Below, one piece after another: positions 1-64,000 of a DNA stretch of 64,000 nt (the first letter of the stretch is position 1; every line of letters begins with the position of its first letter). The DNA lies in contig NC_015914.1 in NCBI RefSeq assembly GCF_000222485.1, positions 5,128,001 to 5,192,000 of the forward strand, given 5' to 3'. The notes under the pieces were generated by a model, which was given only the letters and a program-made list of their open reading frames with translations, did not search any database and was not told the origin of the DNA. The stretch is from Cyclobacterium marinum DSM 745. Its GTDB lineage: Bacteria; Bacteroidota; Bacteroidia; Cytophagales; Cyclobacteriaceae. The position numbers were made by a program, and so were the translations under genes.

Positions 1-3000
1 TACAAATGCTTGAGGAACGAAATTTAAACGTTTATACCATAAGTGCTGCCACCAAACGTTTGGATTTTTTAAAACAGGTGAACCCTGACTTGGTCATATT
101 AATGCCTCATGGTAGATTGACCTTGGGAAAAGAGAAAGAAGCAATAGACTGGTTAAAAGAGAAAAATATCCCGTTACTAACGCCATTAAGTGTTTTTCAA
201 GCTTACGATGATTGGGTAACTGACCCTCAAGGGTTTGCCGGACCATTGCTTTCTATGAGCGTGGTATTGCCTGAACTTGATGGTGGTATCAATCCTTATG
301 CTATCATTGCGCAATATGAGGATGAGCAAGGCTTTTTATCTTTTAGAACCATACCTGACAGGCTTCAAAAGTTTGGTGATATGGTGGAACAATGGCTTAC
401 TTTAAAAACAAAAGCCAATAAGGATAAAAAAGTTGCCATTTACTATTTCAAAGGCCCGGGATTAAATGCCATGGTTGCTGCCAATATGGAAGTTGTCCCT
501 TCCTTGTACAATACCTTGGTGAAATTAAAAGAGGAAGGGTATACGGTTGAAAACCTTCCTGATTCTCCTGATAAACTTTGGGAAATGATCAAGACTCAAG
601 GAGCTGTTCTGGGGCCCTATGCCAAAGGTGCTTTCGATCATTTTCTTAAAGAAGGAAGTCCGGCTCTTGTACCTACTTCTACCTATAAAAATTGGGTCAA
701 AAAAGACCTAACCCAAGAAAGCTACTTGGAAGTAGAGACCAAATACGGAGCTGCTCCGGGTGATTATTTATCTACCCGAATTGAAGGGCAGGACCACCTT
801 GCTGTGGCCAGACTTGAATTTGGTAATATCGTTTTACTGCCTCAGCCAATGTCAGGTTTGGGAGAAGACACATTTAAAATTGTTCATGGGACCAATAGTG
901 CGCCCCCGCACCCATATATCGCTTCTTACCTTTGGGTTAAAAATGCTTTTCAAGCCGATGCAGTAATCCATTGGGGTACACATGGAAGTTTAGAGTTCAC
1001 TCCGGGAAAACAGGTAGCACTTTCAGGTGCAGATTGGACAGACGCATTGATTGGGACTACCCCTCATTTTTATGTTTATACCATCAGCAATGTGGGGGAA
1101 GGAATCATCGCCAAAAGAAGAAGTTATGCAACCACCTTAAGTTACCTTACTCCTCCTTTTATGGAGTCTGAGGTCACTGGGGATTTAAAAGAATTAGGAG
1201 ATAAATTGTCGGCTTTTGTAGGCGCCACAGGTGTATTAAGGGAACAGTATAGAAAAAATATTACGGATTTGGCGTTGGGTTTGGATCTGGATCAGGATCT
1301 TGGTTTAGATAGCACCGGGATTTTTGATGATGAAACAATTTTTCAATTGTCCAACCATATTGAAGAAATCAAATATGAAAAAGTTTCCGGAGGTCTATAT
1401 AAAATGGGAATACCCTATAACCGCACTCAATTAGATAATACTACTCAACTGATGGCCTTAGATCCAATTGCATACAATATGGCCGCTTTAGATAAACTGA
1501 AAGGAACTGTAAGTCAAAAACAATTGGATAATGCCCGTTATTTTGATAAAAATTACCGCCAGAGGGCAAAAAGAGCCATCCAGTCCATTCACAATGGACA
1601 GGCGGAAGAAATTGTTTTGCAATCTTTGATTAGCAAACAAGACATTGAAATTGCAAAGCAATGGCAAAATCAAAACCGTGGAATGTCTGATGCAGATATT
1701 GTAAAAGGATTTATTGGTATGGGAGATGCTAAACCTGATGAAAGTTCTGCAGGAAAGCCTAATAATGGACCTTCTATTCAGGAAAAAGACAAGGTAAAAG
1801 AACTTGTATTGGCCATCTCACCCTTTCCTGAAAGGGTGAATTTTATCATGAACCTAAAATCTGATAAGAAATTTAAGCAACAATCAGGAATATTGGATCC
1901 ACAAACCCTTGAAAAAGCAAAAACAATTGCTAAAGCCATTCCTGCAATGGCCGAAGCACTTGAAATCGGCCAACAGGCTGATGTTTTTGCCCTCCTTAGA
2001 CTTATGCAAAAGGAATCGCTACGGCAGTTAACCTTTGAATTGTTGGAGGATGATAATTTGGCAGAACAAATGGCTTTGGAGAAAAAGCGTGCGGAAGCAG
2101 AGGCTATTGACAAGTTAAGTAAACCTGAAAACCTCAATTTACTCGCCTATATATTCAATGGTAAAAAGGAAGGGATTAAACCAGCTTATAGTCTAGCGCA
2201 ACAATTGAGTCAATTAAAAATCAATTTGATTAATTGGAGCTTGGTGGAAAAACTCAAGCCTGAGGTATTGAAACCTTATTGGTCTCAAGAGGAATTTGTC
2301 AGCAAATTGCAAATGAAGGTTGAAGAAGTTGAGTTGAAATTGCTTAGCGAGGAAAGAAAAGCAGAAGCCCATTCCAAAGCTGTGATGAGCCTGATCACAG
2401 CTGTCCGTTCTGTAAAAAAATATGAAAAGGATCTTACCTCAAGTACAGCTAAAGAAATGACAGCCATAATGACTGGTCTTGAAGGAGGATACATTGCCCC
2501 TTCATCCGGAGGAGACCCCATAACAAACCCTGCCACTGTTCCCACCGGTAGAAACCTATTTTCTATCGATGCTGAGAAAACCCCTTCACCGGAAGCATGG
2601 AAAGTAGGGGTAGACTTGGCCAAATCTTTACTAGACAACCACAGGGAAAAACATAAAACATTTCCTCGTAAAGTTAGCTTTACCCTTTGGCCAGGAGATT
2701 TTATAGCAACAGAAGGGGCCATGGTAGCTCAGATATTTTATTTGTTAGGTGTGGAACCAGTAAGAGATCCTTTTAAGCGTGTAGTAGATATACGTTTGAT
2801 CCCTGAAGCAGAATTGGGTAGACCACGGATAGATGTGGTGGTCCAAACTGCAGGACAATTTAGGGACTTGGCCGCTAGCCGGATGTTTTTGATTAACAAA
2901 GCTGTAAAATTGGCTACTGAGGCTGTGGATACAGATAGTAACTATGTAAAGGAAGGTGTTCAAGCAGCTGAACTTTACATGAAGGATAAAGGACTTTCGC

Positions 3001-4031
3001 CTAAACAGGCTAGAGAATGGTCTACCCAACGGGTATTTGGCGGAGTAAATGGCATTTATGGCACCAATATCATGGGGATGGTAGAAAAAGGTAATAGTTG
3101 GGAAGATGAGCAGGAAGTGGCCGATACCTACCTCAACAATATGGGAGCTATTTACGATGAGGGAAACAACTGGGGTGCCTTTCAAGAAGGGGTTTTCGAA
3201 GCTGCTTTACAGAATACGGAGGTCGTTGTTCAACCGAGAGAAAGTAATACTTGGGGAGGACTTAGTTTGGATCATGTTTATGAGTTTATGGGTGGCCTAA
3301 GCCTGGCAGTAAGGTCAGTTACAGGAAATGATCCTGATGCTTACTTCAATGATTTCAGAAATCCTGTAAAGGCCAATGTTCAGGGATTGGAGGAGGCCCT
3401 GTGGGTAGAAGCACGATCTACATTACTTAATCCCAAATACATTGAGGAGTACATGAAAGGTGGTGCTACTTCTGCCGAAACCTTTGCTGAAACATTCAGA
3501 AACACCTATGGTTGGAATGTGATGAAACCAAACGCAATTGATGATGCCCTTTGGAATAACTTGCACGAGGTGTATATCAATGATAAGTTAGACCTCAATG
3601 TGAAAGCTTTTTTCGAGAGAGAAAACCCATATGCTTTGCAAGAAATGACAGCAGTAATGCTTGAAACAATCAGAAAAGGGTATTGGGAAGCATCTGCAGA
3701 CCAAATTCATTCCCTTACGGAAATGCATACAGAGCTAATCAGCAAACATCAAGCAGGTTGTAGTGGTTTTGTTTGCGACAATGATAAATTGCAAGCATTC
3801 ATTACTGAAAACTTAAGTCCTGAATCTCGACTTGAATATGAAGCAGCTTTAAAAGCTGTTCAGGAAATTCCTACCAATGAAGAAAGCATGGTTTTGGAAA
3901 AGGAAAAACTTTCAGAAAGTAATACTAAAGAAAATGACGAGATAAACAGCAATATAATTGTTTTGAGTCTTGTAGGTTTACTTTTTATTCTGATTGTTTT
4001 GTTGATTATTAAAAGAAAGAAGCAAGAGTAA
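1..4031 (+). CDS. hmuS: HmuS-like, CobN-family chelatase (5' end missing)
   Basis: The frame is open to the window edge, so the N-terminus is missing; 1341 residues are visible from an internal Met at position 6. CobN/magnesium-chelatase hallmarks are present: HWGTHGSLE followed by FTPGK (residues 322-335) and a C-terminal CSGFVCDN (1252-1259). A single membrane segment (about 1316-1335) followed by KRKK closes the protein, so the large domain should lie on the periplasmic side by the positive-inside rule. Cobalamin-pathway CobN is soluble, whereas HmuS of Porphyromonas and Bacteroides haem loci is a CobN homologue encoded before hmuT, hmuU and hmuV, the order seen here. The likely role is binding haem or removing its iron after outer-membrane uptake. 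The next gene starts 1 nt after the stop. A cobalt chelatase for B12 synthesis is the alternative, but no other cob gene is nearby. Confidence 0.8.
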   Translation, partial: QMLEERNLNVYTISAATKRLDFLKQVNPDLVILMPHGRLTLGKEKEAIDWLKEKNIPLLTPLSVFQAYDDWVTDPQGFAGPLLSMSVVLPELDGGINPYAIIAQYEDEQGFLSFRTIPDRLQKFGDMVEQWLTLKTKANKDKKVAIYYFKGPGLNAMVAANMEVVPSLYNTLVKLKEEGYTVENLPDSPDKLWEMIKTQGAVLGPYAKGAFDHFLKEGSPALVPTSTYKNWVKKDLTQESYLEVETKYGAAPGDYLSTRIEGQDHLAVARLEFGNIVLLPQPMSGLGEDTFKIVHGTNSAPPHPYIASYLWVKNAFQADAVIHWGTHGSLEFTPGKQVALSGADWTDALIGTTPHFYVYTISNVGEGIIAKRRSYATTLSYLTPPFMESEVTGDLKELGDKLSAFVGATGVLREQYRKNITDLALGLDLDQDLGLDSTGIFDDETIFQLSNHIEEIKYEKVSGGLYKMGIPYNRTQLDNTTQLMALDPIAYNMAALDKLKGTVSQKQLDNARYFDKNYRQRAKRAIQSIHNGQAEEIVLQSLISKQDIEIAKQWQNQNRGMSDADIVKGFIGMGDAKPDESSAGKPNNGPSIQEKDKVKELVLAISPFPERVNFIMNLKSDKKFKQQSGILDPQTLEKAKTIAKAIPAMAEALEIGQQADVFALLRLMQKESLRQLTFELLEDDNLAEQMALEKKRAEAEAIDKLSKPENLNLLAYIFNGKKEGIKPAYSLAQQLSQLKINLINWSLVEKLKPEVLKPYWSQEEFVSKLQMKVEEVELKLLSEERKAEAHSKAVMSLITAVRSVKKYEKDLTSSTAKEMTAIMTGLEGGYIAPSSGGDPITNPATVPTGRNLFSIDAEKTPSPEAWKVGVDLAKSLLDNHREKHKTFPRKVSFTLWPGDFIATEGAMVAQIFYLLGVEPVRDPFKRVVDIRLIPEAELGRPRIDVVVQTAGQFRDLAASRMFLINKAVKLATEAVDTDSNYVKEGVQAAELYMKDKGLSPKQAREWSTQRVFGGVNGIYGTNIMGMVEKGNSWEDEQEVADTYLNNMGAIYDEGNNWGAFQEGVFEAALQNTEVVVQPRESNTWGGLSLDHVYEFMGGLSLAVRSVTGNDPDAYFNDFRNPVKANVQGLEEALWVEARSTLLNPKYIEEYMKGGATSAETFAETFRNTYGWNVMKPNAIDDALWNNLHEVYINDKLDLNVKAFFERENPYALQEMTAVMLETIRKGYWEASADQIHSLTEMHTELISKHQAGCSGFVCDNDKLQAFITENLSPESRLEYEAALKAVQEIPTNEESMVLEKEKLSESNTKENDEINSNIIVLSLVGLLFILIVLLIIKRKKQE

Positions 4032-4032
4032 T

Positions 4033-4725
4033 ATGGAACTTGTTTTACAGTTTCTATTTGGAATTGGCATTTTTAATGCTGCATTACATTGGAGCCAACA
4101 TGGATTGGCTGGTAGGTTAATCAGTGCCGTGACTATGGCCCTGATAGCCTATCTGTTTTATCCTTGGACATTAGAACAAAGCAGAGAGCAATTTGAAGTT
4201 TGGATGGCTGAACATGAATTAATGCAACAGTTGGCAGTTATATTGGTCATCGAAGCCCTTATTTTCATAAGTCTTGATCTTGCATTGATTAAAAGATTTT
4301 TTAATCTACCAGTCGCTAGATATTTTAAGACAATGGCTTTATATCCGGGGCTATTTTGGCTAGTTGCCATGCTTTATTTCCAAATGAACTGGTTTTATTC
4401 GTTTTCAGGGATAGAATTTGAAACCTTAGCCATTCTATATTCTCTTATAATTTTATTGGTCTTTAGCCTACTTCCACTTGGTCTACGGGCATTACTCCCA
4501 GAACCTTACCTACGAATGGAAATAAGGTATATCCTAAGCTTTGGACAAATCATTGGTGCTATAGTGATTACTGTCCTTTGCCAGGGAATCCCTTATCATC
4601 CCAGTTATAATAATTTTGAATTAAATTCTTTATTGATCTTTCTAGGTACTGTAATTACCCTATTTCTCTTGGGTTTTTTATGGTCCAGGATTGCCAAACA
4701 CATCAAATTAAAATGGAAATTTTAA
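4033..4725 (+). CDS. hmuT: HmuT-like polytopic inner-membrane protein
   Basis: A 230-residue, very hydrophobic protein with about six predicted membrane segments and a short basic C-terminal tail (KHIKLKWKF). I recognise no catalytic motif. It is named by position: it sits between the CobN-like hmuS (1 nt upstream) and the ExbB-like gene, which overlaps its end by 13 nt, matching the place of hmuT in Porphyromonas and Bacteroides haem operons. Translational coupling to both neighbours is likely. It may be an inner-membrane partner of HmuS or a porphyrin/iron permease; the sequence does not decide this. Confidence 0.65.
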   Translation: MELVLQFLFGIGIFNAALHWSQHGLAGRLISAVTMALIAYLFYPWTLEQSREQFEVWMAEHELMQQLAVILVIEALIFISLDLALIKRFFNLPVARYFKTMALYPGLFWLVAMLYFQMNWFYSFSGIEFETLAILYSLIILLVFSLLPLGLRALLPEPYLRMEIRYILSFGQIIGAIVITVLCQGIPYHPSYNNFELNSLLIFLGTVITLFLLGFLWSRIAKHIKLKWKF

Positions 4726-5312
4726 ATAAAATACTCTATTGGATAGCTACCGGTTTAATGTTACCGGTGATTGTGGTTCTAATTTTTCTGTTTCTTAAGG
4801 CCTTGGCTTCTTTAGGGGCTTTCTATGGAGATTATATCAGCCGCCTGAAAGACCAGAAAAAGCTTCATCCTTTTTTCAATGAAGCGGTGGAAAAGGACCT
4901 CGGAATCAATGCAATACCTACTGGTAAAGGTTTATTATTTTCATACCTGCAACAATTGTTTACGTTTAGGTATTCACCGGTAATTCGGGAAAAAATTCTT
5001 ACAGATTTTGAATTGGAAATGAATAGAAAACTTGGATCTACAAAAAGTATGTCCAGACTTGGACCAGTTTTAGGACTTATGGGAACACTTATTCCAATGG
5101 GACCTGCTTTGGTAGGCTTAGCTTCGGGGAATATTGCCTCAATGGCAGAAAATATGCAAGTAGCCTTTTCCACTACAGTTGTAGGTTTAATCGTAGGTGC
5201 CATAGGATACAGTCTCACTGAAGTTCGCCAGCGTTGGTACGCAAAAGATCTTTCTCAGTTAATGTATATTTCAGACCTGATAACAGAAGAAAATGAGACG
5301 AAGAAAAAATAG
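4713..5312 (+). CDS. hmuU: HmuU-like MotA/TolQ/ExbB proton-channel protein
   Basis: A 199-residue protein with an N-terminal membrane segment and the paired C-terminal helices of the MotA/TolQ/ExbB family; the core RLGPVLGLMGTLIPMGPAL and the following ST-T-G helix are clear. The ATG at 4713 is preferred over one at 4680, because the longer form adds 11 polar residues before a natural hydrophobic start and lies deeper inside hmuT. ExbB proteins form the proton-driven stator that energises outer-membrane transport. The next gene overlaps by 20 nt, so the products are probably made together. With the following DUF2149 protein it should form a motor dedicated to this haem locus, separate from the general ExbB/ExbD/TonB set at 49843-51895. 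Confidence 0.8.
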   Translation: MEILNKILYWIATGLMLPVIVVLIFLFLKALASLGAFYGDYISRLKDQKKLHPFFNEAVEKDLGINAIPTGKGLLFSYLQQLFTFRYSPVIREKILTDFELEMNRKLGSTKSMSRLGPVLGLMGTLIPMGPALVGLASGNIASMAENMQVAFSTTVVGLIVGAIGYSLTEVRQRWYAKDLSQLMYISDLITEENETKKK

Positions 5313-5625
5313 ATTTCTTAACCAACAAGAAGCTGATGATCCCATTTCCACTGTGGCCAATCTTTTTGATGTGGCCATGGTATTTGCTGTAGCATTAATG
5401 GTTGCCTTGGTTTCTCGGTTTAATATGGCAGAAATGTTAACCCAAGAAGACTTTACCATGGTTAAAAACCCAGGCAAGGAAAACATGGAAATCATTACAA
5501 AGAAAGGAGAGGAGATCACCCGCTATAAGTCCAACCAAGCAGCTAAGGCGGAAGGAAATAAAGGCAAAAGGGTAGGAATTGCCTATGAATTGGACAATGG
5601 AGAAATTATTTATGTGCCTGAATAG
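5293..5625 (+). CDS. hmuV: HmuV-like DUF2149 protein (ExbD-like partner)
   Basis: A 110-residue protein: a basic start (MRRRKNRF), DDPISTVANLFDVAMVFAVA leading into one membrane helix, then a small periplasmic domain. This is the DUF2149 layout, which pairs with ExbB-like proteins in Hmu loci and resembles ExbD in topology, with an acidic residue at the start of the helix. It overlaps hmuU by 20 nt and is the last gene of the operon. The expected role is the second half of the proton-driven motor that acts on HmuS or the outer-membrane haem receptor. No TonB-type C-terminal domain is present. Confidence 0.75.
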   Translation: MRRRKNRFLNQQEADDPISTVANLFDVAMVFAVALMVALVSRFNMAEMLTQEDFTMVKNPGKENMEIITKKGEEITRYKSNQAAKAEGNKGKRVGIAYELDNGEIIYVPE

Positions 5626-5994
5626 TAAGGGGGCATACAAGAAAGCCAATTCACTTTTTTAAGCTTACAATCCATTACCTTCTATAATTGGAACGTAAAT
5701 AAAATTGGTGCTTGGATATAATTTGCTCTAGAAATAATGGAAATACTTCTCATATTATGTAGAATGATACCCGTTTCATACAGTGGGTACCATTCAACTT
5801 GGAAACATTTCCTTTAAGCCTTGAATCAGTTAATTAGCCTTATTTTAAGCCTGAAACATGCAATAGAAAATCTATAAGGTGCTAAAGCTCAGGATAGGTA
5901 TTAGCCCAGACTTCCGTCAAGACGGAGAAATCCGATTACATAATCAGGGTAAAATTAATAATAAAGGAAAAGGCCCACCTTATTTTTTAATGGA
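5626..5994. other. Intergenic region between convergent genes
   Basis: The 369 bp between the hmu operon and the convergent propeller gene hold no supported gene. A short 6-bp inverted repeat (TCCGTC/GACGGA, 5913-5926) is present without a T-run, so it is not called a terminator. A 70-codon frame from 5879 runs into the coding region of the opposite gene and looks spurious. Confidence 0.5.
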
Positions 5995-8217
5995 TCAATC
6001 CGGCAATGAAAATGCCATTACCGATCCGGCAGTATTTTTCGAATTTCCCCCTACAGAAAGGACAATATATTGCTTGCCATTTACCTCATAGGTGCTGGGG
6101 TTGGCATTGGCAAATCCGGGTAGTTTGATTTCCCAACGTTTTTCACCGGTATCCTTATCAAAAGCCCTAAGTTGGTTATCACGTGTTCCTGCAATGAAAA
6201 CCAATCCTCCTGCGGTAACCATAGGTCCGGCAGATCCCCTTTCGCCGGTTTCCTCAGAACCGGTCTGGAGGTCCCGATTATTGCCCAATGGCACACTCCA
6301 AGCAAAATCTCCAGTATTTAGATCGATTGCATGTAGTTTGCCCCATGGAGGTTTTATTCCCGGCCTTCCTTCCGGATCTCTGAAATATCCATAGGCTGTA
6401 AGGTTCAGGTAACGGTTGAGGCTGTCTGTGTTTTGGATTTCCGTTGATGCTCCTTGGTTAGTATTGATCTCTTCCAATAAGGATTGTTCTTCTTGGGGAC
6501 TGCCACTGCTTTCGTTTTCAAATAGAAAGGCTAATATTGCCTCTTCCTTGGCCTTGTCTGTTATTACACTAGAGAAGCTGGGCATTTTTCCTCCTCCTTG
6601 TTTAATTTTAGCAAGCACATCTTCTTCGCTGATTCTTCCTTTTAACCCTACTAATGAAGGGTTACCTTGTTCATCTCCATTTTTGTCTCTACCATGGCAG
6701 CTGATACAATAGGTGGAATAGATCGATTCTCCCTGCTTGTAAACCGAGAGGTTAGTAATGGCATTCTCAGGCTCTACCTTTTTCATTCGCATGATTTCCG
6801 GTGAATCATTTGATCTGACATAAAAGAGACCGGTGGATGGATCGAAGGCCCCACCACCCCAGCTTGATCCACCACGTGAACCTGGAAACTGTAATGTCCC
6901 TTGTATGGAAGGAGGAGTGAAAATTCCTTCGTACCGAAGAGAACGAAATAACTTCACCAAAGAATCTCGAGAGGAAGGCGAGTAGTTGGCCAGATCTTTT
7001 TCGTCCAAAAATTGTCGGGTATAGGGAGCAGGTTTTGTGGGAAAGGGCTGAGTAGGCCAAGTTTCTTCGCCGGGAATATCGGAAGATGGAACCGGCCTTT
7101 CTTCGATGGGAAACAAAGATTTTCCTGTTTCTCTGTTCAATACATAAAGAAAACCTACTTTTGAAGTTTGGGCAACTGCATCCATTTTTTTGCCTTCGTG
7201 TTCTACAGTTACCAAGTTCGGTGGTGCAGGCAAATCATAATCCCACAAGTCGTGATGTACAGTTTGAAAGTGCCAGATGTAAGCTCCAGTTCGAGCATTC
7301 ACAGCTACTACGGAGTTGCCAAATAAATTCTTGCCTTTGCGATTTGCTCCATAATAATCGTAAGCAGGTGATCCGGTAGCAAAAAAGACCATGCCACGGG
7401 AAGCATCCAAACTAAAACCTCCCCAACTATTGGCACCACCACTGTATTTCCAGGCATCTTTGGGCCATGAATCATGCCCTACTTGTCCAGGCATAGGAAT
7501 GGTATGGAAGGTCCAGACCAATTCCCCTGAGCGTACATTGTAAGCCCTTACATGGCCTGGTTCTGCACCATAAAGTTCTGAAACCTCTGTGCCCAAAATC
7601 AATAAATCCTCGAAAATAATGCCCGGGGAAGTGGGTATTACCGAGATTTTATCCGGATCGCCACGCATGCCTTCGTTTAGGTCCACCTTACCTTCGTTTC
7701 CAAAAGAGGGGACCGGCATTCCGGTAGATGCATCAATGGCAAAAAGTTTATCACCCCCGGTAAACAGGATGCGTTGGTCCGAACCGTCTTCCCAGTACGT
7801 TACACCCCGTTTGACTCCACCTCCTCTTTCCCCATTAAAAGGATCAAAACTCCATTTTAATTCTCCTGTGGCGGCATCAACTGCAAATAACCGACCCCGA
7901 GCAGAGGTGGTATACAAAACATCATCAATGATAATTGGATTGCTTTCACTATTTTGTGGCCTGTCTCCTGTAATGCTGTCATTGGGTTCAAAAATCCACG
8001 CCAGAGCAAGTTTAGACACGTTTTCCTTGTTGATCTGATCAAGATGAGAGTAACTGGTACTTTCATTGTCGGCTTTATAAACTCCCCAATTGGAATAGCT
8101 GTCCCGCTTCTTTTGGCTACAACTTCCGCTCCAAAACAAAAAGAGAATAAAGAAAAACCATCCGTAATTAAATGGGCTTGCATATTGTGGCGGCTTCGCT
8201 GAGAAAATCACTTTCAT
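5995..8217 (-). CDS. PQQ-dependent dehydrogenase lipoprotein with inserted cytochrome c domain
   Basis: A 740-residue quinoprotein dehydrogenase of the glucose/quinate type. A hydrophobic segment ends in a lipobox with Cys33, so it is probably an anchored lipoprotein. The eight-bladed propeller is shown by repeated TGxxxW-type blade motifs (AATGELKWSFDP, RSGELVWTF, DTGEKRWEIKLPG) and the family signature HHDLWDYDLPAPPN (321-334). A class I cytochrome c domain is inserted between late blades: CISCH at 504-508 with probable axial Met545 in KMPSF. It should oxidise a sugar or alcohol outside the inner membrane and pass electrons through its own haem. The substrate cannot be read from sequence and no PQQ synthesis gene is in the window. 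The next gene upstream on the same strand encodes a related propeller-cytochrome. Confidence 0.85.
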   Translation of the reverse strand: MKVIFSAKPPQYASPFNYGWFFFILFLFWSGSCSQKKRDSYSNWGVYKADNESTSYSHLDQINKENVSKLALAWIFEPNDSITGDRPQNSESNPIIIDDVLYTTSARGRLFAVDAATGELKWSFDPFNGERGGGVKRGVTYWEDGSDQRILFTGGDKLFAIDASTGMPVPSFGNEGKVDLNEGMRGDPDKISVIPTSPGIIFEDLLILGTEVSELYGAEPGHVRAYNVRSGELVWTFHTIPMPGQVGHDSWPKDAWKYSGGANSWGGFSLDASRGMVFFATGSPAYDYYGANRKGKNLFGNSVVAVNARTGAYIWHFQTVHHDLWDYDLPAPPNLVTVEHEGKKMDAVAQTSKVGFLYVLNRETGKSLFPIEERPVPSSDIPGEETWPTQPFPTKPAPYTRQFLDEKDLANYSPSSRDSLVKLFRSLRYEGIFTPPSIQGTLQFPGSRGGSSWGGGAFDPSTGLFYVRSNDSPEIMRMKKVEPENAITNLSVYKQGESIYSTYCISCHGRDKNGDEQGNPSLVGLKGRISEEDVLAKIKQGGGKMPSFSSVITDKAKEEAILAFLFENESSGSPQEEQSLLEEINTNQGASTEIQNTDSLNRYLNLTAYGYFRDPEGRPGIKPPWGKLHAIDLNTGDFAWSVPLGNNRDLQTGSEETGERGSAGPMVTAGGLVFIAGTRDNQLRAFDKDTGEKRWEIKLPGFANANPSTYEVNGKQYIVLSVGGNSKNTAGSVMAFSLPD

Positions 8218-8281
8218 CTGATAGTTTAAGCATTAATAACCTGTAAATTAATAAAATTTTGGTTCAGGAGCACCTGTGCGT

Positions 8282-10084
8282 TTACTTGACTACCTTGGCT
8301 CTGATCTTGGAAACTTCACTCGGGCTTATGGCAGTAGCTTTGTTTCCCCATCTGTTACGAATATAAGAAGTTATGGAAGCCACAGCATGGTCGTCCAAAA
8401 TGTTAGCATGAGGAGGCATATAGCCATTGAAAGTTTTTCCACGAACTGTGATCTCACCTTGTATGCCGTTCAGAATTGATTCAACAAGTATTTCAGGATC
8501 CCCAACAACGCGCTCGGATTGGGCTAGGGGAGGGAACCTGTTATTGTCCCCTTGCCCATTTCGCTGATGGCAGGTAGCACAATAAGTGTTGTAAAGAATG
8601 CCTCCTTCAAGCAATGAACCTTTGTCCAAATTATCCACGCCTTCAATAGGGGTTTTGATATATGTTTTATGAGCGGTTTGCCGCTCCATTTCTTTAAGTT
8701 GTTCATCTCCAAACTCATCTTTACTCCCTTTGAACATGACCCGCCAAATTTTACCTTTATTGGAATCAGATATATAAAGGGATCCATCAGGACCTTCAGC
8801 CAAACCCATGGGTCGATATTTGGCATCTCCCGTATTTTCTACCGTATCTACCCCGGCAAAACCATCTGCAAATACCTCCCAGTCACTTGCTATACCATCA
8901 GCTAATGGAACGAAGCAGACAATAAATCCTGATTGTGGGTATGGGGAGCGATCGGTGGACCCATGAAATGCAATGAAAACGCCTTGTTTGTAGCGTTCCG
9001 GAAATTGGTTTCCCTGGTAAAATAATAGTTCCATAGGAGCCCAATGCCCAGGGAATCCAACTACAGGATTATCAAATTCTGAAGCCCTGCCTACTATCTT
9101 ACCATCACCACCATAACCTGGGGACAAAACATTTTTACCTTGTAAATGGTCATAATAGGCATAAGGCCAGCCAAAATCAGCTCCTTCAGTTATTTTTACT
9201 AATTTTTCTGATGGTAATACTGCAGCTTGCCAAGATGAATATAATTTTGGGTATAGGGTATGAAAATTATCTATTCCGTTGACTACTCCATAAAGTTGGT
9301 CATCGAGTGGACTCCAAGTCATGCCGACAATGCTACGTAGTCCGGTTGCAAATTTAACGCCATCTGATTGAACTTGCCCTTCTCTGTTGGCATCAAACTT
9401 CCAGACCCCTGCATTCATCTCACGTTCAGGACTGGGATCTAAACCTTTTCCTTCCGGAGTACCTGTTGGTCCAAATATCTCAATATCTTGCCCTGCATCT
9501 GAAGGGGAACCAAACGGAATGTACATGTTTCCTTTCCCGTCAAAAGCAGCAGGTTTCGTCGTATGCCAATTCCGGGCTACATTGGGATGGGTATCTGTAA
9601 GGATAACTTCCGTTCTGCTACTAGGCACCAACTCTCCAGGATTTAATTTATTTCTCAAAACTTGATTAACAGTGCTTGTATACAAGTATCCATTGTAAAT
9701 GGTAACTCCCACAGCAGAACCGCCAACATCTTCATAGTCTCCAAAACGGACTACGGAGTCGGCTTTTCCATCTCCATTAAGATCTCGAAGGCCTATGGTA
9801 CCTCCTTGTTTATCTCTGGAAAAGCGCAGTTTGGCATAAATGTCTCCATTATCGTTAACGGCAATATGTCGGGTTGGGCCGGCACTGTCGATCACCACTA
9901 AGGCTTCAAATCCACCCGGAAGAATTAAACCACCGTTATCTTCATCAGCAGTAGGTAATACTCCTTGCTTATTTTCACAAGAAAAGCTGATTAGTAAAAC
10001 GGTGAATAAGATGTAATTCCAAAACCTATGGCAAGCGGAAAAATTCGTATAAACAAATTTGAGTAATCTAAATAAGCGGGGCAT
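8282..10084 (-). CDS. Sorbosone dehydrogenase-like propeller lipoprotein with C-terminal cytochrome c
   Basis: A 600-residue protein with a lipobox ending at Cys36. Residues about 50-455 form a six-bladed propeller of the L-sorbosone/soluble glucose dehydrogenase type (GLRSIVGMTWSP, ADFGWPYAYYDH, GLAEGPDGSLYISDSNKGKI); a dockerin-like calcium loop, DLNGDGKAD, lies near residue 101. The C-terminal domain is a class I cytochrome c with CATCH (502-506) and axial Met556 in GYMPPH. It probably oxidises a sugar or aldehyde in the periplasm and donates electrons to the respiratory chain. It lies 64 nt upstream of the other propeller-cytochrome gene on the same strand, so the two may be co-transcribed and work on the same route. 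Confidence 0.8.
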   Translation of the reverse strand: MPRLFRLLKFVYTNFSACHRFWNYILFTVLLISFSCENKQGVLPTADEDNGGLILPGGFEALVVIDSAGPTRHIAVNDNGDIYAKLRFSRDKQGGTIGLRDLNGDGKADSVVRFGDYEDVGGSAVGVTIYNGYLYTSTVNQVLRNKLNPGELVPSSRTEVILTDTHPNVARNWHTTKPAAFDGKGNMYIPFGSPSDAGQDIEIFGPTGTPEGKGLDPSPEREMNAGVWKFDANREGQVQSDGVKFATGLRSIVGMTWSPLDDQLYGVVNGIDNFHTLYPKLYSSWQAAVLPSEKLVKITEGADFGWPYAYYDHLQGKNVLSPGYGGDGKIVGRASEFDNPVVGFPGHWAPMELLFYQGNQFPERYKQGVFIAFHGSTDRSPYPQSGFIVCFVPLADGIASDWEVFADGFAGVDTVENTGDAKYRPMGLAEGPDGSLYISDSNKGKIWRVMFKGSKDEFGDEQLKEMERQTAHKTYIKTPIEGVDNLDKGSLLEGGILYNTYCATCHQRNGQGDNNRFPPLAQSERVVGDPEILVESILNGIQGEITVRGKTFNGYMPPHANILDDHAVASITSYIRNRWGNKATAISPSEVSKIRAKVVK

Positions 10085-10304
10085 AATCTGTCTAGTGTTT
10101 TAAAGGTTGTTAGCATTTTGAAGGGGTAATTTAACCTTACTGAGCCTAAAAATTCGCATCAGTCTTGCCATTTTTGTAGAAACTTTTACAAAAGGCGGAG
10201 TTTTTCGTCCTTACACCGCTTGGTTTCAAAGAGTTAAAATGCATTGTAAATCTGAATTTGTTGGGTAAATACCCATCTATTATAAAAGTGATTTAATTGA
10301 AAAA

Positions 10305-10340
10305 AATCCCCCTGTTTCCCCCTTAAAAGGTGGATTTGTG
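10305..10340. repeat. 36-bp interspersed repeat, copy A
   Basis: This copy matches the one at 10429-10464 at 30 of 36 positions. It has a C-rich half, a central TTAAA and a G-rich half ending in GGATTTGTG, so it can form a weak hairpin. It resembles REP-type non-coding elements. Confidence 0.6.
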
Positions 10341-10428
10341 CATTTTATATTTAGCGGATGCGGTTCACTTGCTAACTTTATCAGCCCGATGAATTATAGG
10401 AAATAAACATCAGATAGCCATTTACTAA

Positions 10429-10464
10429 AATCTCCCTTTTTCCTCCTTAAAGGAGGGATTTGTG
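10429..10464. repeat. 36-bp interspersed repeat, copy B
   Basis: This is the second copy, 124 bp downstream of the first and in the same orientation. Its core is a perfect palindrome, CCTCCTT-A-AAGGAGG (10442-10456), followed by GATTTGTG. The better palindrome suggests it is nearer the ancestral form than copy A. Confidence 0.6.
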
Positions 10465-10628
10465 TCCATATGAAGAGAAATCACCAGATATGTATAATTC
10501 CACACAGAATTCGCCTATAAGAAGAAATTTTCGGTAATTTGGTTTTAAGTTAGCGTCAGTAAGTAAATAAGACAGCCCTTTTATTTAGTAACCATACACC
10601 TTCATAAATTTAAAATCCTATACAGTCC

Positions 10629-11600
10629 ATGCCCTCAATTGAATCCCAAATCCTACAATGTACAGGAGCGACAGCCATTCTTAAGACTGCACAGGTACAA
10701 ACCTTATGGAGTGGTTATGGCACTATAAAACGCTATACATTAGAAGGAGGGAAGCAGAGGTCGATAATTGTGAAGCATATTTTACTTCCCGAGACCGGTA
10801 AGCATCCCAGAGGTTGGAACACGGATTTGTCCCATCAAAGAAAAGTCCAATCCTATGCAGTGGAAAGTTACTGGTACCAACATTATGCCCCTTTAACCAA
10901 TCCGAATTGCCGTGTGCCACAATTGCTACATGCGGAAGCTGAAGGAAACATGCGATTGCTAATAATGGAAGACCTCAATGCTTCAGGTTTTCCTATCCGA
11001 CCGAAGCCTGAAACCGTTTCAATTTCGGCTGCCAAAAATTGCTTGACTTGGCTGGCAAATTTCCATGGGAAATTCATGCAAGTTAAACCTAAAGGACTTT
11101 GGGAAATAGGCAGCTATTGGTACCTGGATACAAGGCCAGATGAGTTGGCAAAAATGAAAAATAAATCTCTAAAGCAGATGGCTTCAGCCATTGATCGGAG
11201 GCTTAATGAAGCCAAGTTTCAGACCTTAATACATGGAGATGCCAAGGTAGCAAATTTCTGTTTTGGTCCCGAAAACCAGGTGGCAGCTGTGGATTTTCAA
11301 TATGTGGGCAAAGGATGTGGCATAAAGGATGTGGCTTACTTTATTAGCAGTTGTTTTGCAGAAGAAGACTGCCAACACTTTGAAGAGGAACTGTTAAACC
11401 ATTATTTTAATGTACTTGAATCAGCGATGGATAATCATATTGATTTTCAAATGGTTAAACAAGAATGGTCAGTGCTTTATAAATATGCTTGGGCAGACCT
11501 ATACCGCTTCCTTGATGGCTGGAGTACAGGTCATTGGAAGATGCATGGTTACAGTAAACAACTTACACAAGCTGTAATAGAAGAACTAAATAGTGAATAA
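10629..11600 (+). CDS. APH-like small-molecule kinase (ecdysteroid-kinase-like)
   Basis: A 323-residue protein with the aminoglycoside phosphotransferase fold. The catalytic loop is HGDAKVANFCF (from His202, Asp204) and the metal-binding motif is DFQ (Asp222) in place of DFG/DWE. The sequence VKHILLP near the N-terminus probably supplies the ATP-binding Lys. The overall pattern (LLIMEDLNASGFP, then IHGDAKVANF, then DFQYVGKGCGIKDVAYFI) is closest to ecdysteroid-kinase-like/DUF1679 proteins. It should phosphorylate a hydroxyl on a small molecule in the cytoplasm; an antibiotic is possible but nothing points to one. The next gene, an inositol monophosphatase-family protein, starts at the base after its stop, so a kinase/phosphatase pair with a shared substrate or pathway is likely. 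Confidence 0.75.
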   Translation: MPSIESQILQCTGATAILKTAQVQTLWSGYGTIKRYTLEGGKQRSIIVKHILLPETGKHPRGWNTDLSHQRKVQSYAVESYWYQHYAPLTNPNCRVPQLLHAEAEGNMRLLIMEDLNASGFPIRPKPETVSISAAKNCLTWLANFHGKFMQVKPKGLWEIGSYWYLDTRPDELAKMKNKSLKQMASAIDRRLNEAKFQTLIHGDAKVANFCFGPENQVAAVDFQYVGKGCGIKDVAYFISSCFAEEDCQHFEEELLNHYFNVLESAMDNHIDFQMVKQEWSVLYKYAWADLYRFLDGWSTGHWKMHGYSKQLTQAVIEELNSE

Positions 11601-12476
11601 ATGCTCGAAAAAACCGATTTAGAAAAACTTTGCAAGGAAGCCATTGAAGCAAGCATAGAAGCTGGGAAATTGATACAATCACAGGTAGATCAATCTTATA
11701 GGCAACAAGAAAAGCAAGGAGGATATTCCAAGGCATCTCAGGTAGTGACCGAAGTTGATTTCAAGGCCCAGGCCATTATACTAAAACATTTGGCTCCCAA
11801 TATAGCCAAGCATGATCTGGGTTTACTCACAGAGGAAGCTGCAGATGATGAATCCCGCTTAATTAAAGATTATTTCTGGTGCATTGATCCTCTAGATGGG
11901 ACACTGCCATTTACCGAGCAGCGTCCTGGATATGCGGTTTCCATTGCTCTTATTTCTCGATCTGGAGATCCTATGGTCGGAGTGGTCTATATACCTGATG
12001 AGGATTTGTGTTTCAGTGCGATTAAAGGAGAAGGGATTGTACGAAATGGTCAATCTTTTAGTCTGGCAAAATCTTCCGATGATGATTCATTAAATATTTA
12101 CATAGACAGAAGTATGCAGGACGCAAGTTATTTTCAAGAACTAAAAGCCAAGATAAGGCAATGGGCAGAAGGTCAGAATCTTACCAATGTGTACTATCAT
12201 ATTGGTTTTGGCGCAGTTCGGAACGCATTGTCCGTTTTGTCTCATAGAAATGCTTGCTATTTTAAATTCCCCAGAAAGGAAAAAGGAGGAGGGAGCATTT
12301 GGGATTTTGCTGCCACTCGCTTAATTTTTGAAGAATTGGCTTTGCCTGTAACCAATAGTAAAGGAGATAATTTACACCTAAATTCTCCTGACACCACCTT
12401 TATGAACCAGCAGGGGGTTGTGTATGCCAGTAACCGGGCACTTGCCAACCATTTAAAACATTTCAATTTTTCCTAA
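11601..12476 (+). CDS. Inositol monophosphatase-family phosphatase
   Basis: A 291-residue member of the IMPase/CysQ/FBPase superfamily. Metal ligands are visible: the TEE motif (77-79), DPLDGT (96-101) and WDFAAT (234-239). The N-terminal VVTEVDFKAQ matches the usual TxxD strand. The enzyme should hydrolyse a phosphate monoester such as inositol phosphate or 3'-phosphoadenosine 5'-phosphate using two or three Mg2+ ions. Between DPLDGT and WDFAAT the residues differ from well-known SuhB and CysQ, so I do not assign either. It abuts the kinase-like gene with no spacer and is the last gene of the pair; an AT-rich 196-bp gap follows before a convergent gene. Confidence 0.8.
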   Translation: MLEKTDLEKLCKEAIEASIEAGKLIQSQVDQSYRQQEKQGGYSKASQVVTEVDFKAQAIILKHLAPNIAKHDLGLLTEEAADDESRLIKDYFWCIDPLDGTLPFTEQRPGYAVSIALISRSGDPMVGVVYIPDEDLCFSAIKGEGIVRNGQSFSLAKSSDDDSLNIYIDRSMQDASYFQELKAKIRQWAEGQNLTNVYYHIGFGAVRNALSVLSHRNACYFKFPRKEKGGGSIWDFAATRLIFEELALPVTNSKGDNLHLNSPDTTFMNQQGVVYASNRALANHLKHFNFS

Positions 12477-12672
12477 TAATAAAAAAATTAACATTATAAA
12501 ATTGAATTAGGTTAATATTGTAACCAAATTCTACTAATCCGCCAATGTCATTAGAAGTGTTAAAAGCCGCAGAAACTATTATTGCCAAGTATTCACTTTT
12601 ATTTGGCTCTTGATGCTGAAGCATAGCAAAGGGTCATTCTACCTATAAGGAAATGGTTAATGGGTACTTTAA

Positions 12673-13893
12673 CTAATTCATTTCTTGACTCAGGTAGTTT
12701 TTAAAAGGACTTTGCTGAAGCATTTCGGCATATGACAGGTAATCAATATAAGCTAGGTAAATTTCTTTTTTTAGCCTTGCAGCAATTGTTTCAGACTTTA
12801 TCATGCTCCTTTTCAACTGGATCATTACAACCGGATTGCTGCTTTTCATCTCTTGTAGCCTTTTTGCTAAAGCATCCACGTCCATACTTTCCAGTTGTTT
12901 TTCCAACTTTCTGTAACGTATAATAAATTGCTTGATCTTTTGTGAAGCCATATTAAATCCAGACTCTTGAAGGATATTTGCCTCATTCAACTCACCCTCA
13001 GCTTCGATCATTTCTAATTTTCTTTGCGTGATTTTGTTTTTATTAGGATTGAAAATAGGGATAGTTACACCCAATCCTATGCTCCATGGGCTTCGGTCTT
13101 GTTCAATTCGGTATTGCTCATATTTGGCTTGTAAATAGCCCATATCAATATTGGTTTTTTCCAATGCCATTTCGGATTTTGCCAATGCGATTTTCTTTTC
13201 TCGATAAGCAATTTCTCCTTCTCCGGTATTGATTTCTCCCAAAGCAGTGATCATTTGTAGCTTATCTATTGAAATTAGATCATCCATTGACCAGGAAATG
13301 GTCTGATTTTGGGCGTAGGGATACAATTTAGCAATTGTATTGATTAACTTATCTTCTTCAAAGTATAAATCTTCCAAAGAGGCGGTTTTTTCAATCTGCT
13401 CTATTTTTAACTCTGCATACTCATTGGCGTCAAAGAAACTTGAAAACTGTTGGGCTTCTAGCATACTAACTAATGCATCAGAAAGTTTTTGGTCATCTTC
13501 TTTCAAAGTTTTCTGCTCTTGTAAATAGGTCCACTCAATAATGGTTTCATACCGAATCTTTAACATGTTCTTTAGTTCACGCTGACGATCCAGACTGAGC
13601 AATTCTTGATAGGTATTAAAATATTCATTATTTCTTTTTACTTCCCAAGGGTTAGAAGGCTTAACTCGAAGGGCATATTCTTGACGCCCACCATCAAGCT
13701 GGTTACTTTCTGTACGTAGTTCCAATTCTTTGACTGGTGCCAGGCTATAGGGGGAAGCATTTAGATAACTGTCTTGTTCATCAAAAGACCGTATCAAAGG
13801 ATCTTCCAATACAGCTGTTAAAAATGATTCCATTGACACCTGAGCATGTGAAAACATGGGCAAGATTAAGCATAATATTAAAAGACACCTCAT
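12673..13893 (-). CDS. TolC-like outer-membrane channel protein
   Basis: A 406-residue secreted protein: signal peptide MRCLLILCLILPMFSHAQ followed by long heptad-rich helices with ILxR-like repeats and the repeat pair typical of outer membrane efflux proteins (first half to about residue 190; second half with GLGVTIPIFNPNKNK near 285). It is slightly shorter than usual TolC proteins (about 430-480). The expected role is an outer-membrane/periplasmic tunnel joined to the HlyD-like adaptor encoded 2 nt upstream. It is the last gene of a four-gene operon running from 16815. No ABC, RND or MFS pump gene is present, so its inner-membrane partner is probably the DUF4956 protein. Confidence 0.75.
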   Translation of the reverse strand: MRCLLILCLILPMFSHAQVSMESFLTAVLEDPLIRSFDEQDSYLNASPYSLAPVKELELRTESNQLDGGRQEYALRVKPSNPWEVKRNNEYFNTYQELLSLDRQRELKNMLKIRYETIIEWTYLQEQKTLKEDDQKLSDALVSMLEAQQFSSFFDANEYAELKIEQIEKTASLEDLYFEEDKLINTIAKLYPYAQNQTISWSMDDLISIDKLQMITALGEINTGEGEIAYREKKIALAKSEMALEKTNIDMGYLQAKYEQYRIEQDRSPWSIGLGVTIPIFNPNKNKITQRKLEMIEAEGELNEANILQESGFNMASQKIKQFIIRYRKLEKQLESMDVDALAKRLQEMKSSNPVVMIQLKRSMIKSETIAARLKKEIYLAYIDYLSYAEMLQQSPFKNYLSQEMN

Positions 13894-13895
13894 AA

Positions 13896-14882
13896 TTACC
13901 TGATCAAAACCTTTTCTCCATTGAAGAAGGCATTTTCTCCGGGAATCTCTATAAATACCTGTTGACCAAATGCCTTTATAGCTGTGGATTTTTGTAAAAT
14001 TTCAGGCAATTCGCTTACTGATCCATATCCAATGACTCTACCTGCTACTAGGTTTCTTTGTTGGTCATAGGAGGCTACATTAACTTCCTTGCCAACGCCA
14101 AAAGTGCTTGCTTTTTTTCCAACCAAATAAGCTACTACTGTGGTAGGATGAAGTGGATTAATTTCTAGCAATGGGGCATAAGCATCTACCTGTTCACCAG
14201 GTTTTACATACACTTTTTCTACTACACCGGAAGCCGTTGCATATTTATTTAATTTACCTTTTTCTGTTTGAAGAATCTTAAGTTCACTCTCCAATAGTTG
14301 GATTTGATTTTGCAGGATATGTTGATCGGCTTCACTTTCCTGAAGTAAATCTTCAATTTTAATGGCTTGGGCTTCCAAATGTCTTTCTTTTTGTACCTTT
14401 AACGAATTTAATTTTCTGGCCATAGGAGCACTGGCTTCAACTGCTTTTTCCGTAATAAATTGTTTGGTAAGGGCTTCATTCATATGCATTTCACTTTCCA
14501 GTTCCATTACCTTTTCGTCCAGCTCTTCTATTTCAATGCCATTTTCAGCCTTTATGTAAGCAATTTTTGCATTGGTAAGTTTGGCTTTTTCTCGCAATTC
14601 GGCTTTCGCCATGGAAATACGGTTGGAAAGGCGGGCAATGTCTACTTCTAATTCCTCACTGCTAAGTTCAACTAATAATAGCCCGGCTTCTACTTCCATT
14701 CCAGGTACCACATTGACTGATCTTACCAACGCTGTTTTTTCTGTTTTTACTTTGTATTCAGTAGTTTCTGCAATACCAATGGAAGCTTCACCACTTCCTT
14801 TGAAGTATTTGGCACTGATATACAACATGCTTACAAGCATGCACCCAATAAATACATAAAACCAATTTGTCATTTTCATCAT
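13896..14882 (-). CDS. HlyD/RND-type periplasmic adaptor protein
   Basis: A 328-residue protein with one N-terminal membrane helix (about 6-23), a split lipoyl domain (VRSVNVVPGMEVEAGLLLVE and ASGVVEKVYVKPGEQVDAYA), a long coiled coil between them (about 85-215) and a beta-barrel C-terminal part. This is the membrane fusion protein layout. Its start ATGA overlaps the stop of the DUF4956 gene by 4 nt and its stop is 2 nt before the TolC-like start, so the three are made together. The adaptor should connect an inner-membrane component to the TolC-like tunnel. The C-terminal domain is short compared with HlyD of type I secretion. Confidence 0.8.
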   Translation of the reverse strand: MMKMTNWFYVFIGCMLVSMLYISAKYFKGSGEASIGIAETTEYKVKTEKTALVRSVNVVPGMEVEAGLLLVELSSEELEVDIARLSNRISMAKAELREKAKLTNAKIAYIKAENGIEIEELDEKVMELESEMHMNEALTKQFITEKAVEASAPMARKLNSLKVQKERHLEAQAIKIEDLLQESEADQHILQNQIQLLESELKILQTEKGKLNKYATASGVVEKVYVKPGEQVDAYAPLLEINPLHPTTVVAYLVGKKASTFGVGKEVNVASYDQQRNLVAGRVIGYGSVSELPEILQKSTAIKAFGQQVFIEIPGENAFFNGEKVLIR

Positions 14883-15550
14883 CTATTTAATGTTTCATTG
14901 GAAGCTAATTTCAATTGAATAACTCCTTCGATATTTTCAAGGGCTTTTGCAAGGTCAGCTGTATTTGTATCTTTTTTTAAAGTTACTGCATATTGATACC
15001 TATATTGTTTGTCTGCATTTTGAGAAATGGACAATTCTCTAAATTCTATGCAATAAGTAGCAAGAAGTGATGTAATTTGCCTGATACCCTTAGCATCCAC
15101 CATTAAAAAGGTTAGCTGGCTATTATGCGTAAAACTTCGAAAAGGTGAAAAATGAAGCATAAAAGCAATCAAACAAAAGATAATTGTTCCGACAAAAGAT
15201 ATGGTATATCCATAAACTCCGATGGCCAATCCTGTACTTAATGCTGCAAACAAAAACAAAACGTCTCTTGGATCATCAACCCTGGTTCGAAACCGGATGA
15301 TGGCCATGGCACCAAAAACTCCCAAACCACGAGCCAGGCTGTCGCCTATGGCCATCATTACCAATGAAGTGACTACGGCTCCAAGCACCAGCGATTGGAA
15401 AAAATTATTGGGATAATATGTTCCTATAAAGGTTAACCTATGGGTTATGGCTATCACAGAAGATAGAATAAAGGCCCATATAAAGCCATAGGTTATATTT
15501 ACCAACTGAGGATATTCATATACAGGCTGGTCCGGAAATAATTCAAACAT
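14879..15550 (-). CDS. DUF4956 inner-membrane protein
   Basis: A 223-residue protein with four or five membrane helices in the first 145 residues and a soluble C-terminal domain of about 80 residues with an ACT-like alternation of strands and helices. The conserved DUF4956 core AMAIIRFRTRVDDPRDVLFLF is clear (a 21-residue block read in two parts: AMAIIRFRTRV and DDPRDVLFLF). The layout recalls MgtC/SapB proteins, which also carry an arginine-rich motif between helices and an ACT-like tail; that is inference. DUF4956 genes usually sit with CotH or VTC polyphosphate polymerase genes. Here it is coupled (4-nt overlap) to an adaptor and a TolC-like gene, suggesting it is the inner-membrane part of an exporter or an envelope sensor. 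Confidence 0.8.
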   Translation of the reverse strand: MFELFPDQPVYEYPQLVNITYGFIWAFILSSVIAITHRLTFIGTYYPNNFFQSLVLGAVVTSLVMMAIGDSLARGLGVFGAMAIIRFRTRVDDPRDVLFLFAALSTGLAIGVYGYTISFVGTIIFCLIAFMLHFSPFRSFTHNSQLTFLMVDAKGIRQITSLLATYCIEFRELSISQNADKQYRYQYAVTLKKDTNTADLAKALENIEGVIQLKLASNETLNR

Positions 15551-15561
15551 ATTTACCTTTT

Positions 15562-16815
15562 TTAGTCGTTAGATTGTCCCGGTGAAGGTGATGCTAAAGC
15601 ACTCCAGGATTCCCCACCATCTGAAGTCCTTCCAAAAGATATATCTTCACTTTGTTCCTCAAAAGAATAAGAATCTATGGTCCTTCCGTCAACATAAAAC
15701 AAACCTATAGCTTCTCCATCTGAGCTCAAGCTAAAATCAAGATGTAGCGTTCCCTGATCCGTGGAACCGTCGGCCCAAAGTAGTAAATAACCTCCCGCTG
15801 GTATGGTAGTGGCCTCAGGATCATCTGAAGGTATTTGGTACATAAATGGATCTTCCACATCATCTGACACGTACATTCCTCCAATATTTATGGCTGAGGT
15901 TCCGGCATTGTATATTTCTATCCAATCATCAAACTCTTCTTCACCGCTATCTGTATCCGGACAGCAATTCTCATTACTGGCCATAAACTCATTTATAAAA
16001 AGTTGGGGCAATACATCTGTATTGATTTCATACGATTCTGTATTTTCGGGCGCACTTGAAGGTTTGTAGGACGAGCTTCCATCAGTACCTATGACTTCAA
16101 CATAATAGGAAACAACAGCCTCTGTTGAAATTGCAGGAATTGTTCCTACATATGAAGTACCACTCTCATAGGTCATTTCTACCACTGTAAAAGCGCCATC
16201 ATCCAGCTGATAGTACAGATTCATTTCTGCCACAGTAGCTGTTGAAATTAATTCTGCCCAAATTTCTACACTTTCATCAAGTCCTGGTACTAAAGGGTTA
16301 CGATCGATAGAATTTATGGCAGGTGAACTACCATCACCATTTGAAGTACCTTGAGTTACCGTACCGGTTATCGCCCAGTCCCCAGATCCATCCGGAAATC
16401 TCGCATAAGATTGGCCCTCATCTAAATCAGGAAACTCCACTTGGTCAAGGACTGTTCCTACTCCATTTTCCAATACAACCAATTCGCCGGAGGAAGAGAG
16501 CTTAAAATTTGTGTTCAGTCCTGTTCCTAAATCATTACATAAAAAAACCAAATAACTCTTAGAGGCAATGCTTGTTCCAGAAGGAATGGCATATTCATTG
16601 CCCTCATCTGATAAAGTGTATCCTCCCAAGTCCACACTTGTTTCCTGTGGATTATACAGTTCAATCCAGTCTTCACCGGATGCATATATTTCATTGATAT
16701 AAATCTCATCAGCCACAGTGTCGGGCAAAATTTCTTCGTCTTCAGTACAAGCAAAAGAGAGTAGAGGAATAGCAAGGAAAAATTTAATGCGATTAAGGCT
16801 TTTAATCGTTACCAT
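15562..16815 (-). CDS. Lipoprotein with two lamin-tail domains
   Basis: A 417-residue lipoprotein with lipobox LLSFAC (Cys23). The longest frame begins at 16926, but this start gives a clean signal and a TAnnTTTG-type element (TAATTTTG, 16874-16867) lies inside the longer frame. Two lamin-tail domains are visible: residues 38-145 (INEIYASGEDWIELYNP) and 272-380 (INEFMASN, then DDWIEIYNAGTSAINIGGMY). Each ends in the usual DG-x-W-x-GxSN-like tail. An Ig/CBM-like region with repeated aromatic strands lies between. Lamin-tail domains are often attached to CotH spore-coat-like kinases, but none is present. It lies 12 nt upstream of DUF4956 and begins the operon, so it may be a surface-exposed partner or cargo of the exporter. 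Confidence 0.7.
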   Translation of the reverse strand: MVTIKSLNRIKFFLAIPLLSFACTEDEEILPDTVADEIYINEIYASGEDWIELYNPQETSVDLGGYTLSDEGNEYAIPSGTSIASKSYLVFLCNDLGTGLNTNFKLSSSGELVVLENGVGTVLDQVEFPDLDEGQSYARFPDGSGDWAITGTVTQGTSNGDGSSPAINSIDRNPLVPGLDESVEIWAELISTATVAEMNLYYQLDDGAFTVVEMTYESGTSYVGTIPAISTEAVVSYYVEVIGTDGSSSYKPSSAPENTESYEINTDVLPQLFINEFMASNENCCPDTDSGEEEFDDWIEIYNAGTSAINIGGMYVSDDVEDPFMYQIPSDDPEATTIPAGGYLLLWADGSTDQGTLHLDFSLSSDGEAIGLFYVDGRTIDSYSFEEQSEDISFGRTSDGGESWSALASPSPGQSND

Positions 16816-16866
16816 TGAGTTCAGATTTAGTTTGTCGGTTTCTTTTGAATTATTAGACGACAAAAT

Positions 16867-16874
16867 CAAAATTA
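16867..16874 (-). promoter_or_regulatory. Candidate -7 element for the lamin-tail/DUF4956 operon
   Basis: Minus-strand TAATTTTG matches the Bacteroidota -7 consensus TAnnTTTG; no TTG lies 19 nt upstream. The expected transcript start gives a leader of about 45 nt to the ATG at 16815. Confidence 0.35.
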
Positions 16875-17305
16875 CCCCTCGCTGAAAATCAAAAAAACAT
16901 AAATTTTTTAAAGAATTGGAACCCAAATAGTGCTATAATAATCAGGTTCACAGCCAAATAAGGTACAATCCAAAAATTCTTTTAGTTAAGAGATAATGTT
17001 TTGGAAAGAATAGGTCCCATCCACTGCTTCATTTCAATTTCCATGGATAGCTCGATAGCACTCTTAAGTAGAGAGAAAAAAGGAAATTAAAAATTTTTAG
17101 AATTAGTAGTTTTTACTAGGTATCTTCATGGAAAGCATTCTCTAGTAGATTTTCAAATCTTTGTTTTTTACTTCTCAAACTTTCTTAATCATGGAGGAGA
17201 GTACGCTATGTTCAAATATTAGGAGTTAATTGGAGTTTCAAACTAAATGTATTTTAAAGTTTATTTGATTTAAAATTAATCTAAATACCACTAATTATTT
17301 ATAAC
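16875..17305. other. AT-rich intergenic region between divergent genes
   Basis: About 430 bp between the lamin-tail operon and the Sel1-repeat gene. It is strongly AT-rich and I see no gene, repeat or terminator in it. It must contain the promoter of the plus-strand gene. Confidence 0.5.
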
Positions 17306-18877
17306 ATGAACATTAAATTATATTTAACTATACTATTTATATTTATATCCTTTCTCTCAAATGCACAGAATTACACCTTTGAGATTTTAGGCCCTATAGT
17401 GACCGAAAAGGAATATAAGATTTTTGATCATAAATTTAAATACGTAAGAGGATATAAACAAAAAAGGCTAGATAATCTTGTGAAAAAGGGAAATATTGAT
17501 TTTTTAAAAAAAGTAGCCTCATTCAAGTATCAAGATTTTTTCTTTGGTAATAAAAAAATGTATAAAATAAATAAAGAGGACTCTTTTCCTTGGTTTATGG
17601 CAGCATCAAACCTTGGGGATTTTGAATCAAAATATAATATAGGATTATTTTATTTATTTGGACATGGCGTAACAAAGGACTATAAAGCTGCATTTACAGC
17701 TTTTAAGGAATTGACGGAAAAGGGATATGACCCAGCAAGAGAGATGCTAGGATATTGTTATTATGAAGGATATGGTGTGGAAAAGGATATTGATTTGGGA
17801 TCATACTATATTTTATCACTGAGGGATAGTTTGATACAACCCCTAGCTAAAGTAGCTCTAGGTAAAATATACCTTGAAGGAAATAATATTAAGAAAGATA
17901 CTTTAAAGGCAGTAGAAAAATTCCATGAAAAAATCAGGTTTCATATAAGTCAAGATATCCTTTTAAATTTATTGTATTCCAAATCCAGGGTAAGTGTTAA
18001 GAAAAAACTTATTGAATTAGCGGGTAACTCATCTAGTGCTTTAAGCTATATTTATAGTAGATCTATTGAGCGTAATTCCTCAAAATTGAGTTCAGAGGTA
18101 TTTTATGATTATTCTAATATTATTTTAAGAAGCCCTTTCATAAATAGAACTTGGGAACAAACCCAAAAAGCGATTGATACTTATGTGATTTATAAAGATA
18201 CTGTTAGCCATTCTATAAATGAAGATGATTGGTTCTATGGATATAATCTTTATCAAATAAATTATTTAAGAGGAGATCCTAATTTAGCTACAACCGGGGT
18301 TCAAGTTATGGAGACTGCTGCAACAAATGATAATCAGTTTGCGAGAGAATTGTCCAATATTTATAGAAATTCTGCGTACCAACATATTAGAGATTCAAAA
18401 AAGGCTAGTTTTTGGGAACTTAAAGCAGAACTTTATGAAGATTCAAATTCAGATATTGCAACAATATTAGCTTTGGCAACTGGGAACAATATGGAAAAAG
18501 ATGTAACAAAAGCTTATCAATTAGCTAAAATAGGTTTTGAACGGACATCTGTATATGATAAAGATTATAATGCTTTTTATTATTTGTATTATAGCTTATG
18601 TAAAATATCTAACATGGCCAATTCGGAAGATTGCCTTAAATTAGAAAAAGCATATGCTGAATACATTTATGCTTGGTCTTGTAATAAAGAAGGAAAAACA
18701 ACCTGTACTACTTGTAATGGTTCTGGCAATACACCAACATATAGAAGTAATACAAGGCAATGTACAACTTGCAATGGATTTGGATACCTAAAGTGTAAAC
18801 CATACCTTAATTTGCCAAAAGACTATATTACTGAGTTGGTACCTTCAGATTACAAGAATATTTCCCATTTACCATAG
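17306..18877 (+). CDS. Secreted Sel1-repeat protein with C-terminal CxxCxGxG zinc motifs
   Basis: A 523-residue protein with signal peptide MNIKLYLTILFIFISFLSNA. Sel1/TPR-like helical repeats are visible at about 95-200 (NLGDFESKYNIGLFYLFGHG, then EMLGYCYYEGYGVEKD) and again near 380-410. The last 60 residues carry two CxxCxGxG units (CTTCNGSG and CTTCNGFG) and a final Cys, resembling half of a DnaJ zinc finger, which can bind one zinc ion. DNA here is far richer in A and T than the flanking genes, with many AAA, TTT and ATA codons, suggesting acquisition by transfer. Function is unknown; Sel1 repeats usually mediate protein binding. It stands alone, with a 17-nt gap to the next longest frame and 44 nt to the next likely start. 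Confidence 0.6.
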   Translation: MNIKLYLTILFIFISFLSNAQNYTFEILGPIVTEKEYKIFDHKFKYVRGYKQKRLDNLVKKGNIDFLKKVASFKYQDFFFGNKKMYKINKEDSFPWFMAASNLGDFESKYNIGLFYLFGHGVTKDYKAAFTAFKELTEKGYDPAREMLGYCYYEGYGVEKDIDLGSYYILSLRDSLIQPLAKVALGKIYLEGNNIKKDTLKAVEKFHEKIRFHISQDILLNLLYSKSRVSVKKKLIELAGNSSSALSYIYSRSIERNSSKLSSEVFYDYSNIILRSPFINRTWEQTQKAIDTYVIYKDTVSHSINEDDWFYGYNLYQINYLRGDPNLATTGVQVMETAATNDNQFARELSNIYRNSAYQHIRDSKKASFWELKAELYEDSNSDIATILALATGNNMEKDVTKAYQLAKIGFERTSVYDKDYNAFYYLYYSLCKISNMANSEDCLKLEKAYAEYIYAWSCNKEGKTTCTTCNGSGNTPTYRSNTRQCTTCNGFGYLKCKPYLNLPKDYITELVPSDYKNISHLP

Positions 18878-18921
18878 CAATTTTAAAGTTAGAATTGAGC
18901 TTATCTACAAAATCTTCTGAT

Positions 18922-20160
18922 ATGAAAAAAACGATTATAATCGGCTTATCACTATTCCTTTTGCAAGGCATTGTCCTGGCTCAAAGTGGTTTGGCACTTC
19001 CTACAGACCTTGAGGGAGAAATTCCCTGGGATTTAAAGACCTTATCACAAGCCCCTGACTTTGAATGGCTGAACCAATCTGATTCTGTATGGTCCTTGAA
19101 CTATACCGGTGAGGAATATGAAGGAAAGATAACCAAAGTATTCGCCTACTACGCCAGTCCGGCTACTTTTGGGGCGGAGAATGTAGGATCTGGGGACTTT
19201 CCTGGAATTGTGCTAGTTCATGGTGGGGGAGGAACGGCTTTTCAAATATGGGTTAAGGAATGGGCAATAAGAGGATATGCTGCTATCGCCATGGATCTTG
19301 GTGGAGACCAGCCTTTACCCAGTGAACAGCAAGACAACCCTTGGGGATCCAAACGCACAAGAATGGAGGCTGGAGGCCCTAATCAGGACGATGTGCACAA
19401 ATTTTACCGGTTAAGCGAGGGTTTTAATGAACAATGGCAATATCATTCTGTATCGAATATTATCCGAGCACATTCCCTGATAAGGTCATTTGATGAGGTG
19501 AATCCGGAACAAACAGCCATTACAGGCATAAGCTGGGGCGGGTACCTGACCAATCTGGTAGCAGGAGTAGACCAGCGCTTTGTTGCGGCTGTACCTGTGT
19601 ATGGCTGTGGCTTTTTACAGGAAGGCAGTGCCTGGGACAAACAATTTGATTCCCTTGGAGTAACTAAAACAAATCGTTGGGTAAAACTTTGGGATCCTTC
19701 CAGTTATGTGGGAAATGCAAGCGCAGATATGCTTTTTGTAAATGGCACCAATGACTTTGCCTATTTCGTTGAGAATTGGCAAAAAACAGCCAATCTGGCT
19801 AAGAATGCACAGTTTACGCTTATACCGGAAATGAAACACAGTCACCTTCACGGAGCAGCACCCGAGGAAATTTACCACTTTATAAGTACCAAGCTGGAAA
19901 ATAAATCCGAATTCATTAGTTCAATTAAATTGAAGGAAAAAGGGGATCAGGCAAAGTATTCCATTTCTCATGCTTTAAAAGAAGTTTACTTGGCTTACAC
20001 TGGGGATAAGAAACGAAGTCCGGATAGGGAATGGAAATTGATCCCACTCGATAAAGCAAAAGGAACAGTAAGCATCCCGTCAGATGCCAAACTTTGGTAC
20101 ATCTATTGGGTTGATGATTCAGGCAATCGCCGGAGCAGTGAGGTAAAGGGATGGGAGTAG
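18922..20160 (+). CDS. Secreted alpha/beta hydrolase (acyl esterase/dienelactone hydrolase-like)
   Basis: A 412-residue protein starting at the ATG at 18922, which opens a normal signal peptide (MKKTIIIGLSLFLLQGIVLA); a longer frame adds nine polar residues. The nucleophile elbow is GISWGG (Ser204), the acid is probably Asp278 in NGTNDFAYF, and His306 or a neighbour in KHSHLHG completes the triad. HGGGGTAF (oxyanion loop) and GYAAIAMDLGG support the fold. The core resembles acetyl-xylan esterases and prolyl-oligopeptidase-type hydrolases; residues 330-412 form an extra C-terminal beta domain rich in basic residues. The substrate is likely a carbohydrate ester or peptide outside the cell. Confidence 0.75.
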   Translation: MKKTIIIGLSLFLLQGIVLAQSGLALPTDLEGEIPWDLKTLSQAPDFEWLNQSDSVWSLNYTGEEYEGKITKVFAYYASPATFGAENVGSGDFPGIVLVHGGGGTAFQIWVKEWAIRGYAAIAMDLGGDQPLPSEQQDNPWGSKRTRMEAGGPNQDDVHKFYRLSEGFNEQWQYHSVSNIIRAHSLIRSFDEVNPEQTAITGISWGGYLTNLVAGVDQRFVAAVPVYGCGFLQEGSAWDKQFDSLGVTKTNRWVKLWDPSSYVGNASADMLFVNGTNDFAYFVENWQKTANLAKNAQFTLIPEMKHSHLHGAAPEEIYHFISTKLENKSEFISSIKLKEKGDQAKYSISHALKEVYLAYTGDKKRSPDREWKLIPLDKAKGTVSIPSDAKLWYIYWVDDSGNRRSSEVKGWE

Positions 20161-20340
20161 ATTTTAGTTGAAAAATATCCATATGCTTCTTACCATGCAT
20201 ATTGCGAAATGGAGAAGAATACGAAATTGGATAAATCCGAAGTTTTAGAGAGGTTTGGAGGAAACAAGGGCTTTTTTGATTTTCATCGGGTTAACTTAAA
20301 AAAACCATAAAGAGATAAACGAGAATTTATTCTTGGAGAA

Positions 20341-20375
20341 AATTAAAGAGGTTACACTATATAACCTCTTTAATT
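20341..20375. terminator. Bidirectional terminator between convergent genes
   Basis: Arms of 14 bp, AATTAAAGAGGTTA and TAACCTCTTTAATT, with a 7-nt loop. A/T tracts on both sides allow it to end the hydrolase transcript (plus) and the serine hydrolase transcript (minus, stop at 20413). Confidence 0.75.
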
Positions 20376-20412
20376 TTAAATATTTTTAGGAAATCCTATT
20401 ACATCCTGCAGG

Positions 20413-21501
20413 TTAATATTCATTTTTGACAATGGTCTCCATGATTTGGTAGCGTTCTTCGCTTTTATCTTGTTCATTGCTAAGCAGAATAATCAAACCC
20501 TCTGACTCCGGTAACAGTACCAAAAGACTGGTAAAACCGTCGATATCTCCTCCATGATGGTAGATAACCTGTTCATTGATTTTTAGGGTAAAAAATCCGG
20601 CTCCGGGTACATTGATATTGTTTTGCTCCAGTGGCGGAGCAAATATTAATTCCTTTTCACCTTCGGTAAAAAAATCGGAAAGCAATGCTTTTCCCCATTT
20701 TTCAAGGTCCTCAATATTGCTTTCTATCTCACCTGCACTGTAGGCAATCTGCATTTGATATGGACCTACTTCTTGCCCATTGTTATAGCCTTTGGCCCTT
20801 TCTTCTCCACTTATGGTATCAGGGCCTTTGCCCGTATGGTTTAAGTTTAGCGGTGCATAAATGTTTTGGCTTAAATACTCTTGGTAAGAAAGGTCCGTAA
20901 GCGCTTCTATAAGAAGACCCAGAATCAAATAGTTGGAGTTAGAGTAAGCGAAGAATTCACCGGGGATAAAGTCCAAACCATCCTCTTCAATGGATTCAAT
21001 GATAATATCAAAAATTTCCTCTGTATCAAAGTGGTAATTGTTTTCTTCAGCATAGTTTTCAACCGGCCCTACATAATCTGGAATACCGGACTGGTGATTC
21101 ATCAGATGTTGGATGGTAATTTGGTCTCCATAAGGGAAATCCGGTGAAAATTCGCTTAAAGTTTGATCCAAACTATTGATATACCCCTCTCTTTTGAGCT
21201 TGACCACCGCAGCGGCGGTAAAGGATTTGGTAATGGAACCAATCCGGTAGATTAGCCCGGGATCATTTGGGATATTATTGGCTTGATCAGCCATGCCAAA
21301 TCCCCTTTTCAATAAATATTCATCTCCTTTGCTGATCAATACACTTCCACTAAATTCCATTTCTTCCAAATAAGCTGCAGCAGAATTATACTCAGAATTA
21401 GCATCCGTAGGAGGGTTGGCATCCTCCTCAATACAAGAAGCTAAACTTATCAAGAAGGCCATCGCCAGCATTACTTTTAATTTTCCCATTAGCGTTGTCA
21501 T
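20413..21501 (-). CDS. Serine hydrolase lipoprotein, class C beta-lactamase fold
   Basis: A 362-residue lipoprotein: lipobox with Cys23 (FLISLASC). Catalytic residues of the class C/penicillin-binding fold are present: SITK (Ser89, Lys92), YSN (186-188) and a HHGGDIDG motif near the C-terminus in place of KTG. Most likely it is a D-alanyl-D-alanine peptidase or esterase of the EstB/DD-carboxypeptidase group that works in the periplasm or on the cell surface. A second related but clearly distinct gene lies at 21776 on the opposite strand. Possible roles are peptidoglycan trimming or beta-lactam hydrolysis; sequence alone does not separate these. Confidence 0.8.
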   Translation of the reverse strand: MTTLMGKLKVMLAMAFLISLASCIEEDANPPTDANSEYNSAAAYLEEMEFSGSVLISKGDEYLLKRGFGMADQANNIPNDPGLIYRIGSITKSFTAAAVVKLKREGYINSLDQTLSEFSPDFPYGDQITIQHLMNHQSGIPDYVGPVENYAEENNYHFDTEEIFDIIIESIEEDGLDFIPGEFFAYSNSNYLILGLLIEALTDLSYQEYLSQNIYAPLNLNHTGKGPDTISGEERAKGYNNGQEVGPYQMQIAYSAGEIESNIEDLEKWGKALLSDFFTEGEKELIFAPPLEQNNINVPGAGFFTLKINEQVIYHHGGDIDGFTSLLVLLPESEGLIILLSNEQDKSEERYQIMETIVKNEY

Positions 21502-21531
21502 TTTATTTTACTTATTAATTTTAAGATGATC

Positions 21532-21539
21532 CAAAAGTA
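21532..21539 (-). promoter_or_regulatory. Candidate -7 element for the serine hydrolase
   Basis: Minus-strand TACTTTTG fits TAnnTTTG and would give a leader of about 24 nt before the ATG at 21501. The -33 TTG is not found at the usual distance. Confidence 0.35.
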
Positions 21540-21775
21540 GTAGGCATTGCTAAGGCGATCGTCTCAGATTGTATTTTGGGACGGGATTATGAAATTTAGG
21601 ACTACTTCATGGCTTTTTAAGAAGACAAAAAGGTTTTGAATGCCCTTAACAAGCATTTTATTAATTATCCTCAATTATTAAGGTTGAAGAAGTCCGAGAT
21701 TTCACCGGAAGAGATATTCAGGACGATATTTCCTCCTCTTGAAGAGACCTTTGTAGCGTACAAAATCAAAAGAAA

Positions 21776-22918
21776 ATGAAAAAGTTAGCTACATTATTAA
21801 TTTGCATGACAAGTACCATTGCCTTGCTGGCACAAGAAAATCAGGACAAAGTAATTCAAAAGATTGATCGATTATTGGAGAAAGAACTGAAGAAGGAAAA
21901 TGTACACAATGTATTCCTGTCCCTTTATTCTCCTACAGATGATTTTGAATGGCATATGGCCAAAGGAACATTTAAGGATGGGAGGGAAGTGAGCATTCAA
22001 AATCCTTTTTATACGGCCAGCATTGGCAAAACCTTTACGGCAACTGCCATCGGGATACTGGTAGATCAGGGGAAGATTAGCTTTGAAGATCCAATTGCGA
22101 AATATTTATCTCCTGAATTAATGGAAGGTTTGCATATTATGGACGGAGTAGATTATGGGGATTCAATCAAGGTTTCGCATTTACTGCAACATACCTCCGG
22201 AATTCCCGATTATCTTGAGGAACCCATAGACGGTTCACAGGGGATACTTGATTTGATTTTATCTCAGCCGGACCGATTCTGGAAACCGGAAGAATTAGTT
22301 GGCTTTTCAAAGGACCATTTTAAACCTACTTTTGCTCCGGGCACTAACTATTATTACACCGATACGGAATATGTTTTATTGGGTTTGATCATTGAAAACA
22401 TTGGTGAAATGGAGCTTCACGAATTTTTCCTTACGCATATTTTTACACCCCTTCAGATGGAACATACCTACCTCAACTTAAGGTCTAATTCTATTCAACC
22501 GACCGCTCAGATGGCTGAAATGTATGCCGGCACACACGAAATTAGTACTATTAAAAGTTTAAGTGCAGATTGGGCCGGTGGCGCCATCGTTTCTACAGGC
22601 AAAGATTTGATCCGTTTTCAAATCGCCCTAAAGGAAGGAGATTTGCTCTCTGCCGAAACTTTTAAAAAGATGCAAAAGTGGGTCAAAGAAACCAAAGGCA
22701 TGTCCTATGGCTATGGTTTACGGAAAATCTCCTTCAAGCAACTCTTTCCCATCTTACCAAATTGGGAGGTCATCGGACACTCAGGAATGAATGGTACATT
22801 AATGTATTATTGTCCGGATCTGGATATGTATTTGGTGGGTACCCTCAATCAATTGGAGGCTTCAAAAGATGCGGTAATGTTGATGGTAAAAGTTTTAATG
22901 GAATGTAGAAAGCGTTAA
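21776..22918 (+). CDS. Secreted serine hydrolase, class C beta-lactamase fold (second)
   Basis: A 380-residue protein with signal peptide MKKLATLLICMTSTIALLAQ and no lipobox. SIGK (Ser82, Lys85) and YTD (in NYYYTDTEY) replace SxxK and YxN; a GHSGMNG motif stands where KTG would be. It is about as close to the lipoprotein at 20413 as either is to other family members, so they are probably independent acquisitions rather than a recent duplicate. It probably hydrolyses an ester or peptide in the periplasm. A CPBP-family gene follows 48 nt downstream and may be co-transcribed. Confidence 0.8.
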   Translation: MKKLATLLICMTSTIALLAQENQDKVIQKIDRLLEKELKKENVHNVFLSLYSPTDDFEWHMAKGTFKDGREVSIQNPFYTASIGKTFTATAIGILVDQGKISFEDPIAKYLSPELMEGLHIMDGVDYGDSIKVSHLLQHTSGIPDYLEEPIDGSQGILDLILSQPDRFWKPEELVGFSKDHFKPTFAPGTNYYYTDTEYVLLGLIIENIGEMELHEFFLTHIFTPLQMEHTYLNLRSNSIQPTAQMAEMYAGTHEISTIKSLSADWAGGAIVSTGKDLIRFQIALKEGDLLSAETFKKMQKWVKETKGMSYGYGLRKISFKQLFPILPNWEVIGHSGMNGTLMYYCPDLDMYLVGTLNQLEASKDAVMLMVKVLMECRKR

Positions 22919-22966
22919 TCCGCTAAATAGCAAAAGCTTATTCGTGGACATTAACAGCTAAAATTT

Positions 22967-23680
22967 ATGAAATACGCGAAAAACTATTGGTTATTGCTTC
23001 AAACCATCCTGGCCACTTTGTCCTTACCAACCATTGCCTTTCATCTTCGAGGGATTGAATTATCGGAAAAATTTTCCCTAGTTATCAACCAGCAGCTAAG
23101 CTATCAAATGGTGACATTCCTGCTCGCTTTGGTGATGCTGATGGTCTTTAGCTACTCAAGGAAAAAGGTATTCAAAACCTATTTCCGTAAAGGAGATGCT
23201 AATAAAAGATTTCTACCGGCCCCTTATTTAGGGATCATGCCAAAACCAAATGAAACCTGGAAAAAAGCCGGCATTGAATGGGCACTGGTTATTTCCTTGG
23301 TAACTGTAATTGTGATCTATTTGCAGCTTTTCGGGGAACAGTCAACCCCCTCATTAGCAAAATTAGCAGCAGTGTTTCCTTTGGCCGTATTGGTAGCCTT
23401 GGTGAATTCATTTGTGGAAGAAAGCATCTGTAGAATAGGAGTAATTGTGGCCTTAAATGGAGTCTATGAGGATGGAAAAATCGCCACTGTCTCTGGATTG
23501 CTATTTGGTTCGGCCCACTATTTTGGAACCCCTGGAGGTTTTACAGGAGCCATTGTCTCAGGATTTCTAGGTTGGTTTTTGGCCAAGTCCATACTAGAGA
23601 CCAAAGGCATCTTTTGGGCCTGGCTGATTCACTTTTTACAGGATATCATCATAGTCACGGCATTGTTTGCCATTGGATAA
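22967..23680 (+). CDS. CPBP-family intramembrane metalloprotease
   Basis: A 237-residue polytopic protein with about six helices. The CPBP/Abi signature is present: EExxxR (Glu151, Glu152, Arg156 in FVEESICRIG), FxxxH (Phe180-His184 in LLFGSAHYF) and a third motif HFLQD (His222, Asp226). These residues coordinate zinc and cleave substrates inside the membrane in Rce1-type enzymes. In bacteria the family often handles bacteriocin immunity or envelope stress. It lies 48 nt downstream of the secreted hydrolase on the same strand. No bacteriocin gene was seen nearby. Confidence 0.8.
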   Translation: MKYAKNYWLLLQTILATLSLPTIAFHLRGIELSEKFSLVINQQLSYQMVTFLLALVMLMVFSYSRKKVFKTYFRKGDANKRFLPAPYLGIMPKPNETWKKAGIEWALVISLVTVIVIYLQLFGEQSTPSLAKLAAVFPLAVLVALVNSFVEESICRIGVIVALNGVYEDGKIATVSGLLFGSAHYFGTPGGFTGAIVSGFLGWFLAKSILETKGIFWAWLIHFLQDIIIVTALFAIG

Positions 23681-23849
23681 GGTCAGGATCAAAACAAAAT
23701 TTGAAAAGTACTGAAATACACCAAAGGGTCCAGAATTTCATATCAGGACGATTGACCTTGTTTTCTTTCGCAAATTTGAACTGTCAATAGGTACAAATGT
23801 CCACTGATAATCACAAAGAATCTTATTTAAAAAATTAAACATCTTAATC

Positions 23850-24500
23850 ATGAAAAAGTTACTTATTCTCGTTTTCTGTTTTCAAATTTTTTCCGGCTTT
23901 GCTCAAACCAACAATGAGAAAGCCATCGGTTCCGCTGTAAAGTACAAATATCGAGTTAGTCTTCCGGGAATTATTTTACCTCAATTGGTACAGGATTCCT
24001 GGACCGATCAAACCCATACACAGCATATTGAACTTCATGTAAAACGCAACTTAGACAATAAAAACATCATTGGCCTAAAGCTAGCCAGCTGGAGATTGTT
24101 TCAACCCATGGGCATATTGTGGTGGGATGGGCTTTTGGACAAGGTAGATTCCGGAAGCGAATTTTATCCAGGACATGTACGGGAAACCGGCATAGGGTTT
24201 AGTTATCAGCGCATGTTATGGAAAGGATTGTTTGCCACGGTAGAAGTGTTGCCACAATTCAAAACCTATCTGGATGAGAACAATGAAAAAATTGACAATG
24301 GCTTTAAGCTGTACAATTCTTTTCACCTTGGTTACCATATTGGTTTTGGTAAAAGTAAACGCTTTTTTGTTGAACCTCAGGTACATTCCCAGTTTTGGGT
24401 ATTGGACACCAATACACCGGAAGATTTTAAGGCCTTGGATGACAAATGGAGAAATTATTTCCTCTTTGAGCCCAATATTTACATAGGTATGAAATTTTAA
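23850..24500 (+). CDS. Hypothetical outer-membrane beta-barrel protein
   Basis: A 216-residue protein with signal peptide MKKLLILVFCFQIFSGFAQ. The mature part alternates polar and aromatic residues in strands (IELHVKRNLDNKNIIGLKLA, LFATVEVLPQFKTYL, FHLGYHIGFGKSKRFFVEPQ) and ends in an aromatic-rich strand with C-terminal F (NIYIGMKF), the usual barrel signal. I do not recognise the family. It stands 170 bp after the CPBP gene and 55 bp before a small glycine-zipper protein. It may be a small porin-like or adhesin barrel. Confidence 0.6.
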   Translation: MKKLLILVFCFQIFSGFAQTNNEKAIGSAVKYKYRVSLPGIILPQLVQDSWTDQTHTQHIELHVKRNLDNKNIIGLKLASWRLFQPMGILWWDGLLDKVDSGSEFYPGHVRETGIGFSYQRMLWKGLFATVEVLPQFKTYLDENNEKIDNGFKLYNSFHLGYHIGFGKSKRFFVEPQVHSQFWVLDTNTPEDFKALDDKWRNYFLFEPNIYIGMKF

Positions 24501-24555
24501 GCAATCGATCTTTACCAATTAAGTACAACTCATTTATCAATAAAATAATAATCCA

Positions 24556-24774
24556 ATGACAACTAACAAAAACATTCAAATCGGAACAACAATCGGAGTA
24601 GCCATAGGAACCGCTATAGGTATAGCCATAGGTTTAGGCATAGGCATTACCATGCTTGGCATCCTAAAAGTAGAAATGAACAGCCAACTTACATTCTGGA
24701 TCAGCACAGGAATGGCTGTAGGCGGTGGAATAAGTTTGGTACAGTATGTATTAAAAAGAGCAGACCATACTTGA
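24556..24774 (+). CDS. Small glycine-zipper membrane protein
   Basis: A 72-residue protein. Residues 10-37 repeat GxxIG/GxxxG (IGTTIGVAIGTAIGIAIG), a glycine zipper packed tightly in a membrane helix, followed by a second helix (about 45-64) with another GGGIS. The end KRADHT is polar and probably cytoplasmic. Such proteins can form oligomers or pores. It follows the barrel gene by 55 bp and may share its transcript. No function can be given; a toxin- or phage-holin-like role is possible but unsupported. Confidence 0.55.
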   Translation: MTTNKNIQIGTTIGVAIGTAIGIAIGLGIGITMLGILKVEMNSQLTFWISTGMAVGGGISLVQYVLKRADHT

Positions 24775-25053
24775 TAATCGCCTAAAAGACTTTTGAAAGC
24801 TGCGTAGGGATTTTAGCAATAATAATCCTTGCGTGGCTGTTTTATTTTTTGGGACTATGTACGAGTCCTGAAACTTCAAGATCGCGATTGAGGTACAATA
24901 GTTTGATAAAACTCCCTTTTAATAGTTAAGGTTTTAACCTTTAACAACAATCTATCAAATCTCAGCAAGCACGAACATCATTTTGGCTTTCTTAAAATTC
25001 TTACCTTGTTACAGAAAAGAGTAAAGTTTCAAATGTTAAAAGAACAAATTGTA

Positions 25054-25230
25054 ATGCCAAGAATTATACCGGAAACACAAATAAATGCACCAAGCGAAAG
25101 GTGCTTTAATTTATCGAAAAGGATTGATCTTCATAAGATTTCAACCGGGCATACAGATGAGGAAGCTATTGATGGTGTTGCTAGATCAGCTAGCAGAGAC
25201 CATCAAGAAAACAGCTTTCTTACTTTCTGA
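25054..25230 (+). pseudogene. SRPBCC (cyclase/dehydrase-like) family remnant
   Basis: The first about 40 residues (PRIIPETQINAPSERCFNLS, then KRIDLHKISTGHTDEEAIDG) match the N-terminus of small SRPBCC proteins, where the pattern ETxIxAPxERVFxLxRSIDLHxxST is typical. The frame then departs and stops after 58 codons; the usual family member has about 150 residues. It is a truncated, probably frameshifted gene. Confidence 0.5.
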
Positions 25231-25837
25231 AAATCATCATGTTATTCCGAGTTATCTATATCATAAAGGAGCACATTTCAAGGTCATAAATCGAGTAGGG
25301 GAGTCAGAGCATGATATACTATGCCGCTAGATCAATATCGAGAAGACGAATTATGCCTTTGTCTCAAAATCTAACCTTGAAAGAGGATTAAGAGATGATC
25401 TTTGGATTAAGTTGGTGCTGTTCTTAGATGGCGAGAAACCAACCAAGTATTTGTTTCCTTCAACAGTTTGGAAAGAATCCGATTAATTATTTACTGATAC
25501 ATCCGTTCAAAAATCGGAACGAAAACTAATCAACGAATTTGCGAGCTGATCGGTCTACGATCTGGTGGGTTGGGAAAACACAAGTTTTTTACTCATACGC
25601 TACAGGCATACCGCACAAACTCCTCGTGAATCTCGCAAGCTTGATTTGACAGGCTAGAGAATTGTACAGAGTAAAGTATGAGGAAATCTTTTGTTTGTGC
25701 GGTTGAAGAAAAACTCTCTTGTGGGTTGGACAAAAAGAAAAATTATAAGGCGCCAGGATCAGGGCACGGCACAGGGTTTGTTGAGGCGCTGTCCTTATTG
25801 GATACTTAATATAACGTCTAATTTTGAAGTACTACAC

Positions 25838-25894
25838 GTTCAAACTCGCTGGCCTTGATGCCAGCTTAGCAATATAAGCAGGGTTTGTGAGAAC
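25838..25894. other. Imperfect hairpin with extrahelical bases (attC-like fold)
   Basis: Outer arms GTTCAAAC (25838-25845) and GTTT-gtga-GAAC (25883-25894) pair with four bases bulged on one side; an inner perfect hairpin GCTGGC/GCCAGC (25848-25853, 25860-25865) closes the end. A motif TATAACGTCTAA lies just upstream. The asymmetry recalls integron attC sites, but the flanking R boxes are not convincing. Confidence 0.3.
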
Positions 25895-25934
25895 ATTGAT
25901 TTAATCGAAAACAGACCTTAGACTAACATACGGA

Positions 25935-26093
25935 ATGGAAACACCGGCATCTAATAAATGTCATAACAGCCAAATGCAAGAATTGCAGGTATTGCATACT
26001 TTAGACTATACCTGTTTGACTCCATACGAATCTTTGGCTTATCTTGGGAATATAACCACGAATGTCATCTTATATGATATTCTGCTACACTAG
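25935..26093 (+). pseudogene. hsdR: 5' remnant of type I restriction subunit hsdR (copy 1)
   Basis: A 52-codon reading frame from ATG 25935 to TAG 26091-26093. Its product aligns with the hsdR-like N-terminus at 27128: 28 of the first 46 residues are identical, including LQVL, LTP, LAY-x-GN and TTN. Only the first part of the gene is left; the usual HsdR has about 1000 residues. It lies just before an hsdS tail, so it belongs to a different ancestral locus from copy 2 or is a partial duplication. Confidence 0.6.
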
Positions 26094-26136
26094 AAAAATG
26101 AAATTAATTATATTCCTGTCAGTATAATCAAAACAT

Positions 26137-26259
26137 ATGTTTTCTTTCACTAAAAAAATAGATATTCTAAATCAAAAACTAAATGCTTTCAAGGATGAGA
26201 AAAAGGGTTTGATGCAGCAGTTATTGATGAGGAAGAAGAAGTTTAATAGTAAAAGATGA
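26137..26259 (+). pseudogene. hsdS: 3' remnant of type I specificity subunit hsdS
   Basis: A 40-codon frame ending in TGA at 26257-26259. KIDILNQKLNAFKDEKKGLM followed by QQLLMRKKKFN matches the conserved coiled-coil C-terminus of HsdS (the KKGLMQ-LL-G-K-type end). The rest of the gene, including both target-recognition domains, is absent. Its stop overlaps the start of the DUF3800 gene (ATGA), so the original operon junction has survived. Confidence 0.6.
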
Positions 26260-26990
26260 AATACTACCTGTTTATAGACGAAAGTGGAGATCATGGCTTG
26301 ACGCATGTCAATCCTGATTTTCCGGTATTCCTGCTCTGTGGAGTACTTATGTCGGAGCAGGCCTACGAGCAGTTGAAGGGAAGCTTCAATCATATTAAAA
26401 AGCAATTTTGGAACAATAAGACTGCAATATTTCATTCTCGTGACATCCGAAAATGCGAAAAGGAGTTTGTTGTATTATTCGACTCTGCGCTAAAGCGCTC
26501 CTTTTATGAGCAGTTGAACCTATGCATCGCTTAGAGTGACTATTCCGTGATCAATGCGGCGATTAGAAAAGATCAGTTCATTAAGAAATACGGAAGGCTT
26601 TCCAATGATGTCTATGAAATATCACTTTCATTTATCATTGAGCGCATTATTTTTTGTTTGGATTCCCTCAATAGAGATGATATTAAACTGGAAGTCCTCA
26701 TTGAGAAACGAGGTAAAAAGGAGGACAGGCAGCTAGCTGAGCATTTTCAGAAATTGTTGGCAAGGGGAACGGGTTATGTAGATGCCACACGATTGAAAAA
26801 CTACGGAATGGCCATCAGTTTCAAATCAAAAATAGAAAATATCAATGGATTACTACTTGCAGATTTGATCGCATACCCGGTGGCCAGATTTGTTATGGAT
26901 CCGAATAGGGCCAATCCGGCCTATGACCTGATTCAACCTAAAATTTATAGAAGAGGGGGTAAATTATATGGACTTAAAATATTCCCTTAA
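26256..26990 (+). pseudogene. DUF3800 protein gene interrupted by an in-frame TAG
   Basis: One continuous frame of 244 codons with a single TAG at codon 93 (26532-26534). Both halves read as DUF3800: YYLFIDESGDHG at the start, GRLSNDVYEISLSFIIER and NINGLLLADLIAYPVARFV in the second half, and GKLYGLKIFP at the end. DUF3800 proteins are small predicted nucleases or metal-binding proteins often found inside type I restriction operons. A Rho-independent terminator follows directly. The split is either a recent nonsense mutation, a base-calling error, or readthrough; the otherwise perfect frame favours a recent event. If expressed, two truncated proteins of 92 and up to 147 residues would result. 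Confidence 0.75.
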
Positions 26991-26995
26991 AAAAC

Positions 26996-27023
26996 AAAAA
27001 GCTGAAATTAATTCCAGCTTTTT
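26996..27023 (+). terminator. Rho-independent terminator after DUF3800
   Basis: Arms AAAAAGCTG and CAGCTTTTT with a 10-nt loop, starting 6 nt after the stop at 26990. A second strong hairpin, CGGGG-ACA-CCCCG (27030-27042), follows and is not followed by a T-run. Confidence 0.7.
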
Positions 27024-27127
27024 GCCGATCGGGGACACCCCGGTCCAATATTTTTTGTTAAACAAATATCACGAATATATACGAGATATACAAATTTGGG
27101 TTGGATCTTATTATAGAACTATAGGCT

Positions 27128-27634
27128 ATGGAAATACCATCATTTAAAGAAGATCATATTAGTCAAATACTAGCATTGCAGGTTTTGCAAACCCTAGGCT
27201 ACACCTATTTGACTCCCGATGAAGCTTTGGCCTATCGTGGCAACAAAACCACCAATTTCATCTTAGAGAATGGTTTGCGAAAGCAGTTGAAAGAAATCAA
27301 TTCAATTCGAGTTAGTTCTACGGAAACATTAGTTTTCAGTGATAACAATTTAAAAGCAGGTATTCAAGCATTGAAAAACCCACCAATGCAGGAGGGTTAT
27401 ATCACAGCAAGTGAATCAGTCTATAACCTATTGACATTAGGTAAATCCCTTGAACAAAACATAGACGGAGACAAAAAGAGTTTTACCCTTCAATACATAG
27501 ATTGGCAACATCCGGAGCAAAACGTATTTCATGTTTGTGAAGAATAAAGCACGATGCGCATGACAATCATAGAGTGTAAGCGACCGGATATGAAAGAGTC
27601 CATCAAACAAGCTATTTACGGAGCACATGCATAA
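27128..27634 (+). pseudogene. hsdR: 5' remnant of type I restriction subunit hsdR (copy 2)
   Basis: A 139-codon frame starting MEIPSFKEDHISQILALQVL and continuing into NKTTNFILENGLRKQLKEIN, the conserved HsdR N-terminus, through WQHPEQNVFHVCEE. A TAA at 27545-27547 interrupts it, and the same frame continues with TIIECKRPDMKESIKQAI to a TAA at 27632-27634. ECKRPD (codons 149-154) holds the E-x-K of the PD-(D/E)xK nuclease motif, but about 30 residues that normally lie between FHV-EE and IECKRPD are missing, so an internal deletion occurred. The translocase domain is absent. The remnant is not a functional nuclease. Confidence 0.75.
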
Positions 27635-27947
27635 AAAATAAAAATGTAACGCTTAAGAATGATGTATTTGAAAACAGACCGGAACAATTTCCTTACTAGT
27701 CAAATAAAACCATTCCACACCCACTTTTAATTGTAAATAATTTTAAATGTTATATAATTTATATTATGTTAAATAGAATAAGTTTAGACCTACCCAACCA
27801 TCTCCCCGCCTCCAAGATAAGCCAGGCTTGCCAATATAATATGGGATCCTTTCTATTTGCTACTTGATTAATTCATCAGCCTTAACAATCCCTTAATTAT
27901 GGCCAATAGACCATTTTAAGATTTTAGGGTATATTTGATAAAATATA
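27635..27947. other. Intergenic region after the hsdR remnant
   Basis: About 310 bp, AT-rich. I see no gene in it. A TATATTTG (27930-27937) lies close to the next gene and is listed separately. Confidence 0.5.
27930..27937 (+). promoter_or_regulatory. Candidate -7 element for the metallophosphatase
   Basis: TATATTTG fits TAnnTTTG and would start transcription near 27944. That leaves a leader of about 22 nt to the ATG at 27966 and almost none to an upstream in-frame ATG at 27948, supporting the later start. No TTG is found at the -33 position. Confidence 0.4.
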
Positions 27948-27965
27948 TTGATAATAACCAAAACT

Positions 27966-29276
27966 ATGAACAAATATTTAAGGCTCCAGCTCCTTACTTC
28001 GATTCTATTCTTTCTTTTTGTCCTTCAGACTCTGGCCCAGACTTCTCCGGCCGGTTTATTCCTCACCTGGCAAAATGACCCTACCAGCACCATGACCATC
28101 GACTGGCATACAAAGGCTGAAGATCAGGCGATTGATTTGTTACATTTCAGGGAAAAAGGAACAGATACCTGGACATCCCTTACTTCCCTTGCTTTTGACT
28201 TTCCTTTTTCAGATCGTAAAATACACCGTTTAGAACTGACAGGTTTAAAACCTGATGTAAACTATGAGTTTCGTGTAGGGGAATTTAGCCGAATTTTCTA
28301 TTTCCGTACCATGCCCAAGACCAATGACCGACCTATCCGTTTTGCTACAGGTGGAGATACTTCTCAGGGAGAAATGTTTAAAAAAATGAACCGGGCTGCC
28401 ATGCAGTATAACCCTGATTTTATTGTATGGGGTGGCGATTTGGCCTATGCCAATGGCCAAAAGGAAAATATTGCCGCTTGGTACCAGTGGTTTGAAGGAG
28501 TTTTGCGTGACCTGGTTACTGAGGATGGCAGAGTGGTTCCTCTTGTTGTTGGCATTGGCAACCACGATGTAATCAATCACCATTACCCCGCTTCAGAAAG
28601 CAATATCAACAAAGGCATAGGCATGCCTGCATTTATTGCCAAGGTAAAACGTGGAGAAATGGAGGAACCTACGGATGAAATGCGACTGGAAAAAGCACCA
28701 TTTTTCTACAGACTATTTGCTTTCCCCGGCCAGCCCGGTTATGGAGTGATTGACTTTGGCAATTACCTGAGCTTATTTATACTGGACAGCTCTCATAGCA
28801 ATCTTATTAGTGGAAGTCAAACCAATTGGCTTCATGAACGATTGGAAGAAAGAAAAGACATGGCCAATATCATCCCGGTTTACCACAAGCCTGCTTACCC
28901 TTCCGGCCGTGTGCAGCCCGGGGGAAACCGCAACCAGTTTTGGTCTCAGGAGGTCCACACACATTGGGTGCCACTATTTGAAGAATATGGTGTACGTGTA
29001 GCCCTGGAAAATGATGACCATACTTATAAACGCAGCTATCCCCTGCTCCGGGATAATATAGACCCCAACGGCATCGTTTACCTGGGAGATGGTTCCTGGG
29101 GTGTAGAAAAAAAGAAGCCCAAAAGTCCGGAGGAAGTTTGGTACCTCAGGAAATCTGCTGAAGAAAATTCAGCCATTATCGCTACCCTACAAGGGAGTCA
29201 CCAACATTTCCTGATGATCAATGAAAACGGAAAGATCATCGATGAATATCCGGAAACATTAAAAATCAAGCCGTAA
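27966..29276 (+). CDS. Secreted purple acid phosphatase-like metallophosphatase
   Basis: A 436-residue protein starting with signal peptide MNKYLRLQLLTSILFFLFVL and cleavage near LAQT. Residues about 28-120 form an FN3-like purple acid phosphatase N-terminal domain (HRLELTGLKPDVNYEFRVG). The metallophosphoesterase motifs follow: GGDTSQ, WGGDLAYANG, GNHD (199-201 in GIGNHDV), YHKPAY and DDHTY in place of GHxH. Two metal ions are therefore expected. The enzyme probably releases phosphate from organic monoesters or nucleotides outside the cell. The gene stands alone in front of a long repeat-rich intergenic region. Confidence 0.8.
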   Translation: MNKYLRLQLLTSILFFLFVLQTLAQTSPAGLFLTWQNDPTSTMTIDWHTKAEDQAIDLLHFREKGTDTWTSLTSLAFDFPFSDRKIHRLELTGLKPDVNYEFRVGEFSRIFYFRTMPKTNDRPIRFATGGDTSQGEMFKKMNRAAMQYNPDFIVWGGDLAYANGQKENIAAWYQWFEGVLRDLVTEDGRVVPLVVGIGNHDVINHHYPASESNINKGIGMPAFIAKVKRGEMEEPTDEMRLEKAPFFYRLFAFPGQPGYGVIDFGNYLSLFILDSSHSNLISGSQTNWLHERLEERKDMANIIPVYHKPAYPSGRVQPGGNRNQFWSQEVHTHWVPLFEEYGVRVALENDDHTYKRSYPLLRDNIDPNGIVYLGDGSWGVEKKKPKSPEEVWYLRKSAEENSAIIATLQGSHQHFLMINENGKIIDEYPETLKIKP

Positions 29277-29349
29277 ACTCAGGTTTTGAAAACTAAAGAA
29301 ATAGATAAATTACATAACGAATTAAGTAAATTAGCTATTTTTTTATTTT

Positions 29350-29395
29350 ACATTTACCTATGGCTTCGACAAGCTCAGCCGCCGGTATTACATTC
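29350..29395. repeat. REP-like repeat, copy 1
   Basis: This copy has ACATTTACCTATGGCTTCG, then ACAAGCTCAGCCGCCGGT. Outer GGCT/AGCC and inner GCTT/AAGC arms allow a small folded unit. Confidence 0.6.
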
Positions 29396-29510
29396 TTTTA
29401 TTGATTAGGTTATTTTTTAGGGCATCCCTTCCTTCTAATTTATTACCGGGCGTTGGTTTTGGTATCCCAAACCGAAAATGAAGAAGCCTGAAGGGCTGAA
29501 ACTATAATAG

Positions 29511-29529
29511 CCACGGGTGAAGCCCGTGG
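29511..29529. repeat. GC-rich palindromic repeat unit
   Basis: A perfect 7-bp stem CCACGGG/CCCGTGG with loop TGAAG. It is preceded by GAAACTATAATAG and followed by TTATGG, the layout of a dispersed hairpin repeat recognised by REP-type transposases. One copy is seen here. Confidence 0.5.
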
Positions 29530-29710
29530 TTATGGAAAGCTACACATTCTTGATTTTGGCGGTATTGTTGCGCTTTTTCTGCAACAATGCTGACAAAATC
29601 ATACTGACGTAAATGCTTTAAGGGACAAAACAAGGGATTTAAATTTTGCACGATTTGTCAAATAGTTTCGGCTTTCTCCAGCAAATCCCAATATTATGTG
29701 ATAACTATTT

Positions 29711-29756
29711 ACATTTACCTATGGCTTCGGCAAGCTCAGCCGCCGGTATTGCATTC
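29711..29756. repeat. REP-like repeat, copy 2
   Basis: Nearly identical to copy 1 over 46 bp, with GCTTCGGCAAGC in the middle instead of GCTTCGACAAGC. Confidence 0.6.
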
Positions 29757-29830
29757 ATTGATTGTTGGGAAGGTTTATAATTGGAATTCTTTGCTTCCTG
29801 ATCCTGATTGGAGCCAAAGAATTGGGAATA

Positions 29831-29876
29831 ACATTTACCATACCCTATGGCTTCGACAAGCTCAACCGCCGGTAAA
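29831..29876. repeat. REP-like repeat, copy 3
   Basis: ACATTTACC, a 5-bp insertion, then CTATGGCTTCGACAAGCTC and AACCGCCGGTAAA. It has the same core as copies 1 and 2. Confidence 0.55.
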
Positions 29877-29883
29877 GCGATCA

Positions 29884-29917
29884 TTTGCCCTGGGCTTGGG
29901 CAGGCTCAACCGTCGGG
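29884..29917. repeat. REP-like repeat, copy 4 (diverged)
   Basis: CCCTGGGCTTGGGCAGGCTC followed by AACCGTCGGG; the same GGCTT-x-CTCAACCG frame with several substitutions, placed 7 bp after copy 3. Confidence 0.4.
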
Positions 29918-30094
29918 AAGCAGTTGAGGCTATCGGTGGATTTTCAGTAGCGATCAGGAGCATTTCCATCCCTGAATTCCACCATTTCGTCACATTTTTT
30001 TGATTGGATCTACTGAAGAGGATATTCTTGTGTAAATATTCAAAGGTTTCAAAATGGGCATGTACCACAACCGAATGCTTTCAATAGAATAACC

Positions 30095-30247
30095 ATGACA
30101 AAAACCAACAAACGTTGCTATATCCTATTGACCATCATAGGATTACTATACAATTGCTACCTGGCTTATGCTGCCATTCAATATTCCAATCAATTAAACC
30201 CACTCAGAACCGAATGCAAAATATTCGGTTTAAATTTTAATTTATAA
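30095..30247 (+). CDS. Small membrane peptide upstream of the sensor kinase
   Basis: A 50-codon frame: basic start MTKTNKRCYI, one hydrophobic helix (about 8-29, LLTIIGLLYNCYLAYAAI), then a polar end with a second Cys (TECKIFGLNF). It ends 11 nt before the kinase start, a spacing typical of co-translated genes. It could be a signal peptide-like regulator or simply a leader. No homology is claimed. Confidence 0.4.
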   Translation: MTKTNKRCYILLTIIGLLYNCYLAYAAIQYSNQLNPLRTECKIFGLNFNL

Positions 30248-30258
30248 ATTGAACAACT

Positions 30259-31674
30259 ATGAAAAATAAACCTTTGGCATTTCGGCAAATCGAATGGTGG
30301 ATCGTTACCCTAGTCTTTCTGATTATTGTTTTGGTCAATATACTCAGTGCAGGGAATGGGGGCTACCATTCATTTAATGATGGTTTAATTGGCTATTTCG
30401 CCAAAATTATAATTCCGCTCCTATTATTTCTAGTCTTCTACCTGTTTCATAAAGTACTGATACCAAATTACCTAAAAAATAAAAAAATGGCCCGCTTAAT
30501 TATTCTAAGCGTTCTTATTGCCATTTTCTCATACATCATCATTACTTTATTTTCTGATGGAGCAAATATTACCAAAGCTCCTTTTACGGCATATTATTTT
30601 AAAATAATGGCCATTTATTTAGGCTATTTGGTTTGGGTGATTTTTTTAAAACAGGTGTTGACACCACCCAAAATGAAGGATTATCAATCCTACAACTCAA
30701 TCCGTTTGGGTAGCATTTTCTTTTTCCTGACTTTATTTCTACTTCAAATTGACCAACTTGTCCATAGGAGTATTGCCTTTATTTTGGCGTTTGCTTTGCC
30801 TTCCATCCTTTTGGTATTGGTTTATAATTATTACCTTATTTATAAAAATCGACAGGCGGGCAATAGAAAGGCTGCCAACTGGTTCAATATTACTTTAATA
30901 CTCTTCTTCCCTGGTACATTTATTTTTATTGGCTTAGTTGAAAATGAAGGAATTCCACTTTTGATAGGTCTAGGCATCGGATTAATGATACAATTGGTAA
31001 TTATTCCAATTTCCAATCTTTCCTTCGAAAAATACCTCGGTATGGTAGGTCAAATTAAAACCCTAAGTCATAAGGTAGAGGTAGGCACGGCCAATTTAAG
31101 CTTTCTAAAATCTCAAATTAATCCGCATTTCTTATTCAATGCCCTGAATACCCTTTACGGTACTGCATTGATGGAAAATGCTGAAAAAACGGCCGATGGC
31201 GTTCAAAAACTTGGCGACATGATGCGCTTTATGATCCATGAAAACCAACAGGATAAAATTCCTTTGAAAAGAGAAATTGCCTATGTAAAAAACTACTTGG
31301 ACCTTCAAATGTTGCGCTTTGAAAATGAGGAAAACCTGTCCGTTGACTTTAAATTGCCAAAGGATGAATGTGAGGGACAAATTGCTCCCATGCTTTTGAT
31401 TCCTTTTGTAGAGAATGCCTTTAAGCATGGCATTAGCACCAAAAACAAGTCTTGGATAAGGATCAACTTACGTTGCATGGAGGGAACGGTGCACCTGGAT
31501 TTGGTCAATAGCATTCATCCCAAAAAAATTACGGATGACCCTAAAGACGAATCCGGGATAGGCTTGGAAAATGTAAGAAAGCGACTAGAGCACTATTATT
31601 CCGGCAAGTTTAGTCTTTCCACCATTTCCAATGAAAGTGAATTTTTCGTACATTTCTCACTTCAGTTGGATTGA
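30259..31674 (+). CDS. LytS/YehU-type sensor histidine kinase
   Basis: A 471-residue protein. The N-terminal 250 residues are six or seven hydrophobic helices with no recognised sensor domain. The His_kinase motif SQINPHFLFNALNTLYG places the phosphoacceptor His at 290, followed by KIPLKREIAYVKNYLDLQML and an ATPase N box PFVENAFKHG and G box GIGLENVRKRL. It should phosphorylate the LytTR regulator next door. The start is 11 nt after a small peptide gene. Its 3' end overlaps only an extended, unlikely version of the regulator frame. Confidence 0.85.
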   Translation: MKNKPLAFRQIEWWIVTLVFLIIVLVNILSAGNGGYHSFNDGLIGYFAKIIIPLLLFLVFYLFHKVLIPNYLKNKKMARLIILSVLIAIFSYIIITLFSDGANITKAPFTAYYFKIMAIYLGYLVWVIFLKQVLTPPKMKDYQSYNSIRLGSIFFFLTLFLLQIDQLVHRSIAFILAFALPSILLVLVYNYYLIYKNRQAGNRKAANWFNITLILFFPGTFIFIGLVENEGIPLLIGLGIGLMIQLVIIPISNLSFEKYLGMVGQIKTLSHKVEVGTANLSFLKSQINPHFLFNALNTLYGTALMENAEKTADGVQKLGDMMRFMIHENQQDKIPLKREIAYVKNYLDLQMLRFENEENLSVDFKLPKDECEGQIAPMLLIPFVENAFKHGISTKNKSWIRINLRCMEGTVHLDLVNSIHPKKITDDPKDESGIGLENVRKRLEHYYSGKFSLSTISNESEFFVHFSLQLD

Positions 31675-31705
31675 GAGAAAGATTAAATTATCAAATACGA
31701 TTAGT

Positions 31706-32365
31706 ATGCTAAAAGCAATTGCAATAGATGATGAAAGAATGGCTTTGGAGGTAATCAAATCTCATGCCTCCAAGGTTTCTTTTATTACTTTAGAAGCTGC
31801 TTTTTCTGATGGCATCCAAGGACTTGAATACCATAGCAACAATCCGGTAGACCTTATATTTTTGGACATCAATATGCCTGATATTTCAGGAATTGACCTG
31901 ATGGCCATGCTTCCGGAAGCTACCATGGTCATCTTTACTACTGCCTATTCTGAATTCGCCGTGAAAGGCTTTGAACTCAATGCCCTGGATTACTTGTTGA
32001 AACCATTTTCCTTGAGTCGGTTTTTACAAGCTTGCCAAAAAGCCCGAGACTGGAAGGCATTGCAACCTTCGGGTGAACCCGAATATATTTTTGTCAAAAC
32101 AACGGATAGCCAACAAAGAATAAATTTTGGCGAGCTATTGTACTGTGAAGCCGCAGGAAATTATGTTAGTCTGCAATTGAAAAATGAAAAGCTAATAAGC
32201 AGGATGACTTTTAAAGAATTGGAAAAGCTACTCCCCTCCTATTTTATCCGTACCCATAGGTCCTTTATGGTCAATAAAAATAAGATTAATAAAATAGAAC
32301 GGCACCAAGTTCAAATAGATGAGCATTTTATTCCGGTAAGTATATCTTATGCTGATTTTATTTAG
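31706..32365 (+). CDS. LytTR-family response regulator
   Basis: A 219-residue protein started at the ATG at 31706, which gives the proper receiver opening MLKAIAIDDERMALEVI; a longer frame runs 25 codons into the kinase gene. Phosphoacceptor Asp54 is in FLDINMPD; Thr and Lys of the switch are in TTAYSEFA and LLKPFS. The C-terminal LytTR DNA-binding domain spans about 118-215 (CEAAGNYVSLQL and FIRTHRSFMVNKNKI). It should control genes in response to the LytS-type kinase 31 nt upstream. No target site is recognisable. Confidence 0.9.
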   Translation: MLKAIAIDDERMALEVIKSHASKVSFITLEAAFSDGIQGLEYHSNNPVDLIFLDINMPDISGIDLMAMLPEATMVIFTTAYSEFAVKGFELNALDYLLKPFSLSRFLQACQKARDWKALQPSGEPEYIFVKTTDSQQRINFGELLYCEAAGNYVSLQLKNEKLISRMTFKELEKLLPSYFIRTHRSFMVNKNKINKIERHQVQIDEHFIPVSISYADFI

Positions 32366-32486
32366 CAAACAAAAGGGTTCCGAGATTTTACATTTTATTT
32401 ACAGAATAAATTCATTATATTAATAATAGACACCATATTAAATAAAAGAACACTTGTATTTGGTTGAGCAAGATTGTGAAAAAGTT

Positions 32487-32744
32487 ATGAAAAACAATTT
32501 AATATACCATCTAGTGCCTAATGCTACGTTCATATTGATACTGTACCCCTGGTTAGAAGGATATCTATCTACCGGTCAATTTGTTATCGCTGCTTTTATT
32601 TATTCTTTCATTTATCATCCTATTATTGATTATTACAGACTTAGAGCTTTGGGTAAAATAAGTGAAAAGGATTTTAAAAAGATGTGGAAATGGGGCACCT
32701 TATACAGATTTAAGTATTACAATCAATTAATGTTTGGAAAGTAG
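32487..32744 (+). CDS. Small hypothetical membrane protein
   Basis: An 85-residue protein started at MKNNLIYHLV; the longer frame adds 11 charged residues. Two membrane segments (about 8-25 and 30-50) precede a basic cytoplasmic tail (RLRALGKISEKDFKKMWKWG). I know no family. It lies 121 nt after the LytTR gene on the same strand and may be a target or a third member of the unit. Confidence 0.5.
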   Translation: MKNNLIYHLVPNATFILILYPWLEGYLSTGQFVIAAFIYSFIYHPIIDYYRLRALGKISEKDFKKMWKWGTLYRFKYYNQLMFGK

Positions 32745-32980
32745 GTAAGCATTATTTTCTTTAGGAAATTCTCTTTGATCGCATCCCTATAGTGAAACGG
32801 ATAAGCCATCCCACTGATTAATTTTTTGTAATTCACCAAGCGCAGTAATCCAAATTAAATCGCCTAGCAAATGAGTCTTAGTTTTAGGAATATTAATTGC
32901 CCTTTGACAAGCTCAGGGTCCGGAAAACCTACTAAGTATTACGAAGACAGGTTCTAGTCCCGAAAAGCCCTAACAAAAAA
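32745..32980. other. Intergenic region with one REP-like repeat
   Basis: About 235 bp with no gene. A diverged REP-like unit, CCCTTTGACAAGCTCAGGG (32900-32918), sits inside it and shares the GACAAGCTCAG core with the units at 29350-29917. Confidence 0.5.
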
Positions 32981-33006
32981 GGCCATCCCTAATATTAGGG
33001 ATGGCC
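32981..33006 (-). terminator. Terminator for the SGNH-like/propeller/cytochrome gene
   Basis: A perfect 26-bp palindrome with 13-bp arms starting GGCCATCCCTAAT and followed on the minus strand by six T. It is 68 nt past the minus-strand stop at 33075. Confidence 0.8.
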
Positions 33007-33074
33007 TTCTGAATTATTGTATAACTGGTGAAAGGCCTTTGAAATTCAATTTAACAGCCTTTACCATTATCAAA

Positions 33075-36000
33075 TTATTCTTCCATCGGATGTTCTTGCA
33101 ACAACTCGGTGGGAGAATAGAAGCCTGTTTTGTCTTTGATGGCGGCCCTTACAGCTTTCACCTTATCCGGACTAACTGCTGAGGACTCATTGCCAAAGCT
33201 ATTTCTAACGTAGGTGATTACAGCAGCAACCTCCTTGTCGTTAAGCATACCGGCATATGGGGTCATAGGTACCTGACCCGGATATTCCTTGCCCAATACT
33301 TCAATTGGTCCCATAAGCCCATTCAACACAATCTTAATAAATCTTTCTTCGTCTCCATTTACCCACTTGGTTCCTGCCAATGGTGGAAAGCCTGAAGCGC
33401 TCAATCCTTTACCGTCCGGCTGATGGCAGGTAATGCAAAAGCCTTCTTTGCTATAAATGGCCTTACCCATTTGGAATAGCGTAAGTTCTTCACCTTTCAA
33501 CCTTGAATTGGATGCCTTGGCTTCCTCAGACGCTTTCTGAAATACCACACTACCATCAGGGTTGATTACCATATTTTTGACCGACATATCATTCAAGTGC
33601 GCCAAAGAGGTTTCGAAAGGTTTTTGCATCCAATCATCCATTGGATTTTCATTGGCAATTTCCAAAATGGCCAATCCATCTTCTTTATCCAACCAAGAAG
33701 CAGCTACTATGGCTTCCAGCCTTACGCGTCCATGGGGATCAGCAGCGGCTTTTTTAAGTAAATCTACCTGATCGGCTACTTGATGTCCGGTATAACGTAA
33801 AATTCTTGCGACCGCTGCTCTTACTCTATGGTCTTCAGAATCCATCAATTTTTTCAACAGGTCCTGGTCCACGGCATTCAGCCCCCAGCTAACCCATAGT
33901 CCTTCTAGTAAATGGTGTTCATACCTCGGATCATTTTCATCCAAATCGGCTATCCATGTTTTCATTTTAGACAAAACTTCTTCAGTATCTCTACCTCTTA
34001 GCTCTATTCTTGTCGCATACCTGGCTCTAAACTCAGGCAATTTCAAATTGTCCAACAAAGTTTCAATAGTTGCTCCATCAATGCTTGGAGGTGTAACCAA
34101 AGGTCTTGAAGGATAAGTAATTCTATAAATTCTTCCATGAACATGGTCTCTCAATGGGTCTCTTGCATTGTGCTGCATGTGACCTACCAAAATATTGTGC
34201 CAGTCTACGAAGTACAGGGATCCATCAGGAGCAAATTCCATGTCAACAGGTCTGAAATTCCCATCGCTACTTTTGATAAGATCCAACCTGTGTTCACTAT
34301 CATAGCCTGTTCCATCTTCCACCATTCGGTGCATTTTCATGCCCAAAAATCCGATGGTATTGTTGATCAACAAGTCTCCTTGAACTTCTTCGGGAAAATG
34401 TCTACTGGATACAAATTCCAAGCCTGAGGTTGGTCTTACCCTGTGGGCGTCTTCTATTAAGTTTGGTCCTTTATGATTTCCTTCACCATAGCGGGATTTT
34501 ACGGATCCCGGCATCATCCAACGAACATCAGGTCCGGAAGTTTCTGCAAAGAAATTTTGCCCCCAATCATCAAATGCGATTCCCCAAGGATTAGGTATGG
34601 GAAGTTGAGCAGTTCTCTCCAATCTTTTTCTAGCAGGATTGTACCTGTAAAACCCACCATTGGTAGCCCTTACAGGGCCATATGGTGTTTCTACGTCTGT
34701 ATGAAGAAATACCCCTTCACCCATATAAATGGCCCCTGAAGGATCTGCTACAAAGGCAGAAATATTGTGGTGCGTATCATGATCATCAAATCCACTTAAT
34801 AAAATTTCCCTTTTCTCGGCATAATCATCCCCATCTTCATCTTTTAAAATGATAAAATTGGTGCCTTGAGACAGGTAAACTCCTTCCGGTGCGATCTCCA
34901 TACCTATAGGTAAATGCAAACTGTCAGCAAAAACTGTTTGCTTGTCCGCTTTGCCATCCTTATCGGTATCTTCTAAAATTAAGATTTTGTCATTCGGTTT
35001 TGGATCTCCCGGTTTGTAATGCGGATAACTTGGCATTACGGACACCCACAATCTACCTTTGGTATCAAAGGTCATTTGAACAGGGTTGGCTAAATCCGGA
35101 AATTCTTTTTCAGATGCGAATAATTCTACCTTATAACCTTCAGCAACTTCAAATTTATCCAAAGCATCTTGACCATAAAGGTATTCAAGGCTTCCATTTT
35201 TTTCAGGATTATAGTTGGTTTCCACCGGTGGCAACTCTATGGTGCTTTCATCAGCTTTGGCCAAGTCAAATTGCTCACCTTTATTGGCTTTCCAAATGGC
35301 CTGATCTCTATTTTCCGTCATTTGACGGATTTTTTTCAATTCATAGGGATAATTGTCCGGGCCAAAAGGGTTATACCTTCTACCAAAAACATGCACACCA
35401 TTTGGTATTTTGTAATCATTGTGCCACATCCAGTTCTTTTCCTTTACAGCGGCATGTATGGCAGCTCTATTGTCTTCTGCTACAGCCTTATCTGTACCAA
35501 ATACTTTATCGGTTAAAAAAGTTGAAAACTTCTTATATCCTTTCTCTGTCAACTGAAAGCCATCTATGGTGAAGTATTCATCTGCCGAAGAGAACCAAGA
35601 TGAAGAGGGTGAAAAAGCATCCACAAACAAGACCTGGTTCCTGTCTGCAATTTCCTTCATTGCATCCGTATACATTTTAAGGTTCTTGTTTTCTTTTTCT
35701 CCGTTTGGCAAATCAAAATCATCACTTAGGTCTTCAAAAGCGATTGGAGATACCAAAGCAAGTTGAGGCGGGGCTTCACCATTATAAATGGTGTTTTTTG
35801 TATGCTTGATAAATGCTTCCAATTCATTTTTATACATTTCCAAACCCTCTTCACCTTCAAAAGACTCATTGTAGCCAAAGAAGGCAATGATGATGTCTGC
35901 TTCATGTCTTTTGATCCATTCATCAGGGGTCTCAAAATGTCCTTCACTACCTGAATTGGTAGCCAATTCGTCTTGAAATTCTTCAGCACCCGGGAAAGCC

Positions 36001-36266
36001 CATGGCGAAACTCTTCCTGCATGTGGTCTAAAACCCGGTGTATCTCCTCCATCACTCATATTCCTTATATATAATAAGGAATCCGGGTAGCGAACATGCA
36101 TTTCAGTTTCAAAATGACCATAGTTCATCATTCTTGATCCCAAGTTATTACCAATCAAGATAATATGATCTCCCTTATTTAAAGTAAGTTTAGGACCATC
36201 CTGACCACATTGAAAGGCAAAAAATGATAGAATGCCTATTAAAATTAAACTTGTAATTCGCTTCAT
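33075..36266 (-). CDS. SGNH-like/propeller/HEAT/cytochrome c lipoprotein (PVC-type)
   Basis: A 1063-residue lipoprotein started at MKRITSLILIGILSFFAFQC (Cys20). Residues 30-260 are SGNH hydrolase-like, but block I reads GNNL (39-42) instead of GDSL and block V reads DGFQL (235-239) with Gln in place of His, so the catalytic Ser and His are missing; GYNES (131-135) is retained. Residues about 370-740 form a beta-propeller of the PVC-type membrane-bound dehydrogenase group (TFDTKGRLWVSVMPSYPHY), 765-880 are HEAT-like, and the end is cytochrome c with CITCH (944-948) and axial Met1001. It probably transfers electrons from a sugar or alcohol. It is divergent from the SLC13 gene across a 289-bp gap. 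Confidence 0.8.
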   Translation of the reverse strand: MKRITSLILIGILSFFAFQCGQDGPKLTLNKGDHIILIGNNLGSRMMNYGHFETEMHVRYPDSLLYIRNMSDGGDTPGFRPHAGRVSPWAFPGAEEFQDELATNSGSEGHFETPDEWIKRHEADIIIAFFGYNESFEGEEGLEMYKNELEAFIKHTKNTIYNGEAPPQLALVSPIAFEDLSDDFDLPNGEKENKNLKMYTDAMKEIADRNQVLFVDAFSPSSSWFSSADEYFTIDGFQLTEKGYKKFSTFLTDKVFGTDKAVAEDNRAAIHAAVKEKNWMWHNDYKIPNGVHVFGRRYNPFGPDNYPYELKKIRQMTENRDQAIWKANKGEQFDLAKADESTIELPPVETNYNPEKNGSLEYLYGQDALDKFEVAEGYKVELFASEKEFPDLANPVQMTFDTKGRLWVSVMPSYPHYKPGDPKPNDKILILEDTDKDGKADKQTVFADSLHLPIGMEIAPEGVYLSQGTNFIILKDEDGDDYAEKREILLSGFDDHDTHHNISAFVADPSGAIYMGEGVFLHTDVETPYGPVRATNGGFYRYNPARKRLERTAQLPIPNPWGIAFDDWGQNFFAETSGPDVRWMMPGSVKSRYGEGNHKGPNLIEDAHRVRPTSGLEFVSSRHFPEEVQGDLLINNTIGFLGMKMHRMVEDGTGYDSEHRLDLIKSSDGNFRPVDMEFAPDGSLYFVDWHNILVGHMQHNARDPLRDHVHGRIYRITYPSRPLVTPPSIDGATIETLLDNLKLPEFRARYATRIELRGRDTEEVLSKMKTWIADLDENDPRYEHHLLEGLWVSWGLNAVDQDLLKKLMDSEDHRVRAAVARILRYTGHQVADQVDLLKKAAADPHGRVRLEAIVAASWLDKEDGLAILEIANENPMDDWMQKPFETSLAHLNDMSVKNMVINPDGSVVFQKASEEAKASNSRLKGEELTLFQMGKAIYSKEGFCITCHQPDGKGLSASGFPPLAGTKWVNGDEERFIKIVLNGLMGPIEVLGKEYPGQVPMTPYAGMLNDKEVAAVITYVRNSFGNESSAVSPDKVKAVRAAIKDKTGFYSPTELLQEHPMEE

Positions 36267-36555
36267 AAATTTGGGCTTGTATCTGACCATAATTTTTTTT
36301 TCCTCTTACTAAGCGCAAGCAAAAGAATTTTACCGATTTTACTTTTAGACTGACCTCAATATTAGTAAATTTTTTCATTTATTTTTAACAATAGTACATA
36401 AACCTCCTAAATCTGGTGTAAATCAATTGAGATCAATTATAAAAGGAACCACATAGCTAGAAAATTTGGTCTCTTATTAAATCTACCAACCAATACTATA
36501 AAGAATGCTTTCGATTTTGATCAATTTTCGGTAATCTTAAGTTTTAATTAATTGT

Positions 36556-38016
36556 ATGCAAACTAAAAAAATCGGGTTGTTCCTAGGCCCCATTGTATTT
36601 CTAGGTATCTATTTTGGCATTGCGCCTGATGGATTGTCTCCTGAAGGTATTTCGTTACTTGCTGTTACATTTTGGATAGCCATTTGGTGGATAACAGAAG
36701 CCATTCCAATTGCAGCCACCGCCCTACTTCCTTTAGTAATCTTTCCGTTAACTGGAATTATGGCCTTAAAACCTACCTCTATACCCTATTCTGATCCGAT
36801 GGTACTACTGTATATGGGGGGCTTTATGATTGCCGTAAGTATTGAGAAATGGAACCTTCACAAAAGGATAGCCCTGAAAATTATCTCTTACTTAGGTACA
36901 GATTTAAAAAGAATAGTCCTGGGATTTATGGTGGCCACAGCTTTTCTTTCCATGTGGATTTCCAATACTGCCACTTCCTTAATGATGCTTCCCATTGCCA
37001 TAGCTGTGGTGGTTCAAATGTCTCAGTCCAATAAAGGAACCGAAAACGCTTTTGGGCAATCCTTAATGTTAGGAATTGCCTACAGTGCCTCAATTGGCGG
37101 TATTGCTACCATCATAGGAACTCCAACAAATATTATATTGACAGGGGTGGTAAAAAGCACTTACGGGATGGAGATTAGTTTTGCGCAATGGATGTTAATC
37201 GGTTTGCCTTTAGCTAGTTCACTTTTATTTGTATGCTGGTATTATTTGGTGAATTATGCTTTTAAATTTCCTAAAAGCTTACAATTGGAAGGTGGTAAAG
37301 ATGAAATTAACCGTCAGTTGGAAGCGTTGGGTCCAATTAGTTTGCAAGAACGTAGGGTGCTTTATGTATTTTTAATGGTGAGTTTCTGCTGGATGTTTAG
37401 AAGTTTTATCTTGCAAACCTATATTCCGGTATTGAATGATACCATTATTGCCATTTTTGGCGTATTGTTACTCTTCGTAATCCCTGCCTCCAATGAAAAA
37501 AATGAGCGCTTATTGGATTGGAAGGTAGCTGAGAAAATTCCTTGGGGGATTTTAATCTTATTTGGGGGTGGATTATCTCTGGCCAAAGCTTTTCAAGAAA
37601 CCGGTTTAGCCAATTGGATTGGAGAACAATTTGTACTGCTCAATAATGTTCCCTTTTGGCTGTTTTTATTCATTATTATTGCAGCTGTAAATTTCCTGAC
37701 AGAAATAACTTCCAATGTAGCCACTGCATCTATGCTTCTACCCATCCTATCTGCAGTTGCTTTGGCCATGGGGGTACATCCTTATGCTTTAATGGTAGGG
37801 GCCACAATGGCCGCTTCATGTGCTTTTATGTTACCTGTAGCCACTCCTCCCAATGCAGTTGTTTTTGGTTCCGGTTATTTAACCATTCCGGTGATGATGC
37901 GAACCGGATTATTTCTAAATCTACTCTCAATAATTTTGATATTAATCGTGGCTTTATTTTACCTACCGTGGATTTGGGACCTTGATTTAAATAAATATCC
38001 ATCAGCATGGAAGTAA
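36556..38016 (+). CDS. SLC13/DASS-family sodium-coupled anion transporter
   Basis: A 486-residue protein with about eleven membrane helices. The two DASS signatures are visible: SNTATSLMMLPIA (Ser136-Asn137-Thr138) and TEITSNVATASMLLPI (Ser386-Asn387-Val388), the latter with Val instead of the usual Thr, and GTPTNIILTG after the first. These form the sodium and carboxylate sites of VcINDY. The substrate is likely a dicarboxylate (succinate, malate), with sulfate or citrate as alternatives. The gene stands alone on the plus strand and is divergent from the PVC-type gene. Confidence 0.85.
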   Translation: MQTKKIGLFLGPIVFLGIYFGIAPDGLSPEGISLLAVTFWIAIWWITEAIPIAATALLPLVIFPLTGIMALKPTSIPYSDPMVLLYMGGFMIAVSIEKWNLHKRIALKIISYLGTDLKRIVLGFMVATAFLSMWISNTATSLMMLPIAIAVVVQMSQSNKGTENAFGQSLMLGIAYSASIGGIATIIGTPTNIILTGVVKSTYGMEISFAQWMLIGLPLASSLLFVCWYYLVNYAFKFPKSLQLEGGKDEINRQLEALGPISLQERRVLYVFLMVSFCWMFRSFILQTYIPVLNDTIIAIFGVLLLFVIPASNEKNERLLDWKVAEKIPWGILILFGGGLSLAKAFQETGLANWIGEQFVLLNNVPFWLFLFIIIAAVNFLTEITSNVATASMLLPILSAVALAMGVHPYALMVGATMAASCAFMLPVATPPNAVVFGSGYLTIPVMMRTGLFLNLLSIILILIVALFYLPWIWDLDLNKYPSAWK

Positions 38017-38418
38017 AGGTCAAATCTATTGTATCCGCAAAAACTTGAAAATCAATAACCTGAGTAAATAAATCATAAAAAATAAATATTAGTCAAATTA
38101 TTTAAATATAAGTCAAAATATTTTAATTGAAGGGGAATATTTTAAAACATATCATTACACTCATCGCGTTAAAATCTACCCCACGATTAAGAAAGACATT
38201 ACAAAAAATACAATTTGATTTGATCGCAAGGGATTACAGATGTTCTTCAAAAGTGATTAGCTTCTGTATATAGAACTCATTTACAATTAAACCCAGGCAA
38301 AAAATGAAATTTCTGCAGAAACAGTATTATCCAGAATAAGCTATTTCTTATCTACCTACCCAAAATTAAATTTCTGATTACCTTCATAAATTTTACTAGA
38401 GTAATATATAATAAAAAA
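38017..38418. other. AT-rich intergenic region
   Basis: About 400 bp without a gene. The first 200 bp are extremely AT-rich and hold several TATAAGTCAAA-like repeats (around 38090-38120, ATTAGTCAAATTATTTAA, then ATATAAGTCAAAATATTTTAA). They may be a local direct repeat of about 18 bp. Confidence 0.4.
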
Positions 38419-38441
38419 GGCCCGAGCTATAAACTCGGGCC
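38419..38441. terminator. Bidirectional terminator
   Basis: GGCCCGAG and CTCGGGCC arms with a 7-nt loop, with six T after and six A before. It is 25 nt past the stop of the minus-strand TPR gene and also serves the plus-strand transporter transcript. Confidence 0.8.
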
Positions 38442-38465
38442 TTTTTTATTATATATTATTGGATT

Positions 38466-39677
38466 TTATCTTTCTATCCAGTTATCTCCCAATTTGTCAG
38501 AGAGTATTTGATTGTATTCTTCAGCTTTCGCTTCGTTTTTCAACCTCGTATGAATTTGGAATAAAATTTCCATAATATCAGTATTATCAGGTTTCAATTC
38601 AGAAGCTTTGGTAAAATAAGGCAATGCTTCTAAATATAATCCGTCCGCTTCTTTAAGCATCGTTTCAGATTTAGCTTCCCACTCATCATCAGAAAGGTTG
38701 TTTACTTCTGTAATTATATTTCTGGCTTTATCAAGATAGATTGCTCCGGCATAATAATTTCCTTCAAAGAATTCAGGATCAGCTTCAACTGTTTTCTTGT
38801 ATTCTTCCAATGCACCTTCCATGTCACCTGATTTTTCTTTCAAGTAACCATATCTCAACCTAATGGCCGGATTGTTGGGGTCATTTACCAAAGCTTTTTC
38901 AATAGAAGTCATCGCTTCATCCATTTTGTCCAACTGCAATAACAATTGAATTTCAAACTCAGCTAAGCCTTTATCGTCAGGATATTCTTCCCTTGCTTCT
39001 GTTACTACACGGTAAGCTTCTTCAGGATCATTGTCTTCAGCACTTGCAATTTGGATTAGAAAATAATAGGCATTGAGCTTATTGTATTCCGGTACATCCA
39101 ATAATTCAGTAAAATATTTTTTTGCAGCTTCGGTATTGCCAATCATATTAGCAGTATAACCTGCATTAAATACGATGGAAGTATCATTTGGATCTAAGTC
39201 CGCAGCTAAAGCGAAGAATTCATGAGAAAGTTCCATGTCTTCTTCTTCATATTTGGCTATGGCCTTATTAAAAGAAGCATTTTTCAAACGGTAGATACCT
39301 TCTCCTTGAAAATTAGGGGGCATATCGGGTAATACCTCTTTGAATAAATCTTTACTTACTTTACTTGTAGAGTCATTGTTCTCCATTTCAAAAGTCTTAA
39401 CAAAACTTTCTTGTGCAACTCTACCCAAATCCACTGTGCTCTGTGTATTAGATGAATCTGCTTCAAACATCTTTGTCTCTATTTTACCTTTAATAAAATA
39501 GGTTTCAGACTGAGCGCCGGTTTCCTCATCAGCAGTTGCTGTTTTTATTTCCGTATATGCCTCTTCAAGATTTCCCCTGTTAAGGTTTTTTTCAGCAGAT
39601 TTAACTACCTTTTTCTGGCCAAAGGCAACTGTCGAGGCGATGCCCACCACAGCCAACGATAAAATTAATTTTTTCAT
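38466..39677 (-). CDS. Periplasmic TPR protein
   Basis: A 403-residue protein starting MKKLILSLAVVGIASTVAFG, a signal peptide; a longer frame begins 10 codons upstream. At least six tetratricopeptide units follow (for example LDPNDTSIVFNAGYTANMIG, NPAIRLRYGYLKEKSGDMEG, PEFFEGNYYAGAIYLDKARN). TPR proteins scaffold protein complexes. The gene follows gyrA by only 33 nt and shares its orientation, so both are probably on one transcript, which is a common arrangement in this phylum. The terminator at 38419 ends the unit. Confidence 0.75.
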   Translation of the reverse strand: MKKLILSLAVVGIASTVAFGQKKVVKSAEKNLNRGNLEEAYTEIKTATADEETGAQSETYFIKGKIETKMFEADSSNTQSTVDLGRVAQESFVKTFEMENNDSTSKVSKDLFKEVLPDMPPNFQGEGIYRLKNASFNKAIAKYEEEDMELSHEFFALAADLDPNDTSIVFNAGYTANMIGNTEAAKKYFTELLDVPEYNKLNAYYFLIQIASAEDNDPEEAYRVVTEAREEYPDDKGLAEFEIQLLLQLDKMDEAMTSIEKALVNDPNNPAIRLRYGYLKEKSGDMEGALEEYKKTVEADPEFFEGNYYAGAIYLDKARNIITEVNNLSDDEWEAKSETMLKEADGLYLEALPYFTKASELKPDNTDIMEILFQIHTRLKNEAKAEEYNQILSDKLGDNWIER

Positions 39678-39710
39678 GTTACTAGTGCGGTTCTTTATTG
39701 GTTTCAATTA

Positions 39711-42263
39711 TTATTCTTTATTAGGATTTTCTTCGTTTTCCCCTGTCTGAGAATTTTCGGAATCGTTGGTGTTATCAGTTCCTTCATCTTCCACAGTACT
39801 GTCGGGTTCTTCGGTTTCAATGTTTTCGATTTTTTCTACAGATGAAATTTCATCATTTTCATTCAATCGAATTAATCTAACACCTTGGGTAGCTCTTCCC
39901 ATCACTCTGATTCCTTCAGCTGGAGTCCTAATGGTAATCCCTGAACGATTGATAATCATCAGGTCATCGGTATCCACTACTTCTTTAATGGCTACCAACC
40001 CCCCGGTTTTTTCTGTGATGTTCATGGCTTTCACACCTTTTCCACCCCTATTGGTTATCCTGTATTCAGACAAAAAGGAACGCTTTCCATATCCTTTTTC
40101 AGTTACAACTAAAAGCGTTGCATCTTCTCTTTGAACACAAACCATGCCAATTACATGGTTTTCTTCCCCATCTAGGTTAATGGCTTTTACCCCGGTTGCA
40201 GTTCGACCCATTGGCCTCACATTGGATTCATGAAAATGAACTGCTCTTCCCGAACTTGAAGCAATCACAATATTCGCGTCTCCATTGGTCAGTTCAACGT
40301 TTAGCAACTGATCATCTTCCCTGATATTCAAGGCGATAATACCATTGGTCCTTGGTCTGGAATATTGCTCCAAAGTAGTTTTCTTGATGATCCCTTTTTT
40401 GGTAATCATCACAATATTGTTATTATTGATATAGTCTACATCTCCAAGATCTTTAACTTGAATAATAGATCTAATTCTATCGGTACTTTCAATATTGATA
40501 AGGTTTTGTATAGGTCTGCCTTTAGATGTTTTACTACCTTCAGGAATGGCGTAGGTTTTAAGCCAGAATAATTTACCTTGATCCGTAAAGATCAGTAAAT
40601 AGTTATGTGTTAAGGCAGTAAATAGATAAACGGTATAATCGTCCTCTTTGGTACTGACACCTCTGGATCCTACACCACCTCTACTCTGAGATTTATATTC
40701 TGTGAGAACGGTCCTTTTGATATAGCCCTGGTTGGATACAGTAATTACTACTTCTTCATTAGGAATCATGTCCTCATAATTGAAGTCCTCAGCATTGTGT
40801 TCAATGGTGGTCCTTCTCTCGTCATTGTAGCGGTTTTTAATCTCCTCCAGCTCGTCCTTAATGATTTGCATTCTTCGATCCTTATTGGCCAGAATATCTT
40901 TCAATTCTTCAATAAGTTTCATCAATTCATCGTATTCTTGCTGAATTTTGGCCCTTTCCATTCCGGTAAGGCGTTGCAACCTCATGTCCAAAATGGCTCG
41001 TGCCTGTATCTCTGTAAGATCAAATTTTTCCATCAAACCATTTCTGGCTGTTTCCGGATCTTTTGAATCTCTGATCAACTGAATTACTTCATCAATATTG
41101 TCTAGGGCTACCAAGTAACCTTCCAATATATGTGCTCTTTTTTCAGCTTCTCTTAGTTCATATTGCGTACGTCTTACAACTACATCATGCCTGTGTTCTA
41201 CATAATGAAGAATAAGTTCTTTAAGATTTAATGTGAATGGTCTTCCATTGACCAAAGCCACATTGTTTACACTAAAAGAAGTTTGCAGTTGGGTGTGCTT
41301 GTAAAGATTGTTGAGTACCACATTGGGTACAGCGTCTTTTTTGAGCTCATAAACAATCCGCATTCCTTGCCTATCCGATTCGTCTCTTATGGCAGAAATC
41401 CCATCAATTTTCTTTTCATTGATGAGTTGAGCGGTTTTCTCAACCATTGACGCCTTATTCACCTGGTAAGGAATTTCATTGATAATGATCATTTCCTTTC
41501 CTGAGGCCTTGGTCTCAACGGTAGCTTTACCTCTAAGAATTACCCGGCCTCTACCGGTTTCAAAGGCAGCCTTCACTCCATTATAGCCATAAATAATTCC
41601 TCCCGTAGGAAAATCCGGAGCAATTATGTGCTCCATCAATTCAGGAATCGTGATGTCATTGTTATCGATATAGGCATGAATTCCGTCTATGACTTCTCCC
41701 AAATTATGAGGAGCCATATTGGTTGCCATTCCTACAGCAATCCCGGATGCTCCATTCAATAATAAAGCAGGGATTTTAGCCGGAAGTACAATTGGTTCCT
41801 TTAAGGTATCGTCAAAGTTTAACTGAAAATCTACTGTTTCTTTGTTAATATCTGTCAACAATTCTTCAGCAATTCTCCTCAACCTTGCTTCGGTATACCT
41901 CATGGCTGCAGGATTATCGCCATCAATTGATCCAAAGTTTCCTTGTGGATCTACCAATGGGTATCGCAACGACCATGTTTGGGCCATTCTAACCAAAGTT
42001 TCATAAACAGCCGAATCTCCATGTGGATGGTATTTACCTAATACCTCACCAACTATTCTTGCAGATTTTTTATAAGGCTTGTTGTGGGAAACCCCCAACT
42101 CCTGCATTCCATAAAGGATTCTGCGGTGTACAGGCTTTAAACCGTCCCTTACGTCCGGCAAAGCCCTGGAAACAATTACTGACATCGAATAATCGATGTA
42201 AGCACCACGCATTTCGTCCTCAATATTAATCGGGATGATGTTCTCGTTCTCTCCTTGAGCCAT
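39711..42263 (-). CDS. gyrA: DNA gyrase subunit A
   Basis: An 850-residue protein. Catalytic Tyr123 is in [10 protein letters not shown]; the quinolone-resistance region reads [11 protein letters not shown] with Ser84 and Glu88 at the positions of E. coli Ser83 and Asp87. The breakage-reunion domain spans to about 520, followed by a six-bladed beta-pinwheel and an acidic Asp/Glu/Asn-rich tail. The GyrA box reads QSRGGVG rather than QRRGGKG. It introduces negative supercoils with GyrB. The Ser84 state suggests no classical quinolone-resistance mutation at that site. An upstream region of about 165 bp separates it from the barrel gene. Confidence 0.97.
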
Positions 42264-42428
42264 ATTTAAATTTTCTCGCTAATAACCTGCAAGATAGCAA
42301 AAAGTACAGGTTTAGAAAAATAATATATTTGATACAATTGAATAATTAGGTATCCTTTTTATATTCATAGAGTTAATTTTCCTAATTGCAGCAAATAATT
42401 TGGAAAAGTAGCTTTCTATCGCCTAAAA

Positions 42429-43427
42429 TCAGTTGCCATACCACTCTCCCACTTTTCTATTCTGCCTTTTGAAAATAGAGCTTCCCCGGTATTCCACTCC
42501 ATTGTGCAAATGTTTCATTACCACCTTGCAACCCGCGATTTTACAGCGTTTGGTACCAGGCAAACTTATGGCTACCCCTAGCTGTACGGTATAAAGAGAT
42601 TGTTTGACTCCCTGAATTTCTACGGGGTCCACCATATTATAATCATATGGTCTAAACTCTGCCGCGGGTTTTATAAAAACCTTGGAATATTCCCCCAAAT
42701 CTCGCTCGATTCTAAGACCTACCCCATAATACCCTTTGTTCACAGCAAGTTGAGGGTCTAAAGATTTTTTAAAGGTCATTGAACCAAATTCACCTTCTAA
42801 CGTTAACCTCCAAGGATAATGTAAGTTGGCCCTTTGTCTGAGTTGGGCTTGAACAGAAAGGTTGTTATCAGAATATTTTCGGTACTTCCACCTAAGAAAT
42901 GAAATTCGCTTTCTGGAATCCCAAAGCACCAACCCTACGGTACCGTATAGTTTATCATAGGTGTATTTTTCCTGGGCTAAAGTAAAAGTATTGCCATTCC
43001 CGGTCAGCTTATCTAAGCTACCCCATTCTCTTCCATAGCCACCTCCAATACTAATGAGGTCAAATAAATTTAAGCGAACGCCTAAATTAACCGGATAAGC
43101 ATAGCCTGTGCTGCTATACAAGGTGGTATCCGGGCCTGAAAATTCTGGAGCCTCCATGGTTTGCAAATCAGTGATGGGGTAGTTTTCAGGCTCCTCACTC
43201 AAAAAATCAAGTTGGTATTCATGGAAACCTGCTCCGGAAGATAATTCAAAAGAAAAATTGCTGACTGCATTCCTAAATGCATTCCCAACTTCATTGTCGC
43301 TTTTTCTGCTCTTAATCTTTCTTTCAATCCCAAAAATATCTTCCTGCGCCCTACTTTCATAGGTATTGAATAACAGAAGGGTAAGCAATAAGCCACAAAA
43401 ACAAAACAAACGTTCTCTAGTTTCCAT
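42429..43427 (-). CDS. Hypothetical outer-membrane beta-barrel protein
   Basis: A 332-residue protein. An ATG at 43427 gives METRERLFCFCGLLLTLLLF as the signal; a frame beginning 12 nt earlier exists. The rest is a series of amphipathic strands rich in Tyr, Gly and Asn (YGRNWG-type turns such as GGGYGREWGSL, and RANLHYPWRLTLEGEFGSM), typical of an outer-membrane barrel. A late pair of Cys (KRCKIAGC) is unusual. It ends in VGEWYGN rather than an aromatic residue. I do not recognise the family. Confidence 0.6.
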   Translation of the reverse strand: METRERLFCFCGLLLTLLLFNTYESRAQEDIFGIERKIKSRKSDNEVGNAFRNAVSNFSFELSSGAGFHEYQLDFLSEEPENYPITDLQTMEAPEFSGPDTTLYSSTGYAYPVNLGVRLNLFDLISIGGGYGREWGSLDKLTGNGNTFTLAQEKYTYDKLYGTVGLVLWDSRKRISFLRWKYRKYSDNNLSVQAQLRQRANLHYPWRLTLEGEFGSMTFKKSLDPQLAVNKGYYGVGLRIERDLGEYSKVFIKPAAEFRPYDYNMVDPVEIQGVKQSLYTVQLGVAISLPGTKRCKIAGCKVVMKHLHNGVEYRGSSIFKRQNRKVGEWYGN

Positions 43428-43470
43428 AACAATAAACAATATTTTATTTACTAACGCATCAAAACCAAAA

Positions 43471-43491
43471 AACCCTCAATTATTGAGGGTT
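43471..43491 (-). terminator. Terminator after the DUF4168-like gene
   Basis: Arms AACCCTCAAT/ATTGAGGGTT with T-rich flanks on both strands, 32 nt beyond the minus-strand stop at 43523. Confidence 0.75.
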
Positions 43492-43522
43492 TTTTTATTA
43501 TCTCTATAGAAAATAAATAATA

Positions 43523-44035
43523 TCATCCTGCATCAGAAGGGCTTTCTTCCTCTTCAGTACTTCTTTTTTCTTTCAATTCAGCAATTTCACTGTCCACTTT
43601 TTCCTTAATTTCAGGATTAGCCTTCATGGCTTTATTCACCTTATTAAAGGTAGAAATTCCCAACACTTCATCATTTTTGATCAAGCCAATTTTCATCTCC
43701 CTAACCTCGGTACTCAAAGAACCCATAAATTCTAAAATGGCTTCATAAGCAACTTTCTCCTCATCTGTAATTTCAATTTCTGCAAGTTTGGCTTCATCAT
43801 CCCATGCACCTTTTATTTCATTGTAGCGACCAGCTCCATCTATCACCTCATTGTCCTTGATCATAGATACCAACTCTGCATTCTTTTGCTCATAAAAAGC
43901 CATTACAGAATCCTCCATTGCAGCAAATTTTGCAATTTCCTCATCGGTAATTTCTTCGGCAGCTTCGTCCTGTGCTTGTGCATTAAAACCTATTAGACCT
44001 ACAAATAAAAAGGCCAATCCAAATAATTTCTTCAT
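43523..44035 (-). CDS. Secreted DUF4168-like protein
   Basis: A 170-residue protein with signal peptide MKKLFGLAFLFVGLIGFNAQ. Two long charged helices follow: EEIAKFAAMEDSVMAFYEQK and STFNKVNKAMKANPEIKEKV. This resembles the DUF4168 pattern (DEEIxKFAxA, then FNxIxxAxxxDPELxxKI), but at lower confidence. It is acidic, with a Glu/Ser-rich tail. Its function is unknown. It stands alone with its own terminator. Confidence 0.6.
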   Translation of the reverse strand: MKKLFGLAFLFVGLIGFNAQAQDEAAEEITDEEIAKFAAMEDSVMAFYEQKNAELVSMIKDNEVIDGAGRYNEIKGAWDDEAKLAEIEITDEEKVAYEAILEFMGSLSTEVREMKIGLIKNDEVLGISTFNKVNKAMKANPEIKEKVDSEIAELKEKRSTEEEESPSDAG

Positions 44036-44154
44036 AATTTTATCTCAATTTATAAAATGCTTTATACCCTCGAATTAAATCAGAATCAACCAATATAACA
44101 AACAATGAACAAAAAAATGCGCTAAAAATTATTTATTAGGGACAATTTTTGAAT

Positions 44155-44808
44155 TTAAACAATACTTTTTAGCTTATTTATAGTCTCAGTTGGATTTTCT
44201 GACGAAAACACAAAATTACCTGCTACCAATACATTGGCCCCTGCTTCAAACAGTTTCTTAGCATTGGCTAAACTAACCCCACCATCAATTTCAATTTTTG
44301 CATGAGAACCGGTTTCCACGATTAGTTCTCCTAAAGCATGGATTTTTTTGTAAGTGTTTTCGATAAATTCCTGCCCACCAAATCCTGGATTGACCGACAT
44401 TATTAAAACGGTATCAACCTCTTTCACAATGTCCTGTAATAGTCTAATAGGGGTATGGGGATTTATCGCTACCCCAACTTTACAATCCAATGCTTTAATG
44501 GCTTGCACTGTCCGGTGCAAATGAGGACAAGCCTCTAGGTGAACTGTAATTTGAGCAGCGCCGGCTTTATGAAAAGCTTCTAGGTACTTGTCAGGTTCCA
44601 CAATCATCAGGTGGACATCCAAAGGTTTTTTGGCATGACGATTAATGGCTTCCACTACAGGTAAGCCAAAAGAAATATTTGGAACAAATACACCATCCAT
44701 AATGTCTACATGGATGTAATCTGCTACAGAATCATTAATCATTTCAACCTCCTGCTGGAGATTAGCAAAGTCTGCAGCCAATATTGAGGGGGCTATTAAT
44801 GGATTCAT
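44155..44808 (-). CDS. rpe: Ribulose-phosphate 3-epimerase
   Basis: A 217-residue TIM-barrel enzyme: start MNPLIAPSILAADFANLQQE, then VHLMIVEPD (metal-binding His), MSVNPGFGGQEFI and EIDGGVS (metal/catalytic Asp). Full length for the family. It interconverts ribulose 5-phosphate and xylulose 5-phosphate in the pentose phosphate pathway. It is preceded by the subtilase gene with a 69-nt gap on the same strand. Confidence 0.96.
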   Translation of the reverse strand: MNPLIAPSILAADFANLQQEVEMINDSVADYIHVDIMDGVFVPNISFGLPVVEAINRHAKKPLDVHLMIVEPDKYLEAFHKAGAAQITVHLEACPHLHRTVQAIKALDCKVGVAINPHTPIRLLQDIVKEVDTVLIMSVNPGFGGQEFIENTYKKIHALGELIVETGSHAKIEIDGGVSLANAKKLFEAGANVLVAGNFVFSSENPTETINKLKSIV

Positions 44809-44877
44809 ATGGATAGTATTTAGGATGATACAATAGTTGTTTAGGATACAAAAAAAGGCATTTTTAAGTTCAATTCC

Positions 44878-46509
44878 TTATTTCTTCCACAACTTCACCG
44901 TTGAGACAGAGGAATCGTCTTGTAATTCAACCAGATAGATTCCGGGATTTAAAACTTCCATACTGGCACTATAAGGAAAATTACTTTTGCTCCTTTCTAG
45001 TTCAAGCTCACTTACCAGCTTTCCATCGCTGGCAAACAATTTCATGGTACAATTGATAGAAGTCCCAAATTCAATTAGCAACTCATCTTTGGTTAGGGGA
45101 TTTGGGTACACCCTTGTAGTGGATTCACCTTCCGGCTCTCCATCTTCAATGAGTTTACCAAACATTGCCCTGGTAAAATCCGGGACTCCATATCCTAGCT
45201 CGTTGTCAGGTTGAGTAAACTGTGATCCACTCAATAAAATTTGTTCTCTCAATTTATCATTGGTCCAATTGGGATTTGCTTCTCTCAATCCTGCCGCTAA
45301 AGCTGCTACCTGAGGTGCAGAAAATGAAGTTCCACTAGAACTACTTGTCCCCTCTTCTTGTCGCCAGAGGGTAACTCCAGATCCATATGCCACCAACTCC
45401 GGCTTGATTCGGTTATCAGCGCTCGGACCAATTGAGCTAAAGCCTGCCTTATTAAGATTACTATTAATGGCTCCTACGGAGAGAATATTCTTCGCATCAG
45501 AAGGTACCGTAATGGTTTTCCAACTGATGTTTCCTTCATTTCCGGCACTGCTGACCACTAAAATTCCTTTTTCTGCAGCCATATTGGCTCCTTTGGTAAT
45601 GATGGCTGTCTGCCCATCGAGGTCTTCCTTGGAGTAATTCATCCCTTCATCATCAAAATAATTGTAGCCCAATGAGCTATTGATCAAATCCACTCCCAGA
45701 CTATCGGCATATTCAGCGGCTTTAACCCAATTGTATTCTTCAATTCTATATTCTGAATCTACATCCTCTGTTATACACAAAATATAACTGGCTCCATAGG
45801 CACCGGCAATTAGATTTTCGGGATCGTAAGCAGCCATTAAAGAAAGCGTACCTGTGCCATGCGTATCTGCTCTATATACATTGTCTGAATCAGGCACGAC
45901 AAAGTCCTTTGTGGCATAAATTTTTTGTTCAGCAAACAGGTGGTCAAACGCAGGTATCTTGTCCACATTTAAGAATCCCGCATCAAAAATGGCCACGAAA
46001 ACCCCCTCTCCTGTATATCCTGCCTCATGCATGGCTGAAATACCCAGTATGCTGTTTTGAAATTCAAAATCTGATGGAGCTGTAGCACTGCTATTGCCCT
46101 TTTTTTTCTTTTTAGCTTTATAATTTTTGGTGCTTCTTTCCAAAGTTCCCCCTTCCCCCTTAGCTACAAGATTAACTTCATTTACAAAATCCAAGGAGGA
46201 AATGTCTTTTATGGCTTCTTCAGAAGCCTGTATGATCGATGCATTCAGCCATTTGGAATGATAAATAAAGCGATTCACATAGGGACGGATAGCTTCTATG
46301 TATTTTGTAGCAACAGGTAAGTCTGTGCTGTCCAATAATACATTGTCTCGGCTCCTTCTTGTGATACTTTTTTCGCTAAGCAAACTTTCACTAAAAACGC
46401 CATTAGGTTTGTATTTATAGTGTACAGCATACCTATCTTGTGCCAGCCCATTGACTATAGTCAACCAAAATAATAAAACTATTGCTGTACTAAATTTTAC
46501 CATAGTCAA
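44878..46509 (-). CDS. Subtilisin-like serine protease with T9SS C-terminal domain
   Basis: A 543-residue S8 protease. A hydrophobic signal (about 6-24) precedes an inhibitor-like propeptide. The triad is Asp176 (AIFDAGF), His217 (DTHGTGT) and Ser395 (GTSFSAPQ), with oxyanion Asn324 (SSAGNEGN). The last 78 residues from RVYPNPL (466-472) form a type A sorting domain for the type IX secretion system (YPNP, GIYLVEL, KLWKK end), so the enzyme should be exported to the surface and attached to anionic lipopolysaccharide. KAKKKKKGNS (131-140) is a likely processing site. It overlaps the upstream lipoprotein gene by 20 nt and is co-oriented. Confidence 0.9.
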   Translation of the reverse strand: MTMVKFSTAIVLLFWLTIVNGLAQDRYAVHYKYKPNGVFSESLLSEKSITRRSRDNVLLDSTDLPVATKYIEAIRPYVNRFIYHSKWLNASIIQASEEAIKDISSLDFVNEVNLVAKGEGGTLERSTKNYKAKKKKKGNSSATAPSDFEFQNSILGISAMHEAGYTGEGVFVAIFDAGFLNVDKIPAFDHLFAEQKIYATKDFVVPDSDNVYRADTHGTGTLSLMAAYDPENLIAGAYGASYILCITEDVDSEYRIEEYNWVKAAEYADSLGVDLINSSLGYNYFDDEGMNYSKEDLDGQTAIITKGANMAAEKGILVVSSAGNEGNISWKTITVPSDAKNILSVGAINSNLNKAGFSSIGPSADNRIKPELVAYGSGVTLWRQEEGTSSSSGTSFSAPQVAALAAGLREANPNWTNDKLREQILLSGSQFTQPDNELGYGVPDFTRAMFGKLIEDGEPEGESTTRVYPNPLTKDELLIEFGTSINCTMKLFASDGKLVSELELERSKSNFPYSASMEVLNPGIYLVELQDDSSVSTVKLWKK

Positions 46510-47179
46510 TAAGCCTCATATGGGTAGAACGGCCTTCTTGAATGATTTGTTCACCCAAACAGTCATTTCTAGAGCAGTATTGAAATACTTCATAGTAATT
46601 TTCCACCATTCCAATATTATTTACAAAGACTTCGTACCTGTTGTCTCGAATGGTGATCAAATCATCCTCTTCACTTTTCCTAACCTTTACTGCATCCGAA
46701 AAAGCAAATTCATTTAATATATAGCTACCTATACTTTCAACAAAATAATTTTCTTCTCCATTATTATTGTAACTGTTTCCATTCCAACTAAAATCCAGAC
46801 TTACAGGATACACGAGAATGACTTCTTGTAAATTATTATAATTTCTGATGATTCTATTTTGTTTAAAGCTAGCTGTATAAACTACTTCATTGGCCCATTC
46901 GCTTCTATCCGTTGACTTACTCCGATGAAACAAATACACCATTTCATTCATCTCATTCAAATAGAAATCTTTAAGTTCATCTCTATAATAATAATTTGAC
47001 GTTTCAAAGTCATTTTCCCCATAATAAACTGTCTCTGCAACACTGTATTCCCAATAAGTACCAATTTCCAAAGGAAAATAAGTGGAAGTAATCAAGTCAG
47101 GATCTTCAGTCTCCTCGGCACAGCTAAACATAAAAATAAGGAGGGGCAGCAACCAATACCTTTTATTAAAAATTTTCAT
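46490..47179 (-). CDS. Hypothetical lipoprotein
   Basis: A 229-residue protein with lipobox MFSC (Cys20). The mature part has the pattern YFPLEIGTYWEYSVAETV, common in small Bacteroidota lipoproteins with a beta-sheet layout; aromatic residues are frequent. No known family is claimed. Its stop lies 20 nt inside the start of the protease gene, so translation is coupled and the two may act together on the cell surface. Confidence 0.65.
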   Translation of the reverse strand: MKIFNKRYWLLPLLIFMFSCAEETEDPDLITSTYFPLEIGTYWEYSVAETVYYGENDFETSNYYYRDELKDFYLNEMNEMVYLFHRSKSTDRSEWANEVVYTASFKQNRIIRNYNNLQEVILVYPVSLDFSWNGNSYNNNGEENYFVESIGSYILNEFAFSDAVKVRKSEEDDLITIRDNRYEVFVNNIGMVENYYEVFQYCSRNDCLGEQIIQEGRSTHMRLIDYGKI

Positions 47180-47183
47180 TTTC

Positions 47184-47191
47184 TATCTTTG
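47184..47191 (+). promoter_or_regulatory. Candidate -7 element for the TrpF-like gene
   Basis: TATCTTTG matches TAnnTTTG; a TTT rather than TTG stands 19 nt upstream. It gives a leader of about 34 nt before the ATG at 47232. Confidence 0.4.
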
Positions 47192-47231
47192 AATTCAATT
47201 GAAAATTACGCAAATAATCCACTAAAATAAA

Positions 47232-47861
47232 ATGGCTTTAAAAACTTTTGTAAAGATAAGTAATGTAAACAACTTAAGTGATGCACGTTATTGCTCAGGA
47301 ATGTATGTAGACCTAATGGGTTTTTCTCTGGAAAATGACAACGAATACTTTGTCAGCCCTACGGCATTCAAAGAAATAACCGATTGGTTATCAGGCTTGG
47401 AATACGTTGCGGAATTTTCAAACAGTCATCCTGCACAAATATTAGAAACTTTGACCCAATATGAGGGATTTTCTTTTATTCAAATAGAAGAAAAACTGCA
47501 CCTTCCCATGCTTAAAAATTCCAGTTACGGCTTAATTTTTAAAAGTACTATAAGTAAAGAAGCAGACTTGGATGACCTCTTGGATTATGCCATCACCTTA
47601 AAAGAAAACAAGGTAATGCTAAACCTGGAAGCTGACAAAGCATTGGAAATTACTCCTGAAATCCATGAAAAACTTAAAAATATCGCAGCGAAATGTGATT
47701 TATTACTTGGTTTTGGTTTTGATGAAAAGAACATTGAACGGCTGTTGGATCAAACCAGGATCAAAGGTATCAGCATGAAAGCCGGTCATGAAATCAGACC
47801 GGGAATAAAGGATTTTGATGAATTGGCTGATATATTAGAAACCTTGGAAATTGAAGACTAG
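47232..47861 (+). CDS. TrpF-like (phosphoribosylanthranilate isomerase-fold) protein lacking the catalytic Cys
   Basis: A 209-residue TIM-barrel protein. The N-terminal strand FVKISNVNNLSDARYCSGMY matches VKICGxT of TrpF except that the catalytic Cys is Ser (Ser10) and Gly is Asn. The late motif KAGHEIRPGIKDFDELADIL corresponds to the phosphate-binding end of TrpF. The sequence has weak similarity elsewhere, and no other trp gene is in the window, so isomerase activity is doubtful. It ends 4 nt inside the convergent trmB gene. It may be a regulator or bind another phosphorylated ligand. Confidence 0.6.
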   Translation: MALKTFVKISNVNNLSDARYCSGMYVDLMGFSLENDNEYFVSPTAFKEITDWLSGLEYVAEFSNSHPAQILETLTQYEGFSFIQIEEKLHLPMLKNSSYGLIFKSTISKEADLDDLLDYAITLKENKVMLNLEADKALEITPEIHEKLKNIAAKCDLLLGFGFDEKNIERLLDQTRIKGISMKAGHEIRPGIKDFDELADILETLEIED

Positions 47862-48523
47862 GCTTCTTTAAAGCCAAATTCAATGTATTTAATCGTTTCT
47901 CCTTTGTCCATAAACATTTTCTCGTACCGCGTCATAATACCATGATGGATGTCTTTCCATTCCGATTGGTAGAAGTCTCGCGTATTTTTATAAATGACAA
48001 TGTCTTCTCTACTTTCAAACAAGTCGAAAGTGTATTCATAAAGTCCGGTATTATCTGTTTTGAAATGTACATGCCCCTCCCGGCCCATGATTTTTTTATA
48101 CATTTCTAAAAACTTAGGCGAAGTTAACCTTTTCCTTTCGTCCCTGTCTTTAGGACGTGGATCAGGAAAGGTAATCCAAAGTTCATCAATCTCCTTTTCC
48201 TCAAAGGAATCTTCAAGCAACTCAATTTGAGTTCTTAAAAAAGCAACATTCTCTAAACCTTCTGCTATGGCAATGGTGCTACCTTTCCAAATTCTAGAGC
48301 CTTTGATATCTACACCTACAAAATTTTTTGAGGCATCCACCCTGGCTTGGCCAACTGTAAACTCTCCCCTTCCACATGCCAATTCTACCACCAAAGGAGC
48401 ATTGCTTTTAAATTGTACTGATTTCCAATTTCCTTTGATCTTTTCAAAATTTTCTTTACCCGGTTGCACCACATTGGCATTTGCTTCATTTTGCCTAAAC
48501 CGCTCTAGTTTATTTCTTCCCAT
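47858..48523 (-). CDS. trmB: tRNA (guanine-N7)-methyltransferase
   Basis: A 221-residue SAM-dependent methyltransferase. VVELACGRGEFTVGQA is the SAM-binding motif; ITFPDPRPKDRDERKRLTSP is the TrmB signature around the catalytic Asp. It makes m7G at position 46 of tRNA. It is the last gene of the tonB-folC-trmB run and starts 2 nt after folC ends; its 3' end overlaps the convergent TrpF-like gene by 4 nt. Confidence 0.95.
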   Translation of the reverse strand: MGRNKLERFRQNEANANVVQPGKENFEKIKGNWKSVQFKSNAPLVVELACGRGEFTVGQARVDASKNFVGVDIKGSRIWKGSTIAIAEGLENVAFLRTQIELLEDSFEEKEIDELWITFPDPRPKDRDERKRLTSPKFLEMYKKIMGREGHVHFKTDNTGLYEYTFDLFESREDIVIYKNTRDFYQSEWKDIHHGIMTRYEKMFMDKGETIKYIEFGFKEA

Positions 48524-48525
48524 TA

Positions 48526-49833
48526 TTATAAATCATTTATTTCTGCAACTACAAAAGTACTTCCTCCAATAAAAATTAAATCCTCCTTCGTTGCCTTTTT
48601 TTCTGCGGCCTGTAAGGCTTCATTTACATTCTCAATTACTTCTCCTTGCAAACCTAACTCAGCGGCTAAATTTTTAAGTGCATTTGCAGGCATCGAACGT
48701 GGTTGATCTGCCTGACAAAAGAAATAGTAAGCATCTTTTGGTAATTTCGCCAGTACTTTATAGTGGGCCTTGTCTTTTACCATACCCAATATCATATAAA
48801 GTTTTTGCTTGCCTTTTAATACCAAAAGCTGTTCTATTATTTCTTGAATCCCGTCTTCATTATGTCCTGTATCACAAATAGTTAGTGGATCTGATGAAAG
48901 AATTTGCCAACGTCCTTTCAGCCCTGTATTGGTAGTAATATTGGACAAGCCTTCTTTAATATGATCAGTATGAAGCTGCAAACCCAATGTTTTCAAATGA
49001 TCCAAGGCCACCATGATGGCAGGGAGGTTTTTTGCTTGATAACTTCCTAGAAGATCCAATTCAATATTTTCTATTGAGGCAGTGCCACCTGAAAGTGTAT
49101 ATTGAGCTAGGTTTTTTTCTTTAGATTGCCTATTGTATCCGTTAAATTTCACATCCAAAGATTGGTCAGCAAAGGTAATTGCTGCTTTTCGGTCTGCAGC
49201 TATAGAACGGAAAACACTTGCCGTCCTATCATGAGTTTGCCCAATTACTACCGGTACATTGTCCTTGATAATCCCTGCTTTCTCAAAAGCTATTTTATCC
49301 AAGGTATCGCCCAGAAACTGTTCATGGTCAAAGCCTATATTGGTAATGATACTAAGCAGAGGTTGGATAACATTGGTACTGTCAAACCTTCCTCCCATAC
49401 CTGTTTCAATTACTGCATAATCAATGCCTTTCTTAGCAAAATAAGCAAAAGAAAGCGCCACAGTCATTTCAAAAAAACTAGGCTTTAATTCCGATAAAAA
49501 GGTTTTATTGGCTTCAACAAAAGCTACCACCTCATTTTCAGGAATTTCTATTCCATTTATCTTTATACGCTCTCTAAATGATTTTAGGTGAGGAGAAGTA
49601 TATAGTCCTGTGTTATATCCTGCTGCCTGCAATACAGATGCCAATGCATGAGCTGTACTGCCCTTTCCATTGGTACCGGCGATATGAATGCTCTTAAATT
49701 TATTTTGAGGGTTTCCCAGATGGGCACAAAGTTTTAGGGTATTGCTTAGGTCTTTTTTAAAAGCAGCACCTCCAACCCGCTGAAACATGGGCAAGGCCTG
49801 AAACAAAAAGTCCAGGGAGGATTGATAATTCAT
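48526..49833 (-). CDS. folC: Bifunctional folylpolyglutamate/dihydrofolate synthase
   Basis: A 435-residue Mur-ligase family enzyme. The P-loop AGTNGKGSTAHAL and the following TSPHL are clear, and DTGHNEDG marks the C-terminal domain. It adds glutamate to dihydropteroate and to folates. The gene follows tonB by 9 nt and precedes trmB by 2 nt, in one dense minus-strand cluster. Confidence 0.95.
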   Translation of the reverse strand: MNYQSSLDFLFQALPMFQRVGGAAFKKDLSNTLKLCAHLGNPQNKFKSIHIAGTNGKGSTAHALASVLQAAGYNTGLYTSPHLKSFRERIKINGIEIPENEVVAFVEANKTFLSELKPSFFEMTVALSFAYFAKKGIDYAVIETGMGGRFDSTNVIQPLLSIITNIGFDHEQFLGDTLDKIAFEKAGIIKDNVPVVIGQTHDRTASVFRSIAADRKAAITFADQSLDVKFNGYNRQSKEKNLAQYTLSGGTASIENIELDLLGSYQAKNLPAIMVALDHLKTLGLQLHTDHIKEGLSNITTNTGLKGRWQILSSDPLTICDTGHNEDGIQEIIEQLLVLKGKQKLYMILGMVKDKAHYKVLAKLPKDAYYFFCQADQPRSMPANALKNLAAELGLQGEVIENVNEALQAAEKKATKEDLIFIGGSTFVVAEINDL

Positions 49834-49842
49834 GGGGATCGA

Positions 49843-50796
49843 TTAATCTACGCGGATAATAAAGGTGATTTTTCCTTTGGAGTATTCAGCAATTGTATTT
49901 CCACTTTGTGGTTTAAATGTAAGGCTGTTAACTACTTTACGGTAGTAATTTAAAACTTCATTACTTACATTATAAGTATCAGGTATTGCCTGCACAATCC
50001 TTCCACTATCATTGATGGTAATGTTAAAAACAATTTTACCATTTCTATTGGAAACCCTGTCTTGGATATTTGGTTTGGAAGCAAAATCCCATCCTGCCAA
50101 GTCCAGGTCATAACCTGCACCGTCTCCTGTATTTCCTTTGCCGGATTGTAATATTGACCGGCCGTCTATTGTTCCATTAGGTTTACCTTCATCTCCTGCT
50201 TGGGAACTATTTCCTTGACTGCTTCCAGTGGTCGCTTGATTGCCACTACCTGTGGTTCCACCGGCACCAAAAATTGCCCTTGGATCTACTTTAGGTTGTG
50301 GTTTTTCCACTTTTTCCGGCTGTGGTTTTTGCTCAGGTTCGGTCTTTACAGGGACTTCTGCCTGCTTTGTTGTTTCTTTGGTACTTTCCTTTTTTTCTAC
50401 AGGCTTAGGTTCAGCTTTGACCGGACTGGGTGCTTTAGATACAGCTTCAATTTTTGGTTCGCTTTTTTTAACTTCTGCCGGAGAAGGATTGGATTTAGGA
50501 GGGCTAACGGGTGTAATGTTTTCTGTGGGTTGCGGGGCAGGTTCACCCGGTGCCGGAGCAACTTCAGCTGTTTCCTGACTTGTAGAAGGCGGCGTTTCTG
50601 AAGGTTTCGCGTCAGCCCCTACATCTGAAAAGCCAAGGTTTAACTCAAGCCCAAATTGAGACATAGGTGGATCAGGTTGTTTCCACACCATAATAAAATA
50701 AAAACCAATCAATAACAGTACATTAATTAATAAAGTAATGATGATTGCTTTTCTATTGTTCTCAACTGTAGCCTTATGGTCCTCCCAAATTTCCAT
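49843..50796 (-). CDS. tonB: TonB-like energy transducer
   Basis: A 317-residue protein: one membrane helix near residues 17-37 (IIITLLINVLLLIGFYFIMV), then a Pro/Glu/Lys-rich region (about 60-170) that spans the periplasm, a low-complexity Gly/Ser/Thr segment and a C-terminal domain of about 90 residues with TonB-like strand order (NGKIVFNITINDSGRIVQAI). The short C-terminal domain lacks a clear YP motif. It should pass proton motive force from ExbB/ExbD to outer-membrane receptors. It starts 3 nt after exbD ends. Confidence 0.8.
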   Translation of the reverse strand: MEIWEDHKATVENNRKAIIITLLINVLLLIGFYFIMVWKQPDPPMSQFGLELNLGFSDVGADAKPSETPPSTSQETAEVAPAPGEPAPQPTENITPVSPPKSNPSPAEVKKSEPKIEAVSKAPSPVKAEPKPVEKKESTKETTKQAEVPVKTEPEQKPQPEKVEKPQPKVDPRAIFGAGGTTGSGNQATTGSSQGNSSQAGDEGKPNGTIDGRSILQSGKGNTGDGAGYDLDLAGWDFASKPNIQDRVSNRNGKIVFNITINDSGRIVQAIPDTYNVSNEVLNYYRKVVNSLTFKPQSGNTIAEYSKGKITFIIRVD

Positions 50797-50799
50797 TGT

Positions 50800-51192
50800 T
50801 TACTTAAACGGTTGTGTTGCGATGGTTACATTGGCATCCAGACTTGCAGCAATTCCCCCAATTTCTACCAGGTATTCTACGGGGACTTCCTTATCTATAT
50901 GCAATACCACATACCCTTTGTTCTCATTTAATAAATTGGTAAGTTCTCCTTTCACCTGATCCCTACTTACCTGCTTATCATTGACAGCGAATCGAAGATC
51001 CTTGGTAATACTAACGGTAACCTCTTGCATAACGATGTCTGAACTTTCGCTGGAAGGTAAATTCACAGGAAGTCCTGAAGGAGTTATAAACGAAGAGGTA
51101 AGCATAAAAAATATTAGCAATAGAAATATAATATCCGTCATGGACGACATACTAAAACTGGTTTCTATCTTATTTTTTGACTGAAGTGCCAT
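50800..51192 (-). CDS. exbD: ExbD/TolR-family biopolymer transport protein
   Basis: A 130-residue protein started at MALQSKNKIETSFSMSSMTD; a longer frame adds 12 residues that overlap exbB. Asp20 in TDIIFLLLIFFML is the essential membrane Asp. A periplasmic domain of about 85 residues follows, with repeated beta strands. It forms the proton channel with ExbB. Gaps to exbB and tonB are 1 and 3 nt. Confidence 0.9.
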   Translation of the reverse strand: MALQSKNKIETSFSMSSMTDIIFLLLIFFMLTSSFITPSGLPVNLPSSESSDIVMQEVTVSITKDLRFAVNDKQVSRDQVKGELTNLLNENKGYVVLHIDKEVPVEYLVEIGGIAASLDANVTIATQPFK

Positions 51193-51193
51193 A

Positions 51194-51895
51194 TTACTTT
51201 TTATCCTGTAAAAGATCGATAAATTCAATCGTGGTATACTCCATATTGTGGATCAATTTGGAAACCCTGGTTACCAAATAATTGTAGCCCAAATAAGCAA
51301 CAATCCCCACTACCAAGCCTGTGGCAGTTGTAATCATCGCTTCATATATTCCGGTAGACAACAATTTAGGAGATACCATTCCTTCCTCTTGGGCTACACC
51401 AATAAAAGCACGAATCATGCCAGCAACTGTACCTAGAAAACCAATCATGGGGGCAGCACCGGATACTGTAGCCAATAGGCCAAGGTTTTTCTCCAGCTTA
51501 TAAATTTCTATTTTACCTACATTTTCTATGGCCACTTCAATATTTTTAAGAGGGCTACCTATTCTCTCCAATCCCTTGGAGATCATATGGGCTACCGGCG
51601 TTTCTTCTCCTTGACAGACCATTTTAGCTTGTTCTATATTTCCGCTATGAACCATCATTTTCACTTGATCTATCATCCCTTTAGGAGTCTTAGAAGCCTT
51701 TTTTAAGGTAATGATACGTTCTACGAAAATAAAAATGGCCAAGATAAAAAGTAGATAGAGTGGAATCATCATATAGCCCCCTTTGATCATTAAATCTAGT
51801 AGACCAATATCATTGGAGCCTGTGCCTTCCATAAGGGCAAGTGAATCTACAGCCTGATGGCCATCACTGGTTGACAAAGTTTGTAGTAAAGTCAT
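51194..51895 (-). CDS. exbB: ExbB/TolQ-family proton channel protein
   Basis: A 233-residue protein with three membrane helices (about 40-60, 130-155, 180-205). The conserved core GLLATVSGAAPMIGFLGTVA and GMIRAFIGVA, with the following TTATGLVVGIVAYLGYN, gives the TM2-TM3 pair. It lacks an N-terminal signal. It forms the stator for the TonB/ExbD pair downstream and follows the SPOR gene by 1 nt. Confidence 0.92.
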   Translation of the reverse strand: MTLLQTLSTSDGHQAVDSLALMEGTGSNDIGLLDLMIKGGYMMIPLYLLFILAIFIFVERIITLKKASKTPKGMIDQVKMMVHSGNIEQAKMVCQGEETPVAHMISKGLERIGSPLKNIEVAIENVGKIEIYKLEKNLGLLATVSGAAPMIGFLGTVAGMIRAFIGVAQEEGMVSPKLLSTGIYEAMITTATGLVVGIVAYLGYNYLVTRVSKLIHNMEYTTIEFIDLLQDKK

Positions 51896-51896
51896 A

Positions 51897-52553
51897 TTAA
51901 TATTTCAAAACCCATAAGTTTTCTTCAAAATTGTCTTGAAAGCTTTCCCTAGCTTCCAAGGCCAGATCTACATTTTCAAACTGCCCAATAGCAAGTCTGT
52001 AATAATGAATCTTTCCGTAAGGATGTATCAAAAACGTATTCTCTCCGGCTTTATTGAGTTTATCCGAATAATCTCTAGCAAGATCATCATCTATAAAGCT
52101 CCCCACCACTAAAAAATAACGTGGTGAAGTCTCTCTGCCATCAATTTCTACCAATTGTGGACTGGTTTCTTCTGCAGGTTCAGCTTCCTCTACTACTGTT
52201 TCAGGAATCTGTTCTTTGGTAGCAGGTGCCGGCTTTTCAACTTGATTTGTTGTTACTGAATCTTTGGGTTGCTGCTGATCTAGTTTATCAAAAATGCCGA
52301 AATAATAAAGCCCAAAACCTAAGCCTAATATCAACAATAAAATGATTAAAAAGATACCAACCGTATTGTCTTTCTTTTCTTCTTCAACAGGAGGATTATT
52401 TTTGGATGGTTTCCCAGATTCTTTCTTTCCTGAGCTTGAAATTGACCCGGCTGCTTTAGCTCCTTCCAATGGTGTTACATTGACAGGAGGCAAGCCAAAG
52501 TCCTCATCATTATCGGATTGGCTTTTTTGATCCTTGGAATTTTTGTCAGACAT
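51897..52553 (-). CDS. Single-pass SPOR-domain protein
   Basis: A 218-residue protein. A polar, Gly/Ser/Lys-rich cytoplasmic part (1-65) is followed by one membrane helix (about 68-90), a Pro/Glu/Thr linker and a C-terminal SPOR domain (about 140-218, YFLVVGSFIDDDLARDYSDK and IHYYRLAIGQFENVDLALEA). SPOR domains bind denuded peptidoglycan at division sites. The 1-nt gap to exbB suggests co-expression with the TonB motor, which may place that motor at the septum or the cell wall. Confidence 0.85.
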   Translation of the reverse strand: MSDKNSKDQKSQSDNDEDFGLPPVNVTPLEGAKAAGSISSSGKKESGKPSKNNPPVEEEKKDNTVGIFLIILLLILGLGFGLYYFGIFDKLDQQQPKDSVTTNQVEKPAPATKEQIPETVVEEAEPAEETSPQLVEIDGRETSPRYFLVVGSFIDDDLARDYSDKLNKAGENTFLIHPYGKIHYYRLAIGQFENVDLALEARESFQDNFEENLWVLKY

Positions 52554-52690
52554 CTTAAAAATTGTTATTTTAATCCACTAAGCTAAAGCAAAACATGCAA
52601 ATCGCCAATATTGACACCAATAAATCCCCTCTTCCTCAAATTATATTTTATGGTCCTGCTAAACTCTCGGGATTGGATTGTTCGTATTTG

Positions 52691-54367
52691 TCAAAATTTA
52701 AAGCTTACTCCACCTATCAATTGAATTCCGCGAACAGGATAATTGCTAAACCGTTGGTATTTTTGATTTAGTAGGTTGTTGCCATAAGCGAAAGCAGAAA
52801 ACCTATTTGTAAAAGCATAGTCTGCACCTAAATGAAGATCCACAAGCGTTCCAAGTATCCTTTCATTGTCAGACATCAAATTTATAGCATTAATCCCTCC
52901 CATTGCATTAACATTGGCATGTACTAACCATTTATCATCAGGTGTAAAAGTGTTATTTATCTTCAACTCCCATTCCGGTCTTTGCCAAGCAAAGCTAATT
53001 TCATCCAATGTGTAATGGTAATAATGGGCTGAAGCATCCAATTGATACCATTCATCGAATATATAATCTATCGATGCATGATATTCCAATACCTTGGAGT
53101 TATTGTCATAAATCAATTGGAAGCGGGTACTGTCCATTTCATTGTTTCCGTAAAAATGCATATTGGTGAAATCCCCATATTTAAAACCAATTTTATAATT
53201 AACCTGGTCATTTGCTTTTCCAGATATTCCAGCATCTATTTGAAAATTCTGAATGGTATTTTTTAGGTTTTCTGAAGGTCCTAAAAAAGGATTTTCCTGA
53301 ATAAAATCATAGTAAGTATTCCTAATGACATCTCCTTCATAAGCTCCATATATTCCAAGTTCAGGAAGCACATGGTAAGACATTTTTAAAATAGGAAAAA
53401 TATGAAAGTCTTCTGTTTTATTGGGAACAATATCATTTTCCTGTATCACATTTGCCCCTACTTTGATCTTAAAAGACTCCTTGGTGTATTGTACATAAGG
53501 TTGTAACTTAAAATAGTTCCTTTTGATATCCTCATAATAAATATCTTGAGGTGATGTAAAGGCTAGAAGGCTATTGATTCCACCTTTTAGAAAATCATTG
53601 GCCCTAAACCCTGCGTTGGCTCGAATTAAAACCTCACTTTCCTTGGCTTCAAATCGATCATTGAAAAGTCTCAAGGCAAGGTTGGCCTCATAATCAAACG
53701 GCTCTGCTTTATCCACACGCCTTAATCCTGCCATCATTTTAAAGGTTCCAAAAACCTGACGAATAGAGTCTTGCATTACGTCGGTTTCTGGATCCGGCGT
53801 ATATCCATAAAAATGATGCATATCCCTTTCATAGCCCAACCTTCCAAATATTTCAAAATCATCCCTGTATAGACTGCCATTCAGCAAAATATCTGTGTGG
53901 TCTTCTGCAGAGTTTTCTCCATCTACAGGACCTGTGTAGAAACCTTGATGCTTAATGTGCGCCCCATAGGTATAGTCGTCATTGTCCAGACTGTGGTAAT
54001 CTGCTTGAATGAGAGGGGAAGAATAATTCCCAAAACCCAATTTTACAATGGCTTGGGTCTGGTCATTATCAGCTCGTGGAAAAGGTTTTTGATAAGATTT
54101 AAAATTTACATCAACCGGAGCAAGTGTTGCCGCAAAATTCTTAACCTGATAAGTATAATCTATGGAAGTAGATACCTGAGGTAAGGAAGGACTTTTTTCA
54201 AAAACCCTTGATTGCCTAGGTAAACTTAAGACCCTGTCTTTACGGATGATAAATTCCGTATCCCTGATTTCACCTCTTTGCGGATCTGTTGTTGTCTCTT
54301 GAGAATATCCGTGGGCAACACCTGCCAATACCAACAGCCCGGTGATTAAATTTCTAAAATTTTTCAT
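52691..54367 (-). CDS. Outer-membrane beta-barrel protein, TonB-receptor-like without a plug
   Basis: A 558-residue protein with signal peptide MKNFRNLITGLLVLAGVAHG. The mature part is almost entirely amphipathic strands, with the last strands (FSAFAYGNNLLNQKYQRFSN and QLIGGVSFKF) like a TonB-dependent receptor C-terminus ending in Phe. The usual plug domain and TonB box are not apparent and the length is short. It overlaps the TPR gene by 1 nt and lies 137 bp upstream of the SPOR/ExbB operon. It probably forms a pore or a receptor partner of the TPR protein. Confidence 0.7.
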   Translation of the reverse strand: MKNFRNLITGLLVLAGVAHGYSQETTTDPQRGEIRDTEFIIRKDRVLSLPRQSRVFEKSPSLPQVSTSIDYTYQVKNFAATLAPVDVNFKSYQKPFPRADNDQTQAIVKLGFGNYSSPLIQADYHSLDNDDYTYGAHIKHQGFYTGPVDGENSAEDHTDILLNGSLYRDDFEIFGRLGYERDMHHFYGYTPDPETDVMQDSIRQVFGTFKMMAGLRRVDKAEPFDYEANLALRLFNDRFEAKESEVLIRANAGFRANDFLKGGINSLLAFTSPQDIYYEDIKRNYFKLQPYVQYTKESFKIKVGANVIQENDIVPNKTEDFHIFPILKMSYHVLPELGIYGAYEGDVIRNTYYDFIQENPFLGPSENLKNTIQNFQIDAGISGKANDQVNYKIGFKYGDFTNMHFYGNNEMDSTRFQLIYDNNSKVLEYHASIDYIFDEWYQLDASAHYYHYTLDEISFAWQRPEWELKINNTFTPDDKWLVHANVNAMGGINAINLMSDNERILGTLVDLHLGADYAFTNRFSAFAYGNNLLNQKYQRFSNYPVRGIQLIGGVSFKF

Positions 54368-57300
54368 TAATTGGCTATGTTGATGGTTTGCAATAAAGTT
54401 TCTGCCTCTTTTTTGACCGAATCGTCTGTGGCATTTTCAATGATAGACTCTAAAGTTGCTTTGGCTTGAAATTTCTCTTCCATAGCAATATAGTTTTGGG
54501 CAAGGACTATAAATTGCTTTCCATACCAATAGGCATATTGTGTAAAAGGTTGAGAATTGTCAAAAATCAACTCATTGGAACGAGCATATTCACCCTTTTG
54601 ATGTAGATTCAAGGCCATTTTATACAAAGCTTCAGCACCTTGTATTGTTTTATGGCTTTCCATTAATTGCTTGTACACTTCTATTGCTTGAGCCTGGGAA
54701 TTTGTATTTTCTAGTGACTTGGCTTTTACCAACAATGCATTGGGTTCCGAATCAATAGTAATGCTGCCTAGTTCAAGAATCTTATCAGCATTAACAATGG
54801 CTTCATTGTATTTTTGCGTTTCAAAATAAGCCTGCATCAAAGCATAGGTGGCTTCGTATTCTTCTGCTTTGCTTCTTGCATTTTTAGCAATAAACTGATA
54901 GTAAGGTATTGATTTTGTAAAATTACTATTTTCAAACTCAATCTGACCAATTTTTTGATAAACACGGCTCTTAAGGTTATTGTCACTTGTATTCTCTATT
55001 TGATAGAAAATAGCCAAAGCTTTTGCCTTATCTCCCAATCTAAAATTGGCATCTCCTAAATAATATTTCGCTTCCGGAACTTGCGCGGAATTTGGGTAAT
55101 TTCTAATATAATTTTCCAATGCGGCTATTGCATCCCTGTAAGACTGGTTGAACACCAAGCTTTTAGCAGCTGAAAATTCCACATTTTGGAGGTTATTATT
55201 ACTAGGGTTGGATTTTCTATAACCGGACAAATAAGTGGAAAATTCTTGCGATCTTCCTTGTAAGGACAAGCTTTCTTGCAGCCCTACCAATGCCGTTTCG
55301 CCATTTTCTGAATTTGGATAATTATCTAAGATCATTTTATAATCTTCTATGGCTTGATCATAATCTTTTAAAGAATAATTGGCGACAGCTCTTCCTTCAA
55401 GAGCAAATGGAATAAATGGACTGTTAGGTTTGGTTCGAATTAATTGAGTAAAAACATCTCTTGCTTGGCTGTAATTAAGTTCTTCCATGTGAATTTGCGC
55501 CTTCTGATACAGTGCGTCTTCCATGTATAGACTATTCGGATAGTTGTTAATCACCATGTCCAATTGTCTGATAGCCTCTCTATTATTATTTTGGAAATTG
55601 GCTACTACTCCGCCTCTAAAATAAGCGTAATCACTGTATTGATTGTTCTCTGCTACAGCTCTTCTAAAAACATTGGCAGCGTCCGTGAATTTCTTTTGGA
55701 TATAATACGTATCGCCCAACCTTACAAAAGCATCTTCATAATGCTGCTTATCACTACTGTTTTTTAGTTTATCGGTATACGTTTTAAATTGTGTTTCAGC
55801 TTTTCCATACTGCTCCTCATTAAAGTAAGCATAGCCCAAGCCATAATGTGCTCTAATCAAACTTGGATCCATAGAAGGAGGATTCATACCAATCAATTTC
55901 TCATATGCTTGGATTGCTGCAGTAGTGTTATTATTGGCAGCATTGGCCTCTCCTTTCCAAAATTGTGCTTGAAATTGAATGGACTTATTTACTGGAAACT
56001 GCAAAGATTTTGTCAGCATTTGTTGGGTACCTTTCAAATTGTTGTCCCTATAATAAGTCATGGCTTGATAGAAAGTTACTTTTTGGTAAGCTTCCTGGAT
56101 CCTTCTGGACTTATTGTTCATCTTTTCCATATGCCCAATGGCACGGAGGTAATTATTGGTATTTACCAAGGCATCACTTAGCAAATTTTCAGCAGCTGAT
56201 TTTTGACTGCCTTGAGGATAATCATTCAGGTAATTGTCAAGTGCCGTAATGGCTTCTTGAAATTTGCCTAATTCCAGACTTACCTTCGCATAATTGAAAA
56301 GGGCTTCTTCTTTAATTTCCGGCCTAAAATCCATTTTATAGGCAGCATTAAAGCTATTGGCAGCAAAAGGTAAATTTTTCTGTTGCACATAGGCATATCC
56401 CAGGAAATAACTAGCCAAATGCCCCAGCTCATCGTTTACCAAAGCTACCTCTTTAAAAAACTGACTTGCTTCCGCAAACTGTTTATTTTCGTAATGAGCT
56501 ACCCCAGCCTTGTATTGCTGATCTCTAGAAAGCTTTCCTTTGTTAGCGGATACAAAGCCCATGTAATGAAAAGCCGCTTGCGCATAATTTTGTTTTTCGT
56601 AATAGGCCTCTGCCAGTAACAAATGAATTTGTTCACTACTCTCTAAGTTGGTTTTATTTACTATAGGAGCTGCATAGGCAATCAAGGTGTCCAATTTATT
56701 TTGCCGGTAATAAATTCCGGCCAACATATAAGGCACCTTCAAGCTGTATTCAGAAGATTTTTCGGCTTCCTTGAAATCTTTGGCCGCAGCTTCAAAATTT
56801 CCTTCTTCAAAAGAACAATAACCTGCATAAAAATAGGCACTAGCCAAATAGGGACTTCGATAGGTTTTTGCTCTTTCAAAATAAGCTTTTGCTTGGCTAA
56901 AATTCTTTAATTGAAAATAACTGTATCCCATTTTAAAAAACAACTCCGGATGTCTTTCGGTACTTAGGGGGACATTCCTTAGTAAATCAAAATTGCTTAT
57001 GGCTTTTTTGTAATTTTTACTCTGGAAATAATCATTACCCAATATCCATGCCGCTTCATTTCTTAAAGATTCATTGGGATAATCCAAGATAAAAGCATCC
57101 ATCAAGGAAGTTCCTTCAGGGAAATCACCATGCAAGGCGGACAATGCTCTATAATAAGCAATGGCGACTTCTCGACTATTGTTTTTTACATCAGGATGTA
57201 AAGACAACCTATCAAAAGCTTCGCGAGAGGAAGAAAATTGATCTTTTTGAAACAGTTCAAGGGCGTCCTGAAATTTAGCTTCCAGGCTTGTGTCATGTAA

Positions 57301-57369
57301 ACTGGATTGGGTATAAGCCTGACTGTAAATTAGCAAGGATAAACCATACAATAGAAATGTTTTTCTCAT
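54367..57369 (-). CDS. Large tetratricopeptide-repeat protein
   Basis: A 1000-residue protein started at MRKTFLLYGLSLLIYSQAYT; a TTG-initiated form overlapping holA by 4 nt is less likely. About twenty or more TPR units cover nearly the entire mature length (for example KAYFERAKTYRSPYLASAYF, AHYGLGYAYFNEEQYGKAET, AKYYLGDANFRLGDKAKALA). It is predicted in the periplasm or at the outer membrane and should act as a scaffold. The gene order holA-TPR-barrel, with a TonB/ExbB/ExbD set after it, suggests a link to outer-membrane protein assembly or transport. Confidence 0.8.
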   Translation of the reverse strand: MRKTFLLYGLSLLIYSQAYTQSSLHDTSLEAKFQDALELFQKDQFSSSREAFDRLSLHPDVKNNSREVAIAYYRALSALHGDFPEGTSLMDAFILDYPNESLRNEAAWILGNDYFQSKNYKKAISNFDLLRNVPLSTERHPELFFKMGYSYFQLKNFSQAKAYFERAKTYRSPYLASAYFYAGYCSFEEGNFEAAAKDFKEAEKSSEYSLKVPYMLAGIYYRQNKLDTLIAYAAPIVNKTNLESSEQIHLLLAEAYYEKQNYAQAAFHYMGFVSANKGKLSRDQQYKAGVAHYENKQFAEASQFFKEVALVNDELGHLASYFLGYAYVQQKNLPFAANSFNAAYKMDFRPEIKEEALFNYAKVSLELGKFQEAITALDNYLNDYPQGSQKSAAENLLSDALVNTNNYLRAIGHMEKMNNKSRRIQEAYQKVTFYQAMTYYRDNNLKGTQQMLTKSLQFPVNKSIQFQAQFWKGEANAANNNTTAAIQAYEKLIGMNPPSMDPSLIRAHYGLGYAYFNEEQYGKAETQFKTYTDKLKNSSDKQHYEDAFVRLGDTYYIQKKFTDAANVFRRAVAENNQYSDYAYFRGGVVANFQNNNREAIRQLDMVINNYPNSLYMEDALYQKAQIHMEELNYSQARDVFTQLIRTKPNSPFIPFALEGRAVANYSLKDYDQAIEDYKMILDNYPNSENGETALVGLQESLSLQGRSQEFSTYLSGYRKSNPSNNNLQNVEFSAAKSLVFNQSYRDAIAALENYIRNYPNSAQVPEAKYYLGDANFRLGDKAKALAIFYQIENTSDNNLKSRVYQKIGQIEFENSNFTKSIPYYQFIAKNARSKAEEYEATYALMQAYFETQKYNEAIVNADKILELGSITIDSEPNALLVKAKSLENTNSQAQAIEVYKQLMESHKTIQGAEALYKMALNLHQKGEYARSNELIFDNSQPFTQYAYWYGKQFIVLAQNYIAMEEKFQAKATLESIIENATDDSVKKEAETLLQTINIAN

Positions 57370-57383
57370 TCTCAAATTAGTGG

Positions 57384-58409
57384 TCAATGAAGAATTTTAA
57401 AAATTAGCTCTTTTAATATTTGACTATCGTCTACAGCATTTGAAGTGGTTACACCTTTGGAACGTAAATCCGCCTCTTTAAGGTATCCCACCACATCAAT
57501 AATCTTGCCTAAAGAATAATTCTTTGCTGCTATGGTATATTCTTTTACAAAATAAGGGTTTACCTTGATTAGCCCGGCAAGTTCTCTTTCCCCAAGGTTT
57601 TTATTGGCTTTGACCAATAATAGTCGAGAGAAATGAATGTATAAAAGTGTTAAAATGGGGATTAAAGGATGAGATTTAATATTCTGACCAAAGTAATTAA
57701 TGATGGTATTTGCCTTATTGACATCTTTATAACTCAAGGCTTTGGTCAATTCAAAATTGTTAAAATCCTTACTGATTCCAATGTACTGTTGGATATGCCC
57801 GGGGTTTATTTTAACAGGTTCATTAAAATTGATAATCATTTTATCTATTTCATTGGTCAGCACTTCCATATTATTGCCTATAGATTCAGCCAAAATCTGG
57901 CAAGCTTTTGTTTCGATAGAATGTCCCTTTGATTTCACATATTGTTCAATATATGGGGAAAGTTTGTATTCAGGAACTTTGTCGGATTTTACCAGAATGG
58001 CTTTTTTATCCAACTCTTTGGCCAGGGCTTTCCGTCCATCCAAGGTTTTGTATTTATAGGCAAAAACCAAAATGGTACTTGGAAGTGGATTGTTGATATA
58101 GGCGATCAATTGTTGGTCTCCATTTTCCTTTCCAATTTCAAAAACATTTTGAGCCTCCTTTACTATGACCACTTGCCTGTCAGCCATCATAGGAAAACGT
58201 TTTGCATTGGTAAGAATCGAGGCTATGGTCGATTCTTTTCCATACATAATCGTTTGGTTAAAGCTTCGATCTTGAGGTGCAAGGGCATTGTTTTCAATGA
58301 AATCTGTAATTTTATCAATGAAATAAGGTTCTTCACCCTGAAGAAAATAAATAGGGGCAAATTTATTTGCTTCCAGTTCTTTTAAAATACTTTCCGGTTT
58401 ACTGGCCAT
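57384..58409 (-). CDS. holA: DNA polymerase III subunit delta
   Basis: A 341-residue clamp-loader subunit, started at MASKPESILKELEANKF; the longest frame would add 28 residues, but a TATATTTG (-7 type) lies inside that extension at 58440-58447. The N-terminal AAA-like domain has the ATP-binding-like YFLQGEEPYFIDKI without a functional Walker A, and the C-terminal domain has LKEADLRSKGVTTSNAVDDS. Delta opens the sliding clamp. It precedes the TPR and barrel genes with a 14-nt gap. Confidence 0.93.
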   Translation of the reverse strand: MASKPESILKELEANKFAPIYFLQGEEPYFIDKITDFIENNALAPQDRSFNQTIMYGKESTIASILTNAKRFPMMADRQVVIVKEAQNVFEIGKENGDQQLIAYINNPLPSTILVFAYKYKTLDGRKALAKELDKKAILVKSDKVPEYKLSPYIEQYVKSKGHSIETKACQILAESIGNNMEVLTNEIDKMIINFNEPVKINPGHIQQYIGISKDFNNFELTKALSYKDVNKANTIINYFGQNIKSHPLIPILTLLYIHFSRLLLVKANKNLGERELAGLIKVNPYFVKEYTIAAKNYSLGKIIDVVGYLKEADLRSKGVTTSNAVDDSQILKELIFKILH

Positions 58410-58439
58410 ACCTGATTTAAAAATGAAACAAAAACAGTT

Positions 58440-58447
58440 CAAATATA
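58440..58447 (-). promoter_or_regulatory. Candidate -7 element for holA
   Basis: Minus-strand TATATTTG gives transcription from about 58433 and a leader of about 24 nt. No TTG stands at the usual -33 distance. Confidence 0.45.
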
Positions 58448-58471
58448 AAAAGAATAAAGCATTATTAACTG

Positions 58472-58501
58472 TTGAATGAAACAATACCTTCATTACTTTT
58501 G
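58472..58501 (+). promoter_or_regulatory. Bacteroidota-type promoter for the TPR gene at 58531
   Basis: TTG (58472-58474), a 19-nt spacer and TACTTTTG (58494-58501) match both elements of the Bacteroidota housekeeping promoter exactly. Transcription should begin near 58508, giving a leader of about 23 nt to the GTG start. Confidence 0.65.
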
Positions 58502-58530
58502 TATGTATAATATCACAAATCGAATTAAAG

Positions 58531-59238
58531 GTGGAAACAATAGAAACTGGTATCTCTTATTATAAAGAAGGAAAATTTGAAGATGCTTTAGCGGTATTCA
58601 ATAGGTTAATCAAAAAAGAAGGATCTCAACCTGCTTACTTGCATTATAGGGCTAGGGTTCAATCCAGATTGGGAGCCATGGAAGAGGCATTAATCGATTT
58701 TGACTTGTTATTAAAAGCAGATGCTTACAACACCACTTATATATCAGACAAGGCAGTGGTGCTTCATTTGCTTGACAGGAATAGAGAGGCGATGGAAGCC
58801 TTTGACCGGGCCTTAAACCTAGACCCAAATAATCCCTATCGCTACTCTAGCAGAGCCTATTTTAGAGATCGGATAGGTGATTTAAAAGGTGCTATAGAGG
58901 ATTACGAAAAAGCCATTGAACTCGATCCGGAAGATGCGGTGGCGCACAATAACAAAGGAATAGTTGAGGAGAAACTTGGTTACAAAGAAAAATCTCAACA
59001 AAGTTTTTCCAAAGCGGACAAGCTAACCGGGTATAAAGCGCCTGAAAGAACAGAAGAAAAAACCTCTCCAATGCCGGAAATAAAGGAGAGTTCAAACAAT
59101 GAAAACAACCCTCCTATTTCAGAAAAAAAGTCGCTTAATGTGAAGATCTATTTCAAAACTTTGGCAAGTATTTTTACTGATAAAAAAACCAGAGGGGAGT
59201 TTAAGTCATTTTTAAAGGAGAAATTTAAAGGTTCTTGA
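58531..59238 (+). CDS. TPR protein with GTG start
   Basis: A 235-residue protein; the start is GTG at 58531, as no ATG precedes it in frame before residue 50. Four TPR units (for example ISYYKEGKFEDALAVFNRLI, AMEAFDRALNLDPNNPYRYS and AIEDYEKAIELDPEDAVAHN) cover residues 5-160, followed by a Lys/Glu-rich tail. It is cytoplasmic and a likely scaffold. It overlaps the convergent universal-stress gene by 14 nt at the 3' end. Confidence 0.75.
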   Translation: METIETGISYYKEGKFEDALAVFNRLIKKEGSQPAYLHYRARVQSRLGAMEEALIDFDLLLKADAYNTTYISDKAVVLHLLDRNREAMEAFDRALNLDPNNPYRYSSRAYFRDRIGDLKGAIEDYEKAIELDPEDAVAHNNKGIVEEKLGYKEKSQQSFSKADKLTGYKAPERTEEKTSPMPEIKESSNNENNPPISEKKSLNVKIYFKTLASIFTDKKTRGEFKSFLKEKFKGS

Positions 59239-60061
59239 TCACATAAAGCGGTTTATTAATAAAATAAGACATTTTCTTTGAAAGGTTTTTTGTAAAGAGG
59301 TTTTCAAACCAAGTCTTTTTCATACTTAAGGTAAACAATATATTTCCCTTGGAGGTAATCAAATAGTTTTCTAAGCCCAAAGCTGCATCATCTCTGTAGG
59401 ATTTCAATACAAAATTCATTTTGTCATAGTGAGCAAAAGGTGCCAATTCTTCTTTTAAAGCCCGATGCATGGCCTTGTCTATAATATTGGATTTTGAACT
59501 TACATGAACAACATCAATTTCTGATTCAAATAAACCTGCAATTTTTACCACCTTTTGTATGGCCAACTTGTCTTCTTCCATGTAATCCGTAGCATATACC
59601 ATTTTTCGGGGTGGTTTGAAAAATACTTTTCTTGGAATGATAAATACATCACAGTTTGCATGCTGAACCACTTTAGAAGCTTTGGTACCTATATAATTCT
59701 TTTTGAATTCATTGACACCTTCTGTCCCCATTATTATAAGGTCAACTTTATTTTCCTCTGCATATTCAAGGATAGTATTAACTGCTTTACCTTCTTTCAC
59801 CAACGATTTACAAGCATGCAAGCCTTTGCCAAGGCTTTCTTCTTCCACCGTTTTGACCAGGCTATTAAGTTTATTTACAGCAGCATTTAGGCTTTCTTCC
59901 AATTCTTTATTCGGGAATAATTTTTTATAGTCTTCTGAGTCAGGAACATGAAATAAAGTTAATTCTGCATTTAATTTTTCACCCAACCTTGCGGCATATT
60001 CTATGGCATTCAACGCACATTCTGAAAAGTCAGTAGGACAAAGAATGGTATATTTTTTCAT
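59225..60061 (-). CDS. Tandem universal stress protein (UspA family)
   Basis: A 278-residue protein with two UspA domains: 1-140 (ILCPTDFSECALNAIEYAAR and VDLIIMGTEGVNEFKKNYIG, near an ATP-binding loop) and 150-278, which is shorter and more divergent. Such proteins act in the cytoplasm under stress. It follows the hydroxyacid dehydrogenase gene by 21 nt on the same strand; its 3' end overlaps the convergent TPR gene. Confidence 0.88.
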   Translation of the reverse strand: MKKYTILCPTDFSECALNAIEYAARLGEKLNAELTLFHVPDSEDYKKLFPNKELEESLNAAVNKLNSLVKTVEEESLGKGLHACKSLVKEGKAVNTILEYAEENKVDLIIMGTEGVNEFKKNYIGTKASKVVQHANCDVFIIPRKVFFKPPRKMVYATDYMEEDKLAIQKVVKIAGLFESEIDVVHVSSKSNIIDKAMHRALKEELAPFAHYDKMNFVLKSYRDDAALGLENYLITSKGNILFTLSMKKTWFENLFTKNLSKKMSYFINKPLYVIKNL

Positions 60062-60082
60062 AATAAATTTTATCAGTAAATT

Positions 60083-61009
60083 TTAATATCCTTGAACAGT
60101 GCTGACCTCATTAATCAAAGGTCTATTTTCCATTGCATTTTTATAATTCGCAATGATTTGGGGTGCTGCTGCTCTATAATTGGTAATACTTGCGATGTGC
60201 GGAGTGACCATGATCTCATCCTTACTCCAAAAAGGATGTGTTTCAGGCAAGGGTTCTTTACTAAAAACATCCAATAAAGCCCCGGATACCTGACCTGATT
60301 CAATGGCTGGAATAAGATCTTCCTCAACAAGATGTTTACCTCTGGCAACATTGATAAGATAAGTTCCGGGTTTGAATTTATTAAATAAGTCATCATTCAA
60401 GAAACCCTCGGTTTTGGGTGTTAAAGGTAGTAGACAAACCACTACATTTATCTTGTCAAGAAATTCTTGAAGTTGAGGACCATAATAGTATGGATGTCGA
60501 AAAGAAGTTTTGGGTGAATTTCCATATCCAAAGCAGGGGATACCCAACCCGTGAACCTTATCCAAAACATCACCACCAAGCTCTCCCACACCCATGACTC
60601 CCACGGATATGGGGATTTCGGGCTGGGTCATGTCCCATTTTTTAAGTCTTTTATTGACTATATATCTATTGATTTGGCGATGAAAGTTGAGGATCCCCAT
60701 GACAACATAATTGGTCATGGAAAAAGTAAGCCGAGGATCAACAATCCGGGTGATGGGAACTCCTTTAGGAATGTAATCCGCCATAATGTGGTCTACACCG
60801 GAACCCATCGAGCAAATAAGCTTTAAGTTAGGAAACGTTTTAAGTATGTTTTTGGGATGCTGCCATAATACCACTACCTCTACAAGGGCTTTATCTTTAA
60901 TTTCGGGGTACACTTGAAGGTCAATTTCCGGGGCCAATTCTTGGAAAATATTTCTCCAAGAATTGAGTTCATTGTCAGTTTTATTAGGCGCAACAATTGC
61001 TAATGCCAT
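60083..61009 (-). CDS. D-2-hydroxyacid dehydrogenase (GhrA-like glyoxylate/hydroxypyruvate reductase)
   Basis: A 308-residue NAD(P)-binding enzyme. The dinucleotide-binding motif is GVMGVGELGGDVLD (137-150), with catalytic Arg in NVARGKHLVEEDL, Glu in FSKEPLPETHPFW and His in TPHIAS. The protein resembles GhrA. It reduces glyoxylate or hydroxypyruvate, or oxidises a D-hydroxyacid. A CAAATATA on the plus strand at 61071-61078 (TATATTTG on the minus strand) is a likely -7 element. It is the first gene of a two-gene unit with the universal stress protein. Confidence 0.9.
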   Translation of the reverse strand: MALAIVAPNKTDNELNSWRNIFQELAPEIDLQVYPEIKDKALVEVVVLWQHPKNILKTFPNLKLICSMGSGVDHIMADYIPKGVPITRIVDPRLTFSMTNYVVMGILNFHRQINRYIVNKRLKKWDMTQPEIPISVGVMGVGELGGDVLDKVHGLGIPCFGYGNSPKTSFRHPYYYGPQLQEFLDKINVVVCLLPLTPKTEGFLNDDLFNKFKPGTYLINVARGKHLVEEDLIPAIESGQVSGALLDVFSKEPLPETHPFWSKDEIMVTPHIASITNYRAAAPQIIANYKNAMENRPLINEVSTVQGY

Positions 61010-61070
61010 GAAAAGAATTGGTTGGTTTTGGATAAACTAATTAATTAAAAACTCGTCAAAAGAATCTGTA

Positions 61071-61078
61071 CAAATATA
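61071..61078 (-). promoter_or_regulatory. Candidate -7 element for the hydroxyacid dehydrogenase unit
   Basis: TATATTTG on the minus strand, giving transcription near 61064 and a leader of about 55 nt. A TTG-like element is not exact at 19 nt. Confidence 0.4.
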
Positions 61079-61244
61079 CAGTCATAGGATAATTTAAACA
61101 GCGAAAATTGAACAGATAAATAATTAATTACAAATTAACTATCTTTACAAAAGGGTGATATTACCGTTTAAACAAAATAATAACCCATACTGTAAGGTTA
61201 TCCTTTTCTTTATAGAGCTTTAAGACAATCTAATTATAAAATCA

Positions 61245-62090
61245 ATGAAAACAAAGAATATTGTTTGCCTAATGGTGCTGTTTACAATTGTTAATATGAA
61301 TGCATTTTCACAAATAAAAATGCCTCAGGCGAGTCCTAGTAGCAAAGTATCTCAGCAGGTAGGTTTAACCACCATCCATTTAGATTATTCAAGACCCGGA
61401 AAAAAGGGAAGAAAAATATTTGGAGAATTGGTACCATTTGGAAAAGTATGGAGAACCGGTGCCAATAATCCCACTAGCCTCGAATTTGATATTGATATAA
61501 AGGTAAATGGTCTGCCATTGAAGGCAGGAAAATATGCCATGTATACCATTCCTGAAAAGAAATCATGGACCATCATTTTTTCAAATAATACAGAGCTTTG
61601 GGGGGCTATGGGTTATGATCCTTCAGACGATGCCCTTAGAATCAATGTGCCTGTAACCAAACTAAAAAGCCCAGTAGAGTCTATGCAAATAAGTTTTACA
61701 GAACTCACAGATTCTGGTGCACAACTCAATATTGCATGGGACAAAACTTCAGTAGGTTTTACAATTGAAATGGAAGTAGACCGTGTGGTTATGGATCAAA
61801 TTAAAAAACTATTGATAGATCGAGAAAGCGATGATGCCGGTTTACTTTTTCAAGCGTCCAATTATTATTACAACCAACAGAAGGATCTCAATAAGGCACT
61901 TGAGTGGGTGACAAAATCGGTAGAAAAAGATCCAAAATATTATACCGTCCATTTGAAGGCGAAAATTTTGGCTGCATTAGGGAAAAAGCAAGAGGCAATC
62001 TCAACTGCCCAGGTTTCAATGAAATTAGCAGAAGAAGCAGGTAACCTAGATTATGTAGCTCTAAATCAACGATTGATCGATACTTTATAA
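61245..62090 (+). CDS. Secreted DUF2911 protein with TPR-like tail
   Basis: A 281-residue protein: signal peptide to about residue 22 (NAFSQ), then DUF2911 from about 25 to 180 with LDYSRPGKKGRKIFGELVPF and WRTGANNPTSLEFD, the signature of the family. The last 75 residues form helical TPR-like repeats (KALEWVTKSVEKDPKYYTVH). The function of DUF2911 is unknown; it is common in Bacteroidota and found outside the cell. The gene stands alone with a terminator downstream. Confidence 0.85.
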   Translation: MKTKNIVCLMVLFTIVNMNAFSQIKMPQASPSSKVSQQVGLTTIHLDYSRPGKKGRKIFGELVPFGKVWRTGANNPTSLEFDIDIKVNGLPLKAGKYAMYTIPEKKSWTIIFSNNTELWGAMGYDPSDDALRINVPVTKLKSPVESMQISFTELTDSGAQLNIAWDKTSVGFTIEMEVDRVVMDQIKKLLIDRESDDAGLLFQASNYYYNQQKDLNKALEWVTKSVEKDPKYYTVHLKAKILAALGKKQEAISTAQVSMKLAEEAGNLDYVALNQRLIDTL

Positions 62091-62388
62091 ATGACTTTGG
62101 AAACTTCCTAAAACATTAAACTGATTTGGGAAATCTACCACCACTGATAAGCCGAATCATGAAATAGACAACCATAACCGAGCTCAAACCACTTTAATAT
62201 CAGCCGCCGCGTGGCTAGTTTTCAACCCTTCTTTTCAACAGAGGATTACTCCAAAACGAAGCGTTACTATAATACGCAAGAAGCCTAATCCCTTGTGTTT
62301 GAAAAACTCCCTGAGTAGACTACGGCAATCCAATTACTAATCTAAGGTGATGATTTCTAGTCAATTAAAACCTATCCATTTTCTCTTA
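62091..62388. other. Non-coding region after the DUF2911 gene
   Basis: About 300 bp without a gene. Nothing recognisable is seen apart from the terminator that follows. Confidence 0.5.
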
Positions 62389-62428
62389 AACCAGCTCTGA
62401 AGAAGTCTACAGAGCTGGTTTTCTTTTT
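62389..62428 (+). terminator. Rho-independent terminator
   Basis: AACCAGCTCTG and CAGAGCTGGTT form an 11-bp stem with a 10-nt loop, followed by a T-rich tract. It stands 300 nt past the DUF2911 stop. Confidence 0.75.
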
Positions 62429-62528
62429 CAAATATTTCATCCCTAATGTGGAGAAATTTATTCCAAAATCAATCCATTCCCAAGGATTAAGTGGGAAAGT
62501 AATGAGCTACCACTTACACAATCCTTAA

Positions 62529-64000
62529 TTAATCCTTCTTAAGGATTGGGTCCTTGGGCTTGGAGATAAATAAGTTTAAAATAGCTGCTATAAACATCAC
62601 CAATAGGCAACCAATGGCATTGTACCACAAAAATCCAATATCAATACTAAAGTCTCCTACGGTTTTGCCATTGTAATAGTGAAGGGTTAGAATCAAAATT
62701 TCGGAGATTATAGCTGCCGTAAATACAGCGCGTCCGCCTACCCATTTCATAAAAAATGCTACCATAAATATCCCCAAAATACTTCCATAAAATAAGGAAC
62801 CTAATAGATTTACAGCCTGAATAAGGTTTTCAAATAGTGTAGCATAAGTGGCAAAAAGAATGGCAAAAACTCCCCAAAGCACTGTAAACCACCTTGAAGA
62901 CTTCATATAATGTTTAGAGCTTTCTTCTTTCTTAATCGATCTTCGGTAGATATCAATGGTGGTGGTGGAAGACAAGGCATTGAGTTCAGAAGCCGTAGAC
63001 GACATGGCAGCACTAAAAATTACAGCGAAGAGCAACCCAATCACCCCTCTGGGTAAATAATCCATCACAAAGCGCATGAACACATAATCTGTATCTCGGG
63101 TTTCAGCCAAAGGGTCATTTTGAATAATCAATTCTTTTACTTTATCCCTCACCTCTTCTTGAGCTATGGATTGATTACTGATTGCCCCTTTGTACTTCTC
63201 CACAGCCTTCTCGTCTTCGGATTCAATCGCACCTAATAAGCTGTGAATACTTTTTTCTTTGTTTTCAAATATACTGGCGTATTCATTTTCCAGTGCTTCG
63301 AAATCTTCTACATATTCACTTGCTTTCAACTTATCAGTTTGAATCGTATTGAAGAAAACAGGAGGCTGATAAAATTGATAAAATACAAAAACCATTACCC
63401 CTATAAAAAGTATAATGAATTGCATGGGCACTTTGAGAAACCCATTCATCATTAACCCCATTCTGCTTTGCGTAAGTGTTCTTCCACTTAGATACCGCTG
63501 TACTTGAGATTGATCTGTGCCAAAATAGGAAAGAAATAGGAAAAGCGCCCCTGTGAAGCCTGACCAAAAATTATACCTGTCTGATAAATCAAATTCAAAA
63601 TTGACAATATTAAGCTTTTCCATTTTCCCGGCCACATGCAAGGCTTCTGTAAAGCTTACTGGGATCATCTGAATGACTATTATACCTGCCAATACCATGC
63701 CTCCCATCATTACCGTCATTTGCTGTTTTTGGGTTACAGATACCGCTTTGGTACCACCGGATACGGTATATATAATCACTATGATTCCAATAAATACATT
63801 GGTAAAAGTAAGGTTCCACCCTAGTAGGGTAGACAAAATAATGGCCGGTGCATATATGGTGATTCCTGCAGCCAAACCTCTCTGTATCAAAAATAGACCT
63901 GCGGTCAAAGTCCTTGTCTTTAAGTCAAAACGTTGCTCTAGAAACTCATATGCTGTATATACTTTTAATTTATAGTACAGGGGTAAAAAGAACATGCAAA
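62529..64000 (-). CDS. Sodium:solute symporter (SSS family), 5' end missing
   Basis: The frame is open to the window end; 488 residues are seen from an internal Met at 63995, and about 80-100 N-terminal residues lie beyond. LKVYTAYEFLEQRFDLKTRT is the family pattern before the third to fourth helix; AMSSTASELNALSSTTTIDI (after the central helices) is the sodium-binding signature. An unusual hydrophilic insertion of about 75 residues (around 225-300, rich in Glu and Lys) lies between two helices and should be a coiled extracellular or cytoplasmic loop. The substrate, probably a sugar, sialic acid or amino acid, cannot be read. Confidence 0.88.
   Translation of the reverse strand, partial: CMFFLPLYYKLKVYTAYEFLEQRFDLKTRTLTAGLFLIQRGLAAGITIYAPAIILSTLLGWNLTFTNVFIGIIVIIYTVSGGTKAVSVTQKQQMTVMMGGMVLAGIIVIQMIPVSFTEALHVAGKMEKLNIVNFEFDLSDRYNFWSGFTGALFLFLSYFGTDQSQVQRYLSGRTLTQSRMGLMMNGFLKVPMQFIILFIGVMVFVFYQFYQPPVFFNTIQTDKLKASEYVEDFEALENEYASIFENKEKSIHSLLGAIESEDEKAVEKYKGAISNQSIAQEEVRDKVKELIIQNDPLAETRDTDYVFMRFVMDYLPRGVIGLLFAVIFSAAMSSTASELNALSSTTTIDIYRRSIKKEESSKHYMKSSRWFTVLWGVFAILFATYATLFENLIQAVNLLGSLFYGSILGIFMVAFFMKWVGGRAVFTAAIISEILILTLHYYNGKTVGDFSIDIGFLWYNAIGCLLVMFIAAILNLFISKPKDPILKKD

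Follow-up and report, generated by a model that had tools for sequence, protein, structure and literature searches.

A conserved DUF4956-HlyD-TolC gene unit without a pump gene accompanies CotH kinases in Cyclobacteriaceae

Organization of the four-gene unit

The window analyzed here is a stretch of 64,000 nucleotides (G000:C1:5128001-5192000) from the genome of Cyclobacterium marinum DSM 745, which consists of a single contig of 6.22 Mb. Four genes follow one another on its minus strand. The first encodes a lamin-tail-domain (LTD) protein of 417 amino acids (15562..16815, counted from an ATG start; the list of open reading frames also allows a TTG start at 16926). It is followed by the genes for a DUF4956 membrane protein of 223 amino acids (14879..15550), a HlyD/EmrA-type periplasmic adaptor of 328 amino acids (13896..14882) and a predicted TolC-fold outer-membrane channel protein of 406 amino acids (12673..13893). 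The first two genes are 11 nt apart, the second and third overlap by 4 nt, and 2 nt separate the last two; the positions and spacing reported for them in an earlier note on this DNA were all confirmed. The spacing suggests that the four genes are co-translated.

The LTD protein scored 119.4 bits with PF00932 (Pfam cut-off 34.3), and its start is lipoprotein-like, with a Cys followed by TEDEEI. The adaptor was assigned to the HlyD type by the Pfam family HlyD_3 (26.3 bits, cut-off 22.2), and its score for HlyD_D23 fell just short of the cut-off (29.8 versus 30 bits). A profile of the adaptor family matched EmrA (4tko_B, E 1.4e-12), which was the nearest structure. The last protein of the unit gave no match to Pfam OEP, a close relative at locus L039 reached 18.1 bits with OEP (cut-off 22), and a family profile found no match among PDB sequences. 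The AlphaFold2 model of the protein (mean pLDDT 88.8) was compared with PDB folds by Foldseek and matched 43 chains at E<=0.001, among them TolC, OprM, CusC and their kin, with TolC itself (9a2x, E 3.2e-11) as the best match. Judged by its modeled fold, the product of the fourth gene is a TolC-fold outer-membrane channel.

The DUF4956 protein

The assignment to DUF4956 was made with PF16316 (43.1 bits, cut-off 30.6). The AlphaFold2 model (pLDDT 82.2, pTM 0.69) shows five long helices and, C-terminal to them, an ACT-like domain at residues about 140-221, with secondary structure elements in the order E-H-E-E-H-E from 144 to 217. In a fold search, the C-terminal part matched an ACT domain (3ibw_A, E 5.6e-4), and ribosomal S6 and NikR folds scored alike; Pfam ACT_4 gave 15.1 bits, under its cut-off of 27. 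Nearly all matches in a fold search with the whole model were to the C-terminal part, and the membrane part was not informed by it. The DUF4956 sequence alone found no match in the PDB, and the profile gave weak matches only (best E 0.15), ACT-like domains being among them. The protein stays below the curated cut-offs for MgtC/SapB, with 12.3 bits for Pfam MgtC (cut-off 31.4) and 32.5 bits for NCBIfam PRK09977 (NF007431, cut-off 214). An ACT-like tail and an MgtC-like topology had both been proposed for the protein. The former has some support from model and fold search, and the likeness to MgtC is only weak, under the cut-offs of both databases.

Four residues, R86, R88, F101 and G107, were invariant in 28 aligned DUF4956 proteins. 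The two arginines sit in the motif IIRFRT. Counting helices from an intracellular ACT-like domain would place the loop with R86 and R88 in the cytoplasm as well. The loop with the invariant arginines may take up an anion.

Conservation of the gene order and search for a pump

The window DUF4956 was used to survey 295 genomes of the family and gave matches in 79. The 62 genomes in which the match had an E-value of 5e-37 or lower are referred to as cassette genomes, and the neighborhoods were examined in 54 of them (the window, L039 and L082-L133). DUF4956, HlyD and TolC genes were contiguous, on one strand and in that order in 53 of these 54 Cyclobacteriaceae loci, the exception being L127. The adaptor or the channel gene was read as two pieces in L091, L108 and L126, and extreme gaps (-95 and -61 nt) reflect the choice of start by the longest-ORF script. 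A gene order peculiar to this genome, which the earlier note had named as a finding that would speak against its interpretation, is thereby excluded, and the genes represent one conserved unit.

The CotH/LTD group was the commonest neighbor family (36/54 loci), and each of the other families was limited to 6 loci at most. An ABC, RND or MFS pump was found neither in the window unit nor as a recurring family in the 54 neighborhoods, six of which contain a member of an ABC ATPase family. A conserved neighboring pump was therefore rejected. The earlier note had named a conserved pump gene that always completes the set as a second finding against its interpretation, and none recurs beside the unit. 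Two other groups of candidate partners were also rejected. An EcKL-like kinase gene and an inositol-phosphatase-family gene (10629-12476), considered as substitute enzymes, have no match in L039, which has the same core, and among the genes beside distant cassettes, considered as missing partners, those that were read are unrelated. One of these cassettes, at L156, is followed downstream by a gene that reads as short-chain-dehydrogenase-like from its sequence.

The adaptor and channel could also be partnered by a conventional pump whose gene lies at another place, while DUF4956 acts as a membrane-bound sensor or regulator and not as a transporter. The ACT-like fold of its C-terminal part and its weak MgtC-type similarity would suit such a role, and the closest match of the adaptor is EmrA, the partner of an MFS pump. 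However, no pump family recurs beside the unit, and the DUF4956 gene stands directly before the adaptor and channel genes in all but one of the loci, an order that is also kept in several VTC-bearing phyla. We consider this arrangement conceivable, if on the unlikely side.

Association with CotH kinases and lamin-tail proteins

The earlier note had suggested scoring how often related genes accompany the unit. CotH was found in 62/62 cassette genomes compared with 22/80 relatives without a DUF4956 match, the latter being eight congeners and then the next genomes of the family in listing order. The Fisher p for this difference is 8e-22, with the restriction that the genomes are related and the counts overstate their independence. 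Contrasts between genera are safer than genome counts: of the 16 genera that include genomes with and without the cassette, 14 show CotH following the cassette and two are ties (sign test 1.2e-4). In the genus of the window, CotH was present in 4/4 cassette genomes versus 0/8 others, where the four cassette genomes may be one subclade. CotH lay within the examined neighborhood in 27/54 Cyclobacteriaceae loci and beyond it in the other 27/54, and an LTD protein of <500 amino acids was encoded directly upstream of DUF4956 in 24/54. The profiles for LTD and CotH match some of the same proteins, because both domains can occur in one protein, and the separate counts carry some error; the assignments were checked with Pfam for ten representatives.

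The window genome has one CotH gene (profile match of 240.7 bits at about 5110049-5111527 of the contig). It lies outside the window, at a distance of about 29 kb from the unit (measured to the nearer end), and its product is 68-69% identical to the CotH proteins that adjoin the unit in genomes G308 and G156. The genus has three more cassette genomes, in which about 16 to 43 kb of the same contig separate CotH from the unit. Residues N350, D352, W377 and D378 of the window-genome CotH were kept in 8/8 aligned CotH proteins and fall in the stretch aligned to the CotH structure 5jd9. They include the conserved Asp pair of the CotH active site and are considered catalytic.

Lipobox-like starts with acidic residues, defined by a loose pattern of a Cys with at least three acidic residues among the next six, were present in 14/24 lamin-tail and 5/29 CotH proteins. 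PF18962 (type IX) secretion tails were found in 3/4 long CotH proteins scanned. On the strength of these signals, the CotH and lamin-tail partners are probably located outside the cell. Since some CotH proteins of the group carry a lamin-tail domain, the LTD lipoprotein is more likely a surface partner than a cargo, the two roles between which the earlier note had left the choice. The adjacency of the LTD and CotH genes would also fit a system that secretes these proteins themselves, like type I secretion without the ABC protein, but they bring their own lipobox-like starts or type IX secretion tails, and we regard such a function as highly improbable.

Another explanation is that the unit encodes a system specialized in efflux or protein export and that its link with CotH reflects a shared lifestyle of surface-living, polymer-degrading bacteria with no joint pathway. 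The relatedness of the genomes, the 22 relatives with CotH and no cassette, and the separation of CotH from the cassette in about half of the loci are in line with this. The difference between cassette genomes and their relatives, the genus contrasts, and the many lineages and phyla in which CotH or lamin-tail genes immediately adjoin the unit argue against it, and we regard this explanation as quite unlikely.

Absence of the VTC polyphosphate polymerase

A profile search for VTC gave no match in the genome of the window. Among the 62 cassette genomes there were three matches, two over the cut-off and the third under it; in G358, one of the two, the VTC gene stands beside another DUF4956 gene. 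VTC was also missing from all 20 cassette-less family genomes searched. As VTC is rare in the family anyway, its absence is not special to the cassette there, and the case for a loss rests on the tree of DUF4956 proteins.

At least 518 wider relatives were confirmed, and the best 80 were kept. Among these, VTC was present at the locus in 24/26 loci from other phyla (named genomes), the two loci without it (L165, L167) ending at a contig end. The usual order outside Bacteroidota, within the same best 80, was DUF4956-HlyD-TolC-VTC, and several of the other-phyla loci have CotH upstream or LTD downstream (L162, L163, L170, L172, L174). In the 54 Bacteroidota/Balneolota loci of this set, some of whose genomes recur from the family survey, a search in six frames at E<=0.05 found VTC in 0/54, and remnants of the gene were likewise excluded at this threshold.

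The DUF4956 tree was calculated with 89 of 157 rows, after removal of rows with <190 amino acids or >70% identity to a kept row. In this unrooted tree, made by a quick method and with a long-branch warning elsewhere, 56 VTC-less rows fall into a single starred group (SH-aLRT 99) that is placed among VTC-bearing lineages. L040, L186 and L213 are not included, their DUF4956 having been located by six-frame search. The same type of search showed that L034 and L223 have VTC, which the tree label of L223 does not reflect. The simplest history suggested by these sequences is a single loss of VTC in the Bacteroidota/Balneolota branch. The earlier idea of an offshoot of the CotH/VTC/LTD group in which the enzyme was lost thus holds for the kinship and for the missing VTC, but not for CotH, which every cassette genome has kept, in the case of the window at a distance.

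Further cassette genomes have VTC elsewhere in 19/38 cases, and in none of the five Balneolota-type ones. One such distant VTC gene, at L227, adjoins ribBA. VTC could work in trans in such lineages. The window genome has two PPK matches, so that polyphosphate could be made there without VTC. A second PPK was rejected as a general substitute for VTC, as only 4/20 cassette genomes outside the genus have two.

A possible conduit to the cell surface

We tentatively favor a reading in which DUF4956, the adaptor and the TolC-like protein together make up a conduit across the envelope, in the service of CotH kinases and lamin-tail proteins at the cell surface. The simplest joint reading is that this conduit carries a phosphate-rich donor, since the partners are probably outside the cell, adaptor and channel span the periplasm and the outer membrane, and VTC belongs to the unit in other phyla. 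We infer its physical complex, substrate and energy source as follows. DUF4956 would be located in the inner membrane at the position usually taken by a pump. An anionic, phosphate-rich substrate would enter at its arginine loop, on the cytoplasmic side if the ACT-like domain is cytoplasmic, and would pass via the adaptor in the periplasm and the channel in the outer membrane to the surface. For units with VTC, polyphosphate produced by this enzyme would be the substrate, and its synthesis would push the export. In the VTC-less branch, it might be polyphosphate from PPK or another phosphoryl donor for CotH.

Several observations count against a conduit. A protein of five helices and an ACT domain is meager for a transporter, and without VTC there is no known energy source. 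Half of the 54 loci have no CotH within the examined neighborhood, more than a quarter of the cassette-less genomes have CotH, and half of the further cassette genomes have VTC elsewhere. In a more far-reaching form of the proposal, the unit is a new envelope machine: VTC-DUF4956-HlyD-TolC would make cytoplasmic polyphosphate, extrude it across both membranes in one step and feed surface CotH kinases that are unable to reach ATP, and the Bacteroidota/Balneolota branch would have lost the polymerase while retaining the conduit, which would then serve a donor from another source. This form is speculative, and we consider it unlikely.

To our knowledge, the source of the phosphoryl donor for kinases outside Gram-negative cells is unclear. 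The far-reaching form, if true, would explain the phosphate supply of these kinases. The link of the conserved unit to CotH, and in other phyla to a polyphosphate polymerase, makes the question of the donor testable by simple deletions. DUF4956, a domain of unknown function, gains a candidate role as the inner-membrane partner of an adaptor and a channel. The company that three channel-like genes without a known pump keep with CotH, across many bacteria, points to a so far undescribed route by which the cell surface may be supplied.

Comparison with known systems and a second adaptor combination

Tripartite EmrA/HlyD-TolC systems likewise combine a coiled-coil adaptor and a TolC-fold channel in one gene unit, whereas here the ABC, MFS or RND pump is missing and DUF4956 takes the first place. 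The VTC-DUF4956-CotH group (L043, L046, L140) shares DUF4956, with CotH and lamin-tail genes in the same genomes and often at the same locus. In contrast to this group, the window unit has no VTC and has adaptor and channel genes added. The DUF4956-HlyD-TolC-VTC units of Fibrobacterota, Bdellovibrionota, Desulfobacterota and others (L162, L164, L174) have the same core genes in the same order, often with adjoining CotH or LTD genes, but also a VTC gene after the channel gene, which is missing in the window. In the yeast VTC complex, the VTC enzyme is joined to a membrane portion that transports polyphosphate; one membrane is crossed there as opposed to two here, where the enzyme is missing.

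In other Cytophagales, the same parts plus VTC occur in the order HlyD-VTC-DUF4956-TolC, with the adaptor gene first (L032, L033, L034, L036, L038, L135; 136 bits with Pfam for the VTC of L032). Their adaptors group apart from the window type in a 35-row tree with two outside adaptors only, and the VTC-less L132 falls among the VTC-bearing adaptors. The sequences hint that adaptors joined DUF4956 twice. DUF4956 without VTC was also found at L049 and L050, as judged by the own profile only. A VTC-less version of this second combination, HlyD-DUF4956-TolC in a genome without VTC, exists in two genomes of another family (L037, L040) and is a separate VTC-less case.

PPK Matches and VTC in Genomes with the Cassette

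A second, divergent match to the polyphosphate-making enzyme PPK was found outside the window in the C. marinum genome (G000:C1:1668471-1668977). Within the genus, this divergent match brought the PPK matches to two in all four genomes carrying the DUF4956-HlyD-TolC core (the cassette), whereas each of the eight genomes without it had one. Because 4 of 20 cassette genomes outside the genus have two matches, the second PPK in the cassette genomes of the genus may be a subclade effect.

A gene for VTC, which also makes polyphosphate, adjoins a ribBA-type gene in locus L227 (1492-3335), and the same genome has a VTC-less cassette at another place. In three Desulfobacteraceae-type loci with VTC (L169, L193, and L208), the adaptors are 663-752 residues long, about twice the usual length. 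In Cyclobacterium qasimii (L091 and L149), the channel gene was read as split, with pieces of 130 and 237 residues.

Genes Flanking the Unit

Convergent to the DUF4956-adaptor-channel unit lies a gene pair (window 10629-12476) encoding an ecdysteroid-kinase-like phosphotransferase and then an inositol-monophosphatase-family protein, with 0 nt between them. On the other side, a Sel1-repeat protein (17306-18877) has a C-terminal CxxC-rich stretch that weakly matches the DnaJ zinc finger. The translations of two large minus-strand genes (5995-10084) contain CxxCH haem motifs and, judged by reading the sequence, resemble dehydrogenases that include a cytochrome c portion.
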